Shown here: positions 1-64,000 of the stretch, piece after piece
Numbering within the stretch: the first letter of the stretch is position 1
Layout of the letters: each line of letters opens with the position of its first letter
From: Cyanobacterium stanieri LEGE 03274
Lineage (GTDB): Bacteria > Cyanobacteriota > Cyanobacteriia > Cyanobacteriales > Cyanobacteriaceae
Assembly (NCBI RefSeq): GCF_015207825.1
Contig: NZ_JADEWC010000006.1
Span: forward strand, 62,001-126,000
Length of the DNA stretch: 64,000 nucleotides
Reading direction: 5' to 3'
Notes under the pieces: generated by a model
The model's input: only the letters and a program-made list of their open reading frames with translations
Database searches by the model: none
What the model was told of the DNA's origin: nothing
Translations under genes and position numbers: made by a program

Positions 1-2
1 AA

Positions 3-206
3 TATTCCATCGATATGATCAAAGATGAAGTAAGACAGTTAGTAGAAAAAGGAACTGTCAGTCGTCATCAACCCATTTATATCCTTTGTCAGTATATTCC
101 CGCCAGAGAGTGGGTATGTGTAGAATGTGAACTCGAAAAATGCGACTATTTATTAAGAGATCAAATCGGTGATTTGATTGCCTCTGAACAATGGGAAAAT
201 GACTAA
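3..206 (+). CDS. DUF4327 family protein, 5' end cut by window edge
   Basis: Small conserved cyanobacterial protein of unknown function. The reading frame is open to the first base and already encodes a family-like stretch (YSID) before the first internal Met, so the real start lies left of the window and only the last 67 residues are seen. Visible features are a charged helix (KDEVRQLVEKG), a central segment with two cysteines (WVCVECELEKCDY has three in all) and the acidic tail. No membrane segment is present. The family assignment rests on recall of cyanobacterial DUF4327 proteins and is fairly sure; the function is unknown. Confidence 0.75.
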   Translation, partial: YSIDMIKDEVRQLVEKGTVSRHQPIYILCQYIPAREWVCVECELEKCDYLLRDQIGDLIASEQWEND

Positions 207-560
207 ATAAAACCAAAAATAAGTTAGCTTTTATACTGCTATTAATAAAAATAATTGTCACATCTTATAATCACTTTTATGGGTTTTTTGAGAAAAAAAT
301 AAAGCAGACATAATCGCTAACAGAAAAAAATATTATCTGTAAGACAACTATAGTTGTGATGATAAGCAAAAAAACTTAATCACTTTTCAAATTAAACCGA
401 TTTAAAACAATTACCCCCACCCCTCATCTCTCCATCTCCCTATCTCCTCATAAAATGGGATTGTCATTGAACAAACATAAAGTAAAAGAAAAATAAAGAA
501 CGATAGGCATTAGAATATTTGAGATTAAGATAAATTAAAGAGTTGAGGCGGTAAAGATAT
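207..560. other. intergenic region upstream of carB
   Basis: No gene is visible. It holds a perfect 14-base palindrome ACAACTATAGTTGT at 344-357 and a pyrimidine-rich stretch at 413-449 made of CCCTCATCTCTCCATCTCCC-like words, which resembles stretches at 22.4 and 26.4 kb. The purine-rich GAGGCGG about ten bases before the carB ATG may serve as its ribosome binding site. Confidence 0.6.
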
Positions 561-3500
561 ATGCCACGTCGTGAAGATATAAACAAAATCCTTATTTTAG
601 GTTCTGGACCGATTATCATTGGACAAGCCTGTGAATTTGATTATTCAGGAACTCAAGCCTGTAAAGCCCTAAGAGAGGAAGGTTATGAGGTTGTTCTTGT
701 AAACTCCAACCCAGCAACCATTATGACCGATCCTGATACGGCTGAACGTACCTATATCGAACCCATTACCCCAGAAATTGTCGAAAAAGTGATCGCCAAA
801 GAGCGCCCCGATGCTTTACTGCCTACCATGGGGGGGCAAACCGCGCTTAATACAGCGGTTTCTTTGGCTGAATCAGGGGTATTAAATAAATATGGTGTAG
901 ATTTAATCGGTGCAAAACTACCCGCCATCAAAATGGCTGAAGATAGAGAATTATTTAAAGATGCCATGGCAAGAATTGGAGTGCCTGTGTGTCCTTCTGG
1001 TATTGCCAGTAATTGGGAAGAAGCCAAAGCCGTAGCCGCTGAAATTGGTTCTTATCCTTTGATTATTCGTCCTGCTTTTACCATGGGTGGTACAGGGGGC
1101 GGTATTGCCTATAACCAAGAGGAATTTGAGGAAATGGCAAAGTTTGGTATTGATGCTTCTCCCATGTCCCAAATTTTGATTGAAAAATCCCTCATTGGCT
1201 GGAAGGAATATGAATTAGAAGTAATGAGGGATATGGCGGATAATGTGGTTATTATCTGTTCCATTGAAAATATTGACCCCATGGGGGTACATACGGGGGA
1301 TTCTATTACCGTTGCCCCTGCTCAAACCTTAACAGACAAGGAATATCAGCGCCTCAGGGACTATGCAAAGGCGATTATTCGAGAAATTGGGGTAGAAACG
1401 GGGGGTTCTAATATTCAGTTTTCCATTAATCCTGTTAATGGAGAGGTGATTGTTATTGAAATGAATCCTCGGGTTTCTCGCTCCTCTGCTTTAGCTTCTA
1501 AAGCCACCGGTTTTCCCATTGCGAAATTTGCGGCTAAGTTGGCGGTGGGTTATTCTTTGGATGAGATTTCCAATGACATTACAAAAAAAACCCCTGCTTC
1601 CTTTGAGCCTACCATCGATTATGTGGTCACAAAAATTCCTCGTTTTGCTTTTGAGAAGTTTCCAGGCTCATCCTCTACTCTGACAACTCAAATGAAGTCC
1701 GTGGGGGAAGCCATGGCCATTGGACGTACTTTTAATGAGTCTTTTCAAAAGGCGTTGAGATCCCTTGAAACTGGTCGTTTTGGCTTTGGGTGCGATCGCC
1801 ATGAAACCCTACCCACATTATCACAAATTAGCTCCCATTTACGCACACCTACCCCCGATCGCATCTTCAGTGTTTACCATGGCTTTAAATTGGGCATGAG
1901 CGTAGAAGATATTCATGGGTTAAGTGCGATCGATCCTTGGTTTTTAGATAAAATGCAAGAAATTGTCGAGATCGAAAAATTCATGAAACGTACTCCCCTT
2001 AAAAAAATTAGTAAAGAGGAGATGTTAGAAATTAAAAAACAAGGATTCAGTGATTATCAAATTGCCTTTGCCACCAAAACCAAAGAAGACGAAGTAAGGG
2101 CCTATCGTAAATCCTTAGGAGTTTTACCCGTTTATAAATTGGTGGATACCTGTGCCGCTGAATTTGAAGCCTTTACCCCCTATTACTACTCCACCTATGA
2201 ATCTGGGGAAAGTGAAAATAACGTTACCAATAAATCCAAGGTAATGATATTGGGCGGTGGGCCTAACCGTATCGGGCAAGGTATAGAATTCGACTACTGT
2301 TGTTGTCATGCCTCCTTTTCCCTCCAAGATGCAGGGTTTGAAACGATCATGGTTAACTCTAACCCCGAAACCGTTTCCACCGACTATGATACGAGCGATC
2401 GCCTTTACTTTGAACCCTTAACCAAAGAAGACGTATTAAACATCATCGAATCGGAAAACCCCGACGCAGTAATTATTCAATTTGGAGGACAAACCCCCCT
2501 CAAATTAGCCGTACCCTTAAAAAACTATCTGGCTGAGGCTAATTGCCCCGTAAAAACCAAGATTTGGGGAACGTCCCCCGACTCCATCGACACCGCCGAA
2601 GATCGGGAAAAATTTGAAGCCATCCTCGATGACTTAGGAATAAAACAACCTCCTAACGGCATTGCCAGAAGTTTTGAAGAAGCGCTCATCGTTGCCGAAA
2701 AAATTGGTTATCCCGTGGTGGTACGTCCTTCCTACGTTCTCGGGGGACGGGGTATGCGTGTGGTTTATAATGTTACTGAATTAGAGGAGTACATGAAATA
2801 TGCGGTACGTATAGAACCTGAACACCCCATTTTAATTGATAAATTCCTACAAAATGCCATCGAAGTAGATGTAGATGCTATCTGTGATCACACAGGACAA
2901 GTGGTCATTGGCGGTATCATGGAACATATCGAAGAAGCGGGGGTACATTCTGGGGATTCTGCCTGTTCTATCCCTTATACTACCCTAAGTGATGACATTG
3001 TCCATGTCCTTCGAGATTGGACAGTCAAACTAGCTCAATCATTACAAGTGGTGGGCTTGATGAATATTCAATATGCCGTGCAGGGGGAAACCGCCTACAT
3101 TCTTGAAGCTAATCCTCGGGCTTCCCGTACCGTGCCTTATGTGTCTAAAGCCACAGGTCGCCCCCTCGCCAAAGTTGCTTCCTTGGTAATGTCAGGCAAA
3201 ACCTTAAGGGAATTAAACGCCACCGAAGAAATTATCCCTCGCCATGTGGCAGTAAAAGAGGCAGTATTACCTTTTAATAAGTTTGTGGGGGCAGATACTC
3301 TTTTAGGCCCTGAAATGCGTAGTACAGGGGAGGTAATGGGTATAGATAGCGATTTTGGTAAGGCTTTTGCTAAGGCGGAAATCGGTGCAGGGGTTGCTAT
3401 CCATACTTCTGGTACAGTGTTCATTTCCATGAGTGATCGGGATAAAGAGGCGATCGTTCCTGTAGCTAAAGACTTGGTTAATTTAGGTTTTAAATTAGTC

Positions 3501-3809
3501 GCCACCTCTGGCACCCGTCAAACCCTCCTTGACCATGGTATTGAAGATGTAGAATTAGTATTAAAACTCCATGAAGGTCGTCCCCACGTCATTGATTGGA
3601 TTAAAAACAATCAAATTCAATTTATTATCAATACCCCCAGTGCCGAGGAAGAATCCCAATATGATGGTCGTAAAATTCGCCGTTCGGCACTAGATTATAA
3701 GTTACCCATTATTACCACCATTGCAGGGGCAAGAGCCACCGTAGAAGCCATTCGTTCTCTACAGTCTGAACCTCTCCAAGTTAAAGCTCTTCAAGACTAC
3801 TTTGCCTAA
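561..3809 (+). CDS. carB: carbamoyl-phosphate synthase large subunit
   Basis: Makes carbamoyl phosphate from bicarbonate, glutamine-derived ammonia and two ATP, feeding arginine and pyrimidine synthesis in the cytoplasm together with the small subunit CarA. The 1082 residues match the usual length. The two homologous halves are both visible. The N-terminal half opens with [20 protein letters not shown] and the second half (from about residue 555) with the matching [18 protein letters not shown]. Each half contains an ATP-grasp fold with conserved EMNPR or EANPR motifs, and the last 140 residues form the MGS-like allosteric domain. carA is not adjacent, which is common in cyanobacteria. The gene is followed by a hairpin terminator and faces ctaE. 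Confidence 0.98.
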
Positions 3810-3825
3810 ATAATATATTTATTTC

Positions 3826-3855
3826 TAGTAGGGGTTTAACCCCCTATTAGTTTTT
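3826..3855 (+). terminator. carB rho-independent terminator
   Basis: Hairpin TAGGGG / CCCCTA with a short AT loop, followed by GTTTTT, 16 bases after the carB stop. It lies between the convergent carB and ctaE genes. There is no T tract on the opposite strand, so it mainly serves carB. Confidence 0.7.
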
Positions 3856-3875
3856 GGGGTGATTTATCAATGGCT

Positions 3876-4496
3876 TTAACTTAGAGGTAAAAGATAAACT
3901 AAACCGAAAAGGATTATCCAAACCACATCCACAAAGTGCCAATATAACTCCGCAGCTTCCACACCAAAATGATTTTCAGCCGAATAATGACCAGCCTGGC
4001 GCGATCGCCACAAAACCGCCAAAATAAACGATAAACCAGCGGCAACGTGTAAACCGTGGAAACCAGTCAACACATAAAAACAACTAGCAAAAAGATTGTC
4101 TGTCAAACTAAAACCAGTGGTAGCATATTCGTAACCCTGCCCCACAAGGAAAATAGCCCCCATCAGGGCAGTAATACCAAACCAGATTCTTAAACCCTTT
4201 TCATCATTATTTTTAATGCAGCTTTGCCCCTTGTGCATCACAAAGCTACTAGAAATCAGAATGACGCTGTTAATACTAGGTAAAAGTAACTCTAACTCAA
4301 TATCACCCATGGGCCATTCTGGCATGGTGGCATAGTAAATCATATAGGCGCTGAAAAGACCAAAAAAGATCATACTTTCCGCCACCAAAAATAACACCAA
4401 ACCAAACATCCTAAAATCTGGATGTCCATGATGTCCACCTTCGGCTTCTTTCTCATAACCGACGGTAACTTGTGAATTTATATCTGTACTTTGCAT
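3876..4496 (-). CDS. ctaE: cytochrome c oxidase subunit III
   Basis: Subunit III of the aa3-type terminal oxidase of the respiratory chain in thylakoid or plasma membrane. The 206 residues carry about five hydrophobic segments and family motifs including GLVLFLVAESMIFFGLFSAY, TGFHGLHVAAG and the C-terminal YWHFVDVVWIILFGLVYL. The length fits the short cyanobacterial and actinobacterial form that lacks the first two helices of the mitochondrial protein. It is the last gene of the ctaC-ctaD-ctaE operon, separated from ctaD by 233 bases that hold a GGTGGGCA/TGCCCACC hairpin and a heptamer array. Confidence 0.96.
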   Translation of the reverse strand: MQSTDINSQVTVGYEKEAEGGHHGHPDFRMFGLVLFLVAESMIFFGLFSAYMIYYATMPEWPMGDIELELLLPSINSVILISSSFVMHKGQSCIKNNDEKGLRIWFGITALMGAIFLVGQGYEYATTGFSLTDNLFASCFYVLTGFHGLHVAAGLSFILAVLWRSRQAGHYSAENHFGVEAAELYWHFVDVVWIILFGLVYLLPLS

Positions 4497-4548
4497 AATT
4501 CCTTATTTTCTTATAATGTGCATAAAATCTTTAGCAGAAGAGGGGAAT

Positions 4549-4565
4549 GGTGGGCAATGCCCACC
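4549..4565. repeat. perfect hairpin between ctaD and ctaE
   Basis: GGTGGGCA, one base, then TGCCCACC. It has no following T tract on the minus strand, so it is more likely a dispersed repeat or an mRNA-stabilising or processing hairpin than a terminator of the cox operon. Confidence 0.5.
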
Positions 4566-4700
4566 CGACTATGAGGCTTATTTTTTTTGTTAATATATTT
4601 GTCCAGAAATATGGTGCAAAAATACTAATTTTTAGATATGTTTAATGATGAATTGACCAAAGCCGTTGATAATCAACAAGACAATATCAAATAAAAATTA

Positions 4701-4735
4701 ATTGTCCATTGTCCATTGTCAATTCTCAATTATTT
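4701..4735. repeat. heptamer array at the ctaD stop
   Basis: Five 7-base units: ATTGTCC, ATTGTCC, ATTGTCA, ATTCTCA, ATTATTT. The ctaD stop codon (4730-4732 on the minus strand) lies in the last unit. This is a short tandemly repeated repetitive (STRR-type) sequence, a class known from cyanobacteria. Confidence 0.8.
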
Positions 4736-6385
4736 AACTCCCACATCCGCCAACATATCCGAGACAGTTTCCTGCTCATAGTCATATTCTTCATCAATAC
4801 CGTAATCATAGGGGCCGCTCCATAAAACAGGCTCTTCCTCAAAATTTTCAATAATTGGAGGGGAAGCGGTTTGCCATTCGAGGGTAAGCGCCCGCCAAGG
4901 ATTACGCTCGGCTTGAGTACCTTTAAATAAACTCCATGCTACATTGATGACGAAAGGAAGGGTAGAGATAGCCATGGTGTAAGCCCCCGCAGTGCTAAGA
5001 AGGTTTAGGGGTTGAAATTCAATATCGTATAAGGCGATACGGCGATTCATTCCCATCAAGCCCAATTGGTGCATGGGCATAAAGGTAAGGTTTAAACCCA
5101 CAAAGGTAAGGATAAAGTGTAGTTGTCCTAAGCCTTCATGGTAGTTTTTCCCTGTCATTTTGGGAAACCAGTGGTAAAAACCAGAAAATAGGGCTAGGGC
5201 TGAACCTCCAAACAATACATAATGGAAGTGTCCTACGATGAAATAAGTATCATGGACATGAATATCGAAAGGTACAGAAGCTACCATTACCCCTGTAATA
5301 CCGCCGATGAGGAAGGATGACAAAAAGCCGATGGAGAATAACATGGGGCTATTAAGTTCAATTTTACCACCCCACATGGTGGCACACCAACTAAATACTT
5401 TAATGCCTGTGGGTACAGCAATTAACATGGTGGTTGCCATGAAAAACATTCTTAACCAACCGGGAGTACCACTGGTAAACATATGGTGAGCCCAGACGAT
5501 TAATCCTAGGAAGCTGATGGCTAAACTAGAATAGGCGATCGCACGGTAACCAAAAATAGGCTTTCTTGAATGCACAGGAATCACCTCTGAGACAATGCCA
5601 AAGAAGGGCAAAATCATGATATACACCGCAGGATGGGAGTAGAACCAAAATAGATGTTGATATACAACAGGATCACCGCCACCAGAGGGGTTGAAGAAAT
5701 TTGTCCCCGCCATCAAATCAAAGGAAAGAAGAATTAATGCCCCTGCCAATACGGGGGTAGAAAGTAAAATGAGGGCAGAAGTTGCCAACATAGCCCAACA
5801 AAATAGGGGCATACTGTGCAAATCCATATCCTTCATGCGCATTTTTAAGATGGTAGTGGCGAAGTTAATACCCCCTAAAATAGACGATGTACCCAATAAT
5901 AGTAGGCTCAAAATCCAAAATTCCTCACCCCATTTCCCCGTCATCAAACTAAGGGGAGGGTAAGAAGTCCAACCCGACTGAGGCGCACCCACAAGGAAAC
6001 TACTTAATAGCAAAATACCCCCTGGAGGAATCATCCAAAAGGCGATCGCATTTAAGCGAGGAAAAGCCATATCATCAGTACCAATCATCAAAGGAATCAG
6101 ATAATTAGCAAAAGCAGCCCCCGCAGGTACAATCCACAAAAAGATCATAATCGTACCATGGAGCGTAAAAATCTGGTTATACAACTCAGGGGAAACAAAA
6201 TCGGGATCAGGGGTAGCCAACTCCGTGCGCACCACCTCCGCAAACGCTCCGCCAATGAAATAAAACAAAAACGAAGTAACAAGATATTGAATACCAATTA
6301 CCTTATGATCCGTATTAAAGGTAAAGTAATCAATTAACTTACGCTCCTTATGGTGCGTATTTTCTGAAATACTATTGCTTGACAT
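4730..6385 (-). CDS. ctaD: cytochrome c oxidase subunit I
   Basis: Catalytic subunit carrying heme a and the heme a3-CuB site that reduces oxygen to water. The 551 residues contain about 12 hydrophobic segments. Key motifs are the helix VI YSHPAVYIMILPFFG with the CuB histidine and cross-linked tyrosine, WAHHMFTSG with the two further CuB histidines, and the heme-binding HDTYFIVGHFHYVLFGG. The C-terminal tail is long and acidic. The gene starts with ATG 61 bases after ctaC. The heme synthesis genes ctaA/ctaB are not next to the operon; a restriction-modification pair lies upstream instead. Confidence 0.98.
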   Translation of the reverse strand: MSSNSISENTHHKERKLIDYFTFNTDHKVIGIQYLVTSFLFYFIGGAFAEVVRTELATPDPDFVSPELYNQIFTLHGTIMIFLWIVPAGAAFANYLIPLMIGTDDMAFPRLNAIAFWMIPPGGILLLSSFLVGAPQSGWTSYPPLSLMTGKWGEEFWILSLLLLGTSSILGGINFATTILKMRMKDMDLHSMPLFCWAMLATSALILLSTPVLAGALILLSFDLMAGTNFFNPSGGGDPVVYQHLFWFYSHPAVYIMILPFFGIVSEVIPVHSRKPIFGYRAIAYSSLAISFLGLIVWAHHMFTSGTPGWLRMFFMATTMLIAVPTGIKVFSWCATMWGGKIELNSPMLFSIGFLSSFLIGGITGVMVASVPFDIHVHDTYFIVGHFHYVLFGGSALALFSGFYHWFPKMTGKNYHEGLGQLHFILTFVGLNLTFMPMHQLGLMGMNRRIALYDIEFQPLNLLSTAGAYTMAISTLPFVINVAWSLFKGTQAERNPWRALTLEWQTASPPIIENFEEEPVLWSGPYDYGIDEEYDYEQETVSDMLADVGVK

Positions 6386-6442
6386 AAAAAATATTACTAT
6401 GAAAAATTTTTAGAAACTAAATTGAGATAATAAAACCCCATA

Positions 6443-6466
6443 ATTGTCAATTATCAATTGTCAATT
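6443..6466. repeat. heptamer array encoding the CtaC C-terminus
   Basis: Units ATTGTCA, ATTATCA, ATTGTCA and a partial fourth. On the minus strand they provide the ctaC stop codon (TGA at 6447-6449) and the codons for its last five or six residues. Confidence 0.8.
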
Positions 6467-7403
6467 GTTTTAAAACATCCTCATCAATACCCAAATGATG
6501 GGAGTGCATTTGTAAACGACTTTCATCGGTTATGGGCGCTGATAAACTTGCCATGGTATCAGCCTTTTCTTGGGCATTAGCAAAAGTGTTATCTTGAACC
6601 CATTGCTCATACTCCTCCTCACTGTGGACATAGAGAAAAGTTTTCATACCACCATGATAAGGGCCACACAACTCCGCACAGATAATGGGATACTTACCTT
6701 CCCTATTGGCGATAAAAGTCAAATTAGAGTCTCTACCCGGTAAAACATCTTGCTTTAACCTAAGTTGAGGTACCCAAAAAGCATGGATAACATCCCCAGC
6801 CTTCATATTTAACTTAACCCTTTTATTCACAGGCACATGAAGCTCACCAGAAACAATACCATTATCCTGCCCAGTAAAAATCCACGCATACTGAATACCA
6901 TTAACATCCACCTCCATATCAGCATTGGCATTACCAATACCTAAAGATAAATGTCCTTGATGAGGGTTATAAGCAACCATTTTGCCTTGATTGCCACCCT
7001 CTGCCATTTGCATTTCCTCTTGGGGAAAATCCCTCGACGTTTCAGGATCTAAACCCCCCAGATTGTTATATACTTCAAAACTGTATAATGCCAAAATAAA
7101 CACTACCACCGTCGGAATAGCAGTCCAGACAATCTCTAGGGGAACATTACCCTCAATGCCAGGTCCATCGGTTTGATCTCCTTTTTTGCGCCTAAATCTA
7201 ATCATGCAATAGACGATTACCCCTTCTACAATAAGGAATAAGCCCGTTGCAATGGTCATCATTAGGTTAAATAATTCGTCAACGTCTTGCGCTCCTTGAG
7301 ATGCTTCTATGGGCATCAGACCATGATTTTGTCCATACCACAAACTGATCAGGGTTAGAGCGATTCCTGCGATCAGCGTGATAATATTACCTGGAATATT
7401 CAC
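6447..7403 (-). CDS. ctaC: cytochrome c oxidase subunit II
   Basis: Receives electrons from cytochrome c6 or plastocyanin through its CuA centre and passes them to subunit I. There are three hydrophobic N-terminal segments (about 5-23, 46-68 and 90-110); the first may be a signal peptide. A periplasmic or lumenal cupredoxin domain follows. The CuA ligands are all visible: His207 in IHAFWVPQ, then Cys242, Glu244, Cys246, His250 and Met253 in CAELCGPYHGGM. The start is GTG. The last residues QLTIDN are encoded by a heptamer repeat that also supplies the stop codon, so the tail is probably not conserved in relatives. First gene of ctaCDE. Confidence 0.97.
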   Translation of the reverse strand: MNIPGNIITLIAGIALTLISLWYGQNHGLMPIEASQGAQDVDELFNLMMTIATGLFLIVEGVIVYCMIRFRRKKGDQTDGPGIEGNVPLEIVWTAIPTVVVFILALYSFEVYNNLGGLDPETSRDFPQEEMQMAEGGNQGKMVAYNPHQGHLSLGIGNANADMEVDVNGIQYAWIFTGQDNGIVSGELHVPVNKRVKLNMKAGDVIHAFWVPQLRLKQDVLPGRDSNLTFIANREGKYPIICAELCGPYHGGMKTFLYVHSEEEYEQWVQDNTFANAQEKADTMASLSAPITDESRLQMHSHHLGIDEDVLKQLTIDN

Positions 7404-7557
7404 AATTATTTATCCTAATCTTGTTCGATAATTTAATCATCTAGTTCCTAGGATAAGATAATTTTCTTGATCTGTTACGGTTTTGTTATGTTTGTGTGAC
7501 GATTCTTTAGGTTTTTTTTAGGTTGTGCCTTGGATTCAAGGAATATTCTTAAAATGC

Positions 7558-8616
7558 TTATTTTGATGATTCTAGCAACAGTCCTAAGTCAAATAAGGAC
7601 ATTTGCTGTGGAGATGAATGGTGTTGTATTCCATGACTAGGATTAAATAATTGCTCTTTAACCTGTTTTGCTATTTCCTCAACCATGGGAATAACTATGG
7701 AGTTTCCTACTCTGTTATAAAGTTTTCCCTTACTACCGACTAATTTAAAATCATCAGGAAAACCCATTAAGCGATAACATTCTCTGATGGTTAATTTTCT
7801 TACTTTTCCATGGTGTAGGATGTAATATCTACCTGCAGATTCTTGAGAAGATAAAGTCGGGTGAGTACCTTCGGAGGAGTAAATTCGGTTGGGTTGTTTA
7901 TGCACTCTTGATAAATGCTTTGTGTTAGGGCGGATGCCATTTACTCTTATATTTTTATTTCTATAACCAGCAAAAATCAAGCCTGATACTTGTTGTTTAG
8001 GATTATCAATTAAAGTATAGTCTTCTTCTTTTAAATACTCAAACTCTTGTTTATTCTCATCTTCTAAAATAAATTTTAGTTTTGGTAATTGACGTTTTTT
8101 TAAGCAACTAAAATTAAATTTGACGTTATCTAAGCAACCAACAATAATGGTTCTTTCTCTATTTTGTGGAACTCCAAAATCAATGGCATTTAATAAACTC
8201 CAATTAGTTGTATAACCCAGACTATTTAAAGTTTTTAATACTGTCCCTAGAGTTTGACCGTTATCATGATTTTTAAAATGTTTTACATTTTCTAAAACGA
8301 TCACTTTTGGTCTATGATATTCAACAATTCTAGCAATATCAAAAAATAAAGTTCCCCTAATATCATTAAATCCTTTTTTTTCTCCAGCAATACTAAAAGG
8401 TTGGCAAGGAAATCCAGCTAATAAAATATCGAAACTGGGAATTTCTTTAATTTTAATTGCTTGTATGTCTCCTGCTGGTAATTCTCCAAAATTATGAAAA
8501 TACATCTGTCTAGCATGGGAATCTATTTCTGAGCTAAAAACACATTTAAAACCAACCTTTGCAAAGCCTATTCTAAAGCCCCCTATTCCCGCAAATAAAT
8601 CAATAAATTTATACAT
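7558..8616 (-). CDS. type II DNA (cytosine-5) methyltransferase
   Basis: Methylates cytosine in the site cut by the partner nuclease encoded just upstream. The C5-MTase motifs appear in order: motif I FAGIGGFRIGF (SAM binding), motif IV GFPCQPFS with catalytic Cys71, motif VI ENVKHF, motif VIII QNRERTIIVG, motif IX RKLTIRECYRLMGFP and motif X GNSIVIPMVEEIA. The 352-residue length is normal. The middle region (SRVHKQPNRIYSSEGTHPT) resembles the HgiDI/SacI-like group, but the target site cannot be read from sequence. Its ATG overlaps the nuclease stop by 8 bases, so the two are translationally coupled. The gene is AT-rich compared with the flanking genes, which suggests acquisition by transfer. 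Confidence 0.93.
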   Translation of the reverse strand: MYKFIDLFAGIGGFRIGFAKVGFKCVFSSEIDSHARQMYFHNFGELPAGDIQAIKIKEIPSFDILLAGFPCQPFSIAGEKKGFNDIRGTLFFDIARIVEYHRPKVIVLENVKHFKNHDNGQTLGTVLKTLNSLGYTTNWSLLNAIDFGVPQNRERTIIVGCLDNVKFNFSCLKKRQLPKLKFILEDENKQEFEYLKEEDYTLIDNPKQQVSGLIFAGYRNKNIRVNGIRPNTKHLSRVHKQPNRIYSSEGTHPTLSSQESAGRYYILHHGKVRKLTIRECYRLMGFPDDFKLVGSKGKLYNRVGNSIVIPMVEEIAKQVKEQLFNPSHGIQHHSSPQQMSLFDLGLLLESSK

Positions 8617-9718
8617 TATCTTCTAATTGTTTTATTAATTCGCTCCATTTTTGTTTATGAATAATTTTTAATTCTGAGTCATTTTCTATGAGATTAGAAT
8701 ATAGATCAATGAATTTATCTAAGCTAGAAATTAATCTTAAATAATATTTAAGCGTGGGAATTATTCCGTTGACTATAATTTGGCAGCCATGATTATTTTT
8801 TACCTCATTGATAATATCATTAATAACATTAAAATCATCTTGCTTAACTTCTAAATAAGATAGAATATAATATCTTTCTGGATTATATTTTATAATTTTT
8901 TCTTGGGCAATTCTGACTATATTACTATCAATAGGTTTATCTAATTTAATTTCTAAAACCTCAAATAACTTCTTATTTTTTACAATCTCAATATCTCCTG
9001 CAGCTTTAGATGTTTTATCCGAAGCAGTATGACTACCCAATGATTTTAATTCACAAGTATTATAGCGAATAATTTCCTGTAATAGAACTTGATAGATGGC
9101 ATAAAAAGCTAAAACAGGTAATTTAGAACCACCAAAAGCATTGTAGTTAAAAGAAAATTGCTCATTTAAAATATTGATTACTTTAGAAATAGTTGATTTT
9201 TCTGGATTACTTAAAGGTTGAATCTTTATGGTATTTTGTGCTTGGATTTGAATTATATGTCTCAATAATTCTACCAAGATATATTTAGGATTAACTTGGT
9301 CAACTTGGATGGTATTTACTAATTCTAAAAATGCATTTTTTACTTTTTTATTACCTATTTTTCCTTGATAGTTTAACTTATAAGGATATGGTTGTTCTAA
9401 TGAACGAGTAAGCCAACCGCTTTCTGCCATTGAGGGCAAATTTAATTGCTTTAATGTTGGTGTTATAAATTGCGTATCAATAGTTCTTCCTGAGAAACCA
9501 TTTTTAATTTGTGTTTGATGATTTCTAATATCTTGTTTAGGATGAAGAATTTTATAAATAGATAAGGTAATTAGTACAGTATAAACACCCTTTTGACTAA
9601 AGCATTTGTCAGCAATAATCTTTATGTTATTTAATGTTTTTTCATTTAATTCTGCTTTGTAGCAATTTCTTTGTTTTGCTTCGTTATAAATAGATATTAA
9701 TAGTTCTTTATAGTTCAT
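8609..9718 (-). CDS. type II restriction endonuclease, SacI/HgiDI-like
   Basis: Predicted PD-(D/E)XK nuclease of a restriction-modification pair. The start is placed at the ATG at 9718, which shares its A with the TAA of the preceding ABC-F gene (TAATG). An upstream in-frame ATG at 9748 lies inside that gene and is less likely. The product is 369 residues. The segment GFSGRTIDTQFITPTLKQL and the nearby MAESGWLTRSLEQPYPY are recalled as characteristic of SacI-family nucleases. The catalytic motif is visible as GDIEI (Asp242) and EIK (Glu256, Lys258). Codon use is very AT-rich, unlike the neighbours. The recognition site (GAGCTC or GRCGYC are family possibilities) is unproven. Confidence 0.85.
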   Translation of the reverse strand: MNYKELLISIYNEAKQRNCYKAELNEKTLNNIKIIADKCFSQKGVYTVLITLSIYKILHPKQDIRNHQTQIKNGFSGRTIDTQFITPTLKQLNLPSMAESGWLTRSLEQPYPYKLNYQGKIGNKKVKNAFLELVNTIQVDQVNPKYILVELLRHIIQIQAQNTIKIQPLSNPEKSTISKVINILNEQFSFNYNAFGGSKLPVLAFYAIYQVLLQEIIRYNTCELKSLGSHTASDKTSKAAGDIEIVKNKKLFEVLEIKLDKPIDSNIVRIAQEKIIKYNPERYYILSYLEVKQDDFNVINDIINEVKNNHGCQIIVNGIIPTLKYYLRLISSLDKFIDLYSNLIENDSELKIIHKQKWSELIKQLEDNV

Positions 9719-11661
9719 TAATCTACCATTTCCGCTAGTTCCATCCATTTTTCGGTGGCGTTGTCTAACTCTTTATTAATATTCGCTAATTCTTGGGTCA
9801 AGTTTTGTAATTCTTCGTAGTCTATTCCTTGATTTTGATATAGTTTATTTTCTATGTTCGCTTTTTTTTCTTCTAAATTTGGAATAGTTTTATTCTCTAA
9901 TTTATCTAATTCTCTTAGTTCAAAGTTAGATAATTTTTTATTTGATTTTTGATTTTTGATTTCTTTTTTATTAGAATGTTGTTGTTTTTTCTTGTTTTTT
10001 TCAACTGCCTTAACTTGTTCTAGTTCTTCTTTTTCCCTGGCTTCTTGTCTTCTTTTGTACTCTAAATAAATGGAATAATTACCAGGATATTGTTTTAATG
10101 TGCCATCTTGTTGGAAAGCAAAAATAGTTTCTACGGTGCGATCTAAAAAGTAGCGATCATGGGATACTACAATGACGCAGCCTTTGAAGGTTTCTATATA
10201 TTCTTCTAATACCGCAAGGGTTTGTACATCTAAATCGTTAGTAGGTTCATCGAGAATTAAAACGTTAGGATTACTAATGAGCATTCTCAGTAAAAATAAT
10301 CGTCTTTTTTCTCCCCCTGATAATTTTTCGATGGGGGCGTATTGTTGGTTGGGGGTGAATAAAAATCGTTCGAGGAGTTGGGAGGCGCTGATTTGTCCAC
10401 CGTCGGAGGTTTCGATGTAGGTGGCGACTTCTTTGATATACTCGATCGCCCTTAATTGTTGTTCTTTAGCGGTAATTAAATCATCGGAATGTTGGTCAAA
10501 ATAACCAATTTTTATAGTACCACCAATATCCACATAACCATCATCAGGTTCTACCTTACCCATAATCATATTCATTAAAGTGGATTTTCCTACCCCATTT
10601 CCGCCGATAATGCCCACCCTGTCATCGGGTTCAAAAATATAGGTAAAATCATTGATTAAAGTGCGATCGCCATAACTCTTACCAATACCGTGTAACTCAA
10701 TTACCTTCTTACCAATGCGACGACTGGGGGTATCAATTTCCACCTTCCCTTGAGCCTTACGAAACTGCTTATTTTTCATATCCGAGATGCGATCAATTCT
10801 CGCCTTTTGCTTCGTGCTACGAGCCTTTGGCCCTCGTTTTAGCCACTCCAACTCCCTGCGTAATACCCCTTGATGTTTGCGCTCACTACTCGCCTCAGAT
10901 TCTTCCGCTAGGGCTTTTTTCTCCAGATAATAACTGTAGTTTCCTGCATAACTAAACACTTCACCCCTATCCACCTCTAATATACGGGTAGTTACCTGAT
11001 CGAGAAAGTAGCGATCGTGAGTAATCAAAAAAATAGCCCCCGAAAACTGTTTCAAATACTCCTGCAACCATTCCACCGACTCCGCATCGAGATGGTTAGT
11101 AGGTTCATCCATCAATAATAAATCAGGTTCAGCCATTAAAACCGAAGCAAGGGCAACCCGTTTACGATAACCCCCCGATAAACTACCCATTTTTGCCTCA
11201 AAATCCTGAATCCCCAACTTATCGAGGATAATTTTTGCCTCCGCCTCCAGATTCCAAGCATTATGACTATCAATTTTTTCCGTAACCCTTGCCAACTGCC
11301 CCATCAACTGCTCTTGGGTTGCCGTATCCGCATGGGCGATGCGGTGGGATAAATCCTCATATTCCCTTATCCACTGCATTTGTTCTCCACAATCGGCAAA
11401 TACCTGTTCTAATACTGTATGATCAGGGTCAATATCAGGCTGTTGAGGTAGATAAATAATTCTCGCCCCCGATTTAGTTACCATTTCTCCCCCGTCTGTG
11501 GGTTCGATACTCGCCAACATTTTCAGTAAAGTTGACTTACCAGCGCCATTTACCCCAATCAAACCCACCTTATCATTATCTTCAATGCTAAAACTGGCAT
11601 CTTTGATGATTTCTTTGATACCAAAGTCTTTTTTGAGGGATTGAACGGTTAAAATGGTCAT
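9718..11661 (-). CDS. ABC-F family ATPase, Uup-like
   Basis: Soluble protein with two ABC ATPase domains and no membrane segments. ABC-F proteins act on ribosomes, and Uup-type members also affect replication-related processes. Domain 1 has Walker A GVNGAGKST and signature LSGGYRKR. Domain 2 has Walker A GGNGVGKST and signature LSGGEKRR, with Walker B LLLMDEPTNHLD and VLILDEPTNDLD. The linker between the domains is basic. The last 110 residues are a Lys/Glu-rich coiled coil, which favours Uup over EttA. The length (647) fits Uup. The stop codon overlaps the start of the restriction endonuclease, so both are translated from one mRNA. The photolyase gene lies 123 bases upstream on the same strand. 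Confidence 0.92.
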   Translation of the reverse strand: MTILTVQSLKKDFGIKEIIKDASFSIEDNDKVGLIGVNGAGKSTLLKMLASIEPTDGGEMVTKSGARIIYLPQQPDIDPDHTVLEQVFADCGEQMQWIREYEDLSHRIAHADTATQEQLMGQLARVTEKIDSHNAWNLEAEAKIILDKLGIQDFEAKMGSLSGGYRKRVALASVLMAEPDLLLMDEPTNHLDAESVEWLQEYLKQFSGAIFLITHDRYFLDQVTTRILEVDRGEVFSYAGNYSYYLEKKALAEESEASSERKHQGVLRRELEWLKRGPKARSTKQKARIDRISDMKNKQFRKAQGKVEIDTPSRRIGKKVIELHGIGKSYGDRTLINDFTYIFEPDDRVGIIGGNGVGKSTLMNMIMGKVEPDDGYVDIGGTIKIGYFDQHSDDLITAKEQQLRAIEYIKEVATYIETSDGGQISASQLLERFLFTPNQQYAPIEKLSGGEKRRLFLLRMLISNPNVLILDEPTNDLDVQTLAVLEEYIETFKGCVIVVSHDRYFLDRTVETIFAFQQDGTLKQYPGNYSIYLEYKRRQEAREKEELEQVKAVEKNKKKQQHSNKKEIKNQKSNKKLSNFELRELDKLENKTIPNLEEKKANIENKLYQNQGIDYEELQNLTQELANINKELDNATEKWMELAEMVD

Positions 11662-11773
11662 GTTTGGGTAATACTAACAAAAACTAATATCTAGTTTAAC
11701 CTGAGTTCGGGATAAAATTTGGTGAGCACTCTTGCTGATTCGACTACCCTCATCAACTCGGCAAAAAATAATA

Positions 11774-11808
11774 ATTGTCCATTGTCAATTGTCCATTGTC
11801 CATTGCTC
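11774..11808. repeat. heptamer array encoding the photolyase C-terminus
   Basis: Five units: ATTGTCC, ATTGTCA, ATTGTCC, ATTGTCC, ATTGCTC. Read on the minus strand it encodes the last seven photolyase residues (EQWTMDN) and its TGA stop at 11785-11787. Confidence 0.85.
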
Positions 11809-13233
11809 TTTAACCTGGGCGTATAATGCCTTAAATTTTCTTTGTTGTTCTTTATGATCTACGATGGGGGGAACATATCCATAACTCGTTGCGTCCATAG
11901 GGGTTATTTTCCCTGTCACGAGGTCTTTTGTGTCCAAAAATCTAATTTCGGGCAACCATTGGCGAATATACTGGGCTTCTGGGTCGAATTTTTGGGCTTG
12001 GGAAGCGGGGTTAAAAATCCGCAAAGGCTTGGGATCCATTCCACTGGAAGCACTCCACTGCCAACCACCGTTATTGGCGGCTAAATCGCCGTCGTAGAGT
12101 TTTTGCATGAAATATTTTTCCCCCCAACGCCAATCAATGATTAAGTCTTTGGTAAGAAAACTGGCGACAATCATACGACAGCGATTGTGCATCCACCCTG
12201 TTTCGTTTAGTTGACGCATGGCGGCATCTACGATGGGATAACCTGTTTTGCCTTCACACCATGCCTGAAATTTTTTCTCGTCGTTTTCCCAAGGAAAGTT
12301 TTTGAAATGTTCTCGATAAGGCCCTTGGGCTAATTCAGGAAAGAAGTATAGGCAATGTTGATAAAATTCTCGCCATGCTAATTCTTTACGCCATGCGGTA
12401 ATGTTTTCCCTTGCTTCATCACTCTGGGTGTTTTCCCATTCTTCGACGGTTTTTTGCCAAATGGTTCTAGGGGCGATCGCACCAAACTTAAGAGCAGCAC
12501 TTAATAAGGAAGTACCATCCATAGCAGGGAAATTACGATGCTCATCATAGTTTACCAATAAATCAGAACAAAAGTAATCTAATCTTTCCAATGCTGCATT
12601 TTCCCCGGGGGCTAACATAAAATTACCTTGCCAGTCATATCCCAATGCTTCAGCCGTTGGTAAATCCATAGCCCCTAACTGATTAACAATTTCTGTTTCT
12701 TTTTCATCTAAACCAATTAGGGAAGTAGGGGCAAAAAAAGGAGATCGTTTTTCTAATTTTTCCCAACTACGCCAAAAAGGACCATAAACACTATAAGGGC
12801 TATTATTACTTTTAGTTAAAACATCCCCCGGAGGATGCATTAATTGATCCCAAAATACATTATATTCAATGTTTTCGTCTTTGAGAATTTGAGCAATTTC
12901 TCTATCTCTATTTCGACTATAAGGTTCTACATCTTTATTCCAAAAAATTGCTTTTCCTTGAAGTTTTTTCATTAAAGAAGGAATAATATTTTTAGGGCTT
13001 TCTTTAAAAATTAAAAAAGTTCCCCCTCTTTCTTGATACTTTTGCCTTAATTCAGCCAAGCAACCCATCATATACTTTACCCGAGCAGGGGCAACGTCAT
13101 CACCATTTAAAATATAAGGATCTAAACAAAAAAAGCCTATTATTTTTTTACTATATTTTTCGGCTTCACTTAGCCCTATATTATCATTAATACGTAAGTC
13201 TTTTCTATGCCAAAATAAAATTAAATTGTCCAT
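11785..13233 (-). CDS. phrA: deoxyribodipyrimidine photolyase (class I)
   Basis: Light-driven repair of UV-induced cyclobutane pyrimidine dimers, using FADH- and an antenna chromophore. The N-terminal Rossmann-like domain starts ILFWHRKDLRINDN (antenna region). The C-terminal FAD domain has the hallmark NETGWMHNRCRMIVASFLTKDL and the DGDLAANNGGWQWSASSGMDPKPLRIFNP stretch, seen as WMHNRCRM and GGWQW. The 482 residues match the cyanobacterial 8-HDF-type enzyme. The last seven residues are encoded by a heptamer repeat. Downstream lie the ABC-F and R-M genes on the same strand. Confidence 0.95.
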   Translation of the reverse strand: MDNLILFWHRKDLRINDNIGLSEAEKYSKKIIGFFCLDPYILNGDDVAPARVKYMMGCLAELRQKYQERGGTFLIFKESPKNIIPSLMKKLQGKAIFWNKDVEPYSRNRDREIAQILKDENIEYNVFWDQLMHPPGDVLTKSNNSPYSVYGPFWRSWEKLEKRSPFFAPTSLIGLDEKETEIVNQLGAMDLPTAEALGYDWQGNFMLAPGENAALERLDYFCSDLLVNYDEHRNFPAMDGTSLLSAALKFGAIAPRTIWQKTVEEWENTQSDEARENITAWRKELAWREFYQHCLYFFPELAQGPYREHFKNFPWENDEKKFQAWCEGKTGYPIVDAAMRQLNETGWMHNRCRMIVASFLTKDLIIDWRWGEKYFMQKLYDGDLAANNGGWQWSASSGMDPKPLRIFNPASQAQKFDPEAQYIRQWLPEIRFLDTKDLVTGKITPMDATSYGYVPPIVDHKEQQRKFKALYAQVKEQWTMDN

Positions 13234-13901
13234 AAATATTATCGCTTTAACTGATTTATTATCATACTATAATTTCTCCAACATATTTTATTATAAGTTT
13301 GTAATTTATTATTTTGTTATATACTCTAAATTCTCATTATCTATTTTTTTAATAATTATCTAAATAATAAAGTCCTTATTATCAGACTAGATTATTTTTT
13401 ATCACTAAATAACTCCCATTGATACTAGATAATTTTCTTATTTGACTTTGCTACTTTCGATGTGATAAATTATCCTTTTAAAAAAAGTATCAAAGGTTTG
13501 ATGATAATCAACCATCGACCATTAAACTTTGAATCTCATATTTAAAGATAAATTATGGTCATTAGTGCTATATTTTATAGTTTACAACTACTATCTAAAT
13601 AAACCAGCAAGAATTGATTTGATACTATTATAAACTTGAGAATTTGATAAGCAAAACAATATAATGGTCATTCATATATCCTTTTCATTAAAACAAAAAA
13701 ATAGTTTTAAACAAGTCTATCTTCTTTCCTATTTCAAAAAATCCTTATCACCTGTCCCCTTATCGTAAACTATCTTGCTACAATCTTAGAAAATTAGGTC
13801 AATTATCGAAGTTTTATCTTTTCAAATAATTACCGAAATGCTAACTAACTATAAATTATTCCTTATTCGTTACTAACTAATTACATAATTCATTATTTAT
13901 C
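13234..13901. other. AT-rich intergenic region between divergent genes
   Basis: 668 bases between the divergent photolyase gene and the giant repeat-protein gene. It is very AT-rich with no ORF, tRNA or clear hairpin. It presumably holds promoters for both directions; none can be assigned confidently. Confidence 0.6.
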
Positions 13902-16900
13902 ATGACTCCTAGTAATAGCTATTTATTCAGTATCGATTTTAAACTTTATCAAAAAATGAATAGTTTGCCCACGAGACTACGGGCAGATTTACTAGGATAT
14001 TTTGAAGCAATTATTGAAAATCCTTCTTTTGCCAAAAGTATTAATAAAAAAGTAAAAGAGGATGTTAATGTTATTCATCGTATTAATTATAATTACCGTC
14101 TCGAATTAATTGCTATTTCCATAGTACAAAATGAACAAAAAATAATTAAATTTCTGAGTATTTCTGATAAAACAAAATTAAAACAAGCCATATTAGTTAG
14201 TAACAATATTCCTCATCAAATTATTGACATTGATATTAACACTGATCAAAATAAGATTGCTTTAAAACCAGAAGATTTGAAAATTTTTCAAGGGCAAAAT
14301 AGTGTTAGAGTTAATAAAACCGATTTTGAAATTAAGTCCAATGATTTTTATCCCTATATAATTGAAAATCAAGATGATAACCTCAGTTTATCTCTTTTAC
14401 TTTCAGAAGAACAAATAAAAATTATTGAATCTCCATTACCTTTGTTATTAAAGGGTAATGGTAAAATGGGTAAAACAAAAAACTTATTACTAAACGCTTT
14501 TAATGCTAGTGTAAATAATGATTATCAAGATTTAGCATTAGTTAGCACCGATAGAATTAGTCAATATCGTTTAGAAAATGCTTATCAACAATTAACGGAA
14601 AAAAATAATTGCAATTTACGGATTAATAACTATATTGATTTAGTTAGAAACACTGCCCATAGTTTACAATTAATTCCCGAAAATAGCTACAGACGATCGC
14701 ACCTTATTGATTATAATAAATTCAAAGAATTATTTGTCGGAGATTGGGATTTACCAGAAATAGAAGTTATTTATCTATGGGAAGAAATACAATTTGTATT
14801 AAAAGGAAATATTGACTCTTCCTTAGATAATAAAGGATTAATATCCCTTAGTAATTATTTAGAGCAATTTGCAAAAAAACAGAGCCTAGAAGCAGATAAT
14901 ATTTATAGAATTGCTGAAAAATATCAAGACTGGTTAAAAGAGAATAAATATTGGGATGTAGAAGACTTAACCCAAACAGTATTAAACAAATTACCCTCTT
15001 ATTTTAGAGGAGAATATGACATAATTTTTGCCGATGATATTCATAACTTAAGTGACTTATCCCTAAAACTATTATTAAGATTAGTCAAAATAAATCCTCA
15101 ACAGACAAAAGCCAAAGTTATTTTTACCTACGATGAAGCCTTATTACATACACGACAATCAACTCTCTATGAAAAATTAGATAATATATTTGAGATGATT
15201 TTAGAAGAATGTAAACTAGAATCATTACATCATAATTTTCCCAAGCCATTAACCCTAACCGTTGCCCAAACAGATAACTATGAATTGATTGAGTTAGAAA
15301 AAATCATCCTAGACTTAAGTAATAAACTCGAATATCAACCAAAAATTAATCATGTAATTAACACCATTGAAAACTGTCATTGGTTAATATCAAGCCATGA
15401 AAATATTATCTCTGCCCTAGAAGAATTACAGCCCGATACCGTCATTATTGTACCTAGTGTAGAAGAAAAACAAACCCTCCTCAATCAAGTTGCCAAACTA
15501 GATAAAAAAACAGCACAAATATTAACCATTCACCAAATCAATAACTATCAATTCCATCAAGTTATCATTTGGAATTTCTTCACCCATTTTAACCACATCA
15601 ATGCCCAATCCCTATGCCAAATTATTCAAAGATACCTCTATCCTTGTCTTAACACCGTTAACCAAAAAGTCTTTTTCTACGAAAGTGACTACGATATTTT
15701 TGAACATTATCCCATCCTTAACAATTATATTCATAAATCAGGACTAAAGGCGATCGCCCCTATCCTTAACCAAAAAAATCGAGACGAAATCACAAAACTA
15801 GCCCACCACTATCACCAACAAAGCGCCTGGGAAATAGCCCAACAATGTTATCAAACCCTAGGTAACCATAAACAAATAAAATATCTTCAAACCCCCATTG
15901 CCGAATTAGAAGGAAAATGGGATTTAGCAGGAGACTTATGGAATCAACTACAACAATGGGATAAAGCCGTATTAGCATGGCAAGAAATACACCCCCAACT
16001 ATGGTTAGAAAAATGGGCAGACTTAACCCCCGAAGCATGGCAAGAAAAAGCAGACTATCTCGCCCAAAAACATCAATATACCCTTGCCAAAATTTGTTAC
16101 CAAAAATCCAATAACCAAGAAGGCTATATCCATTGTCTGGAAAAAAATAAACAATGGGAAACCATCGCCGACATTTACCAACAAAATAATCAACAAGAAA
16201 AAGCCCAACAAAACTACATCCTAGCCGAAGAAAATTACCTCAAACAACAAAACCTCGCCCCCGCAGGAAAAATGTGGGAAAAACTGGGTATGTGGGAAAA
16301 AGCAGCCCTCATCTGGGAAAAACTAGGTGCATGGGAAACCGCCGCCGAAAATTGGCTAAAAGAAAACAACCCAGAAAAAACAGCCCAATGTTATGAAAAA
16401 AGTAACCATTGGGATAAAGCAGAAATCCATTGGCGAGAATTAAACCAACTTCCCCAAATAGCTATCGCCTGTGAAAAACAAGATAAATGGTTACAAGCCG
16501 CCCAAATTTGGCAACAACTAAAAGAATGGGAAAAGGCAGCCCACTGCTTTACCCAAGCCCAAGAAATAGAATCCGCTGCCCATTGTTATCAAAACGCTAT
16601 GGAGTGGGCAAAAGCCGAAATCTGTTGGCGAGAATTAAACCAACTTCCCCAAATAGCTATCGCCTGTGAATGTCAAAACAAATGGGAAAAAGCCGCCCAA
16701 ATTTGGCAAGACTTACAAGAATGGTTGAGGGCTGGATTTGCATGGGAAATGGCAACCGAAATCTTAAAAGCCGCCCACTGTTATCAAAAATGTCAACAAT
16801 GGCAAAAAGCAGAAAACTGTTGGCGACAACTCAACCAACCCCATCACATCGCCATCACCCTCGAAAAACAAGATAAATGGTTAGACGCAGGAAATATTTG

Positions 16901-19190
16901 GCAAAATTTAGGGGAAATAGAAAAAGCTGCCCTCGCCTACGAAAAAATAGAAGCATGGCAACAAGCCTTGGAATTATGGCAACAACTCCATAACCCTCAA
17001 AAAGTAGCCTTTACCTGTTACCAACTAGAAAAATATGAAACCGCCGCCCAAATTTGGCAAACCCTTGGGCAATGGCAACTAGCAGGAGAAGCATGGGAAA
17101 AACAAAACGACATCCATAAAGCCATTATCGCCTATGAAAAAGGTAATCACTGGCAAGAAATAGAAAGGATTTATCGTCAACAACAACAATGGGCAAAAGT
17201 TGCTTCTGCCTGTGAAAAACAAGAAAAATGGTTAGAAGCAGGAGATATGTGGCAAAAATTACAACAAATTCCCAATGCCTCCCGTTGTTATGAATTAGCC
17301 AGACAATGGCAAAAAGCAGAAAAAGGATGGCGACAATTAAAACAGTGGGCTTGTGTGGCGATATGTTGTGAAAAACAAGGTAAATGGTTAGAAGCTGCCC
17401 AGGCTTGGAAGGAAGTTAACCCCTTGGTAAAATCAGCACTTTGTTACGAAAAAATACAAGATTGGGAAAAGGCAGAAACACTATGGAGAAAAGAATCTAA
17501 TTGGGTAAAGGTGGCTAGAATATGTGAAGCCCAAGAAAAATGGGCAGAAGCCGCCCAAATTTGGCAAGACTTACAAGAATGGGAAAGAGCGGCTAAAATA
17601 TGGGCTAAAATTAATCAACTAGAATTAGCGGCCCCCTGTTACGAAAAAGCCCAATTGTGGCAAGAGGCAGAATATTGTTGGCAACAAGTGGGTAATATTG
17701 ATAACCTTGCCCTTCTGGCTGAATTTCAAGGAGATTGGCAAAAAGCGGCCCACATTTGGGAAGAAGAAAAGCAATGGTTTAATGCTGGAAAGGCTTGGGA
17801 AAAAGCAGAGGAAATCAAAAAAGCAGCCCTTTGTTATCAGCGTGATAATAGTTGGCAGGAGGCACAAAATTGCTGGTTGAGGTTAAATGATTTTCGTCAG
17901 GTGGCAATCTGTTGCGAAAAACAAAGCGCTTGGCAGAATGCGGGGGAGGCTTGGTTAAAGGTAGGGGAGTTGGAAAAGGCTGCTATCTGTTTTGAAAAAG
18001 GAAATAGTTGGCAGGATGCCCAAAGTTGTTGGCAAAAGTTACAAAATTATAGTCAAGTGGCAATGTGTTGCGAAAAACAAAGGGATTGGCAGAATGCGGG
18101 AGAGGCTTGGTTAAAGGTAGAGGAATGGGAAAAGGCGGCTATCTGTTTTCAAAAGGGAAATAGTTGGCAAGATGCCCAAGGTTGTTGGCAGAAATTACAA
18201 AATTATAGTCAAGTGGCAATGTGTTGCGAAAAACAAAGGGATTGGCAGAATGCAGGGGAGGCTTGGTTAAAGGTAGAGGAATGGGAAAAGGCGGCTATCT
18301 GTTTTCAAAAGGGAAATAGTTGGCAGGATGCCCAAGATTGTTGGCAGAAGTTACAAAATTATCATAAGGTGGCCATTTGTCTGCAAAAACTTGATAAATG
18401 GGCAAATGCCGCCCAAACTTGGGAGTCTTTGCAAAATTGGCAAAAAGCAGGAGATGCTTGGCTACAGGCGGAAAATACCGAAAAATCAGCTCTATGCTAT
18501 GAAAATGGCGGTTTTTGGGCAAAAGCTGAGATTCTTTGGGAGAGGCAAGAAAATTGGCTAAAATTAGCATACGTTTGTGAAAAACAGCAAAAATGGCAAA
18601 AAGTTGGTTATGCCTATGAACAAGCCCAAGAATGGGCGAAAGCTGGGGCAATATATGAACAAATTCTAGGATATGCAGAGGCAGAAAAATGCTGGATTGA
18701 GTTAAAGGATTGGCAGAAGGTAGCCTATGTTTGTGAGCAACAATCGAAGTGGCGGGAGGCAGGAAAGGCTTGGGCAATGATTCAAAATTGGCATTCTTGC
18801 GCTTTGGCCTATGAAAAGGGTGGTTATTGGCTCGAAGCCTTCGGGGCTTGGGAAACTGATGGTAATTGGGTTAAAGGTGCGATCGCTCTTGAACAAGGTA
18901 AAATTTATGATCAGGCAGCCCAAATATGGTTAAAAACAGACTTAGAGGATAAACAGGAAAAAGCCGCAGTGAATTATGAATTAGCCGAGCAATGGGATTT
19001 GGCAGAAGAATGTTGGCGCACCATTCCCCGTTGGGATAAAATCGCCCTTTGTTGTGAAAAACAAGGCAAAGAAAAAGAAGATTTAGCCATTGAAGCATGG
19101 TTAAATGCGGGTAATAAATTAAAAGCAGCCAATCTATTACGGCGCGCTGGAAAATGGAAGGAGGCCGCAGGTATTTTTATCTCAAGTTAG
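13902..19190 (+). CDS. giant RelE-like / degenerate SF1 helicase / Trp-rich solenoid protein
   Basis: 1762 residues in three parts. Residues 1-110 resemble the RelE/ParE fold found at the front of bacterial TRANK1-like UvrD proteins (LPTRLRADLLGYFEAI, then HRINYNYRLELI). Residues 165-620 align by eye with that helicase family: Walker A GNGKMGKT at 185-192, the segment YQDWLKENKYWDVEDL, a Walker-B-like IIFADDIHNLS (D378 D379) and a motif-V-like TIHQINNYQFHQVIIW at 542. The DEXQD acidic motif has become DDIHN, and the arginines expected in motifs IV and VI are not seen, so helicase activity is doubtful. From about 636 to the end are short helical repeats with pattern W-x2-A-x3-W/C/Y (AAQIWQQLKEWEKAAHCY). 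No signal or membrane segment is present. A role in large assemblies is inference; the function is unknown. Confidence 0.85.
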   Translation: MTPSNSYLFSIDFKLYQKMNSLPTRLRADLLGYFEAIIENPSFAKSINKKVKEDVNVIHRINYNYRLELIAISIVQNEQKIIKFLSISDKTKLKQAILVSNNIPHQIIDIDINTDQNKIALKPEDLKIFQGQNSVRVNKTDFEIKSNDFYPYIIENQDDNLSLSLLLSEEQIKIIESPLPLLLKGNGKMGKTKNLLLNAFNASVNNDYQDLALVSTDRISQYRLENAYQQLTEKNNCNLRINNYIDLVRNTAHSLQLIPENSYRRSHLIDYNKFKELFVGDWDLPEIEVIYLWEEIQFVLKGNIDSSLDNKGLISLSNYLEQFAKKQSLEADNIYRIAEKYQDWLKENKYWDVEDLTQTVLNKLPSYFRGEYDIIFADDIHNLSDLSLKLLLRLVKINPQQTKAKVIFTYDEALLHTRQSTLYEKLDNIFEMILEECKLESLHHNFPKPLTLTVAQTDNYELIELEKIILDLSNKLEYQPKINHVINTIENCHWLISSHENIISALEELQPDTVIIVPSVEEKQTLLNQVAKLDKKTAQILTIHQINNYQFHQVIIWNFFTHFNHINAQSLCQIIQRYLYPCLNTVNQKVFFYESDYDIFEHYPILNNYIHKSGLKAIAPILNQKNRDEITKLAHHYHQQSAWEIAQQCYQTLGNHKQIKYLQTPIAELEGKWDLAGDLWNQLQQWDKAVLAWQEIHPQLWLEKWADLTPEAWQEKADYLAQKHQYTLAKICYQKSNNQEGYIHCLEKNKQWETIADIYQQNNQQEKAQQNYILAEENYLKQQNLAPAGKMWEKLGMWEKAALIWEKLGAWETAAENWLKENNPEKTAQCYEKSNHWDKAEIHWRELNQLPQIAIACEKQDKWLQAAQIWQQLKEWEKAAHCFTQAQEIESAAHCYQNAMEWAKAEICWRELNQLPQIAIACECQNKWEKAAQIWQDLQEWLRAGFAWEMATEILKAAHCYQKCQQWQKAENCWRQLNQPHHIAITLEKQDKWLDAGNIWQNLGEIEKAALAYEKIEAWQQALELWQQLHNPQKVAFTCYQLEKYETAAQIWQTLGQWQLAGEAWEKQNDIHKAIIAYEKGNHWQEIERIYRQQQQWAKVASACEKQEKWLEAGDMWQKLQQIPNASRCYELARQWQKAEKGWRQLKQWACVAICCEKQGKWLEAAQAWKEVNPLVKSALCYEKIQDWEKAETLWRKESNWVKVARICEAQEKWAEAAQIWQDLQEWERAAKIWAKINQLELAAPCYEKAQLWQEAEYCWQQVGNIDNLALLAEFQGDWQKAAHIWEEEKQWFNAGKAWEKAEEIKKAALCYQRDNSWQEAQNCWLRLNDFRQVAICCEKQSAWQNAGEAWLKVGELEKAAICFEKGNSWQDAQSCWQKLQNYSQVAMCCEKQRDWQNAGEAWLKVEEWEKAAICFQKGNSWQDAQGCWQKLQNYSQVAMCCEKQRDWQNAGEAWLKVEEWEKAAICFQKGNSWQDAQDCWQKLQNYHKVAICLQKLDKWANAAQTWESLQNWQKAGDAWLQAENTEKSALCYENGGFWAKAEILWERQENWLKLAYVCEKQQKWQKVGYAYEQAQEWAKAGAIYEQILGYAEAEKCWIELKDWQKVAYVCEQQSKWREAGKAWAMIQNWHSCALAYEKGGYWLEAFGAWETDGNWVKGAIALEQGKIYDQAAQIWLKTDLEDKQEKAAVNYELAEQWDLAEECWRTIPRWDKIALCCEKQGKEKEDLAIEAWLNAGNKLKAANLLRRAGKWKEAAGIFISS
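17905..18372 (+). repeat. three near-identical 156-base tandem units within the giant gene
   Basis: The word GTGGC(A/C)AT..TG..(G/T)CGAAAAACAA recurs with exact 156-base spacing (its C at 17905, 18061, 18217, with a diverged fourth at 18373). Each unit encodes 52 residues. Units two and three differ at only about ten bases, which points to recent duplication or gene conversion. Confidence 0.85.
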
Positions 19191-19460
19191 TAATCTCTTA
19201 TAAATAAACTCCGCTCGGGATTTGTCAATATGCTTCGGTTTCAGGTTTTGGGTGTCAGGTTAATGATTTAGCCAAAGTATAATCAATTATGTAAAATGCG
19301 ATTAGTAAAGTTTACTATCACCCACCTCAAATCTTTAGCCCATTGCCCATTGCCCGTCCTCCATCAAATATTATCCCAAATTCAGATTAACCAAGATCTT
19401 TTTGTCGATTTCCCAGCAATATTCGATAATAAAAAAGTAAATATTGAGAAATGTAACAAA

Positions 19461-20354
19461 ATGGCCGATCAACTAATTAGAGCAACCGCAGCCGATGGCG
19501 GTATCCGTGCAGTGGGAGTAATCACCACCAAAAGTGTACAAGTAGCCAAAGATAGACATAACTTATCCTATGTTGCCACCGCCGCCCTAGGTAGGGCGAT
19601 GTCTTCGGGTTTATTACTCGCCTCTAGCATGAAACAAGAAGGCTCAAGGGTAAATATCAAAATTAAAGGAAATGGGCCTTTAGGGGGAATATTAGTAGAT
19701 GCAGGGTTAGATGGTACCGTCAGGGGTTATGTGGCTAATCCTTCCGTGGAATTACCCCCCAATGCCATGGGAAAATTAGACGTTGGTAAGGCAGTGGGTA
19801 AAGAAGGTTTTTTGTATGTCATCAAGGATGTGGGCTATGGCTACCCTTATTCTAGTACCGTAGAACTTATTTCTGGAGAAGTAGGGGAAGATATTGCCAA
19901 TTATTTAGTAAATTCCGAGCAAACCGCATCGGCTTTGTTGGTGGGGGTATTTGTGGGCAAGGATGGAGTTACTGCTTCCGGGGGAATTTTATTACAAGTG
20001 TTACCCAAGGCTTCCCATGATGAAAATTTGATTGCTACCTTGGAAGGGCGCGTTGGGCAGTTAAAGGGTTTTACTCCTCTACTTAGACAGGGTAAAAGTT
20101 TAACGGATATTTTTAATGATTTGTTGGGGGATTTTGGTTTACATATTTTCCCTGAGGTACAAATGGTTAGGTTTGATTGTAGTTGCTCTTTTGATCGTAT
20201 GTTAGGGGCTTTGAGAATGTTGGGGGTGGATGAATTGGAAGATATGATTGTCACTGATGGCGGTGCGGAGGCTACTTGTCATTTTTGCAATGAGGTTTAC
20301 CATGCTACCCCTGAGCATTTACGGGAAGTTATCGAAAATATTAAGGCTCAGTAA
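19461..20354 (+). CDS. hslO: Hsp33 redox-regulated chaperone
   Basis: Holdase chaperone switched on by oxidative stress when its zinc-bound cysteines form disulfides. The start is placed at the ATG at 19461 (MADQLIRATAADGGIRAVG), which begins exactly where Hsp33 proteins begin. The upstream extension to 19296 is low-quality sequence containing ATTGCCC heptamers and is rejected. The product is 297 residues, normal length. The zinc site is complete: CSC at 240-242 and CHFC at 273-276. It is followed by a good terminator and is convergent with the peroxiredoxin gene, another redox defence gene. Confidence 0.95.
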   Translation: MADQLIRATAADGGIRAVGVITTKSVQVAKDRHNLSYVATAALGRAMSSGLLLASSMKQEGSRVNIKIKGNGPLGGILVDAGLDGTVRGYVANPSVELPPNAMGKLDVGKAVGKEGFLYVIKDVGYGYPYSSTVELISGEVGEDIANYLVNSEQTASALLVGVFVGKDGVTASGGILLQVLPKASHDENLIATLEGRVGQLKGFTPLLRQGKSLTDIFNDLLGDFGLHIFPEVQMVRFDCSCSFDRMLGALRMLGVDELEDMIVTDGGAEATCHFCNEVYHATPEHLREVIENIKAQ

Positions 20355-20378
20355 ATTCATAGTTAAACAATTTCTTGC

Positions 20379-20403
20379 CAAGGGGGTAAAACCCCTTGTT
20401 TGT
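20379..20403 (+). terminator. hslO terminator
   Basis: Perfect 7-base stem CAAGGGG / CCCCTTG with loop GTAAAA, followed by TTTGTTATT, 24 bases after the hslO stop. It lies between two convergent genes. Confidence 0.75.
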
Positions 20404-20405
20404 TA

Positions 20406-20861
20406 TTACATGGATTGAATGGTTTTTATGGCTTCGTCAACGTGGGCTTTAAAGTCTAGCATGGAGTCAAAGATATGTTTAACAATACCTTCTTTATCAA
20501 TGACGTAAGTAACTCTCCCTGGTAGAATAAAAAGGGTGGAGGGTACACCAAATAGTTTTCTGACTTTATTTCCTTGATCGCTTAGTAAGATGAAGGGAAG
20601 GTTATATTTTTGGGCAAATTGTTGATGGGATTGGGGGCTATCTCCACTGATGCCGATGACTTCTGCCCCTGCATCGGTAAATACTTCGTAGCTATCTCTA
20701 AAGGCGCAAGATTCGGCGGTACATCCGGGGGTGTCGTCTTTGGGATAAAAGTAAATAACGAGGGATTTTTTGCCGATGAAGTCTTCGATATTAATTTTTT
20801 CTCCGTTTGCTGAAGGTAAGGTAAAGTTAGGAATGCGATCGCCTATTTTCAATGCAGACAT
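20406..20861 (-). CDS. prxQ: peroxiredoxin Q / BCP
   Basis: Thiol peroxidase that reduces H2O2 and organic hydroperoxides with thioredoxin as reductant. The motif PGCTAESCAF carries the peroxidatic Cys47 and the resolving Cys52 five residues later, the typical PrxQ arrangement. The 151 residues match the family length, with no signal peptide, so it is cytoplasmic. The conserved YPKDDTPGCT and GDSPQSHQQFAQKY segments are present. Convergent with hslO. Confidence 0.96.
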   Translation of the reverse strand: MSALKIGDRIPNFTLPSANGEKINIEDFIGKKSLVIYFYPKDDTPGCTAESCAFRDSYEVFTDAGAEVIGISGDSPQSHQQFAQKYNLPFILLSDQGNKVRKLFGVPSTLFILPGRVTYVIDKEGIVKHIFDSMLDFKAHVDEAIKTIQSM

Positions 20862-21014
20862 AATTAATGATATATAAAGGTTTATAGTAATATTCTATAT
20901 TGCCTTATGACTCTATGTTAGAGGGTTATAAAAGTTGATGCCCTATAGGGGTATTGAAAAAATAACGACGATATTAAAACATAGAAAGGGTATATTATCT
21001 TTACTATATTTTCC

Positions 21015-21551
21015 ATGTTAAAAAAATCATTATGGTTTAGTTCTATTTTGATTATTTCTACTTTATTTTCTCCTGTTAAAACCTCTGCCCATGGGGTTTT
21101 GCTTGAATATGAAAAGGTAGGGGCGATCGCCCTTAAAGCTCAATATGACACTGGACAACCGATGAAAAATGCCCAAGTGCTGATATATGCACCAGATACA
21201 AGTCAAGAGCCTTATTTACAAGGTATAACCGATGAAAATGGTAATTTTACTTTTTATCCGGCTCAAAATACTACGGGAACTTGGACTGTAAAGGTTACCA
21301 CCGCAGGTCATGGCAGTATTATTAATATACCTATTCTATCATCTGATGTGGGGAAAATTACCCCAGATAATAATATTAATAACCAAGAAAATAACAATGT
21401 TATTTTTAATTCTAGTCAAGGTCAAATTTCTAATAACATATCAGCAACTCCCAACAATGGACAAAAGTTATTAATGGCGATGTCAGGGGTATGGGGATTA
21501 GTCGGCACGGCTCTATTTTTTTCCCGTTCTAATAAAGAAAAATTTCAATAA
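21015..21551 (+). CDS. membrane-anchored NikL/CbiL-like accessory protein
   Basis: Predicted extracytoplasmic partner of the Ni/Co uptake protein encoded 38 bases downstream. It has an N-terminal signal peptide (KKSLWFSSILIISTLFSP...TSA), and the mature protein starts at AHGVLLEYE with an N-terminal histidine that may bind metal. A carboxypeptidase-regulatory-like beta domain follows (NAQVLIYAPD, TDENGNFTFYP, GTWTVKVTTAGHG), then an Asn-rich linker and a C-terminal transmembrane helix (MAMSGVWGLVGTALFF). This order is typical of NikL/CbiL-type proteins fused or linked to CbiM. The metal (Ni or Co) cannot be told. No riboswitch is visible in the 150 bases upstream. Confidence 0.8.
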   Translation: MLKKSLWFSSILIISTLFSPVKTSAHGVLLEYEKVGAIALKAQYDTGQPMKNAQVLIYAPDTSQEPYLQGITDENGNFTFYPAQNTTGTWTVKVTTAGHGSIINIPILSSDVGKITPDNNINNQENNNVIFNSSQGQISNNISATPNNGQKLLMAMSGVWGLVGTALFFSRSNKEKFQ

Positions 21552-21589
21552 CAATTATTACTATTTATTATTAAAATATATTTGCTCAA

Positions 21590-22228
21590 ATGCACATTCC
21601 TGATGGTTTACTATCTCCCACCGTTTCAATTTCGGGTTATGCTATGACAGGGGGCTTAACGTGGTTTTGTCTCCGACAAATTCATAAAATACCTAACTAT
21701 CAAGAACAAATACCTAAAGCCTCTTTATTAACTGCTGTTTTTTTCGTTTCTTCACTGATACATATTCCCATTCCTCCTTTTAGTATTCATTTAATTTTAA
21801 ACGGTTTAATGGGTATTATGTTAGGATATTTTTCTTTTCTGGGCATTTTAATTGGCCTATGTTTTCAGGCAGTTTTTTTTCAACATGGTGGTTTATCTAC
21901 CCTAGGAATTAATGGTATTATTTTGGGTTTACCTGCTTTGATTAGTTATTTTTTATGGCATTGCAAAAAGTATAGTTTATTTAACTTTAAGATAGACAAA
22001 AATATTATATTTTTTTTGGGTGGATTTTTAGGAGTTTTTCTATCGGCATTATTATTTATTTCTATTAATCTTGCTAATATCAGCCCTGATTTAAATATAG
22101 AATTAGAAAGAGCAACTTTTTTTACCTCTCTAATAGGTTACGGTATTCAAGGAATTATTGAAGGTATTTTAGTAGTTATTGTTATTTCTTTTTTTGAAAA
22201 AATTAAGCCAGAAATTATTAGTAACTAA
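21590..22228 (+). CDS. cbiM: energy-coupling-factor Ni/Co transporter S component
   Basis: Membrane substrate-binding component of an ECF-type nickel or cobalt importer. The N-terminus MHIPDGLL is the family hallmark: the free amino group and His2 coordinate the metal, which fixes the start at this ATG. The 212 residues have about six hydrophobic segments and the family motifs IHIPIPPFSIHLILNGLMG and FFQHGGLSTLGINGI. CbiQ (T component) and CbiO (ATPase) do not follow, although they usually do; they must be elsewhere or absent. Likely co-transcribed with the preceding accessory gene. Confidence 0.92.
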   Translation: MHIPDGLLSPTVSISGYAMTGGLTWFCLRQIHKIPNYQEQIPKASLLTAVFFVSSLIHIPIPPFSIHLILNGLMGIMLGYFSFLGILIGLCFQAVFFQHGGLSTLGINGIILGLPALISYFLWHCKKYSLFNFKIDKNIIFFLGGFLGVFLSALLFISINLANISPDLNIELERATFFTSLIGYGIQGIIEGILVVIVISFFEKIKPEIISN

Positions 22229-22558
22229 TTTTTTTATAATACTAATATCTTTTTCGTTTTATTAACTGATTTTACGTTCTCATATTTTTTTTAGCAGGTG
22301 GCAGGTTAAAAATATGAAAAGTTTTTATTAAGTTATTGAGGAAGTGAAAATAAGACCATTAATTAATGTAGAGTTGTTCTAAATTTTTGAACCTGATACC
22401 CGATATCTAACACCTCATCTCCCCTACTCCTCATCTCCTTAACCCCCCATCAACCAGTAATCTGCAAACTAACCATAATGAGAATGAAACGTTATACTAT
22501 CAAAATATAAATATTTTATAAAACTTCGTTTTGTTCACCATCAACCAATTTTTGTACG
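22229..22558. other. intergenic region cbiM-hrcA
   Basis: No gene is seen. It contains CCTGATACCCGATATCTAAC (octamer-like repeat) and a pyrimidine-rich CTCATCTCCCCTACTCCTC stretch near 22410-22450, both of repeat types found elsewhere in the window. A possible -10 TATACT lies near 22490. No CIRCE inverted repeat (TTAGCACTC-N9-GAGTGCTAA) was found upstream of hrcA. Confidence 0.6.
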
Positions 22559-23644
22559 ATGACTGTTCAAGTTAACCTTAATGAACGCCATCAAAGAATA
22601 TTACAGGCAACGGTTAAACATTATATAGCTACTGCCGAACCTGTTGGCTCAAAAACCTTAATTCAAGAATATGATTTTAGTGTAAGTTCTGCCACTGTGC
22701 GTAATGTCATGGGTAAGTTGGAGAAAGCAGGTTTTCTTTATCAGCCTTATACTTCGGCGGGGCGTATTCCTTCGGATTCGGGTTATCGTATTTATGTAGA
22801 TCGACTTTTACCTTCTAAAAAACCTTTAAAAAAGTCTTTGGCGAAAAATCTCAGTCGTCAAATGGGAGCGCCACAGAAAAATTATGAGATTTTATTTAAA
22901 AAAATTACTCAGGTTTTATCGGATTTGAGTGGTTGTATTGCCTTAGTTACCCTTCCCCAAACTGCTAGTAATATTATCTACCATTTACAGTTGTTGAGGA
23001 TTGGGGAACAAAAAATTATGTTGGTGATGGTGATTGATAATTATCAAACGGAGTCGGTATTATTTGACCATCAAGATTTTAATTTAGATCATGATCATCA
23101 GATGGGGGAGGTAATTGATCAGGAATTGCAGATGTTGTCTAATTTTCTTAATCATAAACTCAAGGGGCGATCGCTCTTAGACATAGATAATTTAGATTGG
23201 AGTGAGTTAGAACAAGATTTTAAACAATATGCCCACTTTATTAACCATCTTTTGGATAAAATTACCGAAAACTACCGTATTTCCAATTACAGTCCCATTC
23301 TGGTACAAGGTATTGCCAAGATGGTGCGTCAGCCTGAATTTGCCCAGATAGAACATTTACAAATTTTATTACAATTACTAGAAGAGGAACAGGAAAAACT
23401 TTTCCCTGTGGTATTTAATTTAGATGAACAAAAGGAATCTTTTTCCAAAGTAAAAATTACCATCGGTTCGGAAAATCCCCTTCAATCTATGCACTATTGC
23501 AGTTTAATTTCTTCTAATTATTATCAAGGTACTTACCCTGTGGGCAGTGTGGGCATTATTGGCCCCACTCGCATAGCCTATGAAGATGCGATCGCCCTTG
23601 TGGAATCCACCGCCGATTATCTTACCAATGCCATGGAGGAGTAG
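22559..23644 (+). CDS. hrcA: heat-inducible transcription repressor HrcA
   Basis: Represses groESL-type heat shock genes by binding CIRCE operators, with GroEL as modulator. The N-terminal winged helix is clear: LNERHQRILQATVKHYIATAEPVGSKTL, then the recognition part SSATVRNVMGKLEKAG and the wing YTSAGRIPSDSGYRIYVD. The C-terminal GAF-like effector domain ends with GSVGIIGPTRIAYEDAIALVE. At 361 residues it is a normal length. It stands alone here, not with grpE-dnaK-dnaJ. Confidence 0.97.
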   Translation: MTVQVNLNERHQRILQATVKHYIATAEPVGSKTLIQEYDFSVSSATVRNVMGKLEKAGFLYQPYTSAGRIPSDSGYRIYVDRLLPSKKPLKKSLAKNLSRQMGAPQKNYEILFKKITQVLSDLSGCIALVTLPQTASNIIYHLQLLRIGEQKIMLVMVIDNYQTESVLFDHQDFNLDHDHQMGEVIDQELQMLSNFLNHKLKGRSLLDIDNLDWSELEQDFKQYAHFINHLLDKITENYRISNYSPILVQGIAKMVRQPEFAQIEHLQILLQLLEEEQEKLFPVVFNLDEQKESFSKVKITIGSENPLQSMHYCSLISSNYYQGTYPVGSVGIIGPTRIAYEDAIALVESTADYLTNAMEE

Positions 23645-23708
23645 GGGTGATGGGGAGTAGGTTATTTTAATAACTGATCCTCGATATAAAATATTGTTTA
23701 AGTTAGTG

Positions 23709-23822
23709 AATCATATCAAGTCCGCCTGACCACTTATAAATTAGTAATATCAATTAGTTCAATTTATTGAACGAACTACTCTTAGCCGTGTAATTCATTA
23801 TACGGTGGGCAGTACATCTACT
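23709..23822. repeat. dispersed hairpin element, copy 1
   Basis: It starts with AATCATATCAAGTCCG, similar to the end of the 43-kb copy, then has GTTCAATTTATTGAAC (23757-23772) and a second hairpin with arms CCGTGTAA / TTATACGG (23786-23805). The second hairpin differs from the other copies by a compensatory base change. Confidence 0.75.
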
Positions 23823-23863
23823 ATTGCCCATTCCCTGCCTTAACCAGAAAATTTGATAATAAA

Positions 23864-26059
23864 TCATCCTTCTTTTTGTAAAACTTCCTCAAAGGGAAAA
23901 TCATTGGCGGCCATGACAAAAGCAACGGTAGGTAAATTTTCCGTTCTTTTCAACCAACTATGGTAATATTCGGCAAAGTTTTCATCGGCGGGGGCTAAAC
24001 CCAAAAAGATTAAATCAGCGCCCCGAGAGTTTTCCTGCAAAATATCATCAAAGGAACTTTCTTCACTGACAATAACTTCGGGAATCAGTTCTATATTTAG
24101 TTTTTGAATAAGCTCCCTAATGTTGTTTTTTGTCGGTTCTAGGGCGTTAGGATTACCGACAACTAATTTGAGGTAAATGTTCGCCCGTGACCAGTGCCAG
24201 TCGTTTTTGAGCAGATAAGCAAGTAAAATCATCAGACTACCATTGGCTTGCATTCCCCCCCACCAAACATCGATACGGCGATGCTTACCCAGTGGATTGG
24301 TGGGGTTTTGTTTGAGGATAAGGATATTTCTGTTTAATTGATGAATTTGGCTAACCATCTGGCAATAGTCTTGATGCCCTTGCCAATCATCCCTTAGCCA
24401 AGCGGTGCTACTACCGAGAATGATGGTATTAGGGGTTAAAGCACCAATCCCGTAGCTTTCTACCAATTTAGGCACGATGCCAAAGGTGTCATCAGAGCGA
24501 ACAATTTTTACTAATCCTTGTACTTCATTTTTGGTTAAGTATTCCTTGACGGTATTTTCGAGGTTTTGTTTACTTTGATAGTCTCGTCTTTCGGGAATGA
24601 CACTGGCAACGGTTAAAAAGCCTTTGTGGTTAAAACTGTCGGCTAATTTGACCAATGACCAATTTTTCTGGGGAGAATGGAAGAAAGTGAGGATATGGGG
24701 ACGCCAATTTTTGGGATCTGGGATTTCTTCTTCTACTTGATAAATCCCTGTGCGTAGTAATGCCATCCACATTCCCCGACGGCTATCCCCCCAAGTTACT
24801 TGTAATTCCTGTCTTTGCAGATATAGATAAATACCTAAGACGATAATGGCGGCGACTATAGTGGCGATCGCATTTATGAGAAACATTACCCCTAAACAAC
24901 CCAAAGCACCAGTTACCGACAAACTCCAATGGATTTTGAAGGTGGGGCGAAAGGAAGGGGAATCGAGGAAACTTTCAATACCTGCGGAGGCGTTTAACAC
25001 TAGGTAAGTAGTCAGGAAAAACATGGTTAAAATGGGAGCAATCAAGTTTAAATCCCCTAAACATACCGCCGCTACGGCAATGCCTAAAGTTACCGCTGTA
25101 CCTAATCTTGGTTCATCATTTTTACCTGCCCCTTGCCCCAAAAAACTGAGGGATTTGGGAAAAATATTATCTCTGACTAGGGCTTGTAATACCCTCGGTG
25201 CGCCCAAAATGCTACCAATGGCGCTACTTAATGTCGCTCCCCATACTCCAAGGGCGATCGCCCCTCCCCAAAAAGACATCCTCGCCATGATAAAGGGTTC
25301 ATCAATCAAGGTTTGAGCATCAGCCCTAAAACCTAGAAAAATCGGAATAATCATATAAATGACATAACCAGTGCCAACGGCGGCCAAAGTACCAATGGGT
25401 AAGGCTTTGCTAGGATCTTTCAAATCCCCCGACATATTCACCCCTGCCATGATGCCCGTCACCGCAGGAAAAAACACCGCAAACACTTGCCAAAAAGATT
25501 GATCTGTGCTTCTCCATAGCTCCATTTGTGTCTCTTCCACAGGTTGCCCCAAAAAGAAAGATACTAGGGAAAGGGCGATCGCCCCCATGATAAAATATTG
25601 AGCTTTAATGGCAATTTCAGCACTGGTGAGGGCTAACACACCCACGCCAATGGTGATAGCTAAGGCTATGTAAAGTTGATATTCTGCCCAAGCAGGTACT
25701 ATTTGGGTGACACTCTCCGCAAAACCAAGGGTATAAAGCGCCACCGACAACGCCTGAGCGATATATAAAGGGATTCCCACCGCTCCCCCTGTTTCAATGC
25801 CCAAAGAGCGACTAATCATATAATACGCACCCCCGGCCTTAACCACTCGATCCGTGGCGATCGCACATACCGACAAAGCCGTTAAAAAGGTAATGGCGTT
25901 AGAAAGAGTAACAATGATAAAAGTGCCGAGTAAACCCACATTACCCACCACCCAACCAAAACGGAGATACATAATTACCCCCAAAATAGTCAGAATAGAC
26001 GGGGTGTAAACTCCCCCAAAGGCACTTAAGCCGGAGGATTTTTGTTCGTTAACATTCAT
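23864..26059 (-). CDS. SLC12-like cation-chloride cotransporter / APC permease
   Basis: Inner-membrane transporter of the amino acid-polyamine-cation superfamily. The first 420 residues carry about 12 hydrophobic segments and begin with the SLC12-like GVYTPSILTILGVIMYLRFG. MAGVNMSGDLKDPSKALPIGT is also characteristic of cation-chloride cotransporters. The remaining 310 residues form a soluble SLC12-type C-terminal domain. The start chosen is the ATG at 26059 (MNVNEQKSSG); a TTG nine bases upstream is possible but weaker. The product is 731 residues. The transported ion is unknown; K+, Na+ or Cl- is inferred only from the family. Confidence 0.88.
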   Translation of the reverse strand: MNVNEQKSSGLSAFGGVYTPSILTILGVIMYLRFGWVVGNVGLLGTFIIVTLSNAITFLTALSVCAIATDRVVKAGGAYYMISRSLGIETGGAVGIPLYIAQALSVALYTLGFAESVTQIVPAWAEYQLYIALAITIGVGVLALTSAEIAIKAQYFIMGAIALSLVSFFLGQPVEETQMELWRSTDQSFWQVFAVFFPAVTGIMAGVNMSGDLKDPSKALPIGTLAAVGTGYVIYMIIPIFLGFRADAQTLIDEPFIMARMSFWGGAIALGVWGATLSSAIGSILGAPRVLQALVRDNIFPKSLSFLGQGAGKNDEPRLGTAVTLGIAVAAVCLGDLNLIAPILTMFFLTTYLVLNASAGIESFLDSPSFRPTFKIHWSLSVTGALGCLGVMFLINAIATIVAAIIVLGIYLYLQRQELQVTWGDSRRGMWMALLRTGIYQVEEEIPDPKNWRPHILTFFHSPQKNWSLVKLADSFNHKGFLTVASVIPERRDYQSKQNLENTVKEYLTKNEVQGLVKIVRSDDTFGIVPKLVESYGIGALTPNTIILGSSTAWLRDDWQGHQDYCQMVSQIHQLNRNILILKQNPTNPLGKHRRIDVWWGGMQANGSLMILLAYLLKNDWHWSRANIYLKLVVGNPNALEPTKNNIRELIQKLNIELIPEVIVSEESSFDDILQENSRGADLIFLGLAPADENFAEYYHSWLKRTENLPTVAFVMAANDFPFEEVLQKEG

Positions 26060-26540
26060 ATAATTCAACTAATTAAAAATTTATTTTTAGATATGCTTTT
26101 TAAGCAATTTTGATTATTTTATCGGTTATGCTTTCTTGATTAATGTTCTCTGATCTATATATTTTTTGATCATAATAGTATTAACTTATTAAGGGCGATC
26201 GTCTAATATTAACCATTAAAAAACAAATCATTAACCAAAGTTTATTATCATTCAAACCATCAAATAATAACCTTTAAATTTTAGCTATATTTTTGATCAC
26301 TTATATCTTAATTAACTTGAGTTCAGAATAAAATGTATAATCTTCAAAAATGTAAACCATTGACAACTAACAATAAATAATTGAACTATCATCACCCATA
26401 CTCCCCATCACCCACACTCCCTATCCCTCATATTCCCCCTCAACGTCCCATTTAGTTGCAAAAAAAACGACCCATATTTTGCTATAATCGTCTTGTCGAA
26501 AAAGACCATCGAAAAATTTAAAATATATATAAGATTCAAT
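26060..26540. other. intergenic region upstream of psbH
   Basis: No gene. It holds TAACTTGAGTTCAGAATAA (26313-26331), one copy of a recurring 19-base motif, a pyrimidine-rich CATACTCCCCATCACCCACA-like stretch at about 26395-26440, and the psbH promoter. psbN, often near psbH in other genomes, was not found on either strand. Confidence 0.6.
26456..26490 (+). promoter_or_regulatory. probable psbH promoter, extended -10
   Basis: TGCTATAAT at 26480-26488 matches an extended -10 (TG-n-TATAAT). A TTGCAA lies 21 bases upstream, longer than the ideal spacing for a -35. It would give a leader of about 45 bases before the psbH ATG. Confidence 0.5.
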
Positions 26541-26744
26541 ATGTCACAACGTACCCCTTTAGGCGATTTACTAAAACCCCTTAACTCCGAATACGGAAAA
26601 GTAGCCCCCGGTTGGAGTACCACCCCTTTAATGGGTGTTTTCATGCTCTTATTTTTAGTATTCCTGCTCATTATTCTCCAAATTTATAACTCCTCTCTCC
26701 TTCTTGATGGAATCGTGGTAGATTGGTCAAGTTTAGGAAGATAA
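26541..26744 (+). CDS. psbH: photosystem II protein PsbH
   Basis: Small thylakoid membrane subunit of photosystem II needed for stable assembly and for QA-QB electron flow. The start is the ATG at 26541 ([20 protein letters not shown]), the conserved N-terminus; the frame extends 16 codons further upstream without family similarity. The product is 67 residues with one membrane helix ([20 protein letters not shown]). The chloroplast phosphorylation extension is absent, as in other cyanobacteria. tatA follows 63 bases downstream. Confidence 0.98.
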
Positions 26745-26807
26745 ATTCTCCTATTGATATAAGGTTGATTGTTGATTTACAGACTCTTTAGTTAAGACAA
26801 GATTATT

Positions 26808-27080
26808 ATGAATGTTTTTGGCATCGGACTTCCTGAATTAATTTTGATTTTTGTGGTAGCCCTTTTAGTTTTTGGCCCGAAAAAATTACCAGAAATCGGT
26901 AAGACTTTAGGAAAAACCCTCAAAGGTTTTCAAGATGCCTCTAAAGAGTTTCAAGATGAGTTTAAAAAAGAAGCTCAACAAATTGAAGAAACTATTTCCA
27001 TGAATGCTCAAATAGAGTCTAGCAAGGATCAAGAAAAAGTTCCTAGCCCCACAGAAAATGCTAATTCTAAATCTGAGTAA
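26808..27080 (+). CDS. tatA: twin-arginine translocase subunit TatA
   Basis: Pore-forming subunit of the Tat system that exports folded proteins across thylakoid and plasma membranes. It has one N-terminal membrane helix with the TatA start [29 protein letters not shown], then an amphipathic helix ([21 protein letters not shown]) and an acidic unstructured tail. At 90 residues it is TatA/E-sized rather than TatB. tatC lies in this window near 60.3 kb, so the two are unlinked. Confidence 0.93.
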
Positions 27081-27153
27081 TAACTAACAAATGGTCAATG
27101 TTTTTTGTTTTCCACTATTATTTGATTAAGCATAGTTAATAATTGCCATCATC

Positions 27154-28326
27154 ATGAATATATTAGTAGTGGGACATTCCTACATAGTAGATTTAAACTG
27201 TGAAAAACTAAGGGAATTAGCCAAAATCAGCCCCGAAATTCAAGTTAGGGTAGTTGTGCCTAAAATTTGGAATCCGGGGGGGGTACAAAATAAAATTATT
27301 ACATCTGAGTTTAAAGACGAGGGTAATTTTAAAATTATTCCCATTACTAATTATAGTCAAAATCATCAAGGTTTATTAACCTTTAGTCCAGAAATAATTA
27401 GTTTTTTAAAAGATTTTAAACCCCATATTATTCATGTAGAACAAGGAATAAAATCCTTTGCCTATGCCCAATTAATTATCTTAAATAAAATACTAGGACT
27501 AAAAGCTAAAAATTTCTTTTTTACTTGGTGGAATATTCCCTACGATCTTAAATTTCCCTTTAGTTGGCTAGAAAAATTTAACCTTAATAATACCCATGGA
27601 TTTATTGCAGGAAATCAAGATGCTTTAGATATTATTAATGACCATGGTTACCGTGGTAAGTCTGTTGTAATGCCTAATTTGGGTATTGATGATATTTTAT
27701 TTGCCCCCAAAAAAGAACCTTATCTAAAAGATGAAATAGGGATTAAAAATAATGAATTTGTAATTGGTTTTGTGGGTAGATTTGTTTCTGAAAAAGGCAT
27801 TTTAACCCTAATAAAAGCAGTTAGCAGTTTAGAAAATAATCACTGGAAATTGTTACTTTTGGGTAGGGGAGAATTAGAACAAAAAATAATTGAAGAAGTC
27901 ACAAAACTAGGACTAAAAGATAAGTTAATTATTATCCCTAGTGTTGCCCATAATCAAGTCCCCCGTTATATTAATTTAATGGATACCTTGGTATTACCTT
28001 CGCAAACCGATGAGAGTTTTAAAACGATTTCGGCAAAGGGATGGAAAGAACAGTTTGGTCATGTTTTAATAGAAGCAATGGCTTGTAAAGTGCCTGTCAT
28101 TGGCTCTAATTCAGGGGAGATTCCCTATGTAATTGGGGACGATGGTTTAGTATTCCAGGAGAAGGATGATAAGGGTTTAAAGGATTGTCTTGAGCAATTG
28201 ATGAATAATCCTGATTTGGCTAGGGATTTGGGAGAAAGGGGTTATCAAAAAACCATGGAAAAATACACTAATAAGGCTTTGGCGAGGGATTTATTAAAGT
28301 TTTATGAACAGGTTTTAATGTCCTAG
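27154..28326 (+). CDS. family 4 glycosyltransferase
   Basis: GT-B fold glycosyltransferase, probably adding a sugar during surface polysaccharide synthesis. The C-terminal donor-binding half has VIGFVGRFVSEKGILTLIKA and the EX7E region FGHVLIEAMACKVPVIGSNSGEIPYVIGD. The N-terminal MNILVVGHSYIVDLNCEKLR is like proteins annotated in cyanobacteria as hormogonium-polysaccharide (Hps-type) transferases, but that link is from memory only. The 390 residues carry no membrane segment. The next glycosyltransferase begins 23 bases downstream, so the two form an operon. Confidence 0.9.
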   Translation: MNILVVGHSYIVDLNCEKLRELAKISPEIQVRVVVPKIWNPGGVQNKIITSEFKDEGNFKIIPITNYSQNHQGLLTFSPEIISFLKDFKPHIIHVEQGIKSFAYAQLIILNKILGLKAKNFFFTWWNIPYDLKFPFSWLEKFNLNNTHGFIAGNQDALDIINDHGYRGKSVVMPNLGIDDILFAPKKEPYLKDEIGIKNNEFVIGFVGRFVSEKGILTLIKAVSSLENNHWKLLLLGRGELEQKIIEEVTKLGLKDKLIIIPSVAHNQVPRYINLMDTLVLPSQTDESFKTISAKGWKEQFGHVLIEAMACKVPVIGSNSGEIPYVIGDDGLVFQEKDDKGLKDCLEQLMNNPDLARDLGERGYQKTMEKYTNKALARDLLKFYEQVLMS

Positions 28327-28349
28327 GGATTAGGTGAAAAAATAAAACT

Positions 28350-29531
28350 ATGAAAATTTTACAAATTATCCCTTCTATTTCTTTGGTTTATGGTGGCCCT
28401 TCTCAAATGATTTTAGGCTTATCTAAGGCTTTGGCAAAGGAGGGGGAGGATGTTACTATTATCACCACTAATGCTAATGGAGATCAAGGGCAGTTTCCTT
28501 TGGATGTGCCTTTGCAATGTGCGGTGGAAAAAGATGGTTATAGGGTAGTTTATTTTAATTGCGCCCCTTTCCGCCGTTATAAGTTTTCTGTGGATTTGTT
28601 GCGCTGGTTATGGACGCACTGTGGTGATTATGATGTGGCGCATATCCATGCTTTATTTTCTCCTGTAACTACCATGGCGGCTTGGATTTGTCGTCAAAAA
28701 GGTTTACCTTATATTTTACGTCCTTTAGGAACTTTAGACCCTAAGGATTTACAAAAAAAGAGAGGTTTAAAAAAAATATATGGTAATTTGCTGGAGAAAG
28801 CTAATTTAAGGGGCAGTTTTGGGGTACATTTTACGAGTCAGCAGGAAGCGGATGTTTCTGAGGATTTCGGGGCAGGAATTAACCGTTTAATAGTGCCTTT
28901 GGGGGTGGAAATTCCCGATCGCACTTTAGATGATGATATGATTTATGATAGGTATCAAATTCCCCGTGGTAAACCTTTATTATTGTTTATGTCTCGCATT
29001 GAGCCAAAAAAGGGTTTACAATTTCTGATTCCTGCTTTACAACGGTTATTAAATCAAGGATACGATTTTCATTTTGTCTTGGCGGGGGCAAATCCTCAAG
29101 ATAGGAGTTATGAGGCACAGATACAGACTCAAATTACTTCTTCTAGTTTGTCTGATTGTACTACTATAACTGGCTTTGTAACGGGGGATGAAAAGATGGC
29201 TTTGTTACAAAAAGCTGATTTATTTTTACTTCCTTCTTTTTACGAAAATTTTGGCATTGCCGTGGTAGAGGCGATCGCCTTTAGTACACCTGTTTTAATT
29301 TCTGACCAAGTTTATATTTATCGGGAAATTGAGAAAGCTAAGGCAGGGTGGATATGTAGTCTTAATGAGGATGATTTAGTTAAAAAGTTAATGGTTGCCC
29401 TAGAAAGTGGTGAGGAAGAAAGACAGCAACGGGGCTTAAATGGTTTTAACTTAGTCAAACAAAATTATAGCTGGAGTGCGATCGCCCGTCAACTCATAGA
29501 AATATATACCAAGGCTATTAAAAATAATTGA
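28350..29531 (+). CDS. family 4 glycosyltransferase
   Basis: Second GT-B enzyme of the pair. It starts MKILQIIPSISLVYGGPSQMILGL with the glycine-rich acceptor loop. The donor half has LLFMSRIEPKKGLQFLIPALQ and the EX7E region ENFGIAVVEAIAFSTPVLIS. 393 residues. The stop codon TGA lies inside a heptamer (ATTGATA) that begins the triplicated repeat region. Sugar donor and acceptor are unknown. Confidence 0.9.
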   Translation: MKILQIIPSISLVYGGPSQMILGLSKALAKEGEDVTIITTNANGDQGQFPLDVPLQCAVEKDGYRVVYFNCAPFRRYKFSVDLLRWLWTHCGDYDVAHIHALFSPVTTMAAWICRQKGLPYILRPLGTLDPKDLQKKRGLKKIYGNLLEKANLRGSFGVHFTSQQEADVSEDFGAGINRLIVPLGVEIPDRTLDDDMIYDRYQIPRGKPLLLFMSRIEPKKGLQFLIPALQRLLNQGYDFHFVLAGANPQDRSYEAQIQTQITSSSLSDCTTITGFVTGDEKMALLQKADLFLLPSFYENFGIAVVEAIAFSTPVLISDQVYIYREIEKAKAGWICSLNEDDLVKKLMVALESGEEERQQRGLNGFNLVKQNYSWSAIARQLIEIYTKAIKNN

Positions 29532-29913
29532 TAATTAATAGATTATGACCTATACATTCCGAACTGAGGTTATCTTAGTTCAATTTATTGAACGATAAAC
29601 CGTTAGCCTTGTAATTTATTACAAGGTGGGTGAAGATACAATCCATTTATATTGATAATTGACAATTAATAAATTATGACGCACATATTCCGAACTGAGG
29701 TTATCTTAGTTCAATTTATTGAACGATAAACCGTTAGCCTTGTAATTTATTACAAGGTGGGTGAAGATACAATCCATTTATATTGATAATTGATAATTGA
29801 TGATTAATAGATTATGACCTATATATTCCGAACTGAGGTTATCTTAGTTCAATTTATTGAACGATAAACCGTTAGCCTTGTAATTTATTACACAGTGGGC
29901 AAAGATACAATCC
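29527..29913. repeat. hairpin element in triplicate with 2, 3 and 4 heptamers
   Basis: Three direct copies of one unit. Each has leading heptamers (ATTGATA and variants), then ATTATGAC, GAACTGAGGTTATC, the hairpin GTTCAATTTATTGAAC, the hairpin with arms CCTTGTAA / TTACAAGG, and GATACAATCCATTTAT. The copies start at 29527, 29651 and 29782 and carry 2, 3 and 4 heptamers, so the anchor-to-anchor spacing is 131 and then 138 bases. The right arm of the last copy is decayed (TTACACAG). Confidence 0.92.
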
Positions 29914-30014
29914 ATTTATAACGAATTATCCAATCCATTCTTTTTGATAAAAAGAAAAAAATCATTGCCCATTCTCTGCCCCCATGACACCACTTTTTTA
30001 ATAAACCCCATCCA
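29532..30014. other. intergenic region between glycosyltransferase and tex
   Basis: Almost entirely filled by the triplicated repeat. The remainder (29914-30014) shares CATTGCCCATTCYCTGCC with the region after copy 1 near 23825, so the element may extend that far. No gene is seen. Confidence 0.7.
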
Positions 30015-32156
30015 TTAAATTCTTTTTAAACCAATGCGTTTAAGTTTTTGATTAACCTCCAAAACCCTTACCCTTACAACCTCTCCTACCTTAATCACCT
30101 CATTGGTATCTTCAATAAATTTATCCGCTAATTGGGAAATATGAATTAAACCATCTTGATGGACTCCTACATCGACAAAAGCACCAAAATTCACTACATT
30201 AGTAACAACCCCTTCTAACTCCATACCCTCTTGAAGATCACTAATTTCATTAATACCCTCCTTAAAAGTAGCATAGCGAAACTCCGCGCGAGGATCTCTA
30301 CCTGGTTTTTCTAATTCTTGCCGAATATCTTCTAGGGTGGGTAAACCAACGGTATCGGTAACGTATTTTTTTAAGTCTAACTGAGGAAGATGGGAGCTAA
30401 ATTTGTTAATTTGATTGAGAGATATGTTAATATCTTGGGCAATACTTTCAACGATGGCGTAACTTTCAGGATGCACGGCGGTATTATCTAAAGGATTTTT
30501 TCCCCCCCGAATTTTGAGAAAACCTGCGGCCAACTCAAAGGTTTTTGCTCCTAATTTTTTGACTTTGAGTAATTCTTTTCGGCTTTTAAATGCCCCATAT
30601 TCGTTGCGATAATTAACAATATTGTTGGCAATGGTGGGATTAATACCTGATACGAAGGTTAGTAATTCTTGGGAGGCGGTGTTTAAATCTACTCCCACGT
30701 AATTAACACAGCTTTCGACGGTTTCTTCTAATTTTTTCTTGAGTAATTTTTGGTCAACGTCATGTTGATATTGTCCTACGCCAATGGATTTGGGGTCAAT
30801 TTTCACTAATTCGGCTAGAGGGTCTTGCAGTCTCCTACCGATACTAATAGCACCCCTAACAGTAATGTCAAGGTGAGGAAATTCGGCGATGGCTATATCA
30901 CTAGCTGAATAGATGGAAGCCCCTGATTCATTGACCATTACTTTAATTGGTTTGGGGTTTAAAGGGGCGATCGTCTCGGTGATAAATTGCTCGGTTTCTC
31001 TCCCCGCTGTACCATTACCGATGGCAATCAATTTTATGTTATACTCACGAATAAGATTTTGAATTGTATTAGTGGAGATCTGTCTTTTTTTATCTCCTGA
31101 ATGGGGAAATATGGTTTGATAGTCTAAAAATTGCCCTGTTTCCGAAAGAATAGCGACTTTACAACCTGTCCTAAATCCCGGGTCAATTCCCATGGTGGGT
31201 TTCATTCCTGCGGGGGCAGATAATAACAATTCTCGTAAATTGGCTTCAAAGGTTTTGATAGATTCACCGTCAGCCCATGCTTTTTTTTCTGCTCTTACTT
31301 CTCTTAATATGGCAGGTTTAATTAAACGATTAAAGCTATCTTTGATGGTATTTTCGTAGAAATTAACTAGGTTATTTTCTTTGGTTTTGATGGTTTTTGA
31401 TGCTAGGTAGATAAGGCTTTTTTCTTCATCAAAGGTAATATCTAAGGTCAATATTTTTTCATTTTCTCCCCTGTATAATGCGAGGATATTATGGGGGGCA
31501 ATTTTTGTTAGTTTTCCTTGAAAGTTGCGATACATTTCATATTTGGTTGTACCTTCTTCGTAATCTTTTTTTATGGTAGATGCAAACCAACCATTTTTTA
31601 AAATAAAGTCTCTTAAATAGGCTCTTAATTGTGCTTTTTCGGCAATTTCTTCGGCTAATATATCCCCTGCCCCTGCAATGGCTTCTTCGATGGTGGCTAC
31701 TTCTTCATTAAGATATTTTTGGGCTTCTTTTTCTAAGTTAAAAGATTTTGTTTGAGGATAGTTATGTTGTTTAATTAATTCTATTAAAGGAGTTAATCCT
31801 TTTTCTTTTGCCATGGTGGCACGGGTGCGCCTTTTAGTTTTAAAGGGTAGGTAAAGGTCTTCAAGTTCATTTTTTTGTAAACAGGCGGTGATTTGAGCTT
31901 TTAAAGAGTCACTGAGTTGATTTTTAAGGGCGATCGCCTCTAAGATAACTTGTTTACGTTGTTCTAGTTCCTGTAAATAGTTAAAACGTTCTTGAATATC
32001 CCTCAATTGTATCTCATTAAGAGAACCTGTTATTTCTTTACGGTAACGGGCAATAAAAGGGATTGTTGCTCCTTCTGAAAATAAATTTAAAGCACTATTT
32101 ACTTGCTCTATTTTTAAGCATAATTCTTGGGCAATAATTTGAGAAATGTTAATCAT
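30015..32156 (-). CDS. tex: Tex-like RNA-binding transcription accessory protein
   Basis: Cytoplasmic nucleic-acid-binding protein of the Tex/Spt6 family. Domains in order are the N-terminal helical Tex region (LFSEGATIPFIARYRKEITG), a YqgF-like RNase H fold (MGIDPGFRTGCKVAILSETG, about 320-450), helix-hairpin-helix motifs (LNTASQELLTFVSGINPTIANNIV) and a C-terminal S1 domain (LEGVVTNVVNFGAFVDVGVHQDGLIHISQL). The 713 residues are a normal length. Confidence 0.96.
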   Translation of the reverse strand: MINISQIIAQELCLKIEQVNSALNLFSEGATIPFIARYRKEITGSLNEIQLRDIQERFNYLQELEQRKQVILEAIALKNQLSDSLKAQITACLQKNELEDLYLPFKTKRRTRATMAKEKGLTPLIELIKQHNYPQTKSFNLEKEAQKYLNEEVATIEEAIAGAGDILAEEIAEKAQLRAYLRDFILKNGWFASTIKKDYEEGTTKYEMYRNFQGKLTKIAPHNILALYRGENEKILTLDITFDEEKSLIYLASKTIKTKENNLVNFYENTIKDSFNRLIKPAILREVRAEKKAWADGESIKTFEANLRELLLSAPAGMKPTMGIDPGFRTGCKVAILSETGQFLDYQTIFPHSGDKKRQISTNTIQNLIREYNIKLIAIGNGTAGRETEQFITETIAPLNPKPIKVMVNESGASIYSASDIAIAEFPHLDITVRGAISIGRRLQDPLAELVKIDPKSIGVGQYQHDVDQKLLKKKLEETVESCVNYVGVDLNTASQELLTFVSGINPTIANNIVNYRNEYGAFKSRKELLKVKKLGAKTFELAAGFLKIRGGKNPLDNTAVHPESYAIVESIAQDINISLNQINKFSSHLPQLDLKKYVTDTVGLPTLEDIRQELEKPGRDPRAEFRYATFKEGINEISDLQEGMELEGVVTNVVNFGAFVDVGVHQDGLIHISQLADKFIEDTNEVIKVGEVVRVRVLEVNQKLKRIGLKRI

Positions 32157-32553
32157 TTATTTTGAGAATAATTTAATGAATAATTCGTAATTGAATATGA
32201 TGGTATTTATTTAAAAAAAAAGTAAAGTAAGTTAATAAATAATACTATGTTTATTCATTTAACTTAAGTTAGGTATAACATTTTTAATATTTTCAAGTTA
32301 AAAATTGATCTGGAAAATTAACAAACTATCAATGTCCAAGCAGTCACCAAAAAAATATAATCATGCTTACAAATATTATCCTGAATTGAGATTATTTATA
32401 TTCAGTGAGATTAAAATTAACTGAGTATGAATTTTGATTCTATGATGAAATTATTTTAAATTTATGATAATAAATCACTACTGACAAAAATAATTTATTT
32501 AAAGTTTGTATAACTCTATATAAATAATTATGGTGATAAAATTATTAATGAGT
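32157..32553. other. intergenic region between tex and the ABC permease gene
   Basis: AT-rich, no ORF. It holds two copies of the recurring motif: TAACTTAAGTTAGGTATAA near 32262 and, inverted, TTATCCTGAATTGAGATTA near 32377. Promoter elements for tex (minus strand) are presumably here but not recognisable. Confidence 0.55.
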
Positions 32554-33558
32554 TTATTCCAAGTTTTCCAATTTAATACGAGGGTCAACAAATTTTAATA
32601 ATAAATCCGCCATTAAATTACCGACAATTAACATGGTAGCCCCCATCATCAAACTAGCCATAACTAAATATAAATCTTGGGCTTGTACTGCCTGTAATAT
32701 TAATCTACCTAAACCTGGCCAGTTAAAGAAAAATTCGGCAATAAACGCACCGCTTAATAAACTGGCAAACTCAAAACCGAGTAGCGTAATCAGAGGGTTA
32801 ATGGCATTGCGTAAGGCATGGACATATAAAACTCGATTTTTTGGAAGCCCTTTTGCCCTAGCGGTTTGAATATAATCTTGTCTTAATACATCTAATAATT
32901 GCCCTCGGGTTAGTCGTTGTAATCCTGCAAAACTGGTAATACTAAGGGCGATGGTGGGTAATATCATATGCCAAACAATATCTAAAAATTTACCTAGGGG
33001 AGACAGTTGATTATGATTAATACTTGTCATGCCACCTACGGGAAAAAGGGGGGATAAATTTTGGGCGACAACTAATAAAATTAAGGCGGTGATAAAGCTA
33101 GGGAATCCTTGCCCAAAGTAACTAACTACCCTTAAAACTTTATCGATGGTTTTATTTTGATTAACGGCGCTGATTATTCCTAGGGGAAGGGCGATCGCCC
33201 ATGTTACTATAATAGATGAAATGGCTAATAATAAAGTAGCGGGAATACGTTCAAGAATCAGGGAAGAAACCGAGCGCGAGTAAACAAAACTCTCTCCAAA
33301 ATCAAATCTAGTAATTACTTGTCTAAACCATAATAAATATTGTTGTAGAGGTGATTTATCTAGCCCAAAACGTATTTGTAACTCGTCAATGGTTTCAGGG
33401 GAGATTGTTGGATTTTGTCGTAAGTTATCAAGATAATCTCCAGGCGCTAACTGAATAATCATAAAGCTAAGCATAGAAGCCAATAAAAGAGTCAACAATC
33501 CTTGGGAGAGTCTTTTAAAAACATAAATGGTGTTTTCACTCAATAAAAAACTTTTCAC
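32554..33558 (-). CDS. ABC transporter permease, DppB/OppB type
   Basis: Inner-membrane subunit of a peptide- or nickel-type ABC importer. The 334 residues have about six membrane segments, the N-terminal GDYLDNLRQNP / LQIRFGLDKSPLQQYLLW region typical of DppB, and the ATPase-contacting EAA loop TARAKGLPKNRVLYVHALRNA. The start is GTG. No binding protein, second permease or ATPase gene is adjacent; dispersed opp/dpp genes are usual in cyanobacteria, so the substrate cannot be told. Confidence 0.92.
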   Translation of the reverse strand: MKSFLLSENTIYVFKRLSQGLLTLLLASMLSFMIIQLAPGDYLDNLRQNPTISPETIDELQIRFGLDKSPLQQYLLWFRQVITRFDFGESFVYSRSVSSLILERIPATLLLAISSIIVTWAIALPLGIISAVNQNKTIDKVLRVVSYFGQGFPSFITALILLVVAQNLSPLFPVGGMTSINHNQLSPLGKFLDIVWHMILPTIALSITSFAGLQRLTRGQLLDVLRQDYIQTARAKGLPKNRVLYVHALRNAINPLITLLGFEFASLLSGAFIAEFFFNWPGLGRLILQAVQAQDLYLVMASLMMGATMLIVGNLMADLLLKFVDPRIKLENLE

Positions 33559-34033
33559 AGATATATATAGTCTTATTTATAATGTCTATTAGTCACGTTT
33601 AGATTAACATTTTTAGATTATGGAGAGCAACTTAGTTTATAAATAATATAAATCTGATTCAAATACTCACTCATAAATTATCACTCATCTTAGTTTGAGA
33701 AAGGTTATTTTTAATTATTAATGATCTCATTTATTATAGATAAGATTTTTTTTTAAACTTAAACTTGTTAATGTGAGTTATTACTATTAATATTAAATTG
33801 ACTGAGAGTGTTTTTATAATCAAAAATACAAATAAACGTTCACTTTTTAGAAACAATAATTATTTTTATTATCACTAATTCATAATTATAATATCTTTAT
33901 AGTAGTCAATCTTCATTAAAAATATAATCTACTTACGTATATTTTAGATAAAATAACAAATATAGAAAGATATAATTACAATAAATTCTTTCTACAGAAA
34001 AGATTAATCATAATTTACTAAAAAATAATAACA
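33559..34033. other. AT-rich intergenic region between divergent genes
   Basis: 475 very AT-rich bases between the divergent ABC permease gene and the cyanoexosortase gene. No ORF, tRNA or convincing repeat was seen. Confidence 0.55.
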
Positions 34034-34969
34034 ATGGCACTCATAAAAAGTAAACAAACCTACCTCAATCTAAATGAGGAAAAAATATTTTACATAATCT
34101 TAGGATTTCTATGTTTGATGTATTTTCCCCTTATGTGGCACTGGTATGATGGTTGGTTAAATAAAACCATTAGTATTGAGCATGAATATTTTAGCCATGG
34201 AGTGATTGGAATTCCCTTCGCTTTCTATCTATGTTGGTTGGATAGAAAAAAATGGCATCAATTACCCAATCAATATCGCCCACAAGGATTTTTCCCCATT
34301 ACCATCGCTAGTATTTTTTATCTTTCAGGAGTGCCAGAATTAGTTAATCTTTCATTTCCCATTATTTTGTTGGGAATATGTTACTTTTTGAAAGGTAAGG
34401 CTGGTTTGAAGTTACTTTGGTTTCCCTTTATCCTCATTATCCTTGCTACTCCTAATTCTATTCCCTATCTGATTACTCCTTATACCCTTTGGTTACAAAG
34501 ATTGATTGCTACCCTTTCAGGGTTTTTATTGTTTCATCTCGGTTTTGATGTGAGTGTTAATGGTATTTATATCTCCGTCAATGGGCGTTTGGTAGAAGTT
34601 GCCCCCTATTGTGCGGGATTAAAGATGCTTTTTACCAGTTTATATATTTCCCTTATTTTACTCTATTGGCGGGGTGTTTTGGGCGATCGCACTCGCTCTT
34701 TATTATTATTAGTAGGGGCGGTATTTATTAGCGTCATCGGCAATGTGTTTCGTAATACTATTTTGGCATTTTTTCACGGTGCAAGACAAGATTCTTTATT
34801 TGTTTGGTTTCATGATAGTTGGGGAGGAGAAGTTTATTCCACGGGAATGTTAATTTGTATTTTTGGACTACTTTTATGGATTGAAAAAATCAACTTTTAC
34901 TCTAATTCAGAACCAAAATTAAATCAATTAACAACTAATGACGAAGATGATTTTAATTTTAATTTTTAG
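34034..34969 (+). CDS. crtB: cyanoexosortase B
   Basis: Integral membrane transpeptidase-like protein expected to process and anchor PEP-CTERM-tailed proteins. It has about eight hydrophobic segments. The exosortase catalytic triad is visible: Cys193 in VEVAPYCAGLKML, Arg240 in IGNVFRNTILAFFHG and His260 in FVWFHDSWGG. The following gene encodes the recognised cyanoexosortase-B partner, which supports subfamily B. The symbol crtB is the exosortase name and is unrelated to phytoene synthase. No PEP-CTERM substrate gene was found in the window. Confidence 0.92.
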   Translation: MALIKSKQTYLNLNEEKIFYIILGFLCLMYFPLMWHWYDGWLNKTISIEHEYFSHGVIGIPFAFYLCWLDRKKWHQLPNQYRPQGFFPITIASIFYLSGVPELVNLSFPIILLGICYFLKGKAGLKLLWFPFILIILATPNSIPYLITPYTLWLQRLIATLSGFLLFHLGFDVSVNGIYISVNGRLVEVAPYCAGLKMLFTSLYISLILLYWRGVLGDRTRSLLLLVGAVFISVIGNVFRNTILAFFHGARQDSLFVWFHDSWGGEVYSTGMLICIFGLLLWIEKINFYSNSEPKLNQLTTNDEDDFNFNF

Positions 34970-35011
34970 GACATTAAATCAATATACAATACACATTAAT
35001 AATGTCATAAA

Positions 35012-35920
35012 ATGACTACTAAAAAACAAAAAAAATATTACTATATAATCTTAATAATAGTATTAATGCTATTAATTATTATTGGTATTCTACCTGGCTA
35101 TTTTAAAGGAGGTAATTGGAGTTGGAGTCAAGAAAATGAACCTAGCAATATGGGGTTAATTCGTCAGTTGAGAAATGAGCCAATTTTGTTAGAGGATTGG
35201 GAACTTATTGATAGAAATCTAGTCAGACTAAATGGTAAAAATTGGTATTGGCAAATCATGGAAAAAGATAATCAAACAGTTAGTTTGTTAATACATCCTC
35301 AGCCCTATTTTAAGGATAAACCAAGTGTAGAATGGACTGATTTAGAAAATTTAAACGTAAGTGCTTCCTTTTGTTTACAGGAAATCTCCGATAAACTTAC
35401 CCTAGCACCAGAAGAACTAAATATACAATCATCAGCAAAAAATATTGGTGAATTAATAAGTCAAAAAAACGTTGATAAAAACACATTAAACATCATTTTA
35501 GAATCCCTAGATACAAGATGTTCTCGAGCTTTTACCATCACCAATAGAGACAATCAACAAACAATAATTCCCCTAATTGATCCTCAAGATTGGTCAACGG
35601 ATTCCCAACAAACCATTACCTTTAATGCTGACAATAATGATACGATTACCGCATTATTTCAAAGGGGTTGGAATAATAATAACACCGTGGCAATGATGAA
35701 TTGGTACACATGGAAAGATGGTGGACACCATAAACCCTATCATTGGTTTTTTAGTGATTTGAAAAGTCAAATAAAGGGCGATCGCACTGGGTGGGTAGCC
35801 ATCAGTTTAAGACTATACATAGAACCTCTAGCCGAAATAAAACCAAAACAAGAAGAAATAACAACCCTCGCCCAACAAGTTCAAACCCAAATCATGACCA
35901 AAATCACCCCAGAAAAATAA
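35012..35920 (+). CDS. cyanoexosortase B system-associated protein
   Basis: Membrane-anchored protein with one N-terminal membrane helix (YYYIILIIVLMLLIIIGILPGYF) and a 270-residue soluble domain rich in tryptophan (GNWSWSQ, GKNWYWQIM, MMNWYTWKDGGHHKPYHWFFSD). The family occurs next to cyanoexosortase B and resembles EpsI-type partners. Its biochemical role is unknown. It lies 42 bases after the exosortase gene and 90 bases before the export gene, consistent with an operon. Confidence 0.82.
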   Translation: MTTKKQKKYYYIILIIVLMLLIIIGILPGYFKGGNWSWSQENEPSNMGLIRQLRNEPILLEDWELIDRNLVRLNGKNWYWQIMEKDNQTVSLLIHPQPYFKDKPSVEWTDLENLNVSASFCLQEISDKLTLAPEELNIQSSAKNIGELISQKNVDKNTLNIILESLDTRCSRAFTITNRDNQQTIIPLIDPQDWSTDSQQTITFNADNNDTITALFQRGWNNNNTVAMMNWYTWKDGGHHKPYHWFFSDLKSQIKGDRTGWVAISLRLYIEPLAEIKPKQEEITTLAQQVQTQIMTKITPEK

Positions 35921-36010
35921 TTTACCAATCAAAAAATCATCACCAAAATTCCCTTTCTTCCCGCCATCAAAATTGCTATACTCTGAAACATAAAAATAAC
36001 CAAGATCACA

Positions 36011-37171
36011 ATGGCTAATAAGTTTAATCTCCTCCTCATACTCTTATACCCTCTCCTAGTCGTGATTCTTACACCCCAAAAAATAGCATGGTCACAAAAT
36101 AACTCCCCCTTACAAACTACCCCCCCAAGCAACTTTCCCTCCGTACCCAGAGGCTACGAACCAGAACCCTTTGACCAAGGCAACGCCCAACACCTCAACG
36201 ATTATCGCCTCGACTTTGGCGACTCCATTAACGTCTCCGTAGCCAGATTTCCCGAATTTAACTTCTCCGGAACATTAGACGCTCAAGGAAACGTCGTTGT
36301 ACCAATCCTTGGACGCATATCCCTCAAAGGTTTAACCACCGAAGAAATAGAAAACAAAATTAGTTTTGAACTAGGAAACCGCTACCTTAGAGAACCCCCC
36401 CAAGTTTTAGCCGTACTCACAGGGCAACGACCATTTAACCTTACCGTTATTGGAGAAGTTGCCAGACCGGGCTATTATACCGTTAGTGATGGAATCCCCA
36501 TGAGTTCTCTCCTTACCCTAGCAGGGGGAACAACCAATCGAGCTGATATGCGTTCAATTATCGTTCGTCGTCGCCTTACCGATGATACCCTAATAGAAGA
36601 AGAAGTAGATCTTTATAAACCACTCATTGAAGGCACAGGAGAACCCCGCATCCGCCTTCAACCGGGAGATACCGTAGTAGTTTCTGCCCTAGAAGTAGGA
36701 GAAGATCAAGACTATGACCAAGTATTTATCTCCCGTACTAATGTTCCCCAACCCCTAATCCAAGTCAGGGTAGTAGCACCCACAGGGGCGGCAGGGGCAA
36801 CCCTCCGTAATATTAATATTCCTAACGGTAGTACCTTCCTTGATGCGGTAGCACTGCTTCCCGAATTTATTCCCCTAGTCACCAATAACGAAGTTACCTT
36901 AATGCGTTTTGACCCCGAATTGGGAAGGGTTGTCACCCAATCCCTTAATGTCCGTCAAACCATCGAACAAGGAGATATGGCCCAAAATGTTCCCCTAAGG
37001 GAAGATGATGTTATTGTGGTTAGTCGAACTCTTTTAGGCAGAATTTTGGGGGGAATCAGGATTATCACTCAACCTATCAGAGATATTTTTGGTTTTACTA
37101 ACTTTATCCAAGATGTCTTTGATGGCAACTTATTTGATAGCAATAATCGTAATAATAATTTCCGTTTTTAA
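36011..37171 (+). CDS. Wza-like polysaccharide export protein with SLBB domains
   Basis: Predicted periplasmic or outer-membrane channel component for exopolysaccharide export. The N-terminal signal peptide (NLLLILLYPLLVVIL...AWS) has no lipobox cysteine. The polysaccharide export domain starts YRLDFGDSINVSVARFPEF, followed by SLBB repeats (FNLTVIGEVARPGYYTVSDG, and IQVRVVAPTGAAGATLRNI). The C-terminal 40 residues are basic and Asn-rich, without the usual amphipathic barrel helix. The Wzc-like gene follows 29 bases later. Confidence 0.9.
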   Translation: MANKFNLLLILLYPLLVVILTPQKIAWSQNNSPLQTTPPSNFPSVPRGYEPEPFDQGNAQHLNDYRLDFGDSINVSVARFPEFNFSGTLDAQGNVVVPILGRISLKGLTTEEIENKISFELGNRYLREPPQVLAVLTGQRPFNLTVIGEVARPGYYTVSDGIPMSSLLTLAGGTTNRADMRSIIVRRRLTDDTLIEEEVDLYKPLIEGTGEPRIRLQPGDTVVVSALEVGEDQDYDQVFISRTNVPQPLIQVRVVAPTGAAGATLRNINIPNGSTFLDAVALLPEFIPLVTNNEVTLMRFDPELGRVVTQSLNVRQTIEQGDMAQNVPLREDDVIVVSRTLLGRILGGIRIITQPIRDIFGFTNFIQDVFDGNLFDSNNRNNNFRF

Positions 37172-37200
37172 AATAAATTCATTGATAGTAACTATTCTTT

Positions 37201-39453
37201 ATGGCACCTCCTATTGTTACCCGTTTTTTAATTTCCCTTAATGAACATAAATGGCTTGGTTTAATTGTCTTTACAGTGATTACGGGGGGTTCTTTCCTTT
37301 TTACCCTCGTCCCCGAACCAGAAAGGGCAGAAGACCAAATTTTGGCCTTTGGTCGTTTATCTGTAAATAGTCCTTTACCTATTTTCACTTCGGCGGGGGA
37401 AGAATTAAGAAGTCAGGGGCGCTCAAGTAATATTCAAGATCTTATTTCTCAACAGGTAATTCAAAATATTGCTAATCGTATTGATTTTAATTTGAGACAA
37501 ACCGAAAGGGCTGTGGCTGATTTAATTCTAGGTTTACCAGAGGAAGAACCCGCCCCCACGGCAACTCCCGATAACCGAGTACCGTTGATAACCTTTCGCT
37601 ATGACGGGGGCAGAACTCCAGAGGAGTCAAGAACGGTGTTACAGGTTTTTATGGAGGAGATTGTTAATGAAAGTTATCGTATCAATACCATTCGCCTACA
37701 AAATAAGATTACGGATTTACAAACAAGACTCAATCAGGTTCGAGAGGATGTAAGAGAAGCCGAACAAGACTACTATAGTTATATTTCCAATGAGGGAGCT
37801 TTACTGTTATCTGTGCAAGATGGCAGTTTGTTTGGGGGAATTACCAGTTCTGAACAACAAAAAAGGCAATTAGATGTATTGTTGTCGGGAATTGATGCGG
37901 AAATTCAAACCTTACAAGAGCAGTTACAGTTAACCCCTGAGGAGGCTTATGTTTCTTCTGCTCTGAGTGCTGATCCCATTATTGCTAATTTAAGGGCTTT
38001 GATTTTACAAAATGATTTGGAGTTGGAGCGACTACAAACGGACTTAAGGGATGATCATCCTACTATGGTTGAGTTAAGGGAACAAAAAGCCCTCAATGAA
38101 AGATTATTGGAGGAAAGGGGTAGGGAGGTGATTGGCACTGATCGAGTTTTTCAACCCGTTGATGGTAGCGTCCGTGATGCTAGTAATTTAGATCAAACGA
38201 GGGCGCAGTTAGCCGCACGGTTAATTGATTTACAGGGCCAACGAAATGCGGTGGCAGGACAGTTAAGGGCGGTGGAGGAGGTGCAAAATACTTTGCGTCA
38301 AGAGTATGAGCAGTTTCCTGAAAGACAAACCCAACAAACTTCCCTCATTCAAGAAGTTCAGGCTCAGAGGGTTTTATATGAGACTATTTTTGCGGCTTTG
38401 GTGGATGCTCAATCGGCGGAGGCGGAGGCCGATAGTAGTTTTACCATTGTGCAACCTGCTTTTTTGATTCGTGAGCCTAGTCCCCCTGTACCTCCTGCTA
38501 CGAGTCCCATTTTAATTGTGGGTATCGGTGTGGTTATTGGTTTTGCTTCGGCTATGGGGGTAGTTTTCCTCTTTGCTACTTTGGATGAAAGATTACATAC
38601 TTCTAAGGAGTTACAAGACTTTTTTGGAGAGCGGGATGTTCCTTTGTTGGCGGAGTTGCCGATGGTACAAAATCCTGAGCCTTTTCGTAAGGCTATGCCG
38701 ATCATATTTGAGTCTGATTCTCCTTATTCAAGGTTTTATGAGCGTTTTCGTAGTAATATTCGTCGCTTAGGTGGTGATAATACTAAAGTGGTGATGATGG
38801 CTAGTGTGATTGCTGATGAAGGACGCACTGTCACTGCTTATAATTTGGCGATCGCCTCTGCTAATGCGGGGAAACGTACTTTGTTGGTGGAGTTAGATTT
38901 ACGGGATAAGAATCCTGGTTCTCGTAAGTATTTTCAGTTACAACCTGATCCGGCTTTATCGATTAATCCTGTTAGTTATTATGATTTTCAAGGGGGAGGT
39001 AATGGAGATTTAAGTTCTTTGGTTCAGCGTGTGCCAGAAATTCCTAATTTTTCCATTGTTCCTAGTCCTGGTTTTCAAAAACAAGCCCCGGCTATTCTTG
39101 AGTCTAGCGAGATTAAGTCTTTCTTGCGCTATGTGCGATCGCAGTATGATTTTGTGGTCATCGATACTCCATCTTTATCTAGTTGTAATGATGCTTTATT
39201 GTTAGAACCTTTTGTGGATGGTATTGTTTTGGTTACTCATCCTGGTAAGAGTTTGAGAAATCTTTTAGGCACTACCATTGATGATTTTATTGAGGAGGAG
39301 TTACCTATCATTGGGGCGGTGATTAATAATGTTGGTTTTGACAATCAGGAAATTGAACCGTTAGAGGATGATGAGTCTAGCTTTTTAAATACTAATTATG
39401 GAGAGGATGATAATGATGATAGTTCTTCTTTCTTCTCTGGTGATGCAACTTAA
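37201..39453 (+). CDS. Wzc/GumC-like chain-length determinant with degenerate kinase domain
   Basis: Polysaccharide co-polymerase with two membrane helices (about 19-37 and 436-463) bounding a long coiled-coil periplasmic region, then a BY-kinase/ParA-like domain. The P-loop, normally GEGKST, reads DEGRTV at 539-544, so the catalytic lysine is arginine (Arg542). Walker A' reads LLVELDLR, with Glu in place of the expected Asp. The Walker B segment VVIDTPS is kept. The C-terminus is acidic and Ser/Asp-rich with a single tyrosine rather than the tyrosine cluster of autokinases. It probably keeps a structural chain-length role without kinase activity (inference). Last gene of the exosortase/export cluster. 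Confidence 0.88.
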   Translation: MAPPIVTRFLISLNEHKWLGLIVFTVITGGSFLFTLVPEPERAEDQILAFGRLSVNSPLPIFTSAGEELRSQGRSSNIQDLISQQVIQNIANRIDFNLRQTERAVADLILGLPEEEPAPTATPDNRVPLITFRYDGGRTPEESRTVLQVFMEEIVNESYRINTIRLQNKITDLQTRLNQVREDVREAEQDYYSYISNEGALLLSVQDGSLFGGITSSEQQKRQLDVLLSGIDAEIQTLQEQLQLTPEEAYVSSALSADPIIANLRALILQNDLELERLQTDLRDDHPTMVELREQKALNERLLEERGREVIGTDRVFQPVDGSVRDASNLDQTRAQLAARLIDLQGQRNAVAGQLRAVEEVQNTLRQEYEQFPERQTQQTSLIQEVQAQRVLYETIFAALVDAQSAEAEADSSFTIVQPAFLIREPSPPVPPATSPILIVGIGVVIGFASAMGVVFLFATLDERLHTSKELQDFFGERDVPLLAELPMVQNPEPFRKAMPIIFESDSPYSRFYERFRSNIRRLGGDNTKVVMMASVIADEGRTVTAYNLAIASANAGKRTLLVELDLRDKNPGSRKYFQLQPDPALSINPVSYYDFQGGGNGDLSSLVQRVPEIPNFSIVPSPGFQKQAPAILESSEIKSFLRYVRSQYDFVVIDTPSLSSCNDALLLEPFVDGIVLVTHPGKSLRNLLGTTIDDFIEEELPIIGAVINNVGFDNQEIEPLEDDESSFLNTNYGEDDNDDSSSFFSGDAT

Positions 39454-39751
39454 GTTTGGCATAATAGTTGACAGTGTGGGTGATGGGGGGTTTAGGTAAT
39501 AATAATTAAACCTCAGTTCGGGATAACAGTTGTTAAAGCATTGCTGATTTTAAGTATGAAGCATTATTGAATTACAGTAAATGTACACTATTAAAACTAT
39601 TATTAATATTGCCCATTGCCCGTTCTATATTGCCAAACTCCACTAAGAATCATACCTTAATTCACCAACGCCGTTATTAATATTGTGAGGTTTTAGGTAA
39701 CTGGTTGCAGGTAAGCGTTTATTAATTGTCACTTGTCCATTATTTACACCT
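39454..39751. other. intergenic region between convergent wzc-like gene and dndC
   Basis: Carries AACCTCAGTTCGGGATAA (39510-39527, the recurring motif), GTGTGGGTGATGGGGGG (inverse of the pyrimidine-rich repeat), ATTGCCC units near 39610 and a short heptamer run ATTGTCA CTTGTCC ATTATTT at 39725-39745, just before the dndC stop. No gene is seen. Confidence 0.6.
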
Positions 39752-41299
39752 TTACTGTTTTCCGTTAAACTTCATTTTGCCCCAAGAGAGTTTCTGTTGT
39801 AATTCTTTTATATCCCCTTTTTTAGCTGCATTTTTGACCTCTCTAATGTACTCGGCATTGGCGATCGCCTCTTCTTGAGAACGAGAACTTGTGTGAAAAC
39901 ATTTTTCAAGGGCTTGATAAATACCCACACGACGAACTTTGGTGACATATTGTCTTTCAGTATCTAATAAACGAGTCATTAATTCTAGGTGCATACTATC
40001 TCCTTCGCACAATTCCTCTAGGGTTTGCCATTCCTCTGAACCTAAAAGGGAATTACCTGCACCGATACGAGGATCTGGAAATTCTTCGCCAATTATTTCT
40101 TGGTAAATACGGGGTAAGCTATCATCAAATTCGTGTTTTTCCTCTAGCCAAATTTTTCTAATTTCACTCAATTCAGCAATGGAGATTAAATCTATGTCAC
40201 GAAATTCGGGGGGAGCATTATTTCTAATACTCATTTGGGCTTCTAAGACTTTGGTTAACCAATATTCTCGCCATTGTTTTAAATAAGGGCCAGGGATATT
40301 TTGTACGGTGGTTTCTCCATCGATATTACGCTCAAAAAGCTCGACTTTACCATAAATACGCCTAAAATCTCTTTTATCTCGATCATCCCGAATATCTAAT
40401 TCATTTCTCAAATCTAACAGAGGTTGTAACCATTCTTTATCTTCGTCATTTTGAATCATGGCTTCCATGGATTTATCTTTGCTTACCATGGTACACACCC
40501 AACAACCAAAGCGAGAATCCCCACAACTAGGGGTTGATGTATCCACTACTAAAGGACATTCGTTGTCGGCGGTAGCGCCTCGATACATGGTGAATAAGTC
40601 TTGATTATCTCCTCCCCATGGATTTTGCCATTGAAGTAAATACATCCACACTTCATCGGTGCGCCAATCTTCGATGGGGGTATAAATATAGGAGTTAGGT
40701 AAACGAGAATTGATATTTAATCTAGCTCTAAATCTACCTTTTTCATGTTTTTCCATATTTTTTTTGCGGGTGGTACTTTCTGCTTTACGAGTGCCTAATA
40801 CGAGAATAACTTCTCCATTGGCTCGGACAGTTTCCCTAATAAATTGATTCGCTGGTTGAATTTTCATTCTATCGGTACACCAGCGAAAGCCTTGGCGGGG
40901 GGCAGGGTAGCCTTTTCCGATGAGGCATACCCAGAAGGTGTCTTTAACGACAGGGTGGGTAATATGGGCAATGAAGGGCATATTTTGTTCTTGGGCTGAT
41001 TGGTTGATGGTGTTAATACAGCCTTTTACCCAATGGGATACGATGGGATTTTCCACAAAGGTATCGTTGGTAATGACGTAAACTTTTTTTTGTCTTTTTT
41101 TGGGGGGCAACAGGGCGATCGCACTCCAGATTAATTGTAAAATACAGGAGCTATCTTTACCGCCACTATATCCAATTATCCACGGTACTTGATCTTGACA
41201 ATATAGTTCTTGAATTTCTGCGGTGAGCAATTCAATATCAGCCACTAATTCATCGACGGTACGGGGTGGAAATAGGGGAATTTGCTTGTTAGTTGTCAT
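39752..41299 (-). CDS. dndC: DNA phosphorothioation sulfurtransferase DndC
   Basis: PAPS-reductase-like enzyme that activates DNA for replacing a backbone oxygen by sulfur. The N-terminal PP-loop is SGGKDS (45-50) in VPWIIGYSGGKDSSCIL. GFRWCTDRMKIQPANQFI is the matching PAPS-reductase motif. A later cysteine cluster (ECPLV, PSCGDSRFGCWVC) fits the iron-sulfur cluster of DndC. The 515 residues are a usual length. In other genomes dndB, dndD and dndE flank dndC; none is present on either side here. An orphan role, or partners elsewhere, is undetermined. Confidence 0.92.
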   Translation of the reverse strand: MTTNKQIPLFPPRTVDELVADIELLTAEIQELYCQDQVPWIIGYSGGKDSSCILQLIWSAIALLPPKKRQKKVYVITNDTFVENPIVSHWVKGCINTINQSAQEQNMPFIAHITHPVVKDTFWVCLIGKGYPAPRQGFRWCTDRMKIQPANQFIRETVRANGEVILVLGTRKAESTTRKKNMEKHEKGRFRARLNINSRLPNSYIYTPIEDWRTDEVWMYLLQWQNPWGGDNQDLFTMYRGATADNECPLVVDTSTPSCGDSRFGCWVCTMVSKDKSMEAMIQNDEDKEWLQPLLDLRNELDIRDDRDKRDFRRIYGKVELFERNIDGETTVQNIPGPYLKQWREYWLTKVLEAQMSIRNNAPPEFRDIDLISIAELSEIRKIWLEEKHEFDDSLPRIYQEIIGEEFPDPRIGAGNSLLGSEEWQTLEELCEGDSMHLELMTRLLDTERQYVTKVRRVGIYQALEKCFHTSSRSQEEAIANAEYIREVKNAAKKGDIKELQQKLSWGKMKFNGKQ

Positions 41300-41486
41300 T
41301 GAAGAGAAAATAGAATATCGACAATATTATTTATCTGAGAAAATCGGGAAAGTCGAAAATGTCAAGGGTTACTCAACTTTTACTATGAAAATAATTTGTT
41401 ATTATAATCTTAAAAATAAACCTATCATGTTTATATTTTGTCTATAAAGATAAATATATTAAAAACAACATTTATATTATAGCTCA

Positions 41487-42053
41487 ATGCTAAAAAATAA
41501 ATCAAAATCTATTCATAATCTTTCTGAAAAAAAAGATATTTCCTTGAAGAAAAAGCCAAAAAAATCATTTATTAAACGTTATTATCAATATTTTATTTTA
41601 CGTATTTTAAGGGTTAAAGAAAAGCCAAAGGCGATCGCCCGTGGTTTTGCTATCGGTGTTTTTACAGGTAGTTTTCCTTTTTTTGGTTTACAAATGATCG
41701 TCGCTTTACTATTAGCAATTATTTTAAGAGCAAATAAAGCAACCGCTATGATGGGTACTTGGATTAGTAACCCTTTTACCTATGTTCCTATCTTTTTATT
41801 CAATTATCAAATTGGTTTATTTATCCTCGAAAATATTTTTCAAATTTCCATCAATAACCTAGATGAATTTAATTCCGAGTCATGGCAAAATTTAGCTGAT
41901 TCAGGGGCAGAAATTACCGTAACACTCTTAACAGGTTCTTTTTTTGTCGGACTAACCCTTTCTATTCTTGCTTACTATTTGATATTAATTCTTATTAAAA
42001 AACAAAATAAAACTTTACATAAAAAATATTGGAAAAAAAAAGATAAATGTTAA
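41487..42053 (+). CDS. DUF2062 membrane protein
   Basis: Integral membrane protein of unknown function. A basic N-terminal 45 residues precedes the DUF2062 core PKAIARGFAIGVFTGSFPFFGLQ, then MVALLLAIILRANKATAMMG and WISNPFTYVPIFLFNYQIG, and a third hydrophobic stretch at the end. The 188-residue length is typical. It may form an operon with the next gene (31 bases). Confidence 0.85.
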   Translation: MLKNKSKSIHNLSEKKDISLKKKPKKSFIKRYYQYFILRILRVKEKPKAIARGFAIGVFTGSFPFFGLQMIVALLLAIILRANKATAMMGTWISNPFTYVPIFLFNYQIGLFILENIFQISINNLDEFNSESWQNLADSGAEITVTLLTGSFFVGLTLSILAYYLILILIKKQNKTLHKKYWKKKDKC

Positions 42054-42084
42054 AATAAAACTATAGTAAGTTGAGGTTAATACC

Positions 42085-42627
42085 ATGGGTGAAAAAAATC
42101 TTGAGAAACTATATAACCTCGAAAAAAGAGCAAAAAAAAATCTTTTTGTTACAGGAATTTTAACATTTCTTTTCTCTCCATTCGGCTACCTATATACTAA
42201 TCGTTATTGGGCGGCTGCCATTACTTTTTTCATCTTTTTTGCCATGGTAGAAGAACCAGACTTTGAAGACATCTGGGGGGTAGTTGCCGTAGGTGGCACC
42301 ATTGAAAATATTATTTCTGTTCGTCATGCACGGGACAAATTGGCGATCGCCCAGAGTTCCCAGACTGGAAATAACCCCCTACCTTTTAGCCTAATCCAAA
42401 ACCAATTACCTCTATCACCCCCCAATAATCCCCAACCTCAGAGCCTCGAACTTCAAATTCTTAAAGCTATTAAAAAACAAGGAGAAATGACCGTTTCCGA
42501 CTTAATTATCGCCACAGAATTAAGCCCCACCATCGTTAAAGAAACATTATTGAAACTAGAAACAGAGCAGTTAATTTGTGGGTACAATAGACATAGTGAT
42601 GGTGCTGTGGTTTACAAAAATATCTAA
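42085..42627 (+). CDS. membrane protein with C-terminal winged-helix-like domain
   Basis: Not assigned to a named family. The N-terminal half has a TM2-like hairpin (TGILTFLFSPFGYLYTNRYW, then AAAITFFIFFAM). A Pro/Asn/Gln-rich linker follows (residues about 95-118). The last 60 residues look like a winged helix of the ArsR/MarR type (ILKAIKKQGEMTVSDLIIAT, SPTIVKETLLKLETEQLI, then a wing GYNRHSDGAVVYK). A membrane-bound sensor or regulator is possible but inferred only from domain order. Confidence 0.7.
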   Translation: MGEKNLEKLYNLEKRAKKNLFVTGILTFLFSPFGYLYTNRYWAAAITFFIFFAMVEEPDFEDIWGVVAVGGTIENIISVRHARDKLAIAQSSQTGNNPLPFSLIQNQLPLSPPNNPQPQSLELQILKAIKKQGEMTVSDLIIATELSPTIVKETLLKLETEQLICGYNRHSDGAVVYKNI

Positions 42628-42645
42628 CAATAAAACACTAAGTTC

Positions 42646-43134
42646 ATGAATCTTGCCAACCTATCTTCCCCCGAACCTAATACCGTAGTAAGTAAAATAA
42701 AACTACTAAGTTTTCCCATTGGTAAACTCAACACAGCTTTTCATATAGACGTTGTCCAAAAGGTAGTCAATTTTTCCACCATCTACAGTAGCGGTTTAAA
42801 TCACTACGGCATGGCTACCATAGAAGGAGAAGAAATAACTGTCATTGACTTACACAAAAAATTTTTTAATACCCCGAGTACCTTTAAAGGAGAAGACAAA
42901 AAATACTTACTCCTTGTTACCAACAGCACTGGAGAAAAGTTTGGCATCATCGTAAGCAACACCCCGAGTTTATATGATGTTTCCCCCGACAATATCAGAG
43001 CATTACCCCCATCCTATCGTCAAGCGGATACTTTTAAAATAGCTTCCCATGTAACAATGATTGAGGAAAATGAGAACCAAATAACTGTATTTATTCTAGA
43101 TCCAGATGAGTTAGTTTTACCAATCAATAAATAA
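42646..43134 (+). CDS. CheW-like domain protein
   Basis: Single-domain signalling protein related to the CheW scaffold. It has a beta-rich core with KIKLLSFPIGKLNTAFHIDVVQKVV, HYGMATIEGEEITVIDLHKKF and KYLLLVTNSTGEKFGIIVSN. No kinase or receptor gene is next to it. In cyanobacteria such proteins serve phototaxis, pilus or other signalling; the partner here is unknown. It starts 18 bases after the previous gene. Confidence 0.8.
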   Translation: MNLANLSSPEPNTVVSKIKLLSFPIGKLNTAFHIDVVQKVVNFSTIYSSGLNHYGMATIEGEEITVIDLHKKFFNTPSTFKGEDKKYLLLVTNSTGEKFGIIVSNTPSLYDVSPDNIRALPPSYRQADTFKIASHVTMIEENENQITVFILDPDELVLPINK

Positions 43135-43145
43135 GGATTTGCTAA

Positions 43146-43271
43146 ATCATACTAAATCCGTGAATCAAAATATACCTCAGGTCAATTTATTGAACGATAA
43201 ACTATCTGTTAGCCTTGTAATTCATTGCAAGGGGAGTGATGATATGTTTTCTGAATCGGATTTGGCATCAT
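43146..43271. repeat. dispersed hairpin element with terminal inverted repeats
   Basis: Left end ATCATACTAAATCCG (43146-43160) and right end CGGATTTGGCATCAT (43257-43271) are inverted repeats matching at 12 of 15 bases. Inside lie GTCAATTTATTGAAC (43181-43195) and a hairpin with arms CCTTGTAA / TTGCAAGG (43213-43232). Same family as the copies at 23.7 and 29.5 kb. It is MITE-like in form, with no coding capacity. Confidence 0.75.
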
Positions 43272-43315
43272 ATTATGGTGGTTTAGTTTGTTTTGTATAA
43301 ATTCAGAAACTCCAA

Positions 43316-43350
43316 TATAAAAAACCCCCCTCAAAATAAGAGAAGGGTTT
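43316..43350 (-). terminator. terminator of the ribosomal supercluster
   Basis: On the minus strand the arms AAACCCTTCTC and GAGGGGGGTTT form an 11-base stem with two G-U pairs and a 7-base loop, continuing into TTTATATT. It lies 24 bases after the rpmE stop and ends the 16.6-kb block. Confidence 0.85.
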
Positions 43351-43373
43351 GAATAGTAGCAATAAGGTCAAAA

Positions 43374-43622
43374 CTATTTATTTTCTTCGGTTTTATTCTC
43401 TTTGGGTTGATTCCCTGAGAGCATACCGTATTTACGTAAGAAACGATCCACACGACCTTCAGCGTCAATAATTTTTTGAGTTCCAGTATAAAAAGGATGG
43501 TTTCCAGACCAAACCTCCACATTAATTTCGGGTCTAGTAGAACCAACGTGCATAACGACTTCACCGTTACAAATTACTTTGGCATCGGGATACCATTCAG
43601 GATGAATTCCAGACTTAGGCAT
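43374..43622 (-). CDS. rpmE: 50S ribosomal protein L31
   Basis: Large-subunit protein at the subunit interface. The 82 residues start MPKSGIHPEWYPDAKVICNGEV and contain GNHPFYTGTQKIIDAEGRVDRF. The zinc-binding cysteine set is reduced to one Cys, so this is the zinc-free (C-minus) form. The Shine-Dalgarno AGGAG lies 7 bases before the ATG. Last gene of the cluster, before a strong terminator. Confidence 0.97.
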   Translation of the reverse strand: MPKSGIHPEWYPDAKVICNGEVVMHVGSTRPEINVEVWSGNHPFYTGTQKIIDAEGRVDRFLRKYGMLSGNQPKENKTEENK

Positions 43623-43748
43623 TATTTTCTCCTAACTATAAATTGATAATAAATTATGAAAATGAACAAAATATTAAAAAGGAGTTTAAGTACACTTCAA
43701 TTAACCAAATCGTTAATATAGCAGTACCTAAAACCTCCGTAAATAATA

Positions 43749-44147
43749 TTAACGTTTAGAGAATTGAGGAGCTTTACGGGCTTTACGTAAACCGTATTTC
43801 TTACGCTCTTTCGCACGGGGATCACGGGTTAAATAACCTTCGGTTTTTAGGGGTTGACGATTTTCAGGATCAAGCTGACATAAAGCCCTAGCTACTCCTA
43901 ATTTAACCGCATCCGACTGACCAGTTAAACCACCACCATGGGCATTAACTAAAATGTCATATTCACTTTCTAAACCTAGGGTTTCGAGGGGAGCTTTTAC
44001 AGCTTGAATGTATCCTTGAATTTGTTGAAAATAATCAACAGCATCTTTTCCATTAACCGTAATTGATCCAGATCCTGGAACTAAACGAACACGAGCAACG
44101 GAAGCCTTACGGCGACCTGTTCCTAAGTAAACTACTTTATCAGACAT
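43749..44147 (-). CDS. rpsI: 30S ribosomal protein S9
   Basis: Small-subunit protein whose C-terminal tail reaches the P site. The 132 residues show [35 protein letters not shown] and the tail [17 protein letters not shown]. It starts 2 bases after the rplM stop; its Shine-Dalgarno GGAGG overlaps the last rplM codons, so the two are coupled. Confidence 0.99.
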
Positions 44148-44149
44148 TC

Positions 44150-44605
44150 TTATTTACCTCCTGCGGGAATGGTTTGGATGTTTAATGCTTCGGGTTGTTG
44201 TGCCTCATGGGGATGACTAGGCCCGGTGTAAACTTTAAGTTTAGTAAATAAACTACGTCCTAAGCTATTTTTAGGAAGCATTCCTTTAACTGCCACTTCG
44301 ATAATTCTTTCGGGAATGCGGTTTTGTAATTTTTCAAAGGTTTCAGTTTTCATACCGCCTGGGCGCCCTGAATGGCGACGGTATAATTTTTGGGAGCTTT
44401 TGTTACCAGTTACTACAACTTTTTCGGCGTTAACAACGATAACGAAGTCTCCTGTATCTAGGTGGGGAGTAAAGTTAGGTTTGTTTTTACCTCTTAAAAC
44501 GTTAGCAATTTCGGTGGCTAAACGTCCTAGACGTTGATTTTCGGCATCGACAACGAACCACTTTTTATCGATGTCTTCTATTTTGGGTACTGTTGTTTTA
44601 TTCAT
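44150..44605 (-). CDS. rplM: 50S ribosomal protein L13
   Basis: Early-assembly large-subunit protein. The 151 residues contain [36 protein letters not shown] and the PEALNIQ tail. The rplM-rpsI pair is conserved in bacteria. It begins 18 bases after truA. Confidence 0.99.
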
Positions 44606-44623
44606 TTTATTTGATGGTCAATT

Positions 44624-45442
44624 TTAACTAAAAGTAAAAATAGGTTGACTGTTATACCACACCGATTCGGGGATGGGAAACTCTGGATAATGAACTCTTA
44701 AAAAGCATAGTCCCTTGGCTGGTGCTGAGTATTTGACAAGATCTCGACGTTGATTGACCCAAATGTTTTTAAATTCTAAGGGCGATCGCACTCTAGATCC
44801 TACCTCCACTAACAATCCTACTAACAAGCGCACCATACCATACAAAAAACCACTGGCTTGAATCTCAATATGGATTAAGTCTTTGATTCTTTGGCAGGAG
44901 ACATCTTGAACTTCTAAAAAAGAATGGGGACGGGGAGAACCTGCACGGCGAAAAGCACTAAAATCATGAGTCCCTAACAAAGGTTGTAAAGCCTCTGCCA
45001 TGATTTCCGCATCTAAGGGGTGATGATAGTAATGCCAAGTAAAGGGTTTTAAGAATAAATTGGGAATTTTCCCAGTATATATAGTATAACGATAACGACG
45101 AGCTAAAGCGGAAAAACAAGCGTGCCAGTCTTGGCTAACCTCTGCCGATGCTCTGATCAAAACATCATCCCCTAGGCGAGTATTTAACACCTTTGCCCAA
45201 CGTTCGGGGGGAATACTTGATACCGCATCAAAGTGAGCCACCTGAGCCGCTCCATGGACTCCACTATCTGTCCTACCTGCTCCATGAATGGTTACATCAT
45301 GACCAAGGGTAAGGGCGATCGCCGTTTCAATTTCTTCCTGTATGCTACGATGATGAGGTTGTCTTTGCCAACCATGAAAGTTAGTACCGATATACTGAAC
45401 TACCAAAGCAATTCTTTTTAAGTCAAGGTTAGAAGAATTCAT
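44624..45442 (-). CDS. truA: tRNA pseudouridine(38-40) synthase TruA
   Basis: Forms pseudouridine at positions 38-40 of the tRNA anticodon stem. The catalytic aspartate is in GAGRTDSGVHGAAQV. Other family segments are YIGTNFHGWQRQP, RRYRYTIYTG and FLYGMVRLLVG. The start is placed at the ATG at 45442 (MNSSNLDLKRIALVVQY); a TTG 15 bases upstream is less likely. The product is 272 residues. Its position between rplQ and rplM is the cyanobacterial norm. Confidence 0.96.
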   Translation of the reverse strand: MNSSNLDLKRIALVVQYIGTNFHGWQRQPHHRSIQEEIETAIALTLGHDVTIHGAGRTDSGVHGAAQVAHFDAVSSIPPERWAKVLNTRLGDDVLIRASAEVSQDWHACFSALARRYRYTIYTGKIPNLFLKPFTWHYYHHPLDAEIMAEALQPLLGTHDFSAFRRAGSPRPHSFLEVQDVSCQRIKDLIHIEIQASGFLYGMVRLLVGLLVEVGSRVRSPLEFKNIWVNQRRDLVKYSAPAKGLCFLRVHYPEFPIPESVWYNSQPIFTFS

Positions 45443-45465
45443 CAGATCAATAGCCAAAGAAATAA

Positions 45466-45816
45466 CTATACTAACTGAAGGATAGCCATTTCAGCATTAT
45501 CCCCACGACGGTTTTTAGTACGAATTAAACGGGTATAACCACCGTTACGGTTGCCATAACGTTCCGCTGCTTTAGCAAAAATATCATTAACTAAATCCTT
45601 ATCATAGATGAAGCCTAAAGCTCTTCTACGAGCTGCCACAGAACCATCCTTAGCTAAAGTGATCATTTTATCCGCAGTAGAACGAACAGCCTTAGCACGA
45701 GCCTTGGTAGTTACAATTTCCCCTTCTCTCAATAACTGAGTAGTCAAAGCCCTTAAAAGAGCCTTTCTTTGATCAGCAGGTAAACCCAACTGGGCTACCT
45801 TACGACGATGTCTCAT
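45466..45816 (-). CDS. rplQ: 50S ribosomal protein L17
   Basis: Large-subunit protein near the exit tunnel. The 116 residues start [29 protein letters not shown] and end with [26 protein letters not shown] strong Shine-Dalgarno AAGGAGG precedes the ATG. Confidence 0.99.
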
Positions 45817-45891
45817 GGATTTCCTCCTTAATAAATGATAAATAAAGATTTTTTGATCTTAGATTACTGTTCAAAAACAAGATTGATAACC

Positions 45892-46878
45892 CTAGGGTGT
45901 CGCAACAGGCTCTTGATTATCAATCAAATCCCCCGTCACATCTTTAGCCTTCCCTTCCGCTAAAGTGATGCCTAGACGCTGTTGTAAAGCCTCTATAACT
46001 TCCTCTGCTGACTTTTGACCAAAGTTTTTGATTTCTAATAAATCATCTTGGGAATACTCAAGTAAATCTGCCACGGTATTAATTTGAGCCCGTTTTAGAC
46101 AGTTGTAAGCCCTTACAGATAGATTTAATTCTTCAATGGGAATTTGACTGGTAGGATCTTCCTCTACGGGTTGAACCTCAGTTTTTCCTCTGATGTTATC
46201 CACATCTTCTAAGGGAGTAAATAAACCTATTAAAATAGAGGCCGCCTCAGAAAGAGCTTCCTCAGGTTTCATACTGCCATTAGTCCAGATTTCTAAAATT
46301 AAGCGATCCGCTAACTGTCCTTCATGGCGTACTTCTTCCACCGTAAAGTTAACCTTAGAAACAGGCATAAATACTGAATCTATTTGCAGAAAATCAAGGG
46401 AAGAAGTTTCATCATTACCTTTCTCAATGGCACGATAACCCCTACCTTTTTCTACCTTAAATTCCATTTCTAATTTTGCACCCTTGCCCAAGGTACAAAT
46501 ATAGTGATTTGGTTCAATTATCTCAATCTCTGATGGTAAACTGAACTGAGCGGCGGTTACCGTGTCAGGACCTGTTGCCACCAAACGACCGATTTGGGGT
46601 GTGTCACTGTAGCTCTTAAACACGAGTTCTTTCATGTTTAGCATAATTTCCAACACATCTTCCCTCACCCCGTCAATCACAGCAAACTCGTGGTTAACCC
46701 CCGCAATTCTTACGGCAGTCACTGCTGCACCCTCTAAGTTAGATAAAAGAACCCTTCTCAAGGAGTTACCAACGGTAATGCCCTGACCTCTTTCCAAAGG
46801 TTCTAGGACAAACTTTCCGTATTGACCTTGATTTTTTTGAGTTTTATTTTCTAAACAGTCTATTTTAAACACAGCCAC
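45892..46878 (-). CDS. rpoA: RNA polymerase subunit alpha
   Basis: Scaffold for RNA polymerase assembly, with a C-terminal domain that contacts UP elements and activators. The N-terminal domain has KFVLEPLERGQGITVGNSLRRVLLSNLEG, and the C-terminal domain (from about 245) has IEELNLSVRAYNCLKRAQINTVADLL and IKNFGQKSAEEVIEAL. The start is GTG with GAGG upstream. 328 residues. Confidence 0.99.
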   Translation of the reverse strand: MAVFKIDCLENKTQKNQGQYGKFVLEPLERGQGITVGNSLRRVLLSNLEGAAVTAVRIAGVNHEFAVIDGVREDVLEIMLNMKELVFKSYSDTPQIGRLVATGPDTVTAAQFSLPSEIEIIEPNHYICTLGKGAKLEMEFKVEKGRGYRAIEKGNDETSSLDFLQIDSVFMPVSKVNFTVEEVRHEGQLADRLILEIWTNGSMKPEEALSEAASILIGLFTPLEDVDNIRGKTEVQPVEEDPTSQIPIEELNLSVRAYNCLKRAQINTVADLLEYSQDDLLEIKNFGQKSAEEVIEALQQRLGITLAEGKAKDVTGDLIDNQEPVATP

Positions 46879-46998
46879 AGTGATTATTTCCTCGATGTAT
46901 GAAGTCAGGTTTGGATTTGAGTTTTGATAAGTAACAGTTCTGTTGATTGATCCTAATTAGTGGTCGTGATAACAGCATAAATAGGACTGGAAACAAAA

Positions 46999-47391
46999 CT
47001 ATACTCTTCTTCTTTTCGGAGGACGACAACCATTGTGAGGAATGGGGGTGATGTCACGAATTAAAGTGATTTCTAATCCTGCTCCTTGTAATGCTCTAAT
47101 GGCGGTTTCTCTTCCTGCCCCTGGTCCACTGACCATCACTTCTACTTGTTTCATACCGTTATCCATGGCGGTACGAGCGGCGCTGTCGGCAGCGGTTTGA
47201 GCCGCGAAAGGAGTTCCTTTTTTTGCGCCTTTAAAACCACTAGATCCCGCAGTTGCCCAAGAGATTACGTTGCCAGTGGTGTCGGTAATAGTAACAATGG
47301 TATTGTTAAATGTGGATTTGATGTAAGCAGTACCACTAGGAATATTTTTCTTTTGTTTTTTTGGACCTCCCCGTTTTGTGGGTTTTGCCAT
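46999..47391 (-). CDS. rpsK: 30S ribosomal protein S11
   Basis: Platform protein of the small subunit. The 130 residues show [39 protein letters not shown] and the C-terminal [18 protein letters not shown]. It is followed by rpoA after 120 bases. Confidence 0.99.
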
Positions 47392-47569
47392 GGTTTTTTT
47401 ACCTCTTTTACTGAATTTGTTTAATTTAGTTCTGGTTGTTAATTAATCTAATTTCTACTTTTAGGCACTAATTTTTTTTCTCCTCTGGGAAATCGCTAAG
47501 GGAAGAATAACAATATTTGGATGCAACGTTTTTCCGCCTATATGTTTTTGCTTCCACATAAACAATATT

Positions 47570-47950
47570 TTATTTCTTAGGAGCTTTTTTCTTCCCTGCA
47601 ATAGCAACTCTGCGACCTCTACGGGTTCTGGCGTTGGTTTTGGTTCTTTGCCCTCTGACGGGTAAACCCTGACGATGACGACGACCACGGTAGGTGCCAA
47701 TATCCCCTAGTCGCTTGATGTTCATCGCTTCTAAACGACGCAAATCCCCTTCTATTTGATAATTTTCTTCGATATGGGCTCTGAGTTTAGCAATATCTTC
47801 GTCACTTAAATCTTTAACTCTGGTATCAGGATTTACTCCTGTGGCAGCTAAGATTTTTTGTGAGGTTACTAAACCGATGCCGTATAAGTAGGTTAGTCCT
47901 ATTTCTACTCGTTTATCACGAGGTAAGTCAATACCGGATATCCGTGCCAT
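47570..47950 (-). CDS. rpsM: 30S ribosomal protein S13
   Basis: Small-subunit head protein at the inter-subunit bridge. The 126 residues start [26 protein letters not shown] and carry the basic C-terminal tail [24 protein letters not shown] 178-base gap to rpsK has no gene. Confidence 0.99.
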
Positions 47951-48033
47951 GTCTAATAGTTTCCTTTTGTTTCTTTATTTTTTCCCAATTTGGTCAACTT
48001 TTGGTTTTCTTAGGTTAAACTTGTGGTTAAAGT

Positions 48034-48147
48034 TTACCCTTGGCGTTGTTTATGTTTTGGGTTTTCGCAAATTACCATAACTCGCCCTTTACGGCGGATT
48101 ACACGGCATTTGTCACAGATTTTTTTGACTGATGCTCTAACTTTCAT
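48034..48147 (-). CDS. rpmJ: 50S ribosomal protein L36
   Basis: Very small zinc-ribbon protein of the large subunit, 37 residues, read directly from the sequence: it starts [20 protein letters not shown] and ends with [12 protein letters not shown]. The zinc ligands CxxC, C and H are all present. Located between infA and rpsM, the standard place. Confidence 0.98.
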
Positions 48148-48350
48148 AGTATTAGTTTACACTGCAAGCCTTTAATTATAACAATATTTTATTTTTGTGT
48201 CAAATATACTAATTTACCTATTTTCAGCTGTTTTCAACGGTTTTCCGAGAGCTTTTTTATGTCATGATTCTCTAACATTTTTATAATGATTAAAAAATAA
48301 TTCTTTGAATTTTCCTCTCGATTTGTTGAATTTGAATCTGAAAATAAATA

Positions 48351-48578
48351 TTATTTTTTCCCTTTGAGACGATAAGTAATTCTTCCTTTACTCAAATCAT
48401 AGGGCGTGAGTTCTACTTTGACACGATCGCCCGGTAAAATTTTGATGTAATTACGTCTAATCTTCCCGGCGATATGGGCAAGTACGTTAAATCCATTATC
48501 TAAGTCCACACGAAACATGGCGTTAGGCAAGGATTCTGTTACGGTGCCTTCCATTTCAATCAGATCTTTTTTTGACAT
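48351..48578 (-). CDS. infA: translation initiation factor IF-1
   Basis: Binds the A site of the 30S subunit during initiation. The 75-residue S1/OB-fold protein has [22 protein letters not shown] and [24 protein letters not shown] 203-base gap separates it from rpmJ without a visible gene. Confidence 0.99.
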
Positions 48579-48655
48579 ACAATAGTCCTCTTTATATTTT
48601 TTAAATCCTTGTTGATCATACCAAATCTCTTTGTTTTAAGAAATTACGGTTATGG

Positions 48656-49210
48656 TTAGGATTTCACTATTGTTTGTAAGTCGGTACTGATTTCTTCTAA
48701 GGTGCGATCGCCATTAACTGTTTTCAATAACCCTGTATGTTGATAAAAATCAATGAGGGGAGCAGTTTTCTGACGGTAAACCTCTAAACGGTTGGCGATG
48801 GTTTCCTCGTTGTCGTCTTTTCTGCCACGACCTAAAAGCCTTTGCATTAAAGTAGAATCAGGTACTGCGAGGTTAATTACTGCCGTACAATTTTGATCTA
48901 ATCCCCTCAAGAGAGTGGAAAGAAACTCCGCTTGGGGAACATTACGGGGGAAACCGTCTAAAATCCAACCTTTCTGAGCATCATCTTGACTCAATCTATC
49001 TTTGATTAGATCAAGGATTAACTCATCGGGTACTAAATCGCCGTTATCCACATAGGATTTAGCTTTGATTCCTAAAGGAGTCTGCTGGGCGATCGCACTC
49101 CGTAAAATATCTCCAGTAGAAATGTGGGGAATACTCAAACCTTTTGCCAAAATCTCAGCCTGAGTACCCTTTCCTGCCCCTGGAGCTCCTAAAAAAATTA
49201 ATCTAGTCAT
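48656..49210 (-). CDS. adk: adenylate kinase
   Basis: Interconverts ATP plus AMP and two ADP. The P-loop is GAPGAGKGT near the N-terminus, followed by the AMP-binding STGDILRSA and the LID start GRGRKDDN. The start is the ATG at 49210 (MTRLIFLGAPGAGKG). The frame continues 21 codons upstream, but that part translates the heptamer array and is rejected. 184 residues, with the short LID form. Confidence 0.97.
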   Translation of the reverse strand: MTRLIFLGAPGAGKGTQAEILAKGLSIPHISTGDILRSAIAQQTPLGIKAKSYVDNGDLVPDELILDLIKDRLSQDDAQKGWILDGFPRNVPQAEFLSTLLRGLDQNCTAVINLAVPDSTLMQRLLGRGRKDDNEETIANRLEVYRQKTAPLIDFYQHTGLLKTVNGDRTLEEISTDLQTIVKS

Positions 49211-49219
49211 GTTTTCGTA

Positions 49220-49247
49220 ATTGATAATTGATAATTGACAATTGACA
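49220..49247. repeat. heptamer array just upstream of adk
   Basis: Four units: ATTGATA, ATTGATA, ATTGACA, ATTGACA. It lies 10-37 bases before the adk start, in the opposite orientation relative to transcription from the arrays found at gene ends, and falls where the adk leader would be. Confidence 0.85.
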
Positions 49248-49320
49248 ATGAAATATTTACTTATCAGAATCAAATATCAGATGGCGTATAAATCACACCA
49301 AAGAAAAAAGGAATAGTAAA

Positions 49321-49341
49321 GCCCCCCAAAAGAGGGGAAAA
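49321..49341 (-). promoter_or_regulatory. hairpin after secY
   Basis: On the minus strand TTTTCCCC-TCTTTT-GGGG with a GGCTTT continuation, a few bases after the secY stop. The T run is poor, so it may attenuate or process the transcript rather than end it. Confidence 0.4.
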
Positions 49342-49345
49342 GACT

Positions 49346-50659
49346 TTAGTCTTTAACCATACCTTCATAACGTTGAGAGATAACATAGGTTTGAACCTGT
49401 TTCGCAGTATCAATGGCAACCCCCACCAAAATCAGTAAAGAAGTAGCACCGAAACCTTGGAAAGTAGTTACTCCCGTCGCGCTTTCCACAAAAGTAGGCA
49501 CAGTGGCCACGATGGTTAAGAAAATCGCCCCCAATAAAGTTAAACGATTTAAAACCCCTTCAATGTAAGCCACAGTAGCTTTACCCGGGCGAATCCCGGG
49601 GATACTAGACCCCATTTTCTTCAAGTTTTGGGCAATGTCTTCAGGATTAGAAATCAAAGAAGCATAAAAATAACTGAAGAAGATAATTAACACAGAGTAA
49701 ACAACCACATACCAGATAGAACCTGGACGTAGTGCTAAAGCCACGTTGTTAATAAAACTGTTGAAAGGTGTACCATCGGCAAATCCTGCCACAGAAGATG
49801 GTAAAACCAAAACCGCAGAAGCGAAAATGATCGGCATTACCCCACCTTGATTAAGTCTTAAAGGTAGGTAACTGGTGCGCTCACGGTATAAGCGGCGCCC
49901 CACTTGACGCCGGGCAGAAATGATAGGAATACGACGAGTTCCTTCCTGTACAAAGACAATACCCACGATCATGACCAAGAAAACAAGGATGAGTAAGACA
50001 ACCTGGGCGATCGCCTCCCGCCCTCCAGTTTGAGCATAATCGATAGTATTACCCAAAGTACGGGGTAATACCGCTACAATGTTGACAAAAATCAACAAAG
50101 AAGCACCATTTCCTAAACCCCTTTCAGTAATTAACTCAGACACCCACATCACAAACATTGAACCAGCAGCCAGAGCCAGTACTGTTTCAACAATAAAAAT
50201 AGGACTATTATCCACTGCATAGGGGCGTAATAAACCGATAGTAATACCTGTGGATTGAATTATCGCCCAACCAAGAGCCACATAACGGGTGATTTGGGCA
50301 ATTTTACGGCGTCCGGCTTCCCCTTCATTTTTCTGTAAATCCTCTAAAGCAGGAATCGCAGAAGTTAAAAGTTGAATGATGATAGAAGCATTAATGTAAG
50401 GTAAAATTCCCAACGCAAAAATCCCCACAGTAGCCAAACCGCCCCCCGTGAAGAGATCTAAAAAACCTAAAAAAGGTAAATTTTGAACCGCCGCTTCAAA
50501 AGCATCACGATCAATACCTGGTATGGGAATATAAATTCCCAAACGAACTACAATTAATAAACCTACCGTAATAAGCAAACGACTGCGAAGCCCTGCGGCT
50601 TGTGCCATTTGCATGAAGGTTTCCTGAGCAGTAGGTGTTTTTTCTCTGCTGACAACCAT
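49346..50659 (-). CDS. secY: preprotein translocase subunit SecY
   Basis: Central channel of the Sec translocon in plasma and thylakoid membranes. The 437 residues have about ten membrane helices. Family motifs are RLGIYIPIPGIDRDAFEA, FALGILPYINASIIIQLL, RRIPIISARRQ and the cytosolic loop NPEDIAQNLKKMGSSIPGIRPG. It is separated from rplO by 241 bases holding degenerate heptamers (about 50713-50735 and 50845-50872) and the motif TAACTTAAGTTCTGAATAA in inverse (50785-50803). Confidence 0.99.
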   Translation of the reverse strand: MVVSREKTPTAQETFMQMAQAAGLRSRLLITVGLLIVVRLGIYIPIPGIDRDAFEAAVQNLPFLGFLDLFTGGGLATVGIFALGILPYINASIIIQLLTSAIPALEDLQKNEGEAGRRKIAQITRYVALGWAIIQSTGITIGLLRPYAVDNSPIFIVETVLALAAGSMFVMWVSELITERGLGNGASLLIFVNIVAVLPRTLGNTIDYAQTGGREAIAQVVLLILVFLVMIVGIVFVQEGTRRIPIISARRQVGRRLYRERTSYLPLRLNQGGVMPIIFASAVLVLPSSVAGFADGTPFNSFINNVALALRPGSIWYVVVYSVLIIFFSYFYASLISNPEDIAQNLKKMGSSIPGIRPGKATVAYIEGVLNRLTLLGAIFLTIVATVPTFVESATGVTTFQGFGATSLLILVGVAIDTAKQVQTYVISQRYEGMVKD

Positions 50660-50900
50660 GATTTAAAATATCAATATAATGATGGTGAATAAATTACAAT
50701 TAAGGGTCAAACAATGGACAATTGACAGTTAACAACTTGTAACCTGCAATCAGAATCCTCAAACCTAATCAGACTGATAGTTCTTATTCAGAACTTAAGT
50801 TAAATAAATAACCGTCTAAATTTAAGTTAAAAGTAATTAACCATCAATTGTCAATCACTTCCTATCAATTATTTGACCTCTCCCCTTAGTATCTTGACAT

Positions 50901-51365
50901 TTATTGATCAGTATTGCCATGGTCAGGGGCGGAAATTGAACCACCAGCGGTCTCAATTTTCTCCTGAGCAGATTTAGACCAAGCAGCCGCCTTAACAGTT
51001 AAAGCAACTCCTAAATCTCCATTACCTAAAACTTTTAAAGGACCATCATTGGTGGTGATGATACCCGCATCCATTAAAGATTCTAGGGTAACTTCAGAAT
51101 TAGCAGGTAAACCTGCCAACTTTTCTACGTTAATAATGGTGTATTCCTTACGATTGACAACAGTAAAGTGTTTTAACTTAGGTACTCGTCTGTAAAGGGG
51201 CATTTGTCCCCCTTCAAAACCCGGTTTAGTACCAGTACCAGAACGAGATTTTTGACCTCTCATCCCAAAACCGCCACTTGCACCCTGTCCAGCAGAAATA
51301 CCTCTACCGATACGGCGACGACGCTTTTTAGATGAGGGTTTGGGTCCAATATTATGAAGTCTCAT
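50901..51365 (-). CDS. rplO: 50S ribosomal protein L15
   Basis: Late-assembly large-subunit protein. The 154 residues begin [22 protein letters not shown] and contain the glycine-rich [18 protein letters not shown], with [18 protein letters not shown]. rpmD (L30) is absent between rpsE and rplO, as in other cyanobacteria. Confidence 0.99.
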
Positions 51366-51389
51366 AGTTATTACTATTTAGCAATGGGC

Positions 51390-51935
51390 TTATGAATAAA
51401 TTTGTTCTAAAGGAATATCTCTCTCTTGGGCAGCCTCAGAGAAACTACGGATTTGCTCAAGGGCATTAACCGCCGCACGAGCGTTATTGAGAGGATTATT
51501 AGATCCTTGTTGTTTAGCTAAAATATTTTTAATTCCTGCTAATTCTAAGACGGTACGCACGGCACCCCCTGCAATTACCCCAGTACCGGGAGCGGCGGGA
51601 CGCATGAATACTTTTGCTCCACCAGCTACACCATTGCTGACATGGGTAATAGAACTAGCTTTGTTGATTTTAACGGTGATAAGGTGTTTTTTACCGTCGG
51701 TAACAGCTTTACGAACCGCATTAATTACGTCTCCTGCTTTACCAACTCCCACTCCCACCTGACCTTTTTCGTTGCCAACAACAACGATCGCACGGAAGCT
51801 AAGTTTTTTACCACCTTTAACAACCTTACTAACACGGCGGATTTGAACCACTCTTTCTTGCCAGCTGTTGTCTTTTTCTCTACGTTTTCTTTGTTTGCCT
51901 TTGCGTTGATCTTTTTGTTCGCGCTCTTTTGCCAT
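51390..51935 (-). CDS. rpsE: 30S ribosomal protein S5
   Basis: Small-subunit protein important for decoding fidelity. The 181 residues start with a Lys/Arg-rich extension ([19 protein letters not shown]), then the double-stranded RNA-binding domain [20 protein letters not shown] and the C-terminal [17 protein letters not shown]. The Shine-Dalgarno AGAGG precedes the ATG. Confidence 0.99.
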
Positions 51936-51947
51936 GATGATTTCCTC

Positions 51948-52310
51948 TTAAAAGTTAAGACCTGTTTCACGGGCGGCATCAGCTAAGGCCTTGACTCGTC
52001 CATGGTATAAGTTACCACCACGGTCAAAAACTACTTTCTCAATGCCTTTGGATAATGCTCTTTGAGCGACTAATTTACCAACTTCAGCGGAAGCATCACA
52101 GTTGGAGCTAGAACCAAGTTTATCTCTTAATTCCTTATCCAAAGTAGATGCGCTCGCCAAGGTATGTTGGGCTACATCGTCAATTAATTGAGCATAAATA
52201 TGTAAATTGGAACGAAATACGGCTAAACGAGGGCGTTCAGCGGTGCCAGTTACTTTTTTGCGAATGCGAAGATGGCGACGTTGGACTAGATTTTTACGGT
52301 TAATAGTCAT
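51948..52310 (-). CDS. rplR: 50S ribosomal protein L18
   Basis: 5S rRNA-binding protein. The 120 residues show [34 protein letters not shown] and the C-terminal [20 protein letters not shown]. It begins 2 bases after the rplF stop. Confidence 0.99.
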
Positions 52311-52312
52311 AA

Positions 52313-52852
52313 TTATTTCTTACCTGCTTTACCTACTTTACGTCTTACATATTCACCAGCGTAGCGAATACCTTTTCCTTTATAAACTTCAGGAGGACGA
52401 ACCGCACGGATTTTCGCCGCCATGTTGCCTACTAATTCTTTATCAATACCGCTGACGACGACCTCGGTATTGCTGTTAACAGCAACGGAGATGCCTTCGG
52501 GCATTTGCATTTCTACGGGTTTAGAATAACCGACGTTAAGGGTTAATTTTGATCCTTGTGCTTGGGCACGATAACCTACCCCTTGAATTTCGAGTTTTTT
52601 CTCGAAACCTTGACTGACTCCGTCAATCATGTTGGCTACGAGGGTACGGCATAGGCCGTGTCTTTCTCTAGCTTTGCGGGAGTCGTTTTCACGGTTTACT
52701 TGGATGGTTTCCCCTTCTTGGACAACGGTAACCAAAGAGGGTAATTCTCTGGCCAGGTTGCCTTTAGGGCCGGAAACGCTAACGTTTTGACCGTTAATAT
52801 CGACGTTTACTTTGGCAGGTATCGCTATGGGACGTTTTCCAATACGAGACAT
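52313..52852 (-). CDS. rplF: 50S ribosomal protein L6
   Basis: Large-subunit protein near the GTPase centre. The 179 residues start [20 protein letters not shown] and end with the signature [28 protein letters not shown] (shown here in part, [14 protein letters not shown]). A 134-base gap to rpsH holds a five-unit heptamer array. Confidence 0.99.
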
Positions 52853-52954
52853 GATTTAATTTCTAAGTTCTAAATTGTGAATTTGTCTAAGCAATAAACA
52901 ACTAATAATTTTCAATATTCTGTTTACAAAACCACAGGGGTTAGGAATTAAGTT

Positions 52955-52989
52955 ATTGTTAATTGTCCATTGTTTATTGTCAATTGTTA
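52955..52989. repeat. heptamer array at the rpsH stop
   Basis: Five units: ATTGTTA, ATTGTCC, ATTGTTT, ATTGTCA, ATTGTTA. The last unit supplies the rpsH stop codon (TAA at 52987-52989, minus strand). It sits inside the ribosomal operon between rpsH and rplF. Confidence 0.85.
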
Positions 52990-53388
52990 CCAGATGTAGC
53001 AGAGAATTTCTCCGCCGATACCTTGTTTTCTGGCTTCTCTGTCGGTCATGATGCCGTGGGAAGTAGAAATAATTGCTACCCCAATACCACCGAGGACTCT
53101 GGGTAAGTCTTTTTTCTTACTATAAACCCTTAAACCGGGGGTACTTACTCTACGGATGTTATGAATAATAGGCTGACGATTTCTGCCTTTGTATTTTAAG
53201 GAGAGTACGATGTCTTTTTTTACTCCTTCGCCGACTTCTTCGTAAGTGCCGATAAAGCCTTCGGTTTTTAATACCTCAGCGATACTGCGAGTCATGCGAG
53301 TGCTGGGGATTGCCACGGTCGGGTGGCGTACGGCACAAGCGTTACGAATACGAGTCAGCATATCTGATATGGTGTCGTGTGCTGGCAT
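52987..53388 (-). CDS. rpsH: 30S ribosomal protein S8
   Basis: Primary rRNA-binding protein and, in E. coli, a translational regulator of the spc operon. The 133 residues start [22 protein letters not shown] and end [22 protein letters not shown], a family-typical end. The stop codon is part of a heptamer repeat. Confidence 0.99.
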
Positions 53389-53417
53389 TCTTTCTTCTTT
53401 TCCTCTATTACCTTATA

Positions 53418-53960
53418 TTATTTGTCACGGAAGGGCATTCCCATCTCTTTTAGTAATGCGCGCCCTTCTTCGTCGGTGTTGGCGGTGGTGATAATGGAAA
53501 TATCAAAACCTCGAATTTGATCGATACTGTCGTATTCGATTTCGGGGAAGATTAACTGTTCACGCACCCCTAAGCTGTAGTTTCCTCGACCGTCGAAACT
53601 TTTGGGGCTTACGCCACGGAAGTCACGAATACGAGGTAATGCTAGGCTAATGAGACGATCTAAGAAAGCGTACATTTTATCAGATCTTAAGGTTACCATG
53701 GCTCCTACAGGCATTCCTTGACGGATTTTAAAACCTGCGATCGCCTTTTTAGCACGGGTAACGACGGGCTTTTGTCCAGTAATAATCGCTAGTTCACTAA
53801 GTGAGGACTCTAGTGCTTTAGCGTTCTGAGAAGCCTCTCCTAAACCTCTATTGATAACAACTTTGGTGATCTTAGGAACTTGGTGGATATTAGTATAACC
53901 AAACTGCTCCTTGAGTTTAGGAGTGATAGTTTCTTGATAATAAGTTTTTAGTCTTGACAT
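53418..53960 (-). CDS. rplE: 50S ribosomal protein L5
   Basis: 5S rRNA-binding protein of the central protuberance. The 180 residues contain [41 protein letters not shown] and [19 protein letters not shown]. rpsN (S14), which follows rplE in many bacteria, is missing here, as in other cyanobacteria. Confidence 0.99.
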
Positions 53961-54008
53961 TGCTTTGGTTACTGATGGTTATAAAGTAGTACCGTTATGC
54001 TCATTGAA

Positions 54009-54365
54009 TTAATCAATGATTTCGCCAGTTTTTTTCAATTTTCTCACCTTTTTACCTTCTTCAGTAATGACATAGCTAATGCGACTAGCTACTTTTTCTT
54101 TTTCAGAATAAAGCATTACTTTGGAGCTATGAATGGGGGCTTCATAGGTGGTGATTTGACCAGATTCCCCTTGTTGACGGGGTTTGACGTGTTTGGTTCT
54201 GATGTTAACCCCTTTGACGATGACGGTGCTATCTTTGGGGATGGCTCTGAGGATTTCTCCTACTTTACCCTTGTCTTTGCCAGAGATGATTTGCACGGTA
54301 TCACCTTTTTTGACGTGCATTTTATGTCTGGCGGGGGTGGTTTTGCTTTGATTTGCTGATCTCAT
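54009..54365 (-). CDS. rplX: 50S ribosomal protein L24
   Basis: Assembly-initiating large-subunit protein with a KOW motif: [21 protein letters not shown]. The 118 residues also show [20 protein letters not shown]. The Shine-Dalgarno GGAGGT overlaps the last rplN codons, and the genes are 3 bases apart. Confidence 0.98.
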
Positions 54366-54368
54366 GGT

Positions 54369-54737
54369 TTAGAGTACCTCCGGAGCTAAAGAAATGATCT
54401 TGGTGAAGTTGCGATCGCGCAATTCCCTCGCCACAGGACCAAATACACGGGTACCTCTGGGGTTGTTATCTTTGTTGATAATCACGGCGGCATTGTCATC
54501 AAAACGAATGCTCATACCGCTTTCACGACGTAAAGAGTGTTTGGTGCGTACGATTACCGCGCGAACGATGTCAGATTTTTTCACTGCCATATTAGGAATT
54601 GCATCCTTGACGACGGCAATAATTACGTCACCGATGCCACCGTAAGTACAGTTACCGGTGGATAACACTCTTAAGCACATAATCTTACGAGCGCCACTGT
54701 TATCGGCTACGTTTAGGTAACTTTGTTGTTGAATCAT
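54369..54737 (-). CDS. rplN: 50S ribosomal protein L14
   Basis: Highly conserved interface protein. The 122 residues begin [25 protein letters not shown] and contain [28 protein letters not shown] and [11 protein letters not shown]. Confidence 0.99.
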
Positions 54738-54777
54738 TTTTATTAGTGAATTGATTGCAAAAGGTCGAAAACCAACA

Positions 54778-55026
54778 TTAAATAGCTTTAGTGCTGATAA
54801 TTTCCGCCAATTCCCAGCGTTTGGTTTTGCTGAGGGGACGGGTTTCTCTGATTCTCACGCGATCGCCCTCTTGACATTGATTTTCGGGATCGTGTGCTTT
54901 GTACTTTTTAGTTTTAACGACAATTTTGCCGTATTTAGGATGGGGGGAACGGTTTTCAACGGCAACAACAGCGGTTTTATCCATTTTGTTGCTAACTACT
55001 ACCCCTACTCTTTCTTTTTGTGCCAT
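54778..55026 (-). CDS. rpsQ: 30S ribosomal protein S17
   Basis: Primary 16S rRNA-binding OB-fold protein. The 82 residues include [38 protein letters not shown] and [19 protein letters not shown]. Confidence 0.99.
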
Positions 55027-55044
55027 GGATTATTTACTCACTCC

Positions 55045-55266
55045 TTATGCTTGAGTAGTGTTGGAAACTCCTCTTTGACGTTCACCTTGAACGGTCAATA
55101 ATTGAGCAATCCAACGTTTAGTGTGCTTAAATTGATGAGGTGTTTCGAGGCGACCAGTGGTTTGCTCTAATCTTAGTTGAAAGAGCTTTTTCTTGGCGTT
55201 AACGATCTCTTGAGCGAGTTCCTCATCATTGAGTTTTCTTGCATCTGCGACTTTAGGAAAAGCCAT
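55045..55266 (-). CDS. rpmC: 50S ribosomal protein L29
   Basis: Helical hairpin protein at the exit tunnel. The 73 residues show LNDEELAQEIVNAKKKLFQLR and QTTGRLETPHQFKHTKRWIAQ. It follows rplP by 6 bases, with GGAGG in the rplP tail as a possible coupled Shine-Dalgarno. Confidence 0.98.
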   Translation of the reverse strand: MAFPKVADARKLNDEELAQEIVNAKKKLFQLRLEQTTGRLETPHQFKHTKRWIAQLLTVQGERQRGVSNTTQA

Positions 55267-55272
55267 AATTTC

Positions 55273-55689
55273 TTAGTATTCCTCCGATCTGGTAATAAAC
55301 TTAGTTTTGATGGGAAGTTTTGCAGCAGCGAGGCGCATTGCTTCTCTAGCGGTAGCTTCAGGGATACCAGCAATCTCAAACATAATACGACCGGGTTTTA
55401 CTACGGCTACCCAGTATTCAGGGTTACCTTTACCAGAACCCATACGGGTTTCAGCAGGACGCATAGTAACGGGTTTGTCGGGGAAAATGCGGATCCATAT
55501 TTTACCACCACGGCGCACATAACGGGTAATAGCCCGACGTGCCGCCTCAATTTGGCGAGAGGTGATCCAACAGGGTTCAATGGCTTGTAGAGCGTAATCC
55601 CCAAAATTAATGGAGTTACCTCTATAAGCATTCCCCGTCATTCTGCCCCGATGTTGTTTACGGAATTTCGTTCTTCTTGGACTTAACAT
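55273..55689 (-). CDS. rplP: 50S ribosomal protein L16
   Basis: Located at the A and P sites. The 138 residues begin [21 protein letters not shown] and contain [21 protein letters not shown] and [19 protein letters not shown]. Confidence 0.99.
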
Positions 55690-55791
55690 AGTTTTCAGTT
55701 AATAGTTCAGAATTGCTCTCTAAAAGAGCTTGGGCTTAAAAAATTAAGACATGAAACTTGGGCTATGGACATCTCCAATGATGGGCATTTT

Positions 55792-55807
55792 AAAGGCTAA
55801 AGCCTTT
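55792..55807. repeat. small perfect hairpin between rpsC and rplP
   Basis: AAAGGC-TAAA-GCCTTT in the 157-base gap between rpsC and rplP. The GGCTAAAGCC core is recalled as a common dispersed word in cyanobacterial intergenic DNA. There is no T tract on the minus strand, so it is not a terminator of the operon. Confidence 0.5.
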
Positions 55808-55846
55808 ACTACAAGCCAACGAAAAATAATTTATGGAGAAGTCTAA

Positions 55847-56569
55847 TTACTCGGATCTGTCTTCAAATTTTTGGCGACGAGGCTGTCTGCGCTCACGATT
55901 ACCACGAGGTGCAGGGGTTTCTAAGTTTTCTTCACCGGGGATAACTTCACCTTTAAAAATCCAGACTTTGATGCCTAGGATTCCATAAATGGTGGAAGCT
56001 GTACGGTAACAGTAGTCGATGTCCGCACGGAGTGTATGGAGGGGAACACGTCCTTCTCTGATCCACTCGCTACGGGCAATTTCAGCACCGTTCAAACGTC
56101 CGCTCACCTGAATCTTGATGCCTTTTACTTCAGCTTTTTCGGCTCTTTGGAGAGCTTGTCTGACTACACGACGAAAAGATACCCTTCTCTCGAGTTGAGA
56201 GGCGATAAATTCTGCCATGAGAGCGGCATTAGCATCAACATTGGCAACCTCGATGACATTAACACGAAATTGACGCTGATTTTTAAGTAAACCTTGTAAA
56301 TCAGTGCGTAGTTTTTCGATGCCAGCGCCACCTTTACCCACAACTACCCCAGGACGGGCGGTATGGATAGATAGGTCGATTTGATCGGCTTTGCGGTCAA
56401 TTTTGACTTCAGCAATGGAAGCATTACTGAGGTTTTTGTCAATGTACTGACGAATTAAATGGTCTTCTTGAAGAAGTTGGGGATATTCTTTCGGATCTGC
56501 ATACCAACAAGATAAATGCTCTTTGGTAATACCGAGACGAAAACCCACTGGATGTACTTTTTGTCCCAT
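55847..56569 (-). CDS. rpsC: 30S ribosomal protein S3
   Basis: mRNA entry-channel protein. The 240 residues start [22 protein letters not shown], with the KH domain [18 protein letters not shown] and the C-terminal domain [21 protein letters not shown]. The tail is Arg-rich. Confidence 0.99.
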
Positions 56570-56600
56570 ATTATTTTTCTAGTTCTTTTCTTGTGGTTTA

Positions 56601-56975
56601 CTATGCCTGGGGTGCTACTGCTACGGTGATGTGGCAGGTGCGTTTACGAATTTGATATGCACGACCTTGGGCGCGGGGGCGGTAACGTTTTAAGGTAGGG
56701 CCGCCATCGGCGTAAGCGGTGCTTACTACTAAGGTGGTGGGATCTAATCCTTGGTTATGCTCGGCATTGGCAACCGCAGAACGAAGAACTTTAATGATAG
56801 GTTCACAAGCTCTGTAGGGCATGAATTCGAGAATAATTAATGCTTCTCGGTAGCTACGCCCACGAATTTGATCTAATACCCTTCTCACCTTGGAGGGTGA
56901 CATTCTGATGTAACGGGCGATCGCTTTTACTTCTTGGCTGGTATCAACCTCGATTTTTTCCTTTTGTTTCGGCAT
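56601..56975 (-). CDS. rplV: 50S ribosomal protein L22
   Basis: Lines the exit tunnel. The 124 residues contain [33 protein letters not shown] and the tunnel loop [20 protein letters not shown]. The N-terminal extension of about 15 charged residues is usual in cyanobacteria. Confidence 0.99.
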
Positions 56976-57053
56976 GATAGTTTGTTCAATAATTAATATT
57001 GCTAGTAGGAAAATTGATGAAGACTCATCAACTAAAATCCTGAACCGACTGCT

Positions 57054-57332
57054 TTATCTTCTTGCCTTTTTGTCACTTTTAGCGTGACCTCTAAAGGTGC
57101 GAGTCGGAGCAAATTCTCCCAATTTATGACCAACCATTTGCTCGGATACGAAAACGGGTACGTGGGTACGACCGTTATGTACAGCGATGGTATGACCGAT
57201 CATTTGGGGGAGAATGGTAGAAGCCCTTGACCAAGTTTTAACTACTTGCTTCTCTCCTTTTTCGTTTAGTTTTTCGATTTTGGAGAGCAGACTATCGGCT
57301 ATAAATGGTCCTTTTTTTAATGAACGACTCAT
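57054..57332 (-). CDS. rpsS: 30S ribosomal protein S19
   Basis: Small-subunit head protein. The 92 residues start [20 protein letters not shown] and contain [20 protein letters not shown] and [14 protein letters not shown]. Confidence 0.99.
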
Positions 57333-57385
57333 AAACTTTTTTTACTGTGATAGTGAAAATATCTGTTTTTATCTTCCTAACCGTC

Positions 57386-58228
57386 TTATTTACCCTTGTT
57401 AGAGTTACGACGACGGACGATATATTTGTTGCTGAGTTTCTTCTTCTTACGAGTTTTCTTACCTAAAGCAGGTTTACCCCAAGGAGAAACAGGGCCGGAA
57501 CGACCAATGGGGGCGCGTCCTTCACCACCACCATGGGGGTGATCTACAGGGTTCATCGCACTTCCTCTTACATGGGGTCTAATACCCAAGTGTCTTGTTT
57601 TACCAGCTTTTCCGAGTTTGAGGTTTCTGGCTTCGATATTTCCTACTCGACCGATAGTAGCGTAGCATTCTTTACGAATCATACGTACTTCTTTAGAAGG
57701 TAGCTTGATGGTGACATAATCACCTTCTTTTGCCATTAACTGAGCAAAACCACCGGCGGCACGGACGATTTGACCACCTTTACCAGCGCGCATTTCAATG
57801 TTATGAATTTCAGTACCTAAAGGAATTTTACCTAAAGGTAAGGCGTTACCGATTTCGTAAGGGGCCTCTTCACTAGCAACGATGGTTGCTCCGATTTGGA
57901 TTCCCGCAGGGGCTAAGATATATCTTTTTTCGCCATCTTCGTACTGCACAAGGGCAATACGAGCGTTACGGTTTGGATCGTACTCAATGGCTAAGACTTC
58001 GGCGTTAATATCGCGCTTGTCTCTTTTGAAATCGATGATACGATATAGTTTTTTGTGACCGCCTCCACGGTGGCGACTGGTGATAACCCCACGATTGTTA
58101 CGTCCTTTTTTTCTATGAACGTATTTCGTTAAGGACTTTTCTGGCGTACTTTTAGTAATTTCGGAAAAGTCAGAGGTTACTGCTTGTCTTCTTCCGGGGG
58201 TATATGGTCTGTATGTGCGAACACCCAT
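57386..58228 (-). CDS. rplB: 50S ribosomal protein L2
   Basis: Core large-subunit protein required for subunit joining and peptidyl transfer. The 280 residues begin [21 protein letters not shown] and carry the conserved [21 protein letters not shown] with the key histidine. Confidence 0.99.
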
Positions 58229-58267
58229 AGTTCTGTTATATTTATCAGTTTTCGGTGAACAATTCCC

Positions 58268-58606
58268 TTAGAGATCAGGGAAGAATGTGCTTTGTAAGGA
58301 GTCTCCCTCGGCAAGGGTGACAATAGCCTTTTTATATTGTGGTTTGTAGCCTACATTTTGACCGACTCTGCGTTTTTTGCGAGGTTGGTTCATGGTGTTG
58401 ACTTTGACCACTTTGACTTCAAATAAGCTCTCGATGGCTGCTCTGATTTGAGGTTTAGTCGCTTGTTTTACGCACTCAAAGACATACTTATTATCTTCCA
58501 TCATATAAGTAGCTTTTTCGGTAACGATGGGGCGAATAATTAAATCGGCGAGTTCAGCTTCGCTTTTTCTTACTGCGGTCGTTTTTCCGTATCTTTTATT
58601 CGGCAT
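58268..58606 (-). CDS. rplW: 50S ribosomal protein L23
   Basis: Docking site for trigger factor and SRP at the tunnel exit. The 112 residues contain [20 protein letters not shown] and the C-terminal [20 protein letters not shown]. It overlaps rplD by 11 bases, and its Shine-Dalgarno AGGAGG lies in the rplD 3' end, so the two are coupled. The N-terminal 14 residues extend beyond the typical start. Confidence 0.98.
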
Positions 58607-59234
58607 TGTAAACCTCCTGTATTTTTGCTAATGCGTCAGAGGTAACAACTATTTTGTCAGCGTTAAGAATGTCGTAAATATTCAAACCGTCGTGGTTGAT
58701 CATTTTGACATTGCCAAGGTTTCTGACGGACAAATAGACGTTGTCGGAGGTAGGTTCGGTTACTACTAACAAGATTTTGCAGTGTTGATCAACTCCCCAA
58801 CGGCTGAAGGCTTCTAAAATAGTTTTGGTTTTAGGAGCTTCGATTTGTTGGTTGAAGTTTTCTACGACAACTAAATCTTCGCTTCTGCTGATGAAGGCAG
58901 TACGGAGGGCTAACCGTCTTTCTTTACGGTTCATTTTCATATTGTAGTCTTTGGGTTTGGGTCCAAAGATAACACCACCGCCACGCCATAAGGGTGAACG
59001 GATGGATCCTGCTCTTGCTCTTCCTGTTCCTTTTTGTCGCCAGGGTTTACGACCACCACCACGCACTTCGGCTCTGGTTTTGGTGGATGCTGTGCCTTGA
59101 CGCTGATTATGTAGTTGACGTACTAGGGCGCGGTGAACAATATGCTCGGCGTTTTCTTCTTTGGCGATTCTCATTTCTAAGGTCGCTTCGCCGACTTGTT
59201 CTCCTTGCCAATTTTTTACTACACAATTAACCAT
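58596..59234 (-). CDS. rplD: 50S ribosomal protein L4
   Basis: Tunnel protein and, in E. coli, autoregulator of the S10 operon. The 212 residues show the tunnel loop [20 protein letters not shown] and [18 protein letters not shown]. No L4 leader structure can be claimed for this genome. Confidence 0.99.
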
Positions 59235-59272
59235 AATTTTTAATTTGATATTTTTTGTAACTGTGTGTTAAT

Positions 59273-59956
59273 TTACTGTTTCCCAACAATGGTGGCGGGA
59301 GTAATACTAACTAAATTTCCTGTTTTACCAGGGATTGCTCCTTTGATAAGAAGTAGGTTGCGATCGCTATCTACCTTAACAACGGTAAGTTTGCGAACTT
59401 TGATATTGGTGTTACCATAACGACCTGCCATTCTTTTTCCGGGGTAAGTACGACCGGGGGTTGTCCCTGCACCAGTAGAACCGGGGAGACGATGGTTTTT
59501 AGAACCGTGGGTCATATTACCTCTTTTGAAATTATGGCGTTTTTGATAACCTGCAAAACCTCTACCGATGGTTTTACCGCCAACATCAACGAGATCACCT
59601 TCGTTGAAGAAATCTGCTCCGATGGTTTGTCCTAGTTCATAGGAACTAACATCATCAAGACGGTATTCTTTGAGGTGACGTAAAGCGGGAAGTCCTTTGG
59701 TACTTAAGTGACCGTCTTCGGCACTGGTTAAGTATTTGTTTACTTCTTTTGCTTCTTTGGTGTTTAAGCTACGTTTGCGATCTGGCAACTCGTCATAACC
59801 GAGTTGGAGCGCTACATAACCGTCTTTTTCTTTAGTTTTGATTTGAGTAACTCGACATGGTCCTGCTTGTACCACAGTTACAGGAATTGCTACTCCTGTT
59901 TCTTGGTCAAAAACGGTGGTCATGCCTAGTTTTGTACCTAGTATGCCTAAGCTCAC
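59273..59956 (-). CDS. rplC: 50S ribosomal protein L3
   Basis: First gene of the supercluster and an assembly initiator near the peptidyl transferase centre. The 227 residues start [21 protein letters not shown] and contain [21 protein letters not shown]. The start codon is GTG, with GAGGG about ten bases upstream. rpsJ (S10) does not precede it, as in other cyanobacteria. Confidence 0.99.
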
Positions 59957-60277
59957 GGGATGTATCCCTCTAAATTACTAAACAACAGGGTTATTTTCAG
60001 GGAAAGATATTCTTTCTTGCTGATGAGTAACTGTCTGCAGGGTAAAAGTTAATTTAATTTGGTTGCATGGCAACTTTCATTAAATCGGTTCTTTTTTCCA
60101 TTATGAACAGACATTCTTTAAACTTACTAACCTGCTTGAAGGTGTAGTAAAGAGCCTTTTCTACCCTAATAGACTTAAAAATTCTAATAAAAATTTCCAG
60201 TATCTTTAGGAGGCTAGTTTATCTTTTTTCGTCACAAACAAACATTATAAACCATTAACGGACAATACCGCAATAGT
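59957..60277. other. leader and promoter region of the ribosomal supercluster
   Basis: 321 bases between tatC and rplC, both on the minus strand. It must contain the main promoter of the cluster, but no -10/-35 pair stands out. A small hairpin GTTGC-ATG-GCAAC lies at 60062-60074. No gene or recognisable L4-type leader is visible. Confidence 0.5.
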
Positions 60278-61042
60278 TTATTTTCCAATTAATTTTACGG
60301 TGGCAATACCGCCAAAATAGAGGGCTAAAACGGCTCCACCAAGGAGACATTGAGTTAGGGGGTCGGTGGATGGGGTGACGATCGCCCCGATGATTACTGC
60401 TCCTAATATGACTATACGCCATCCTGATAACATTTGTTGGGAAGATACTAAGTTTAGTTGACCGAGTAACAGTTGAATAATGGGAATTTGAAAGGTTAAC
60501 CCCGTAAAAAACATGAGGGATAAAACAAATTTAAAATATCGATCAATAGACCAAGACTGCTCTACCACATCTCCGCCGTAGCTTATAAAAAAGTTAAGGG
60601 CTGCGGGAATAAGTAAAAAATAGGCAAAACCTAAGCCAACAAAAAATAGGATACTTGAACCGAATACGACAGGGGCGAGAAGTTTTCTTTCTTTTCTGGT
60701 TAATCCAGGTACAACAAATTGGACTATTTGATAAATAATCATGGGACTTGCCACTAAAATCCCTGTATAACCTGCCACTTGAAAAGAGACGAAAAAGAAT
60801 TCTCCGGGGGCTAGTTGTAGAAATTTAACCCCTTGAGCGGGGATTTCTAGCCAACCAACAATGGGGCGAACGAAGGCAAAACAGGCGATCGCACCTACCA
60901 ATACAGAAATAAGACTAATAAAAAGACGGGTTCTTAATTCTTCGAGATGGTCAAAGAATGACATTTCAGCGGGCTCGGGAATTTGCTCCCAATAGTCTTG
61001 ATTTTTTTCTACATTGACAGTGACGGATTCTTTAGTTGCCAT
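60278..61042 (-). CDS. tatC: Sec-independent protein translocase TatC
   Basis: Receptor core of the twin-arginine translocase. The 254 residues have six membrane helices. The N-terminal cytoplasmic [15 protein letters not shown] binds the signal peptide, and [22 protein letters not shown] is the next conserved loop. It lies upstream of the ribosomal cluster on the same strand; whether it is co-transcribed with it is unknown. tatA is 33 kb away. Confidence 0.97.
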
Positions 61043-61323
61043 GGATGATTATGTAAAGATCTTCTTGATGTCTAATAGGTTATTTTAACCCTTATTTTCT
61101 ATAATACGGGAAATTAAGACTGAATGTGATTTTAAAGCAAAGTTTGTATTATTTTTGTTTTTAATTGTATTTTTTAAAAATGATTAACAATGGATAATCT
61201 GAAGTTTTTTATTAAAAATTAAAAACAGGGTGTAAAAAACATTAATAGATTCAAAAGCAGTTGTTATTATAATCAATAACCCCAAGTCTTTTTTTGCTTC
61301 TAAAACAATATATTTTAAAGAAG

Positions 61324-63483
61324 ATGAAACCCTGCTACTGTATCAATCCCCGTTGTCCTCAACCTGATCATCCTGATAATAATAACCCTACTAGCCGTTA
61401 CTGTTATAGTTGTGGCTCAGAATTACTTTTAAATGGAAAATATAGGGTTAGTCGTTTACTTAGCGATGATAGTGGATTTGGTATAGTTTATGAAGTCTTT
61501 GAAGGATTTGAACCAAAAATATTAAAGGTTTTACAAAGGAGATGGAATAAACAACCCAAGGCAGTGGAATTATTTGAAAGGGAATACGAAGTATTACTTA
61601 CTTTAACCAAGGAAAATATTAAGGGAATTCCCCAAGCAGAAGATTTCTTCGAGTATCAACCGAGGGATGAGAAGAATTTATATTGTTTGGTGATGGAAAA
61701 AGTAGATGGGATGGATTTAGAAAAATGGGTACAAAAAAACGATAAAATCAGCCAAAAACAAGCCTTAAAGTGGTTAAAAGAAGTTACTTTAATTTTGCAA
61801 AAAATCCATGAACATAATTGGTTTCATCGAGACATAAAACCGGCCAATATCATGATGCGTAATAGTGGTGAATTGGTGTTGATTGATTTTGGTACGGCAA
61901 GGGAAGAAACTCAAACCTACTATCAAAAAATGGAGGGGCAACAATTAACAGGTATTGTTTCCACTGGCTATACTCCCAATGAGCAACAAAACGGTCAATC
62001 GGTGGTACAGTCGGACTTTTTTGCCTTAGGGCGAACCTTTGTTTATTTATTGACGGCGCAACATCCTTCTTCTTTATATGATCCTTATAAGGATATTTTA
62101 AGTTGGAGACAGGAGACAGAGAATGTGGATAAGCCATTGTTGGATTTTATTGATCATTTGATGGCAAAATTTCCTCAAGATAGACCAAATAATACGGAAG
62201 CGATTCTTAAAGATTTGGATAATCTTAATCAAAGATTGCAAACTCGTGCAAGTAAGGGTAGTTTGGTGCAAAAAATATTGACTACCACTCAAGAAATAGT
62301 GACTAAGAGGGTTGCTCCCGTTTCGGCAGCTGAGGCTACTAGACAGGTGGGAAATATTAATTTGAGTAAGGGGGTTACGGGGGGAAGTTTGGCCCATCAT
62401 CGTAATAAGTTGATTATTGGGGCTGGGGTAGTTTTGTTGGGGGTTGTTTGGTTGTTGGGGGATTTTAATTTTCTGCGATTTGCCAGGGTAAATTCTGGTA
62501 CTTCGGAAATGGATGGTGTGGAAAATCTCAGTGGGGTGGAGGAGGTGGAAGATTCTCCTGATAGGGCAGTGGAGGTTGATGGGGATGATTCTGTTGATTT
62601 AGGTGAGGCGGAAGATTTTTATAATCAGGGAAATTTTCTTCGTGATAGGCAGGATTACGCACAGGCCATTGAGCAATATACAAGGGCTATTGAGATTAAT
62701 GGTGATTATGTGGATGCTTTTTATAATCGTGGTTTGACCTATGCTGATTTGGAGGATTATGATCGGGCGATCGCCGATTACACCCAGGCCATTGAAATTG
62801 ATCCTGAATATTTAGATGCTTATAATAATCGGGGTATTCTTTATGCTAGTTTGGAGGATTATGATCGGGCGATCGCTGATTATACTCAGGTGCTTGAGAT
62901 TAATCCTAATTATGTTCTTGCGCATAATAATTTGGGGGTTGCTTATGATCGTTTAGAAAGGTTTGAGGATGCGATCGCCAGTTATACTAGGGCTATTGAA
63001 TTAAATCCTGAATATACTTTGGCTTATAGTAATAGGGGGCTTTCTTACAATAGTTTGGGGGATTATGAGAGTGCTATTAGTAATTTTGATCAAGCCCTTA
63101 ATCTTGAGCCCAATAATGATAATGCTTATTATTATCGGGGTAATGCCCATAATAATTTAGGTGAATATCAAGAGGCGATCGCCGATTATACCCAAGCCCT
63201 AGAAATTGATAGTAATAATGTTCTTGCCTATAATAATCGAGGTATATCTTACTATAATTTAAATTCATGTTCAGAGGCGATCGCCGATTACAACAGAGCC
63301 TTGGAAATTAATCCTGATTATCCTAACTCTTATTACAATCGTGCTTTGTGTCATCGTGACTTAGGGGAAAATCAAAGCGCCCTTGCCGATTTTGGTAGAG
63401 CAGCTCTTTTGTATCAACAAGAGAATAATAATGCTAGTTACCAAGATGCGATCGCTGAAATTGAAAAACTATCCTCTAACTAA
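61324..63483 (+). CDS. Ser/Thr protein kinase with four-Cys prefix and TPR array
   Basis: Membrane-anchored signalling kinase. The start is the ATG at 61324 (MKPCYCINPRC); an in-frame ATG 30 bases upstream is possible. The zinc-ribbon-like prefix uses cysteines near 4/6, 11, 27 and 30. Kinase domain: glycine loop DSGFGIVYEV, catalytic loop HRDIKPANIM, LIDFGTARE, and a TGYTPNEQ activation-segment end. A membrane helix follows (KLIIGAGVVLLGVVWLLGDF) and then an acidic linker. From about residue 430 there are eight 34-residue tetratricopeptide repeats (DAYNNRGILYASLEDYDRAI type), probably outside the cytoplasm. HIP1 sites occur in the same position of successive repeats. Its stop overlaps the convergent gene that follows. 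Confidence 0.93.
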   Translation: MKPCYCINPRCPQPDHPDNNNPTSRYCYSCGSELLLNGKYRVSRLLSDDSGFGIVYEVFEGFEPKILKVLQRRWNKQPKAVELFEREYEVLLTLTKENIKGIPQAEDFFEYQPRDEKNLYCLVMEKVDGMDLEKWVQKNDKISQKQALKWLKEVTLILQKIHEHNWFHRDIKPANIMMRNSGELVLIDFGTAREETQTYYQKMEGQQLTGIVSTGYTPNEQQNGQSVVQSDFFALGRTFVYLLTAQHPSSLYDPYKDILSWRQETENVDKPLLDFIDHLMAKFPQDRPNNTEAILKDLDNLNQRLQTRASKGSLVQKILTTTQEIVTKRVAPVSAAEATRQVGNINLSKGVTGGSLAHHRNKLIIGAGVVLLGVVWLLGDFNFLRFARVNSGTSEMDGVENLSGVEEVEDSPDRAVEVDGDDSVDLGEAEDFYNQGNFLRDRQDYAQAIEQYTRAIEINGDYVDAFYNRGLTYADLEDYDRAIADYTQAIEIDPEYLDAYNNRGILYASLEDYDRAIADYTQVLEINPNYVLAHNNLGVAYDRLERFEDAIASYTRAIELNPEYTLAYSNRGLSYNSLGDYESAISNFDQALNLEPNNDNAYYYRGNAHNNLGEYQEAIADYTQALEIDSNNVLAYNNRGISYYNLNSCSEAIADYNRALEINPDYPNSYYNRALCHRDLGENQSALADFGRAALLYQQENNNASYQDAIAEIEKLSSN

Positions 63484-63932
63484 CCATTTTTATAAGGCCA
63501 TTTCCCAAACCACTCACCGCCTCTAAACCTCCAGCTTGTAAACAAAAGACGCATGATTACCCAAGCACAAATATAATTGCTTAACCACACCAAGCCGTAA
63601 TGGATCAAAAAAATTAACCCATCAAAACTATCACCATCAATCCATGGTAAACCCACCACCTTAATCAAAAAAAATAAAAATAATCCTTCCACAATTCCAG
63701 CCCCCAATTGTAAAATCCCAGGCCAATCATGATCCCATAAAAATCGCTGTAAATAATCATAAAGTAAATCCCATAAAATACCAAAGATTGCCACATATAA
63801 CAGCACAAAAAAATAAACCAAATCTCCCCCATGTCCTCCCAAACCTAAATAGAATGGGAAACTAGAAACCATACCCACCGTTGCTAAAAGAAATAACCTG
63901 GTTTGCCAACGTCCAAATAATGTAGGTAACAT
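63480..63932 (-). CDS. conserved membrane protein of unknown function
   Basis: 150 residues, with four or five hydrophobic segments, starting MLPTLFGRWQTRLFLLATVG. Tryptophan-rich loops (ILWDLLYDYLQRFLWDHDWPG) and a C-terminal basic, aromatic end (SWRFRGGEWFGKWP). I do not recognise a named family. The stop codon overlaps that of the convergent kinase gene by 3 bases. No promoter can be assigned, and the remaining 68 bases to the window edge contain nothing recognisable. Confidence 0.75.
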   Translation of the reverse strand: MLPTLFGRWQTRLFLLATVGMVSSFPFYLGLGGHGGDLVYFFVLLYVAIFGILWDLLYDYLQRFLWDHDWPGILQLGAGIVEGLFLFFLIKVVGLPWIDGDSFDGLIFLIHYGLVWLSNYICAWVIMRLLFTSWRFRGGEWFGKWPYKNG

Positions 63933-64000
63933 AACAACTAAATTTTTAGAATGTTTAAATGTGACAAAAAATAACTTGGGAAAATAAATCCACCAATAAA

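Follow-up and report, generated by a model that had tools for sequence, protein, structure and literature searches.

Two-hairpin units in the window

The window, a 64-kb stretch of the genome of Cyanobacterium stanieri LEGE 03274, contains five copies of a dispersed element built from two hairpins, every one of them on the plus strand (model R1). Each unit has the form TTAG-P1-linker-TTAG-P2-GGG: the palindrome P1, GTTCAATTTATTGAAC, is followed by about 12 nt and then by P2, a palindrome of 20 bp, with TTAG preceding both hairpins and TGGG lying directly 3′ of P2 in most copies. One half of such a unit, the P2 hairpin at 23786-23805, was the subject of a preliminary description, in which the same stem had been recognised at 23.8, 29.6 and 43.2 kb. 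Each of these stems was confirmed in the sequence: CCGTGTAA-TTCA-TTATACGG (23786-23805), CCTTGTAA-TTTA-TTACAAGG (29607-29626) and CCTTGTAA-TTCA-TTGCAAGG (43213-43232). The change from T-A to G-C at position 3 does affect both arms, and there is one G-T pair each in the 23.8 and 43.2 kb copies.

The unit at 23.8 kb occupies 23754-23810 (TTAG-P1-linker-TTAG-P2-TGGGC; R1 match at 23748-23826, E 1.1e-14), with P1 at 23757-23772. It is preceded at 23714-23753 by a left terminal inverted repeat of type A (TATCAAGTCCG..), for which a matching right end was not found in this copy. Three further units follow one another in tandem between 29.5 and 29.9 kb, at 29575-29631 (R1 29569-29648, E 7.9e-21), 29706-29762 (R1 29700-29779, E 7.9e-21) and 29844-29900 (R1 29838-29917, E 3.2e-18). 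The preliminary description had included the P2 of the first of these and neither of the others, of which one (29738-29757) is identical to it and one (29876-29895) has two broken pairs owing to its 3′ arm, TTACACAG. The fifth unit lies at 43177-43237 (R1 43171-43254, E 4.2e-13) and its P1, at 43180-43195, has one broken pair (GGTCAAT). Three weak minus-strand R1 matches in the window (E 0.008-0.03) overlap or adjoin these five units. A degenerate P2 pattern with up to two mismatches gave 10 matches in the window, which are five places read on both strands, where shuffled sequences lead one to expect 0.54.

The only Rfam match in the window lies elsewhere than the element: it is RF04353 (Plastid-psbN 5′ UTR), on the minus strand at 26582-26643 (52.3 bits, gathering score 50). 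A second dispersed repeat, approximately TAACCTGAGTTCGGGATAAAATTT, is found at 11692-11721, 26308-26337, 32255-32284 and 39503-39532, and some units have a left flank similar to it. An open reading frame of 1762 codons at 13902-19190 contains many diverged internal repeats at multiples of 39 nt.

Copies in the genome of C. stanieri LEGE 03274

The P1 pattern, allowing up to three mismatches, has 256 matches genome-wide and none in a backward control, although, the pattern being nearly palindromic, some places are counted on both strands (140 matches correspond to 133 places in the stretches examined). A set of 138 copies was recognised by P1. The alignment of 128 of them (A1) leaves out five identical duplicates and five copies whose P2 is deleted, split or degenerate (L037:475, L037:784, L015:1133, L058 and L016:1220), and this second omission favours the pairing figures. 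Of the 138 copies, 128 are intergenic, four overlap an open reading frame and six lie at edges, as judged with a simple ORF caller. Most units of this genome carry the tag TTAG; GTAG is found in plus-strand units beside a transposase gene described below and in a few others. A search for plasmids found nothing.

Within A1, 95.9% of the P2 cells are paired, double-change cells number 58 compared with 18.7 after shuffling, and the covariation score is 0.221 compared with 0.120. The number of P2 pairs changed on both sides, four of nine against 2.1 in shuffled alignments, is not unusual, since 26 of 500 shuffles reach four. The covariation signal, here and in the cross-genus alignment A2 presented below, resides in the cells and in the score. 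RNAalifold predicted P1 from A1, and did not predict P2; a trial outer stem was paired in only 71.5% of cells.

The variation at P2 position 3 (69 G-C, 44 T-A and 6 A-T) is a matter of subfamily differences. When 126 copies were compared with the nearest of six consensus stems, these references being chosen by the analyst and two gapped copies being set aside, 52 departures affected one arm and two affected both. The one-arm changes gave rise to 22 A-C, 14 G-T and 13 other mismatches and to three Watson-Crick pairs. This imbalance indicates that resident copies decay, while mobile lineages keep pairing. Individual copies thus show no sign of selection as RNA.

Side by side with these changes there are hairpin inversions: the P2 loop reads TGAA in 16 of 128 copies and the P1 centre reads AA in 6 of 128, and at L012:1515-1595 the whole of P2 is inverted, matching the type B P2 exactly once it is reverse-complemented. 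The inverted loops suggest that arm-to-arm copying events take place at these palindromes. Such copying can yield compensatory changes without selection, and may have a share in the observed pattern.

Units in other genera

The own-genus model R1 recovered units in 25 of 60 genomes, and across the order 130 of 195 genomes have them, the own genome being counted in both figures. The transposase search and the unit search each used a draw of 195 genomes, and the two draws are taken here as one set. In other families the stem sequences of P1 and P2 differ while the geometry is kept.

This was quantified in alignment A2, comprising 38 units from 21 loci in other genera, which were selected on two features only, the P1 foot on the 3′ side and TATTAGCC; own-genus and duplicate loci were omitted by design. 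Loci brought in by the structure model R1 contributed 10 of the 38 units and transposase loci the other 28. From the 36 motif matches behind the alignment, four chance-like ones, one without P1 and three repeats were dropped. If G-T pairs are counted as pairs, 31 of the 38 units have a P2 with all 9 bp of the stem formed and a loop of 4 nt. Paired cells amount to 93.7% (72.3 after shuffling), double-change cells to 137 (41.3), and the covariation score to 0.587 (0.181, a value of 0.587 being reached in 0 of 500 shuffles), with slid controls at 0.102 or below. Double-changed pairs, 10 of 17 against 8.7 in shuffles, are again not unusual, as 90 of 500 shuffles reach this number. From A2 both hairpins were predicted by RNAalifold unaided, and of the 11 pairs 10 showed double changes. 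The foot of P1, the loop Ts and the linker are nearly invariant across genera, and the TATTAG linker occurs in many of them, bearing in mind that the foot, TATTAGCC and TATTAG belonged to the selection of A2.

The preliminary description had proposed that pairing is kept while sequence changes, and this is borne out by the double-change cells of both alignments; compensatory change supports a structure more strongly than the single window shows.

The ends of the unit are best seen in two other genomes, G045 (n = 18) and G172 (n = 17), in which dispersed copies have unrelated flanks and sharp ends at positions -26 to +30. Among the best-scoring matches of a second model, R2, the conserved block of these copies starts with TTYAG, ends with GGCGGGY and is about 56 nt in length.

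A Y1 transposase that accompanies the units

The genome of C. stanieri LEGE 03274 contains an IS200-like Y1 transposase gene (G000:C2:129833-130171), encoding a protein of 133 amino acids, which sits in an array of 15 units (six on the minus and nine on the plus strand, each with E ≤ 2e-10) within 3.3 kb. In the related genome G004, the Y1 gene is accompanied by seven units. The protein scores above the cut-offs of the IS200/IS605 family model NF033573 (89.3 bits, cut-off 55) and of PF01797 (105.4 bits, cut-off 23), and fails the RAYT model NF047646 (29.9 bits, cut-off 80). Its solved relatives include ISHp608 TnpA (1e-12). It bears the motifs YIKNQKQHH, WQ and NHIH; QKxHH is present in 30 of the first 30 relatives, and the relatives mostly have DHIH or NHIH.

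At a threshold of 1e-15, 63 of the 195 genomes drawn from the order contain relatives of this transposase, mostly with one match per genome. Their surroundings were scanned for units at 30 loci and then at 40 more distant ones. The first 30 had units at 29 loci, and on both sides of the gene at 19, according to the analyst's reading of the table. Model R2 was built with units from 12 of these 30 loci; on the 18 loci outside its training it found units at 17 (best E ≤ 2.5e-7), and at 25 other Y1 loci from nine genomes it found none at E ≤ 0.1. Among the 40 more distant loci, 11 had units and 29 had none. When loci were sorted by protein motif alone, QKx[HY]H followed the catalytic tyrosine at 40 loci, of which 39 had units, and was not found at 55, of which one (L263) had units. 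These 55 are the 29 distant loci, the 25 other Y1 loci and L263, in which the motif is unreadable. A corresponding genome table of 40/40 is partly circular, as 11 loci had been grouped because of their units, and is not relied on. L181 belongs to the transposase group and has no unit. At L190 (G153:C9) the units adjoin a gene whose product reads SVKNQKAHH, with S replacing the tyrosine, and this transposase is possibly inactive.

A phylogenetic tree of 47 Y1 rows, from which 13 duplicate, broken or short rows were left out and in which long branches were flagged, is divided by a branch into the 30 relatives, of which 29 have units, and 17 other rows, none of which has units. The support for this branch is 92/96, just under the level that the tool marks with a star.

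At the level of genomes, 63 have a transposase match at 1e-15, and 60 of these contain units; of the 132 without a match, 70 do. For this comparison p values are only a guide, because the genomes are related and not phylogenetically independent. G002, G011 and G036 hold at least 79, 68 and 47 units, respectively, and have no transposase match at 1e-15. The presence of units therefore does not need a current transposase, and such genomes may have lost the gene or may have a different mover.

A sister group of transposases, mostly Y1 proteins of the YIRNQ type, has a different twin-hairpin unit, in which the second hairpin is tagged by GTAG: YAGTCCGCGNAGGCGGACTT is followed by YGTYTGTGTAG and then by CCGCGATTTCNAATCGCCGG. 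Its motif has 45 matches at 16 of 24 sister-group loci (L272-L288 and L294-L300, with L301 left out of the count), none in 41 loci of the first group and one in the 25 other Y1 loci; as the motif was written after the hairpins had been seen in the same loci, and GTGTAG was likewise selected, the count is descriptive. R2 detected no unit of the first type at sister-group loci. Across the scanned loci, no crossing between unit type and enzyme type was seen.

A MITE layer in the genus

Within the genus, the units ride in elements 106-183 bp long, whose inverted ends are imperfect and fall into two types, A and B. Both ends are clear, that is within two mismatches each, in 48 of 138 copies, one end is clear in 49 and neither in 41. 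Of the 48, 32 have the same three bases on both sides, in all cases TNA, where permutation leads one to expect 14.3 (0 of 10,000 permutations reached 32). A complete copy lies in the window at 43150-43267 on the plus strand: it is 118 bp in length, has type B ends, encloses the 43.2 kb unit and is flanked by a 3-bp target duplication, TCA, at 43147-43149 and 43268-43270.

For one copy, C25:47660, the related genome G004 contains a clean empty site. The comparison for the site C19:41246 is not clean. G003 and G004 lack an element at the sites orthologous to the 23.8 and 43.2 kb copies, but these sites differ too much to serve as clean empty sites. The TNA duplications suggest that a DDE-type enzyme, and not the Y1 enzyme, spreads the MITE in the genus. 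A search for a parent gene with matching ends covered the PF01609 family; it yielded one DDE_Tnp_1 gene, whose surroundings contained no convincing end pair of this kind at up to 5 of 17 mismatches. At G000:C12:26953 (L034), a type A MITE is inserted within the P2 of another unit (GGCCTTGTAA / element / CAATTTATTGCAAG), and other nested insertions appear similar by eye.

Origin of the paired changes

Y1 enzymes of IS200/IS605 and REP systems recognise single-stranded DNA hairpins through a 5′ tetranucleotide, the loop and the shape of the stem. Recognition of this kind predicts that tag and loop are conserved, that the sequence of the stem is free and that resident copies decay, and these predictions match the observations made here. 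We consider, with a probability of roughly three in four, that the unit is the cognate repeat of the Y1 single-strand DNA transposase and a non-autonomous mobile DNA repeat similar to those of REP/RAYT systems. The matched stem changes would then most likely be due to an enzyme that reads the folded DNA, and not to a functional RNA.

The proposed core unit is about 56 nt in length and consists of P1 and P2 in tandem on one strand, each hairpin having a TYAG tag on its 5′ side and a loop of the TTNA type. Its cognate enzyme would be a Y1 (HUH) transposase related to IS200 TnpA, which by analogy with IS200/IS605 and REP/RAYT would bind the unit by reading hairpin shape, tag and loop on a single strand, and would move it by cutting and rejoining. 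Stem sequences would be free to drift as long as moving copies keep their pairing, and finished copies would decay. In the genus, carriage within a MITE with TIRs and 3-bp TNA duplications would provide a second route of spreading.

Because the stems covary and have a stable consensus fold, and because 55 of the 128 intergenic copies lie between convergent genes, one might regard the unit as a structured RNA that is selected in transcripts, for instance a small RNA, a terminator or an element of a 3′ UTR. We consider this quite unlikely. Copies decay on one arm, wobble pairs are not preferred (14 G-T against 22 A-C), sense and antisense orientations relative to the flanking genes are even (36 and 31), and the transposase gene has units around it on both strands; nor does Rfam match the element in the window. 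Nine weak matches were obtained at seven loci of relatives, none at gathering score, and one of MIR7533 at L128 (49.2 bits, gathering score 230) was set aside as a chance match to an inverted repeat. An RNA gene or riboswitch was rejected as the leading reading on the Rfam result, the lack of a wobble preference and the evenness of orientation. The preliminary description had favoured a structure selected as RNA and had offered a DNA hairpin as the alternative. Of its interpretation, the structure stands, the RNA is not supported, and the alternative turns out to be the better half, the unit going with a single-strand DNA transposase. It had also named a lack of excess of compensatory over single-arm changes as the outcome that would speak against it, and among the copies there is indeed no such excess (2 against 52).

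Two other explanations dispense with recognition by the Y1 enzyme. A DDE transposase might move a TIR-bounded element that carries the inner hairpins along, these having no partner of their own, as the matching TNA flanks, the clean empty site and the two types of TIR pairs would all permit. Yet the dispersed units of G045 and G172 end at the unit itself, co-location is with one particular group of Y1 genes, and a TIR-bearing parent gene was not found in the one family tried; that the MITE is the whole explanation is accordingly unlikely. Alternatively, pairing could result from mutation alone, if template switching or cruciform repair copied one arm onto the other in the absence of selection on structure. 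The loop inversions and the inverted P2 of L012 are of the kind expected from such events, but the rarity of two-arm changes among copies implies that correction is slow beside decay, and the P1 foot, loop Ts and geometry shared across genera are left unexplained by correction. We regard mutation alone as very improbable.

The unit explains a large number of the hairpins scattered through cyanobacterial DNA, and provides a case in which hairpin covariation fits DNA, probably in single-stranded form, better than RNA.

Comparison with known systems

The insertion sequences of the IS200/IS605 family have two subterminal hairpins on the same strand, at the left and right ends, together with guide sequences. 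P1 and P2, each with its 5′ tetranucleotide, would match these left-end and right-end hairpins, and the present protein is above the cut-off of this family, which includes IS608 and ISDra2. Unlike in IS200/IS605, the present gene does not lie between P1 and P2; whole units flank the gene, which is mostly present in one copy per genome alongside many gene-less units. A more specific proposal, which we advance tentatively and at somewhat less than even odds, is that the 56-nt unit is a miniature single-strand transposon, with P1 as its left-end and P2 as its right-end hairpin and with TYAG guides of its own, that is moved in trans by a low-copy transposase of subclass 1.2. It would then be among the smallest trans-mobilised transposons known. 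On this proposal, a complete branch of orphan HUH transposases would also run twin-hairpin REP systems in which unit and enzyme coevolve, there being two sister groups and two unit sequences with no crossing between them.

TnpA_Y1 subclass 1.2 has been described as having the motifs WQ, Y---Q--HH and DH[IV]H and a low copy number, and as occurring mostly in Cyanobacteria and Bacteroidetes (Quentin et al. 2018, PMC6006769). In that source, its entry in the REP column is ‘no’ and it is generally without IS-like ends (PMC6006769). The present cyanobacterial protein, with Y---Q--HH, WQ and low copy number, fits this subclass by its motifs alone, and differs in having NHIH instead of the listed DH[IV]H (PMC6006769). 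Two-hairpin units accompany two cyanobacterial groups that share these motifs, whereas the table lists none (PMC6006769). No account of the present unit or of subclass 1.2 repeats was found in the open-licence literature text, figures and supplements apart. The unit, in which both hairpins carry a tag, is a candidate DNA substrate for this subclass.

The system is like REP/REPIN elements and RAYT transposases (PMC3116915, PMC3733652) in several respects: short intergenic palindromes occur in high copy number, a low-copy Y1 gene is flanked by repeats in both orientations in a REPtron-like manner, a 5′ tag precedes the stem, and the hairpin has compensatory changes. REP transposases have the motif Y---NP (PMC6006769), whereas the present protein has Y---Q, as in IS200. 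The present unit differs further in consisting of two tandem hairpins on one strand, and in its tag, which is mostly TTAG, with GTAG in part of the units, where REP tags are GTAG or GTGG. The system would work like REP/RAYT, yet its protein fails the RAYT model.

The SDR4-SDR6 repeats of Nostoc are reportedly tiny mobile hairpins with compensatory changes, which occur in minitransposons and are nested within themselves. They are said to be 21-27 nt in length and to form one structure, with no transposase named and with RNA intermediates proposed. By that description, both they and the present units are cyanobacterial hairpins, the SDRs being smaller and of a single structure. The SDR work, by Elhai et al. 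2008, is cited in PMC3116915.

Tagged palindromes named GTAG-12, GTAG-15 and GTAG-16 have been reported in Cyanothece, Anabaena and Nostoc (PMC3733652). The loops of GTAG-15 are given there as 9-15 bp, compared with four in the present unit, a comparison made by description only. The GTAG-tagged unit of the sister group may be one of these GTAG repeats. In A. variabilis, GTAG-15 dimers lie inside long palindromes (PMC3733652), an arrangement resembling that of the units inside the present MITE.
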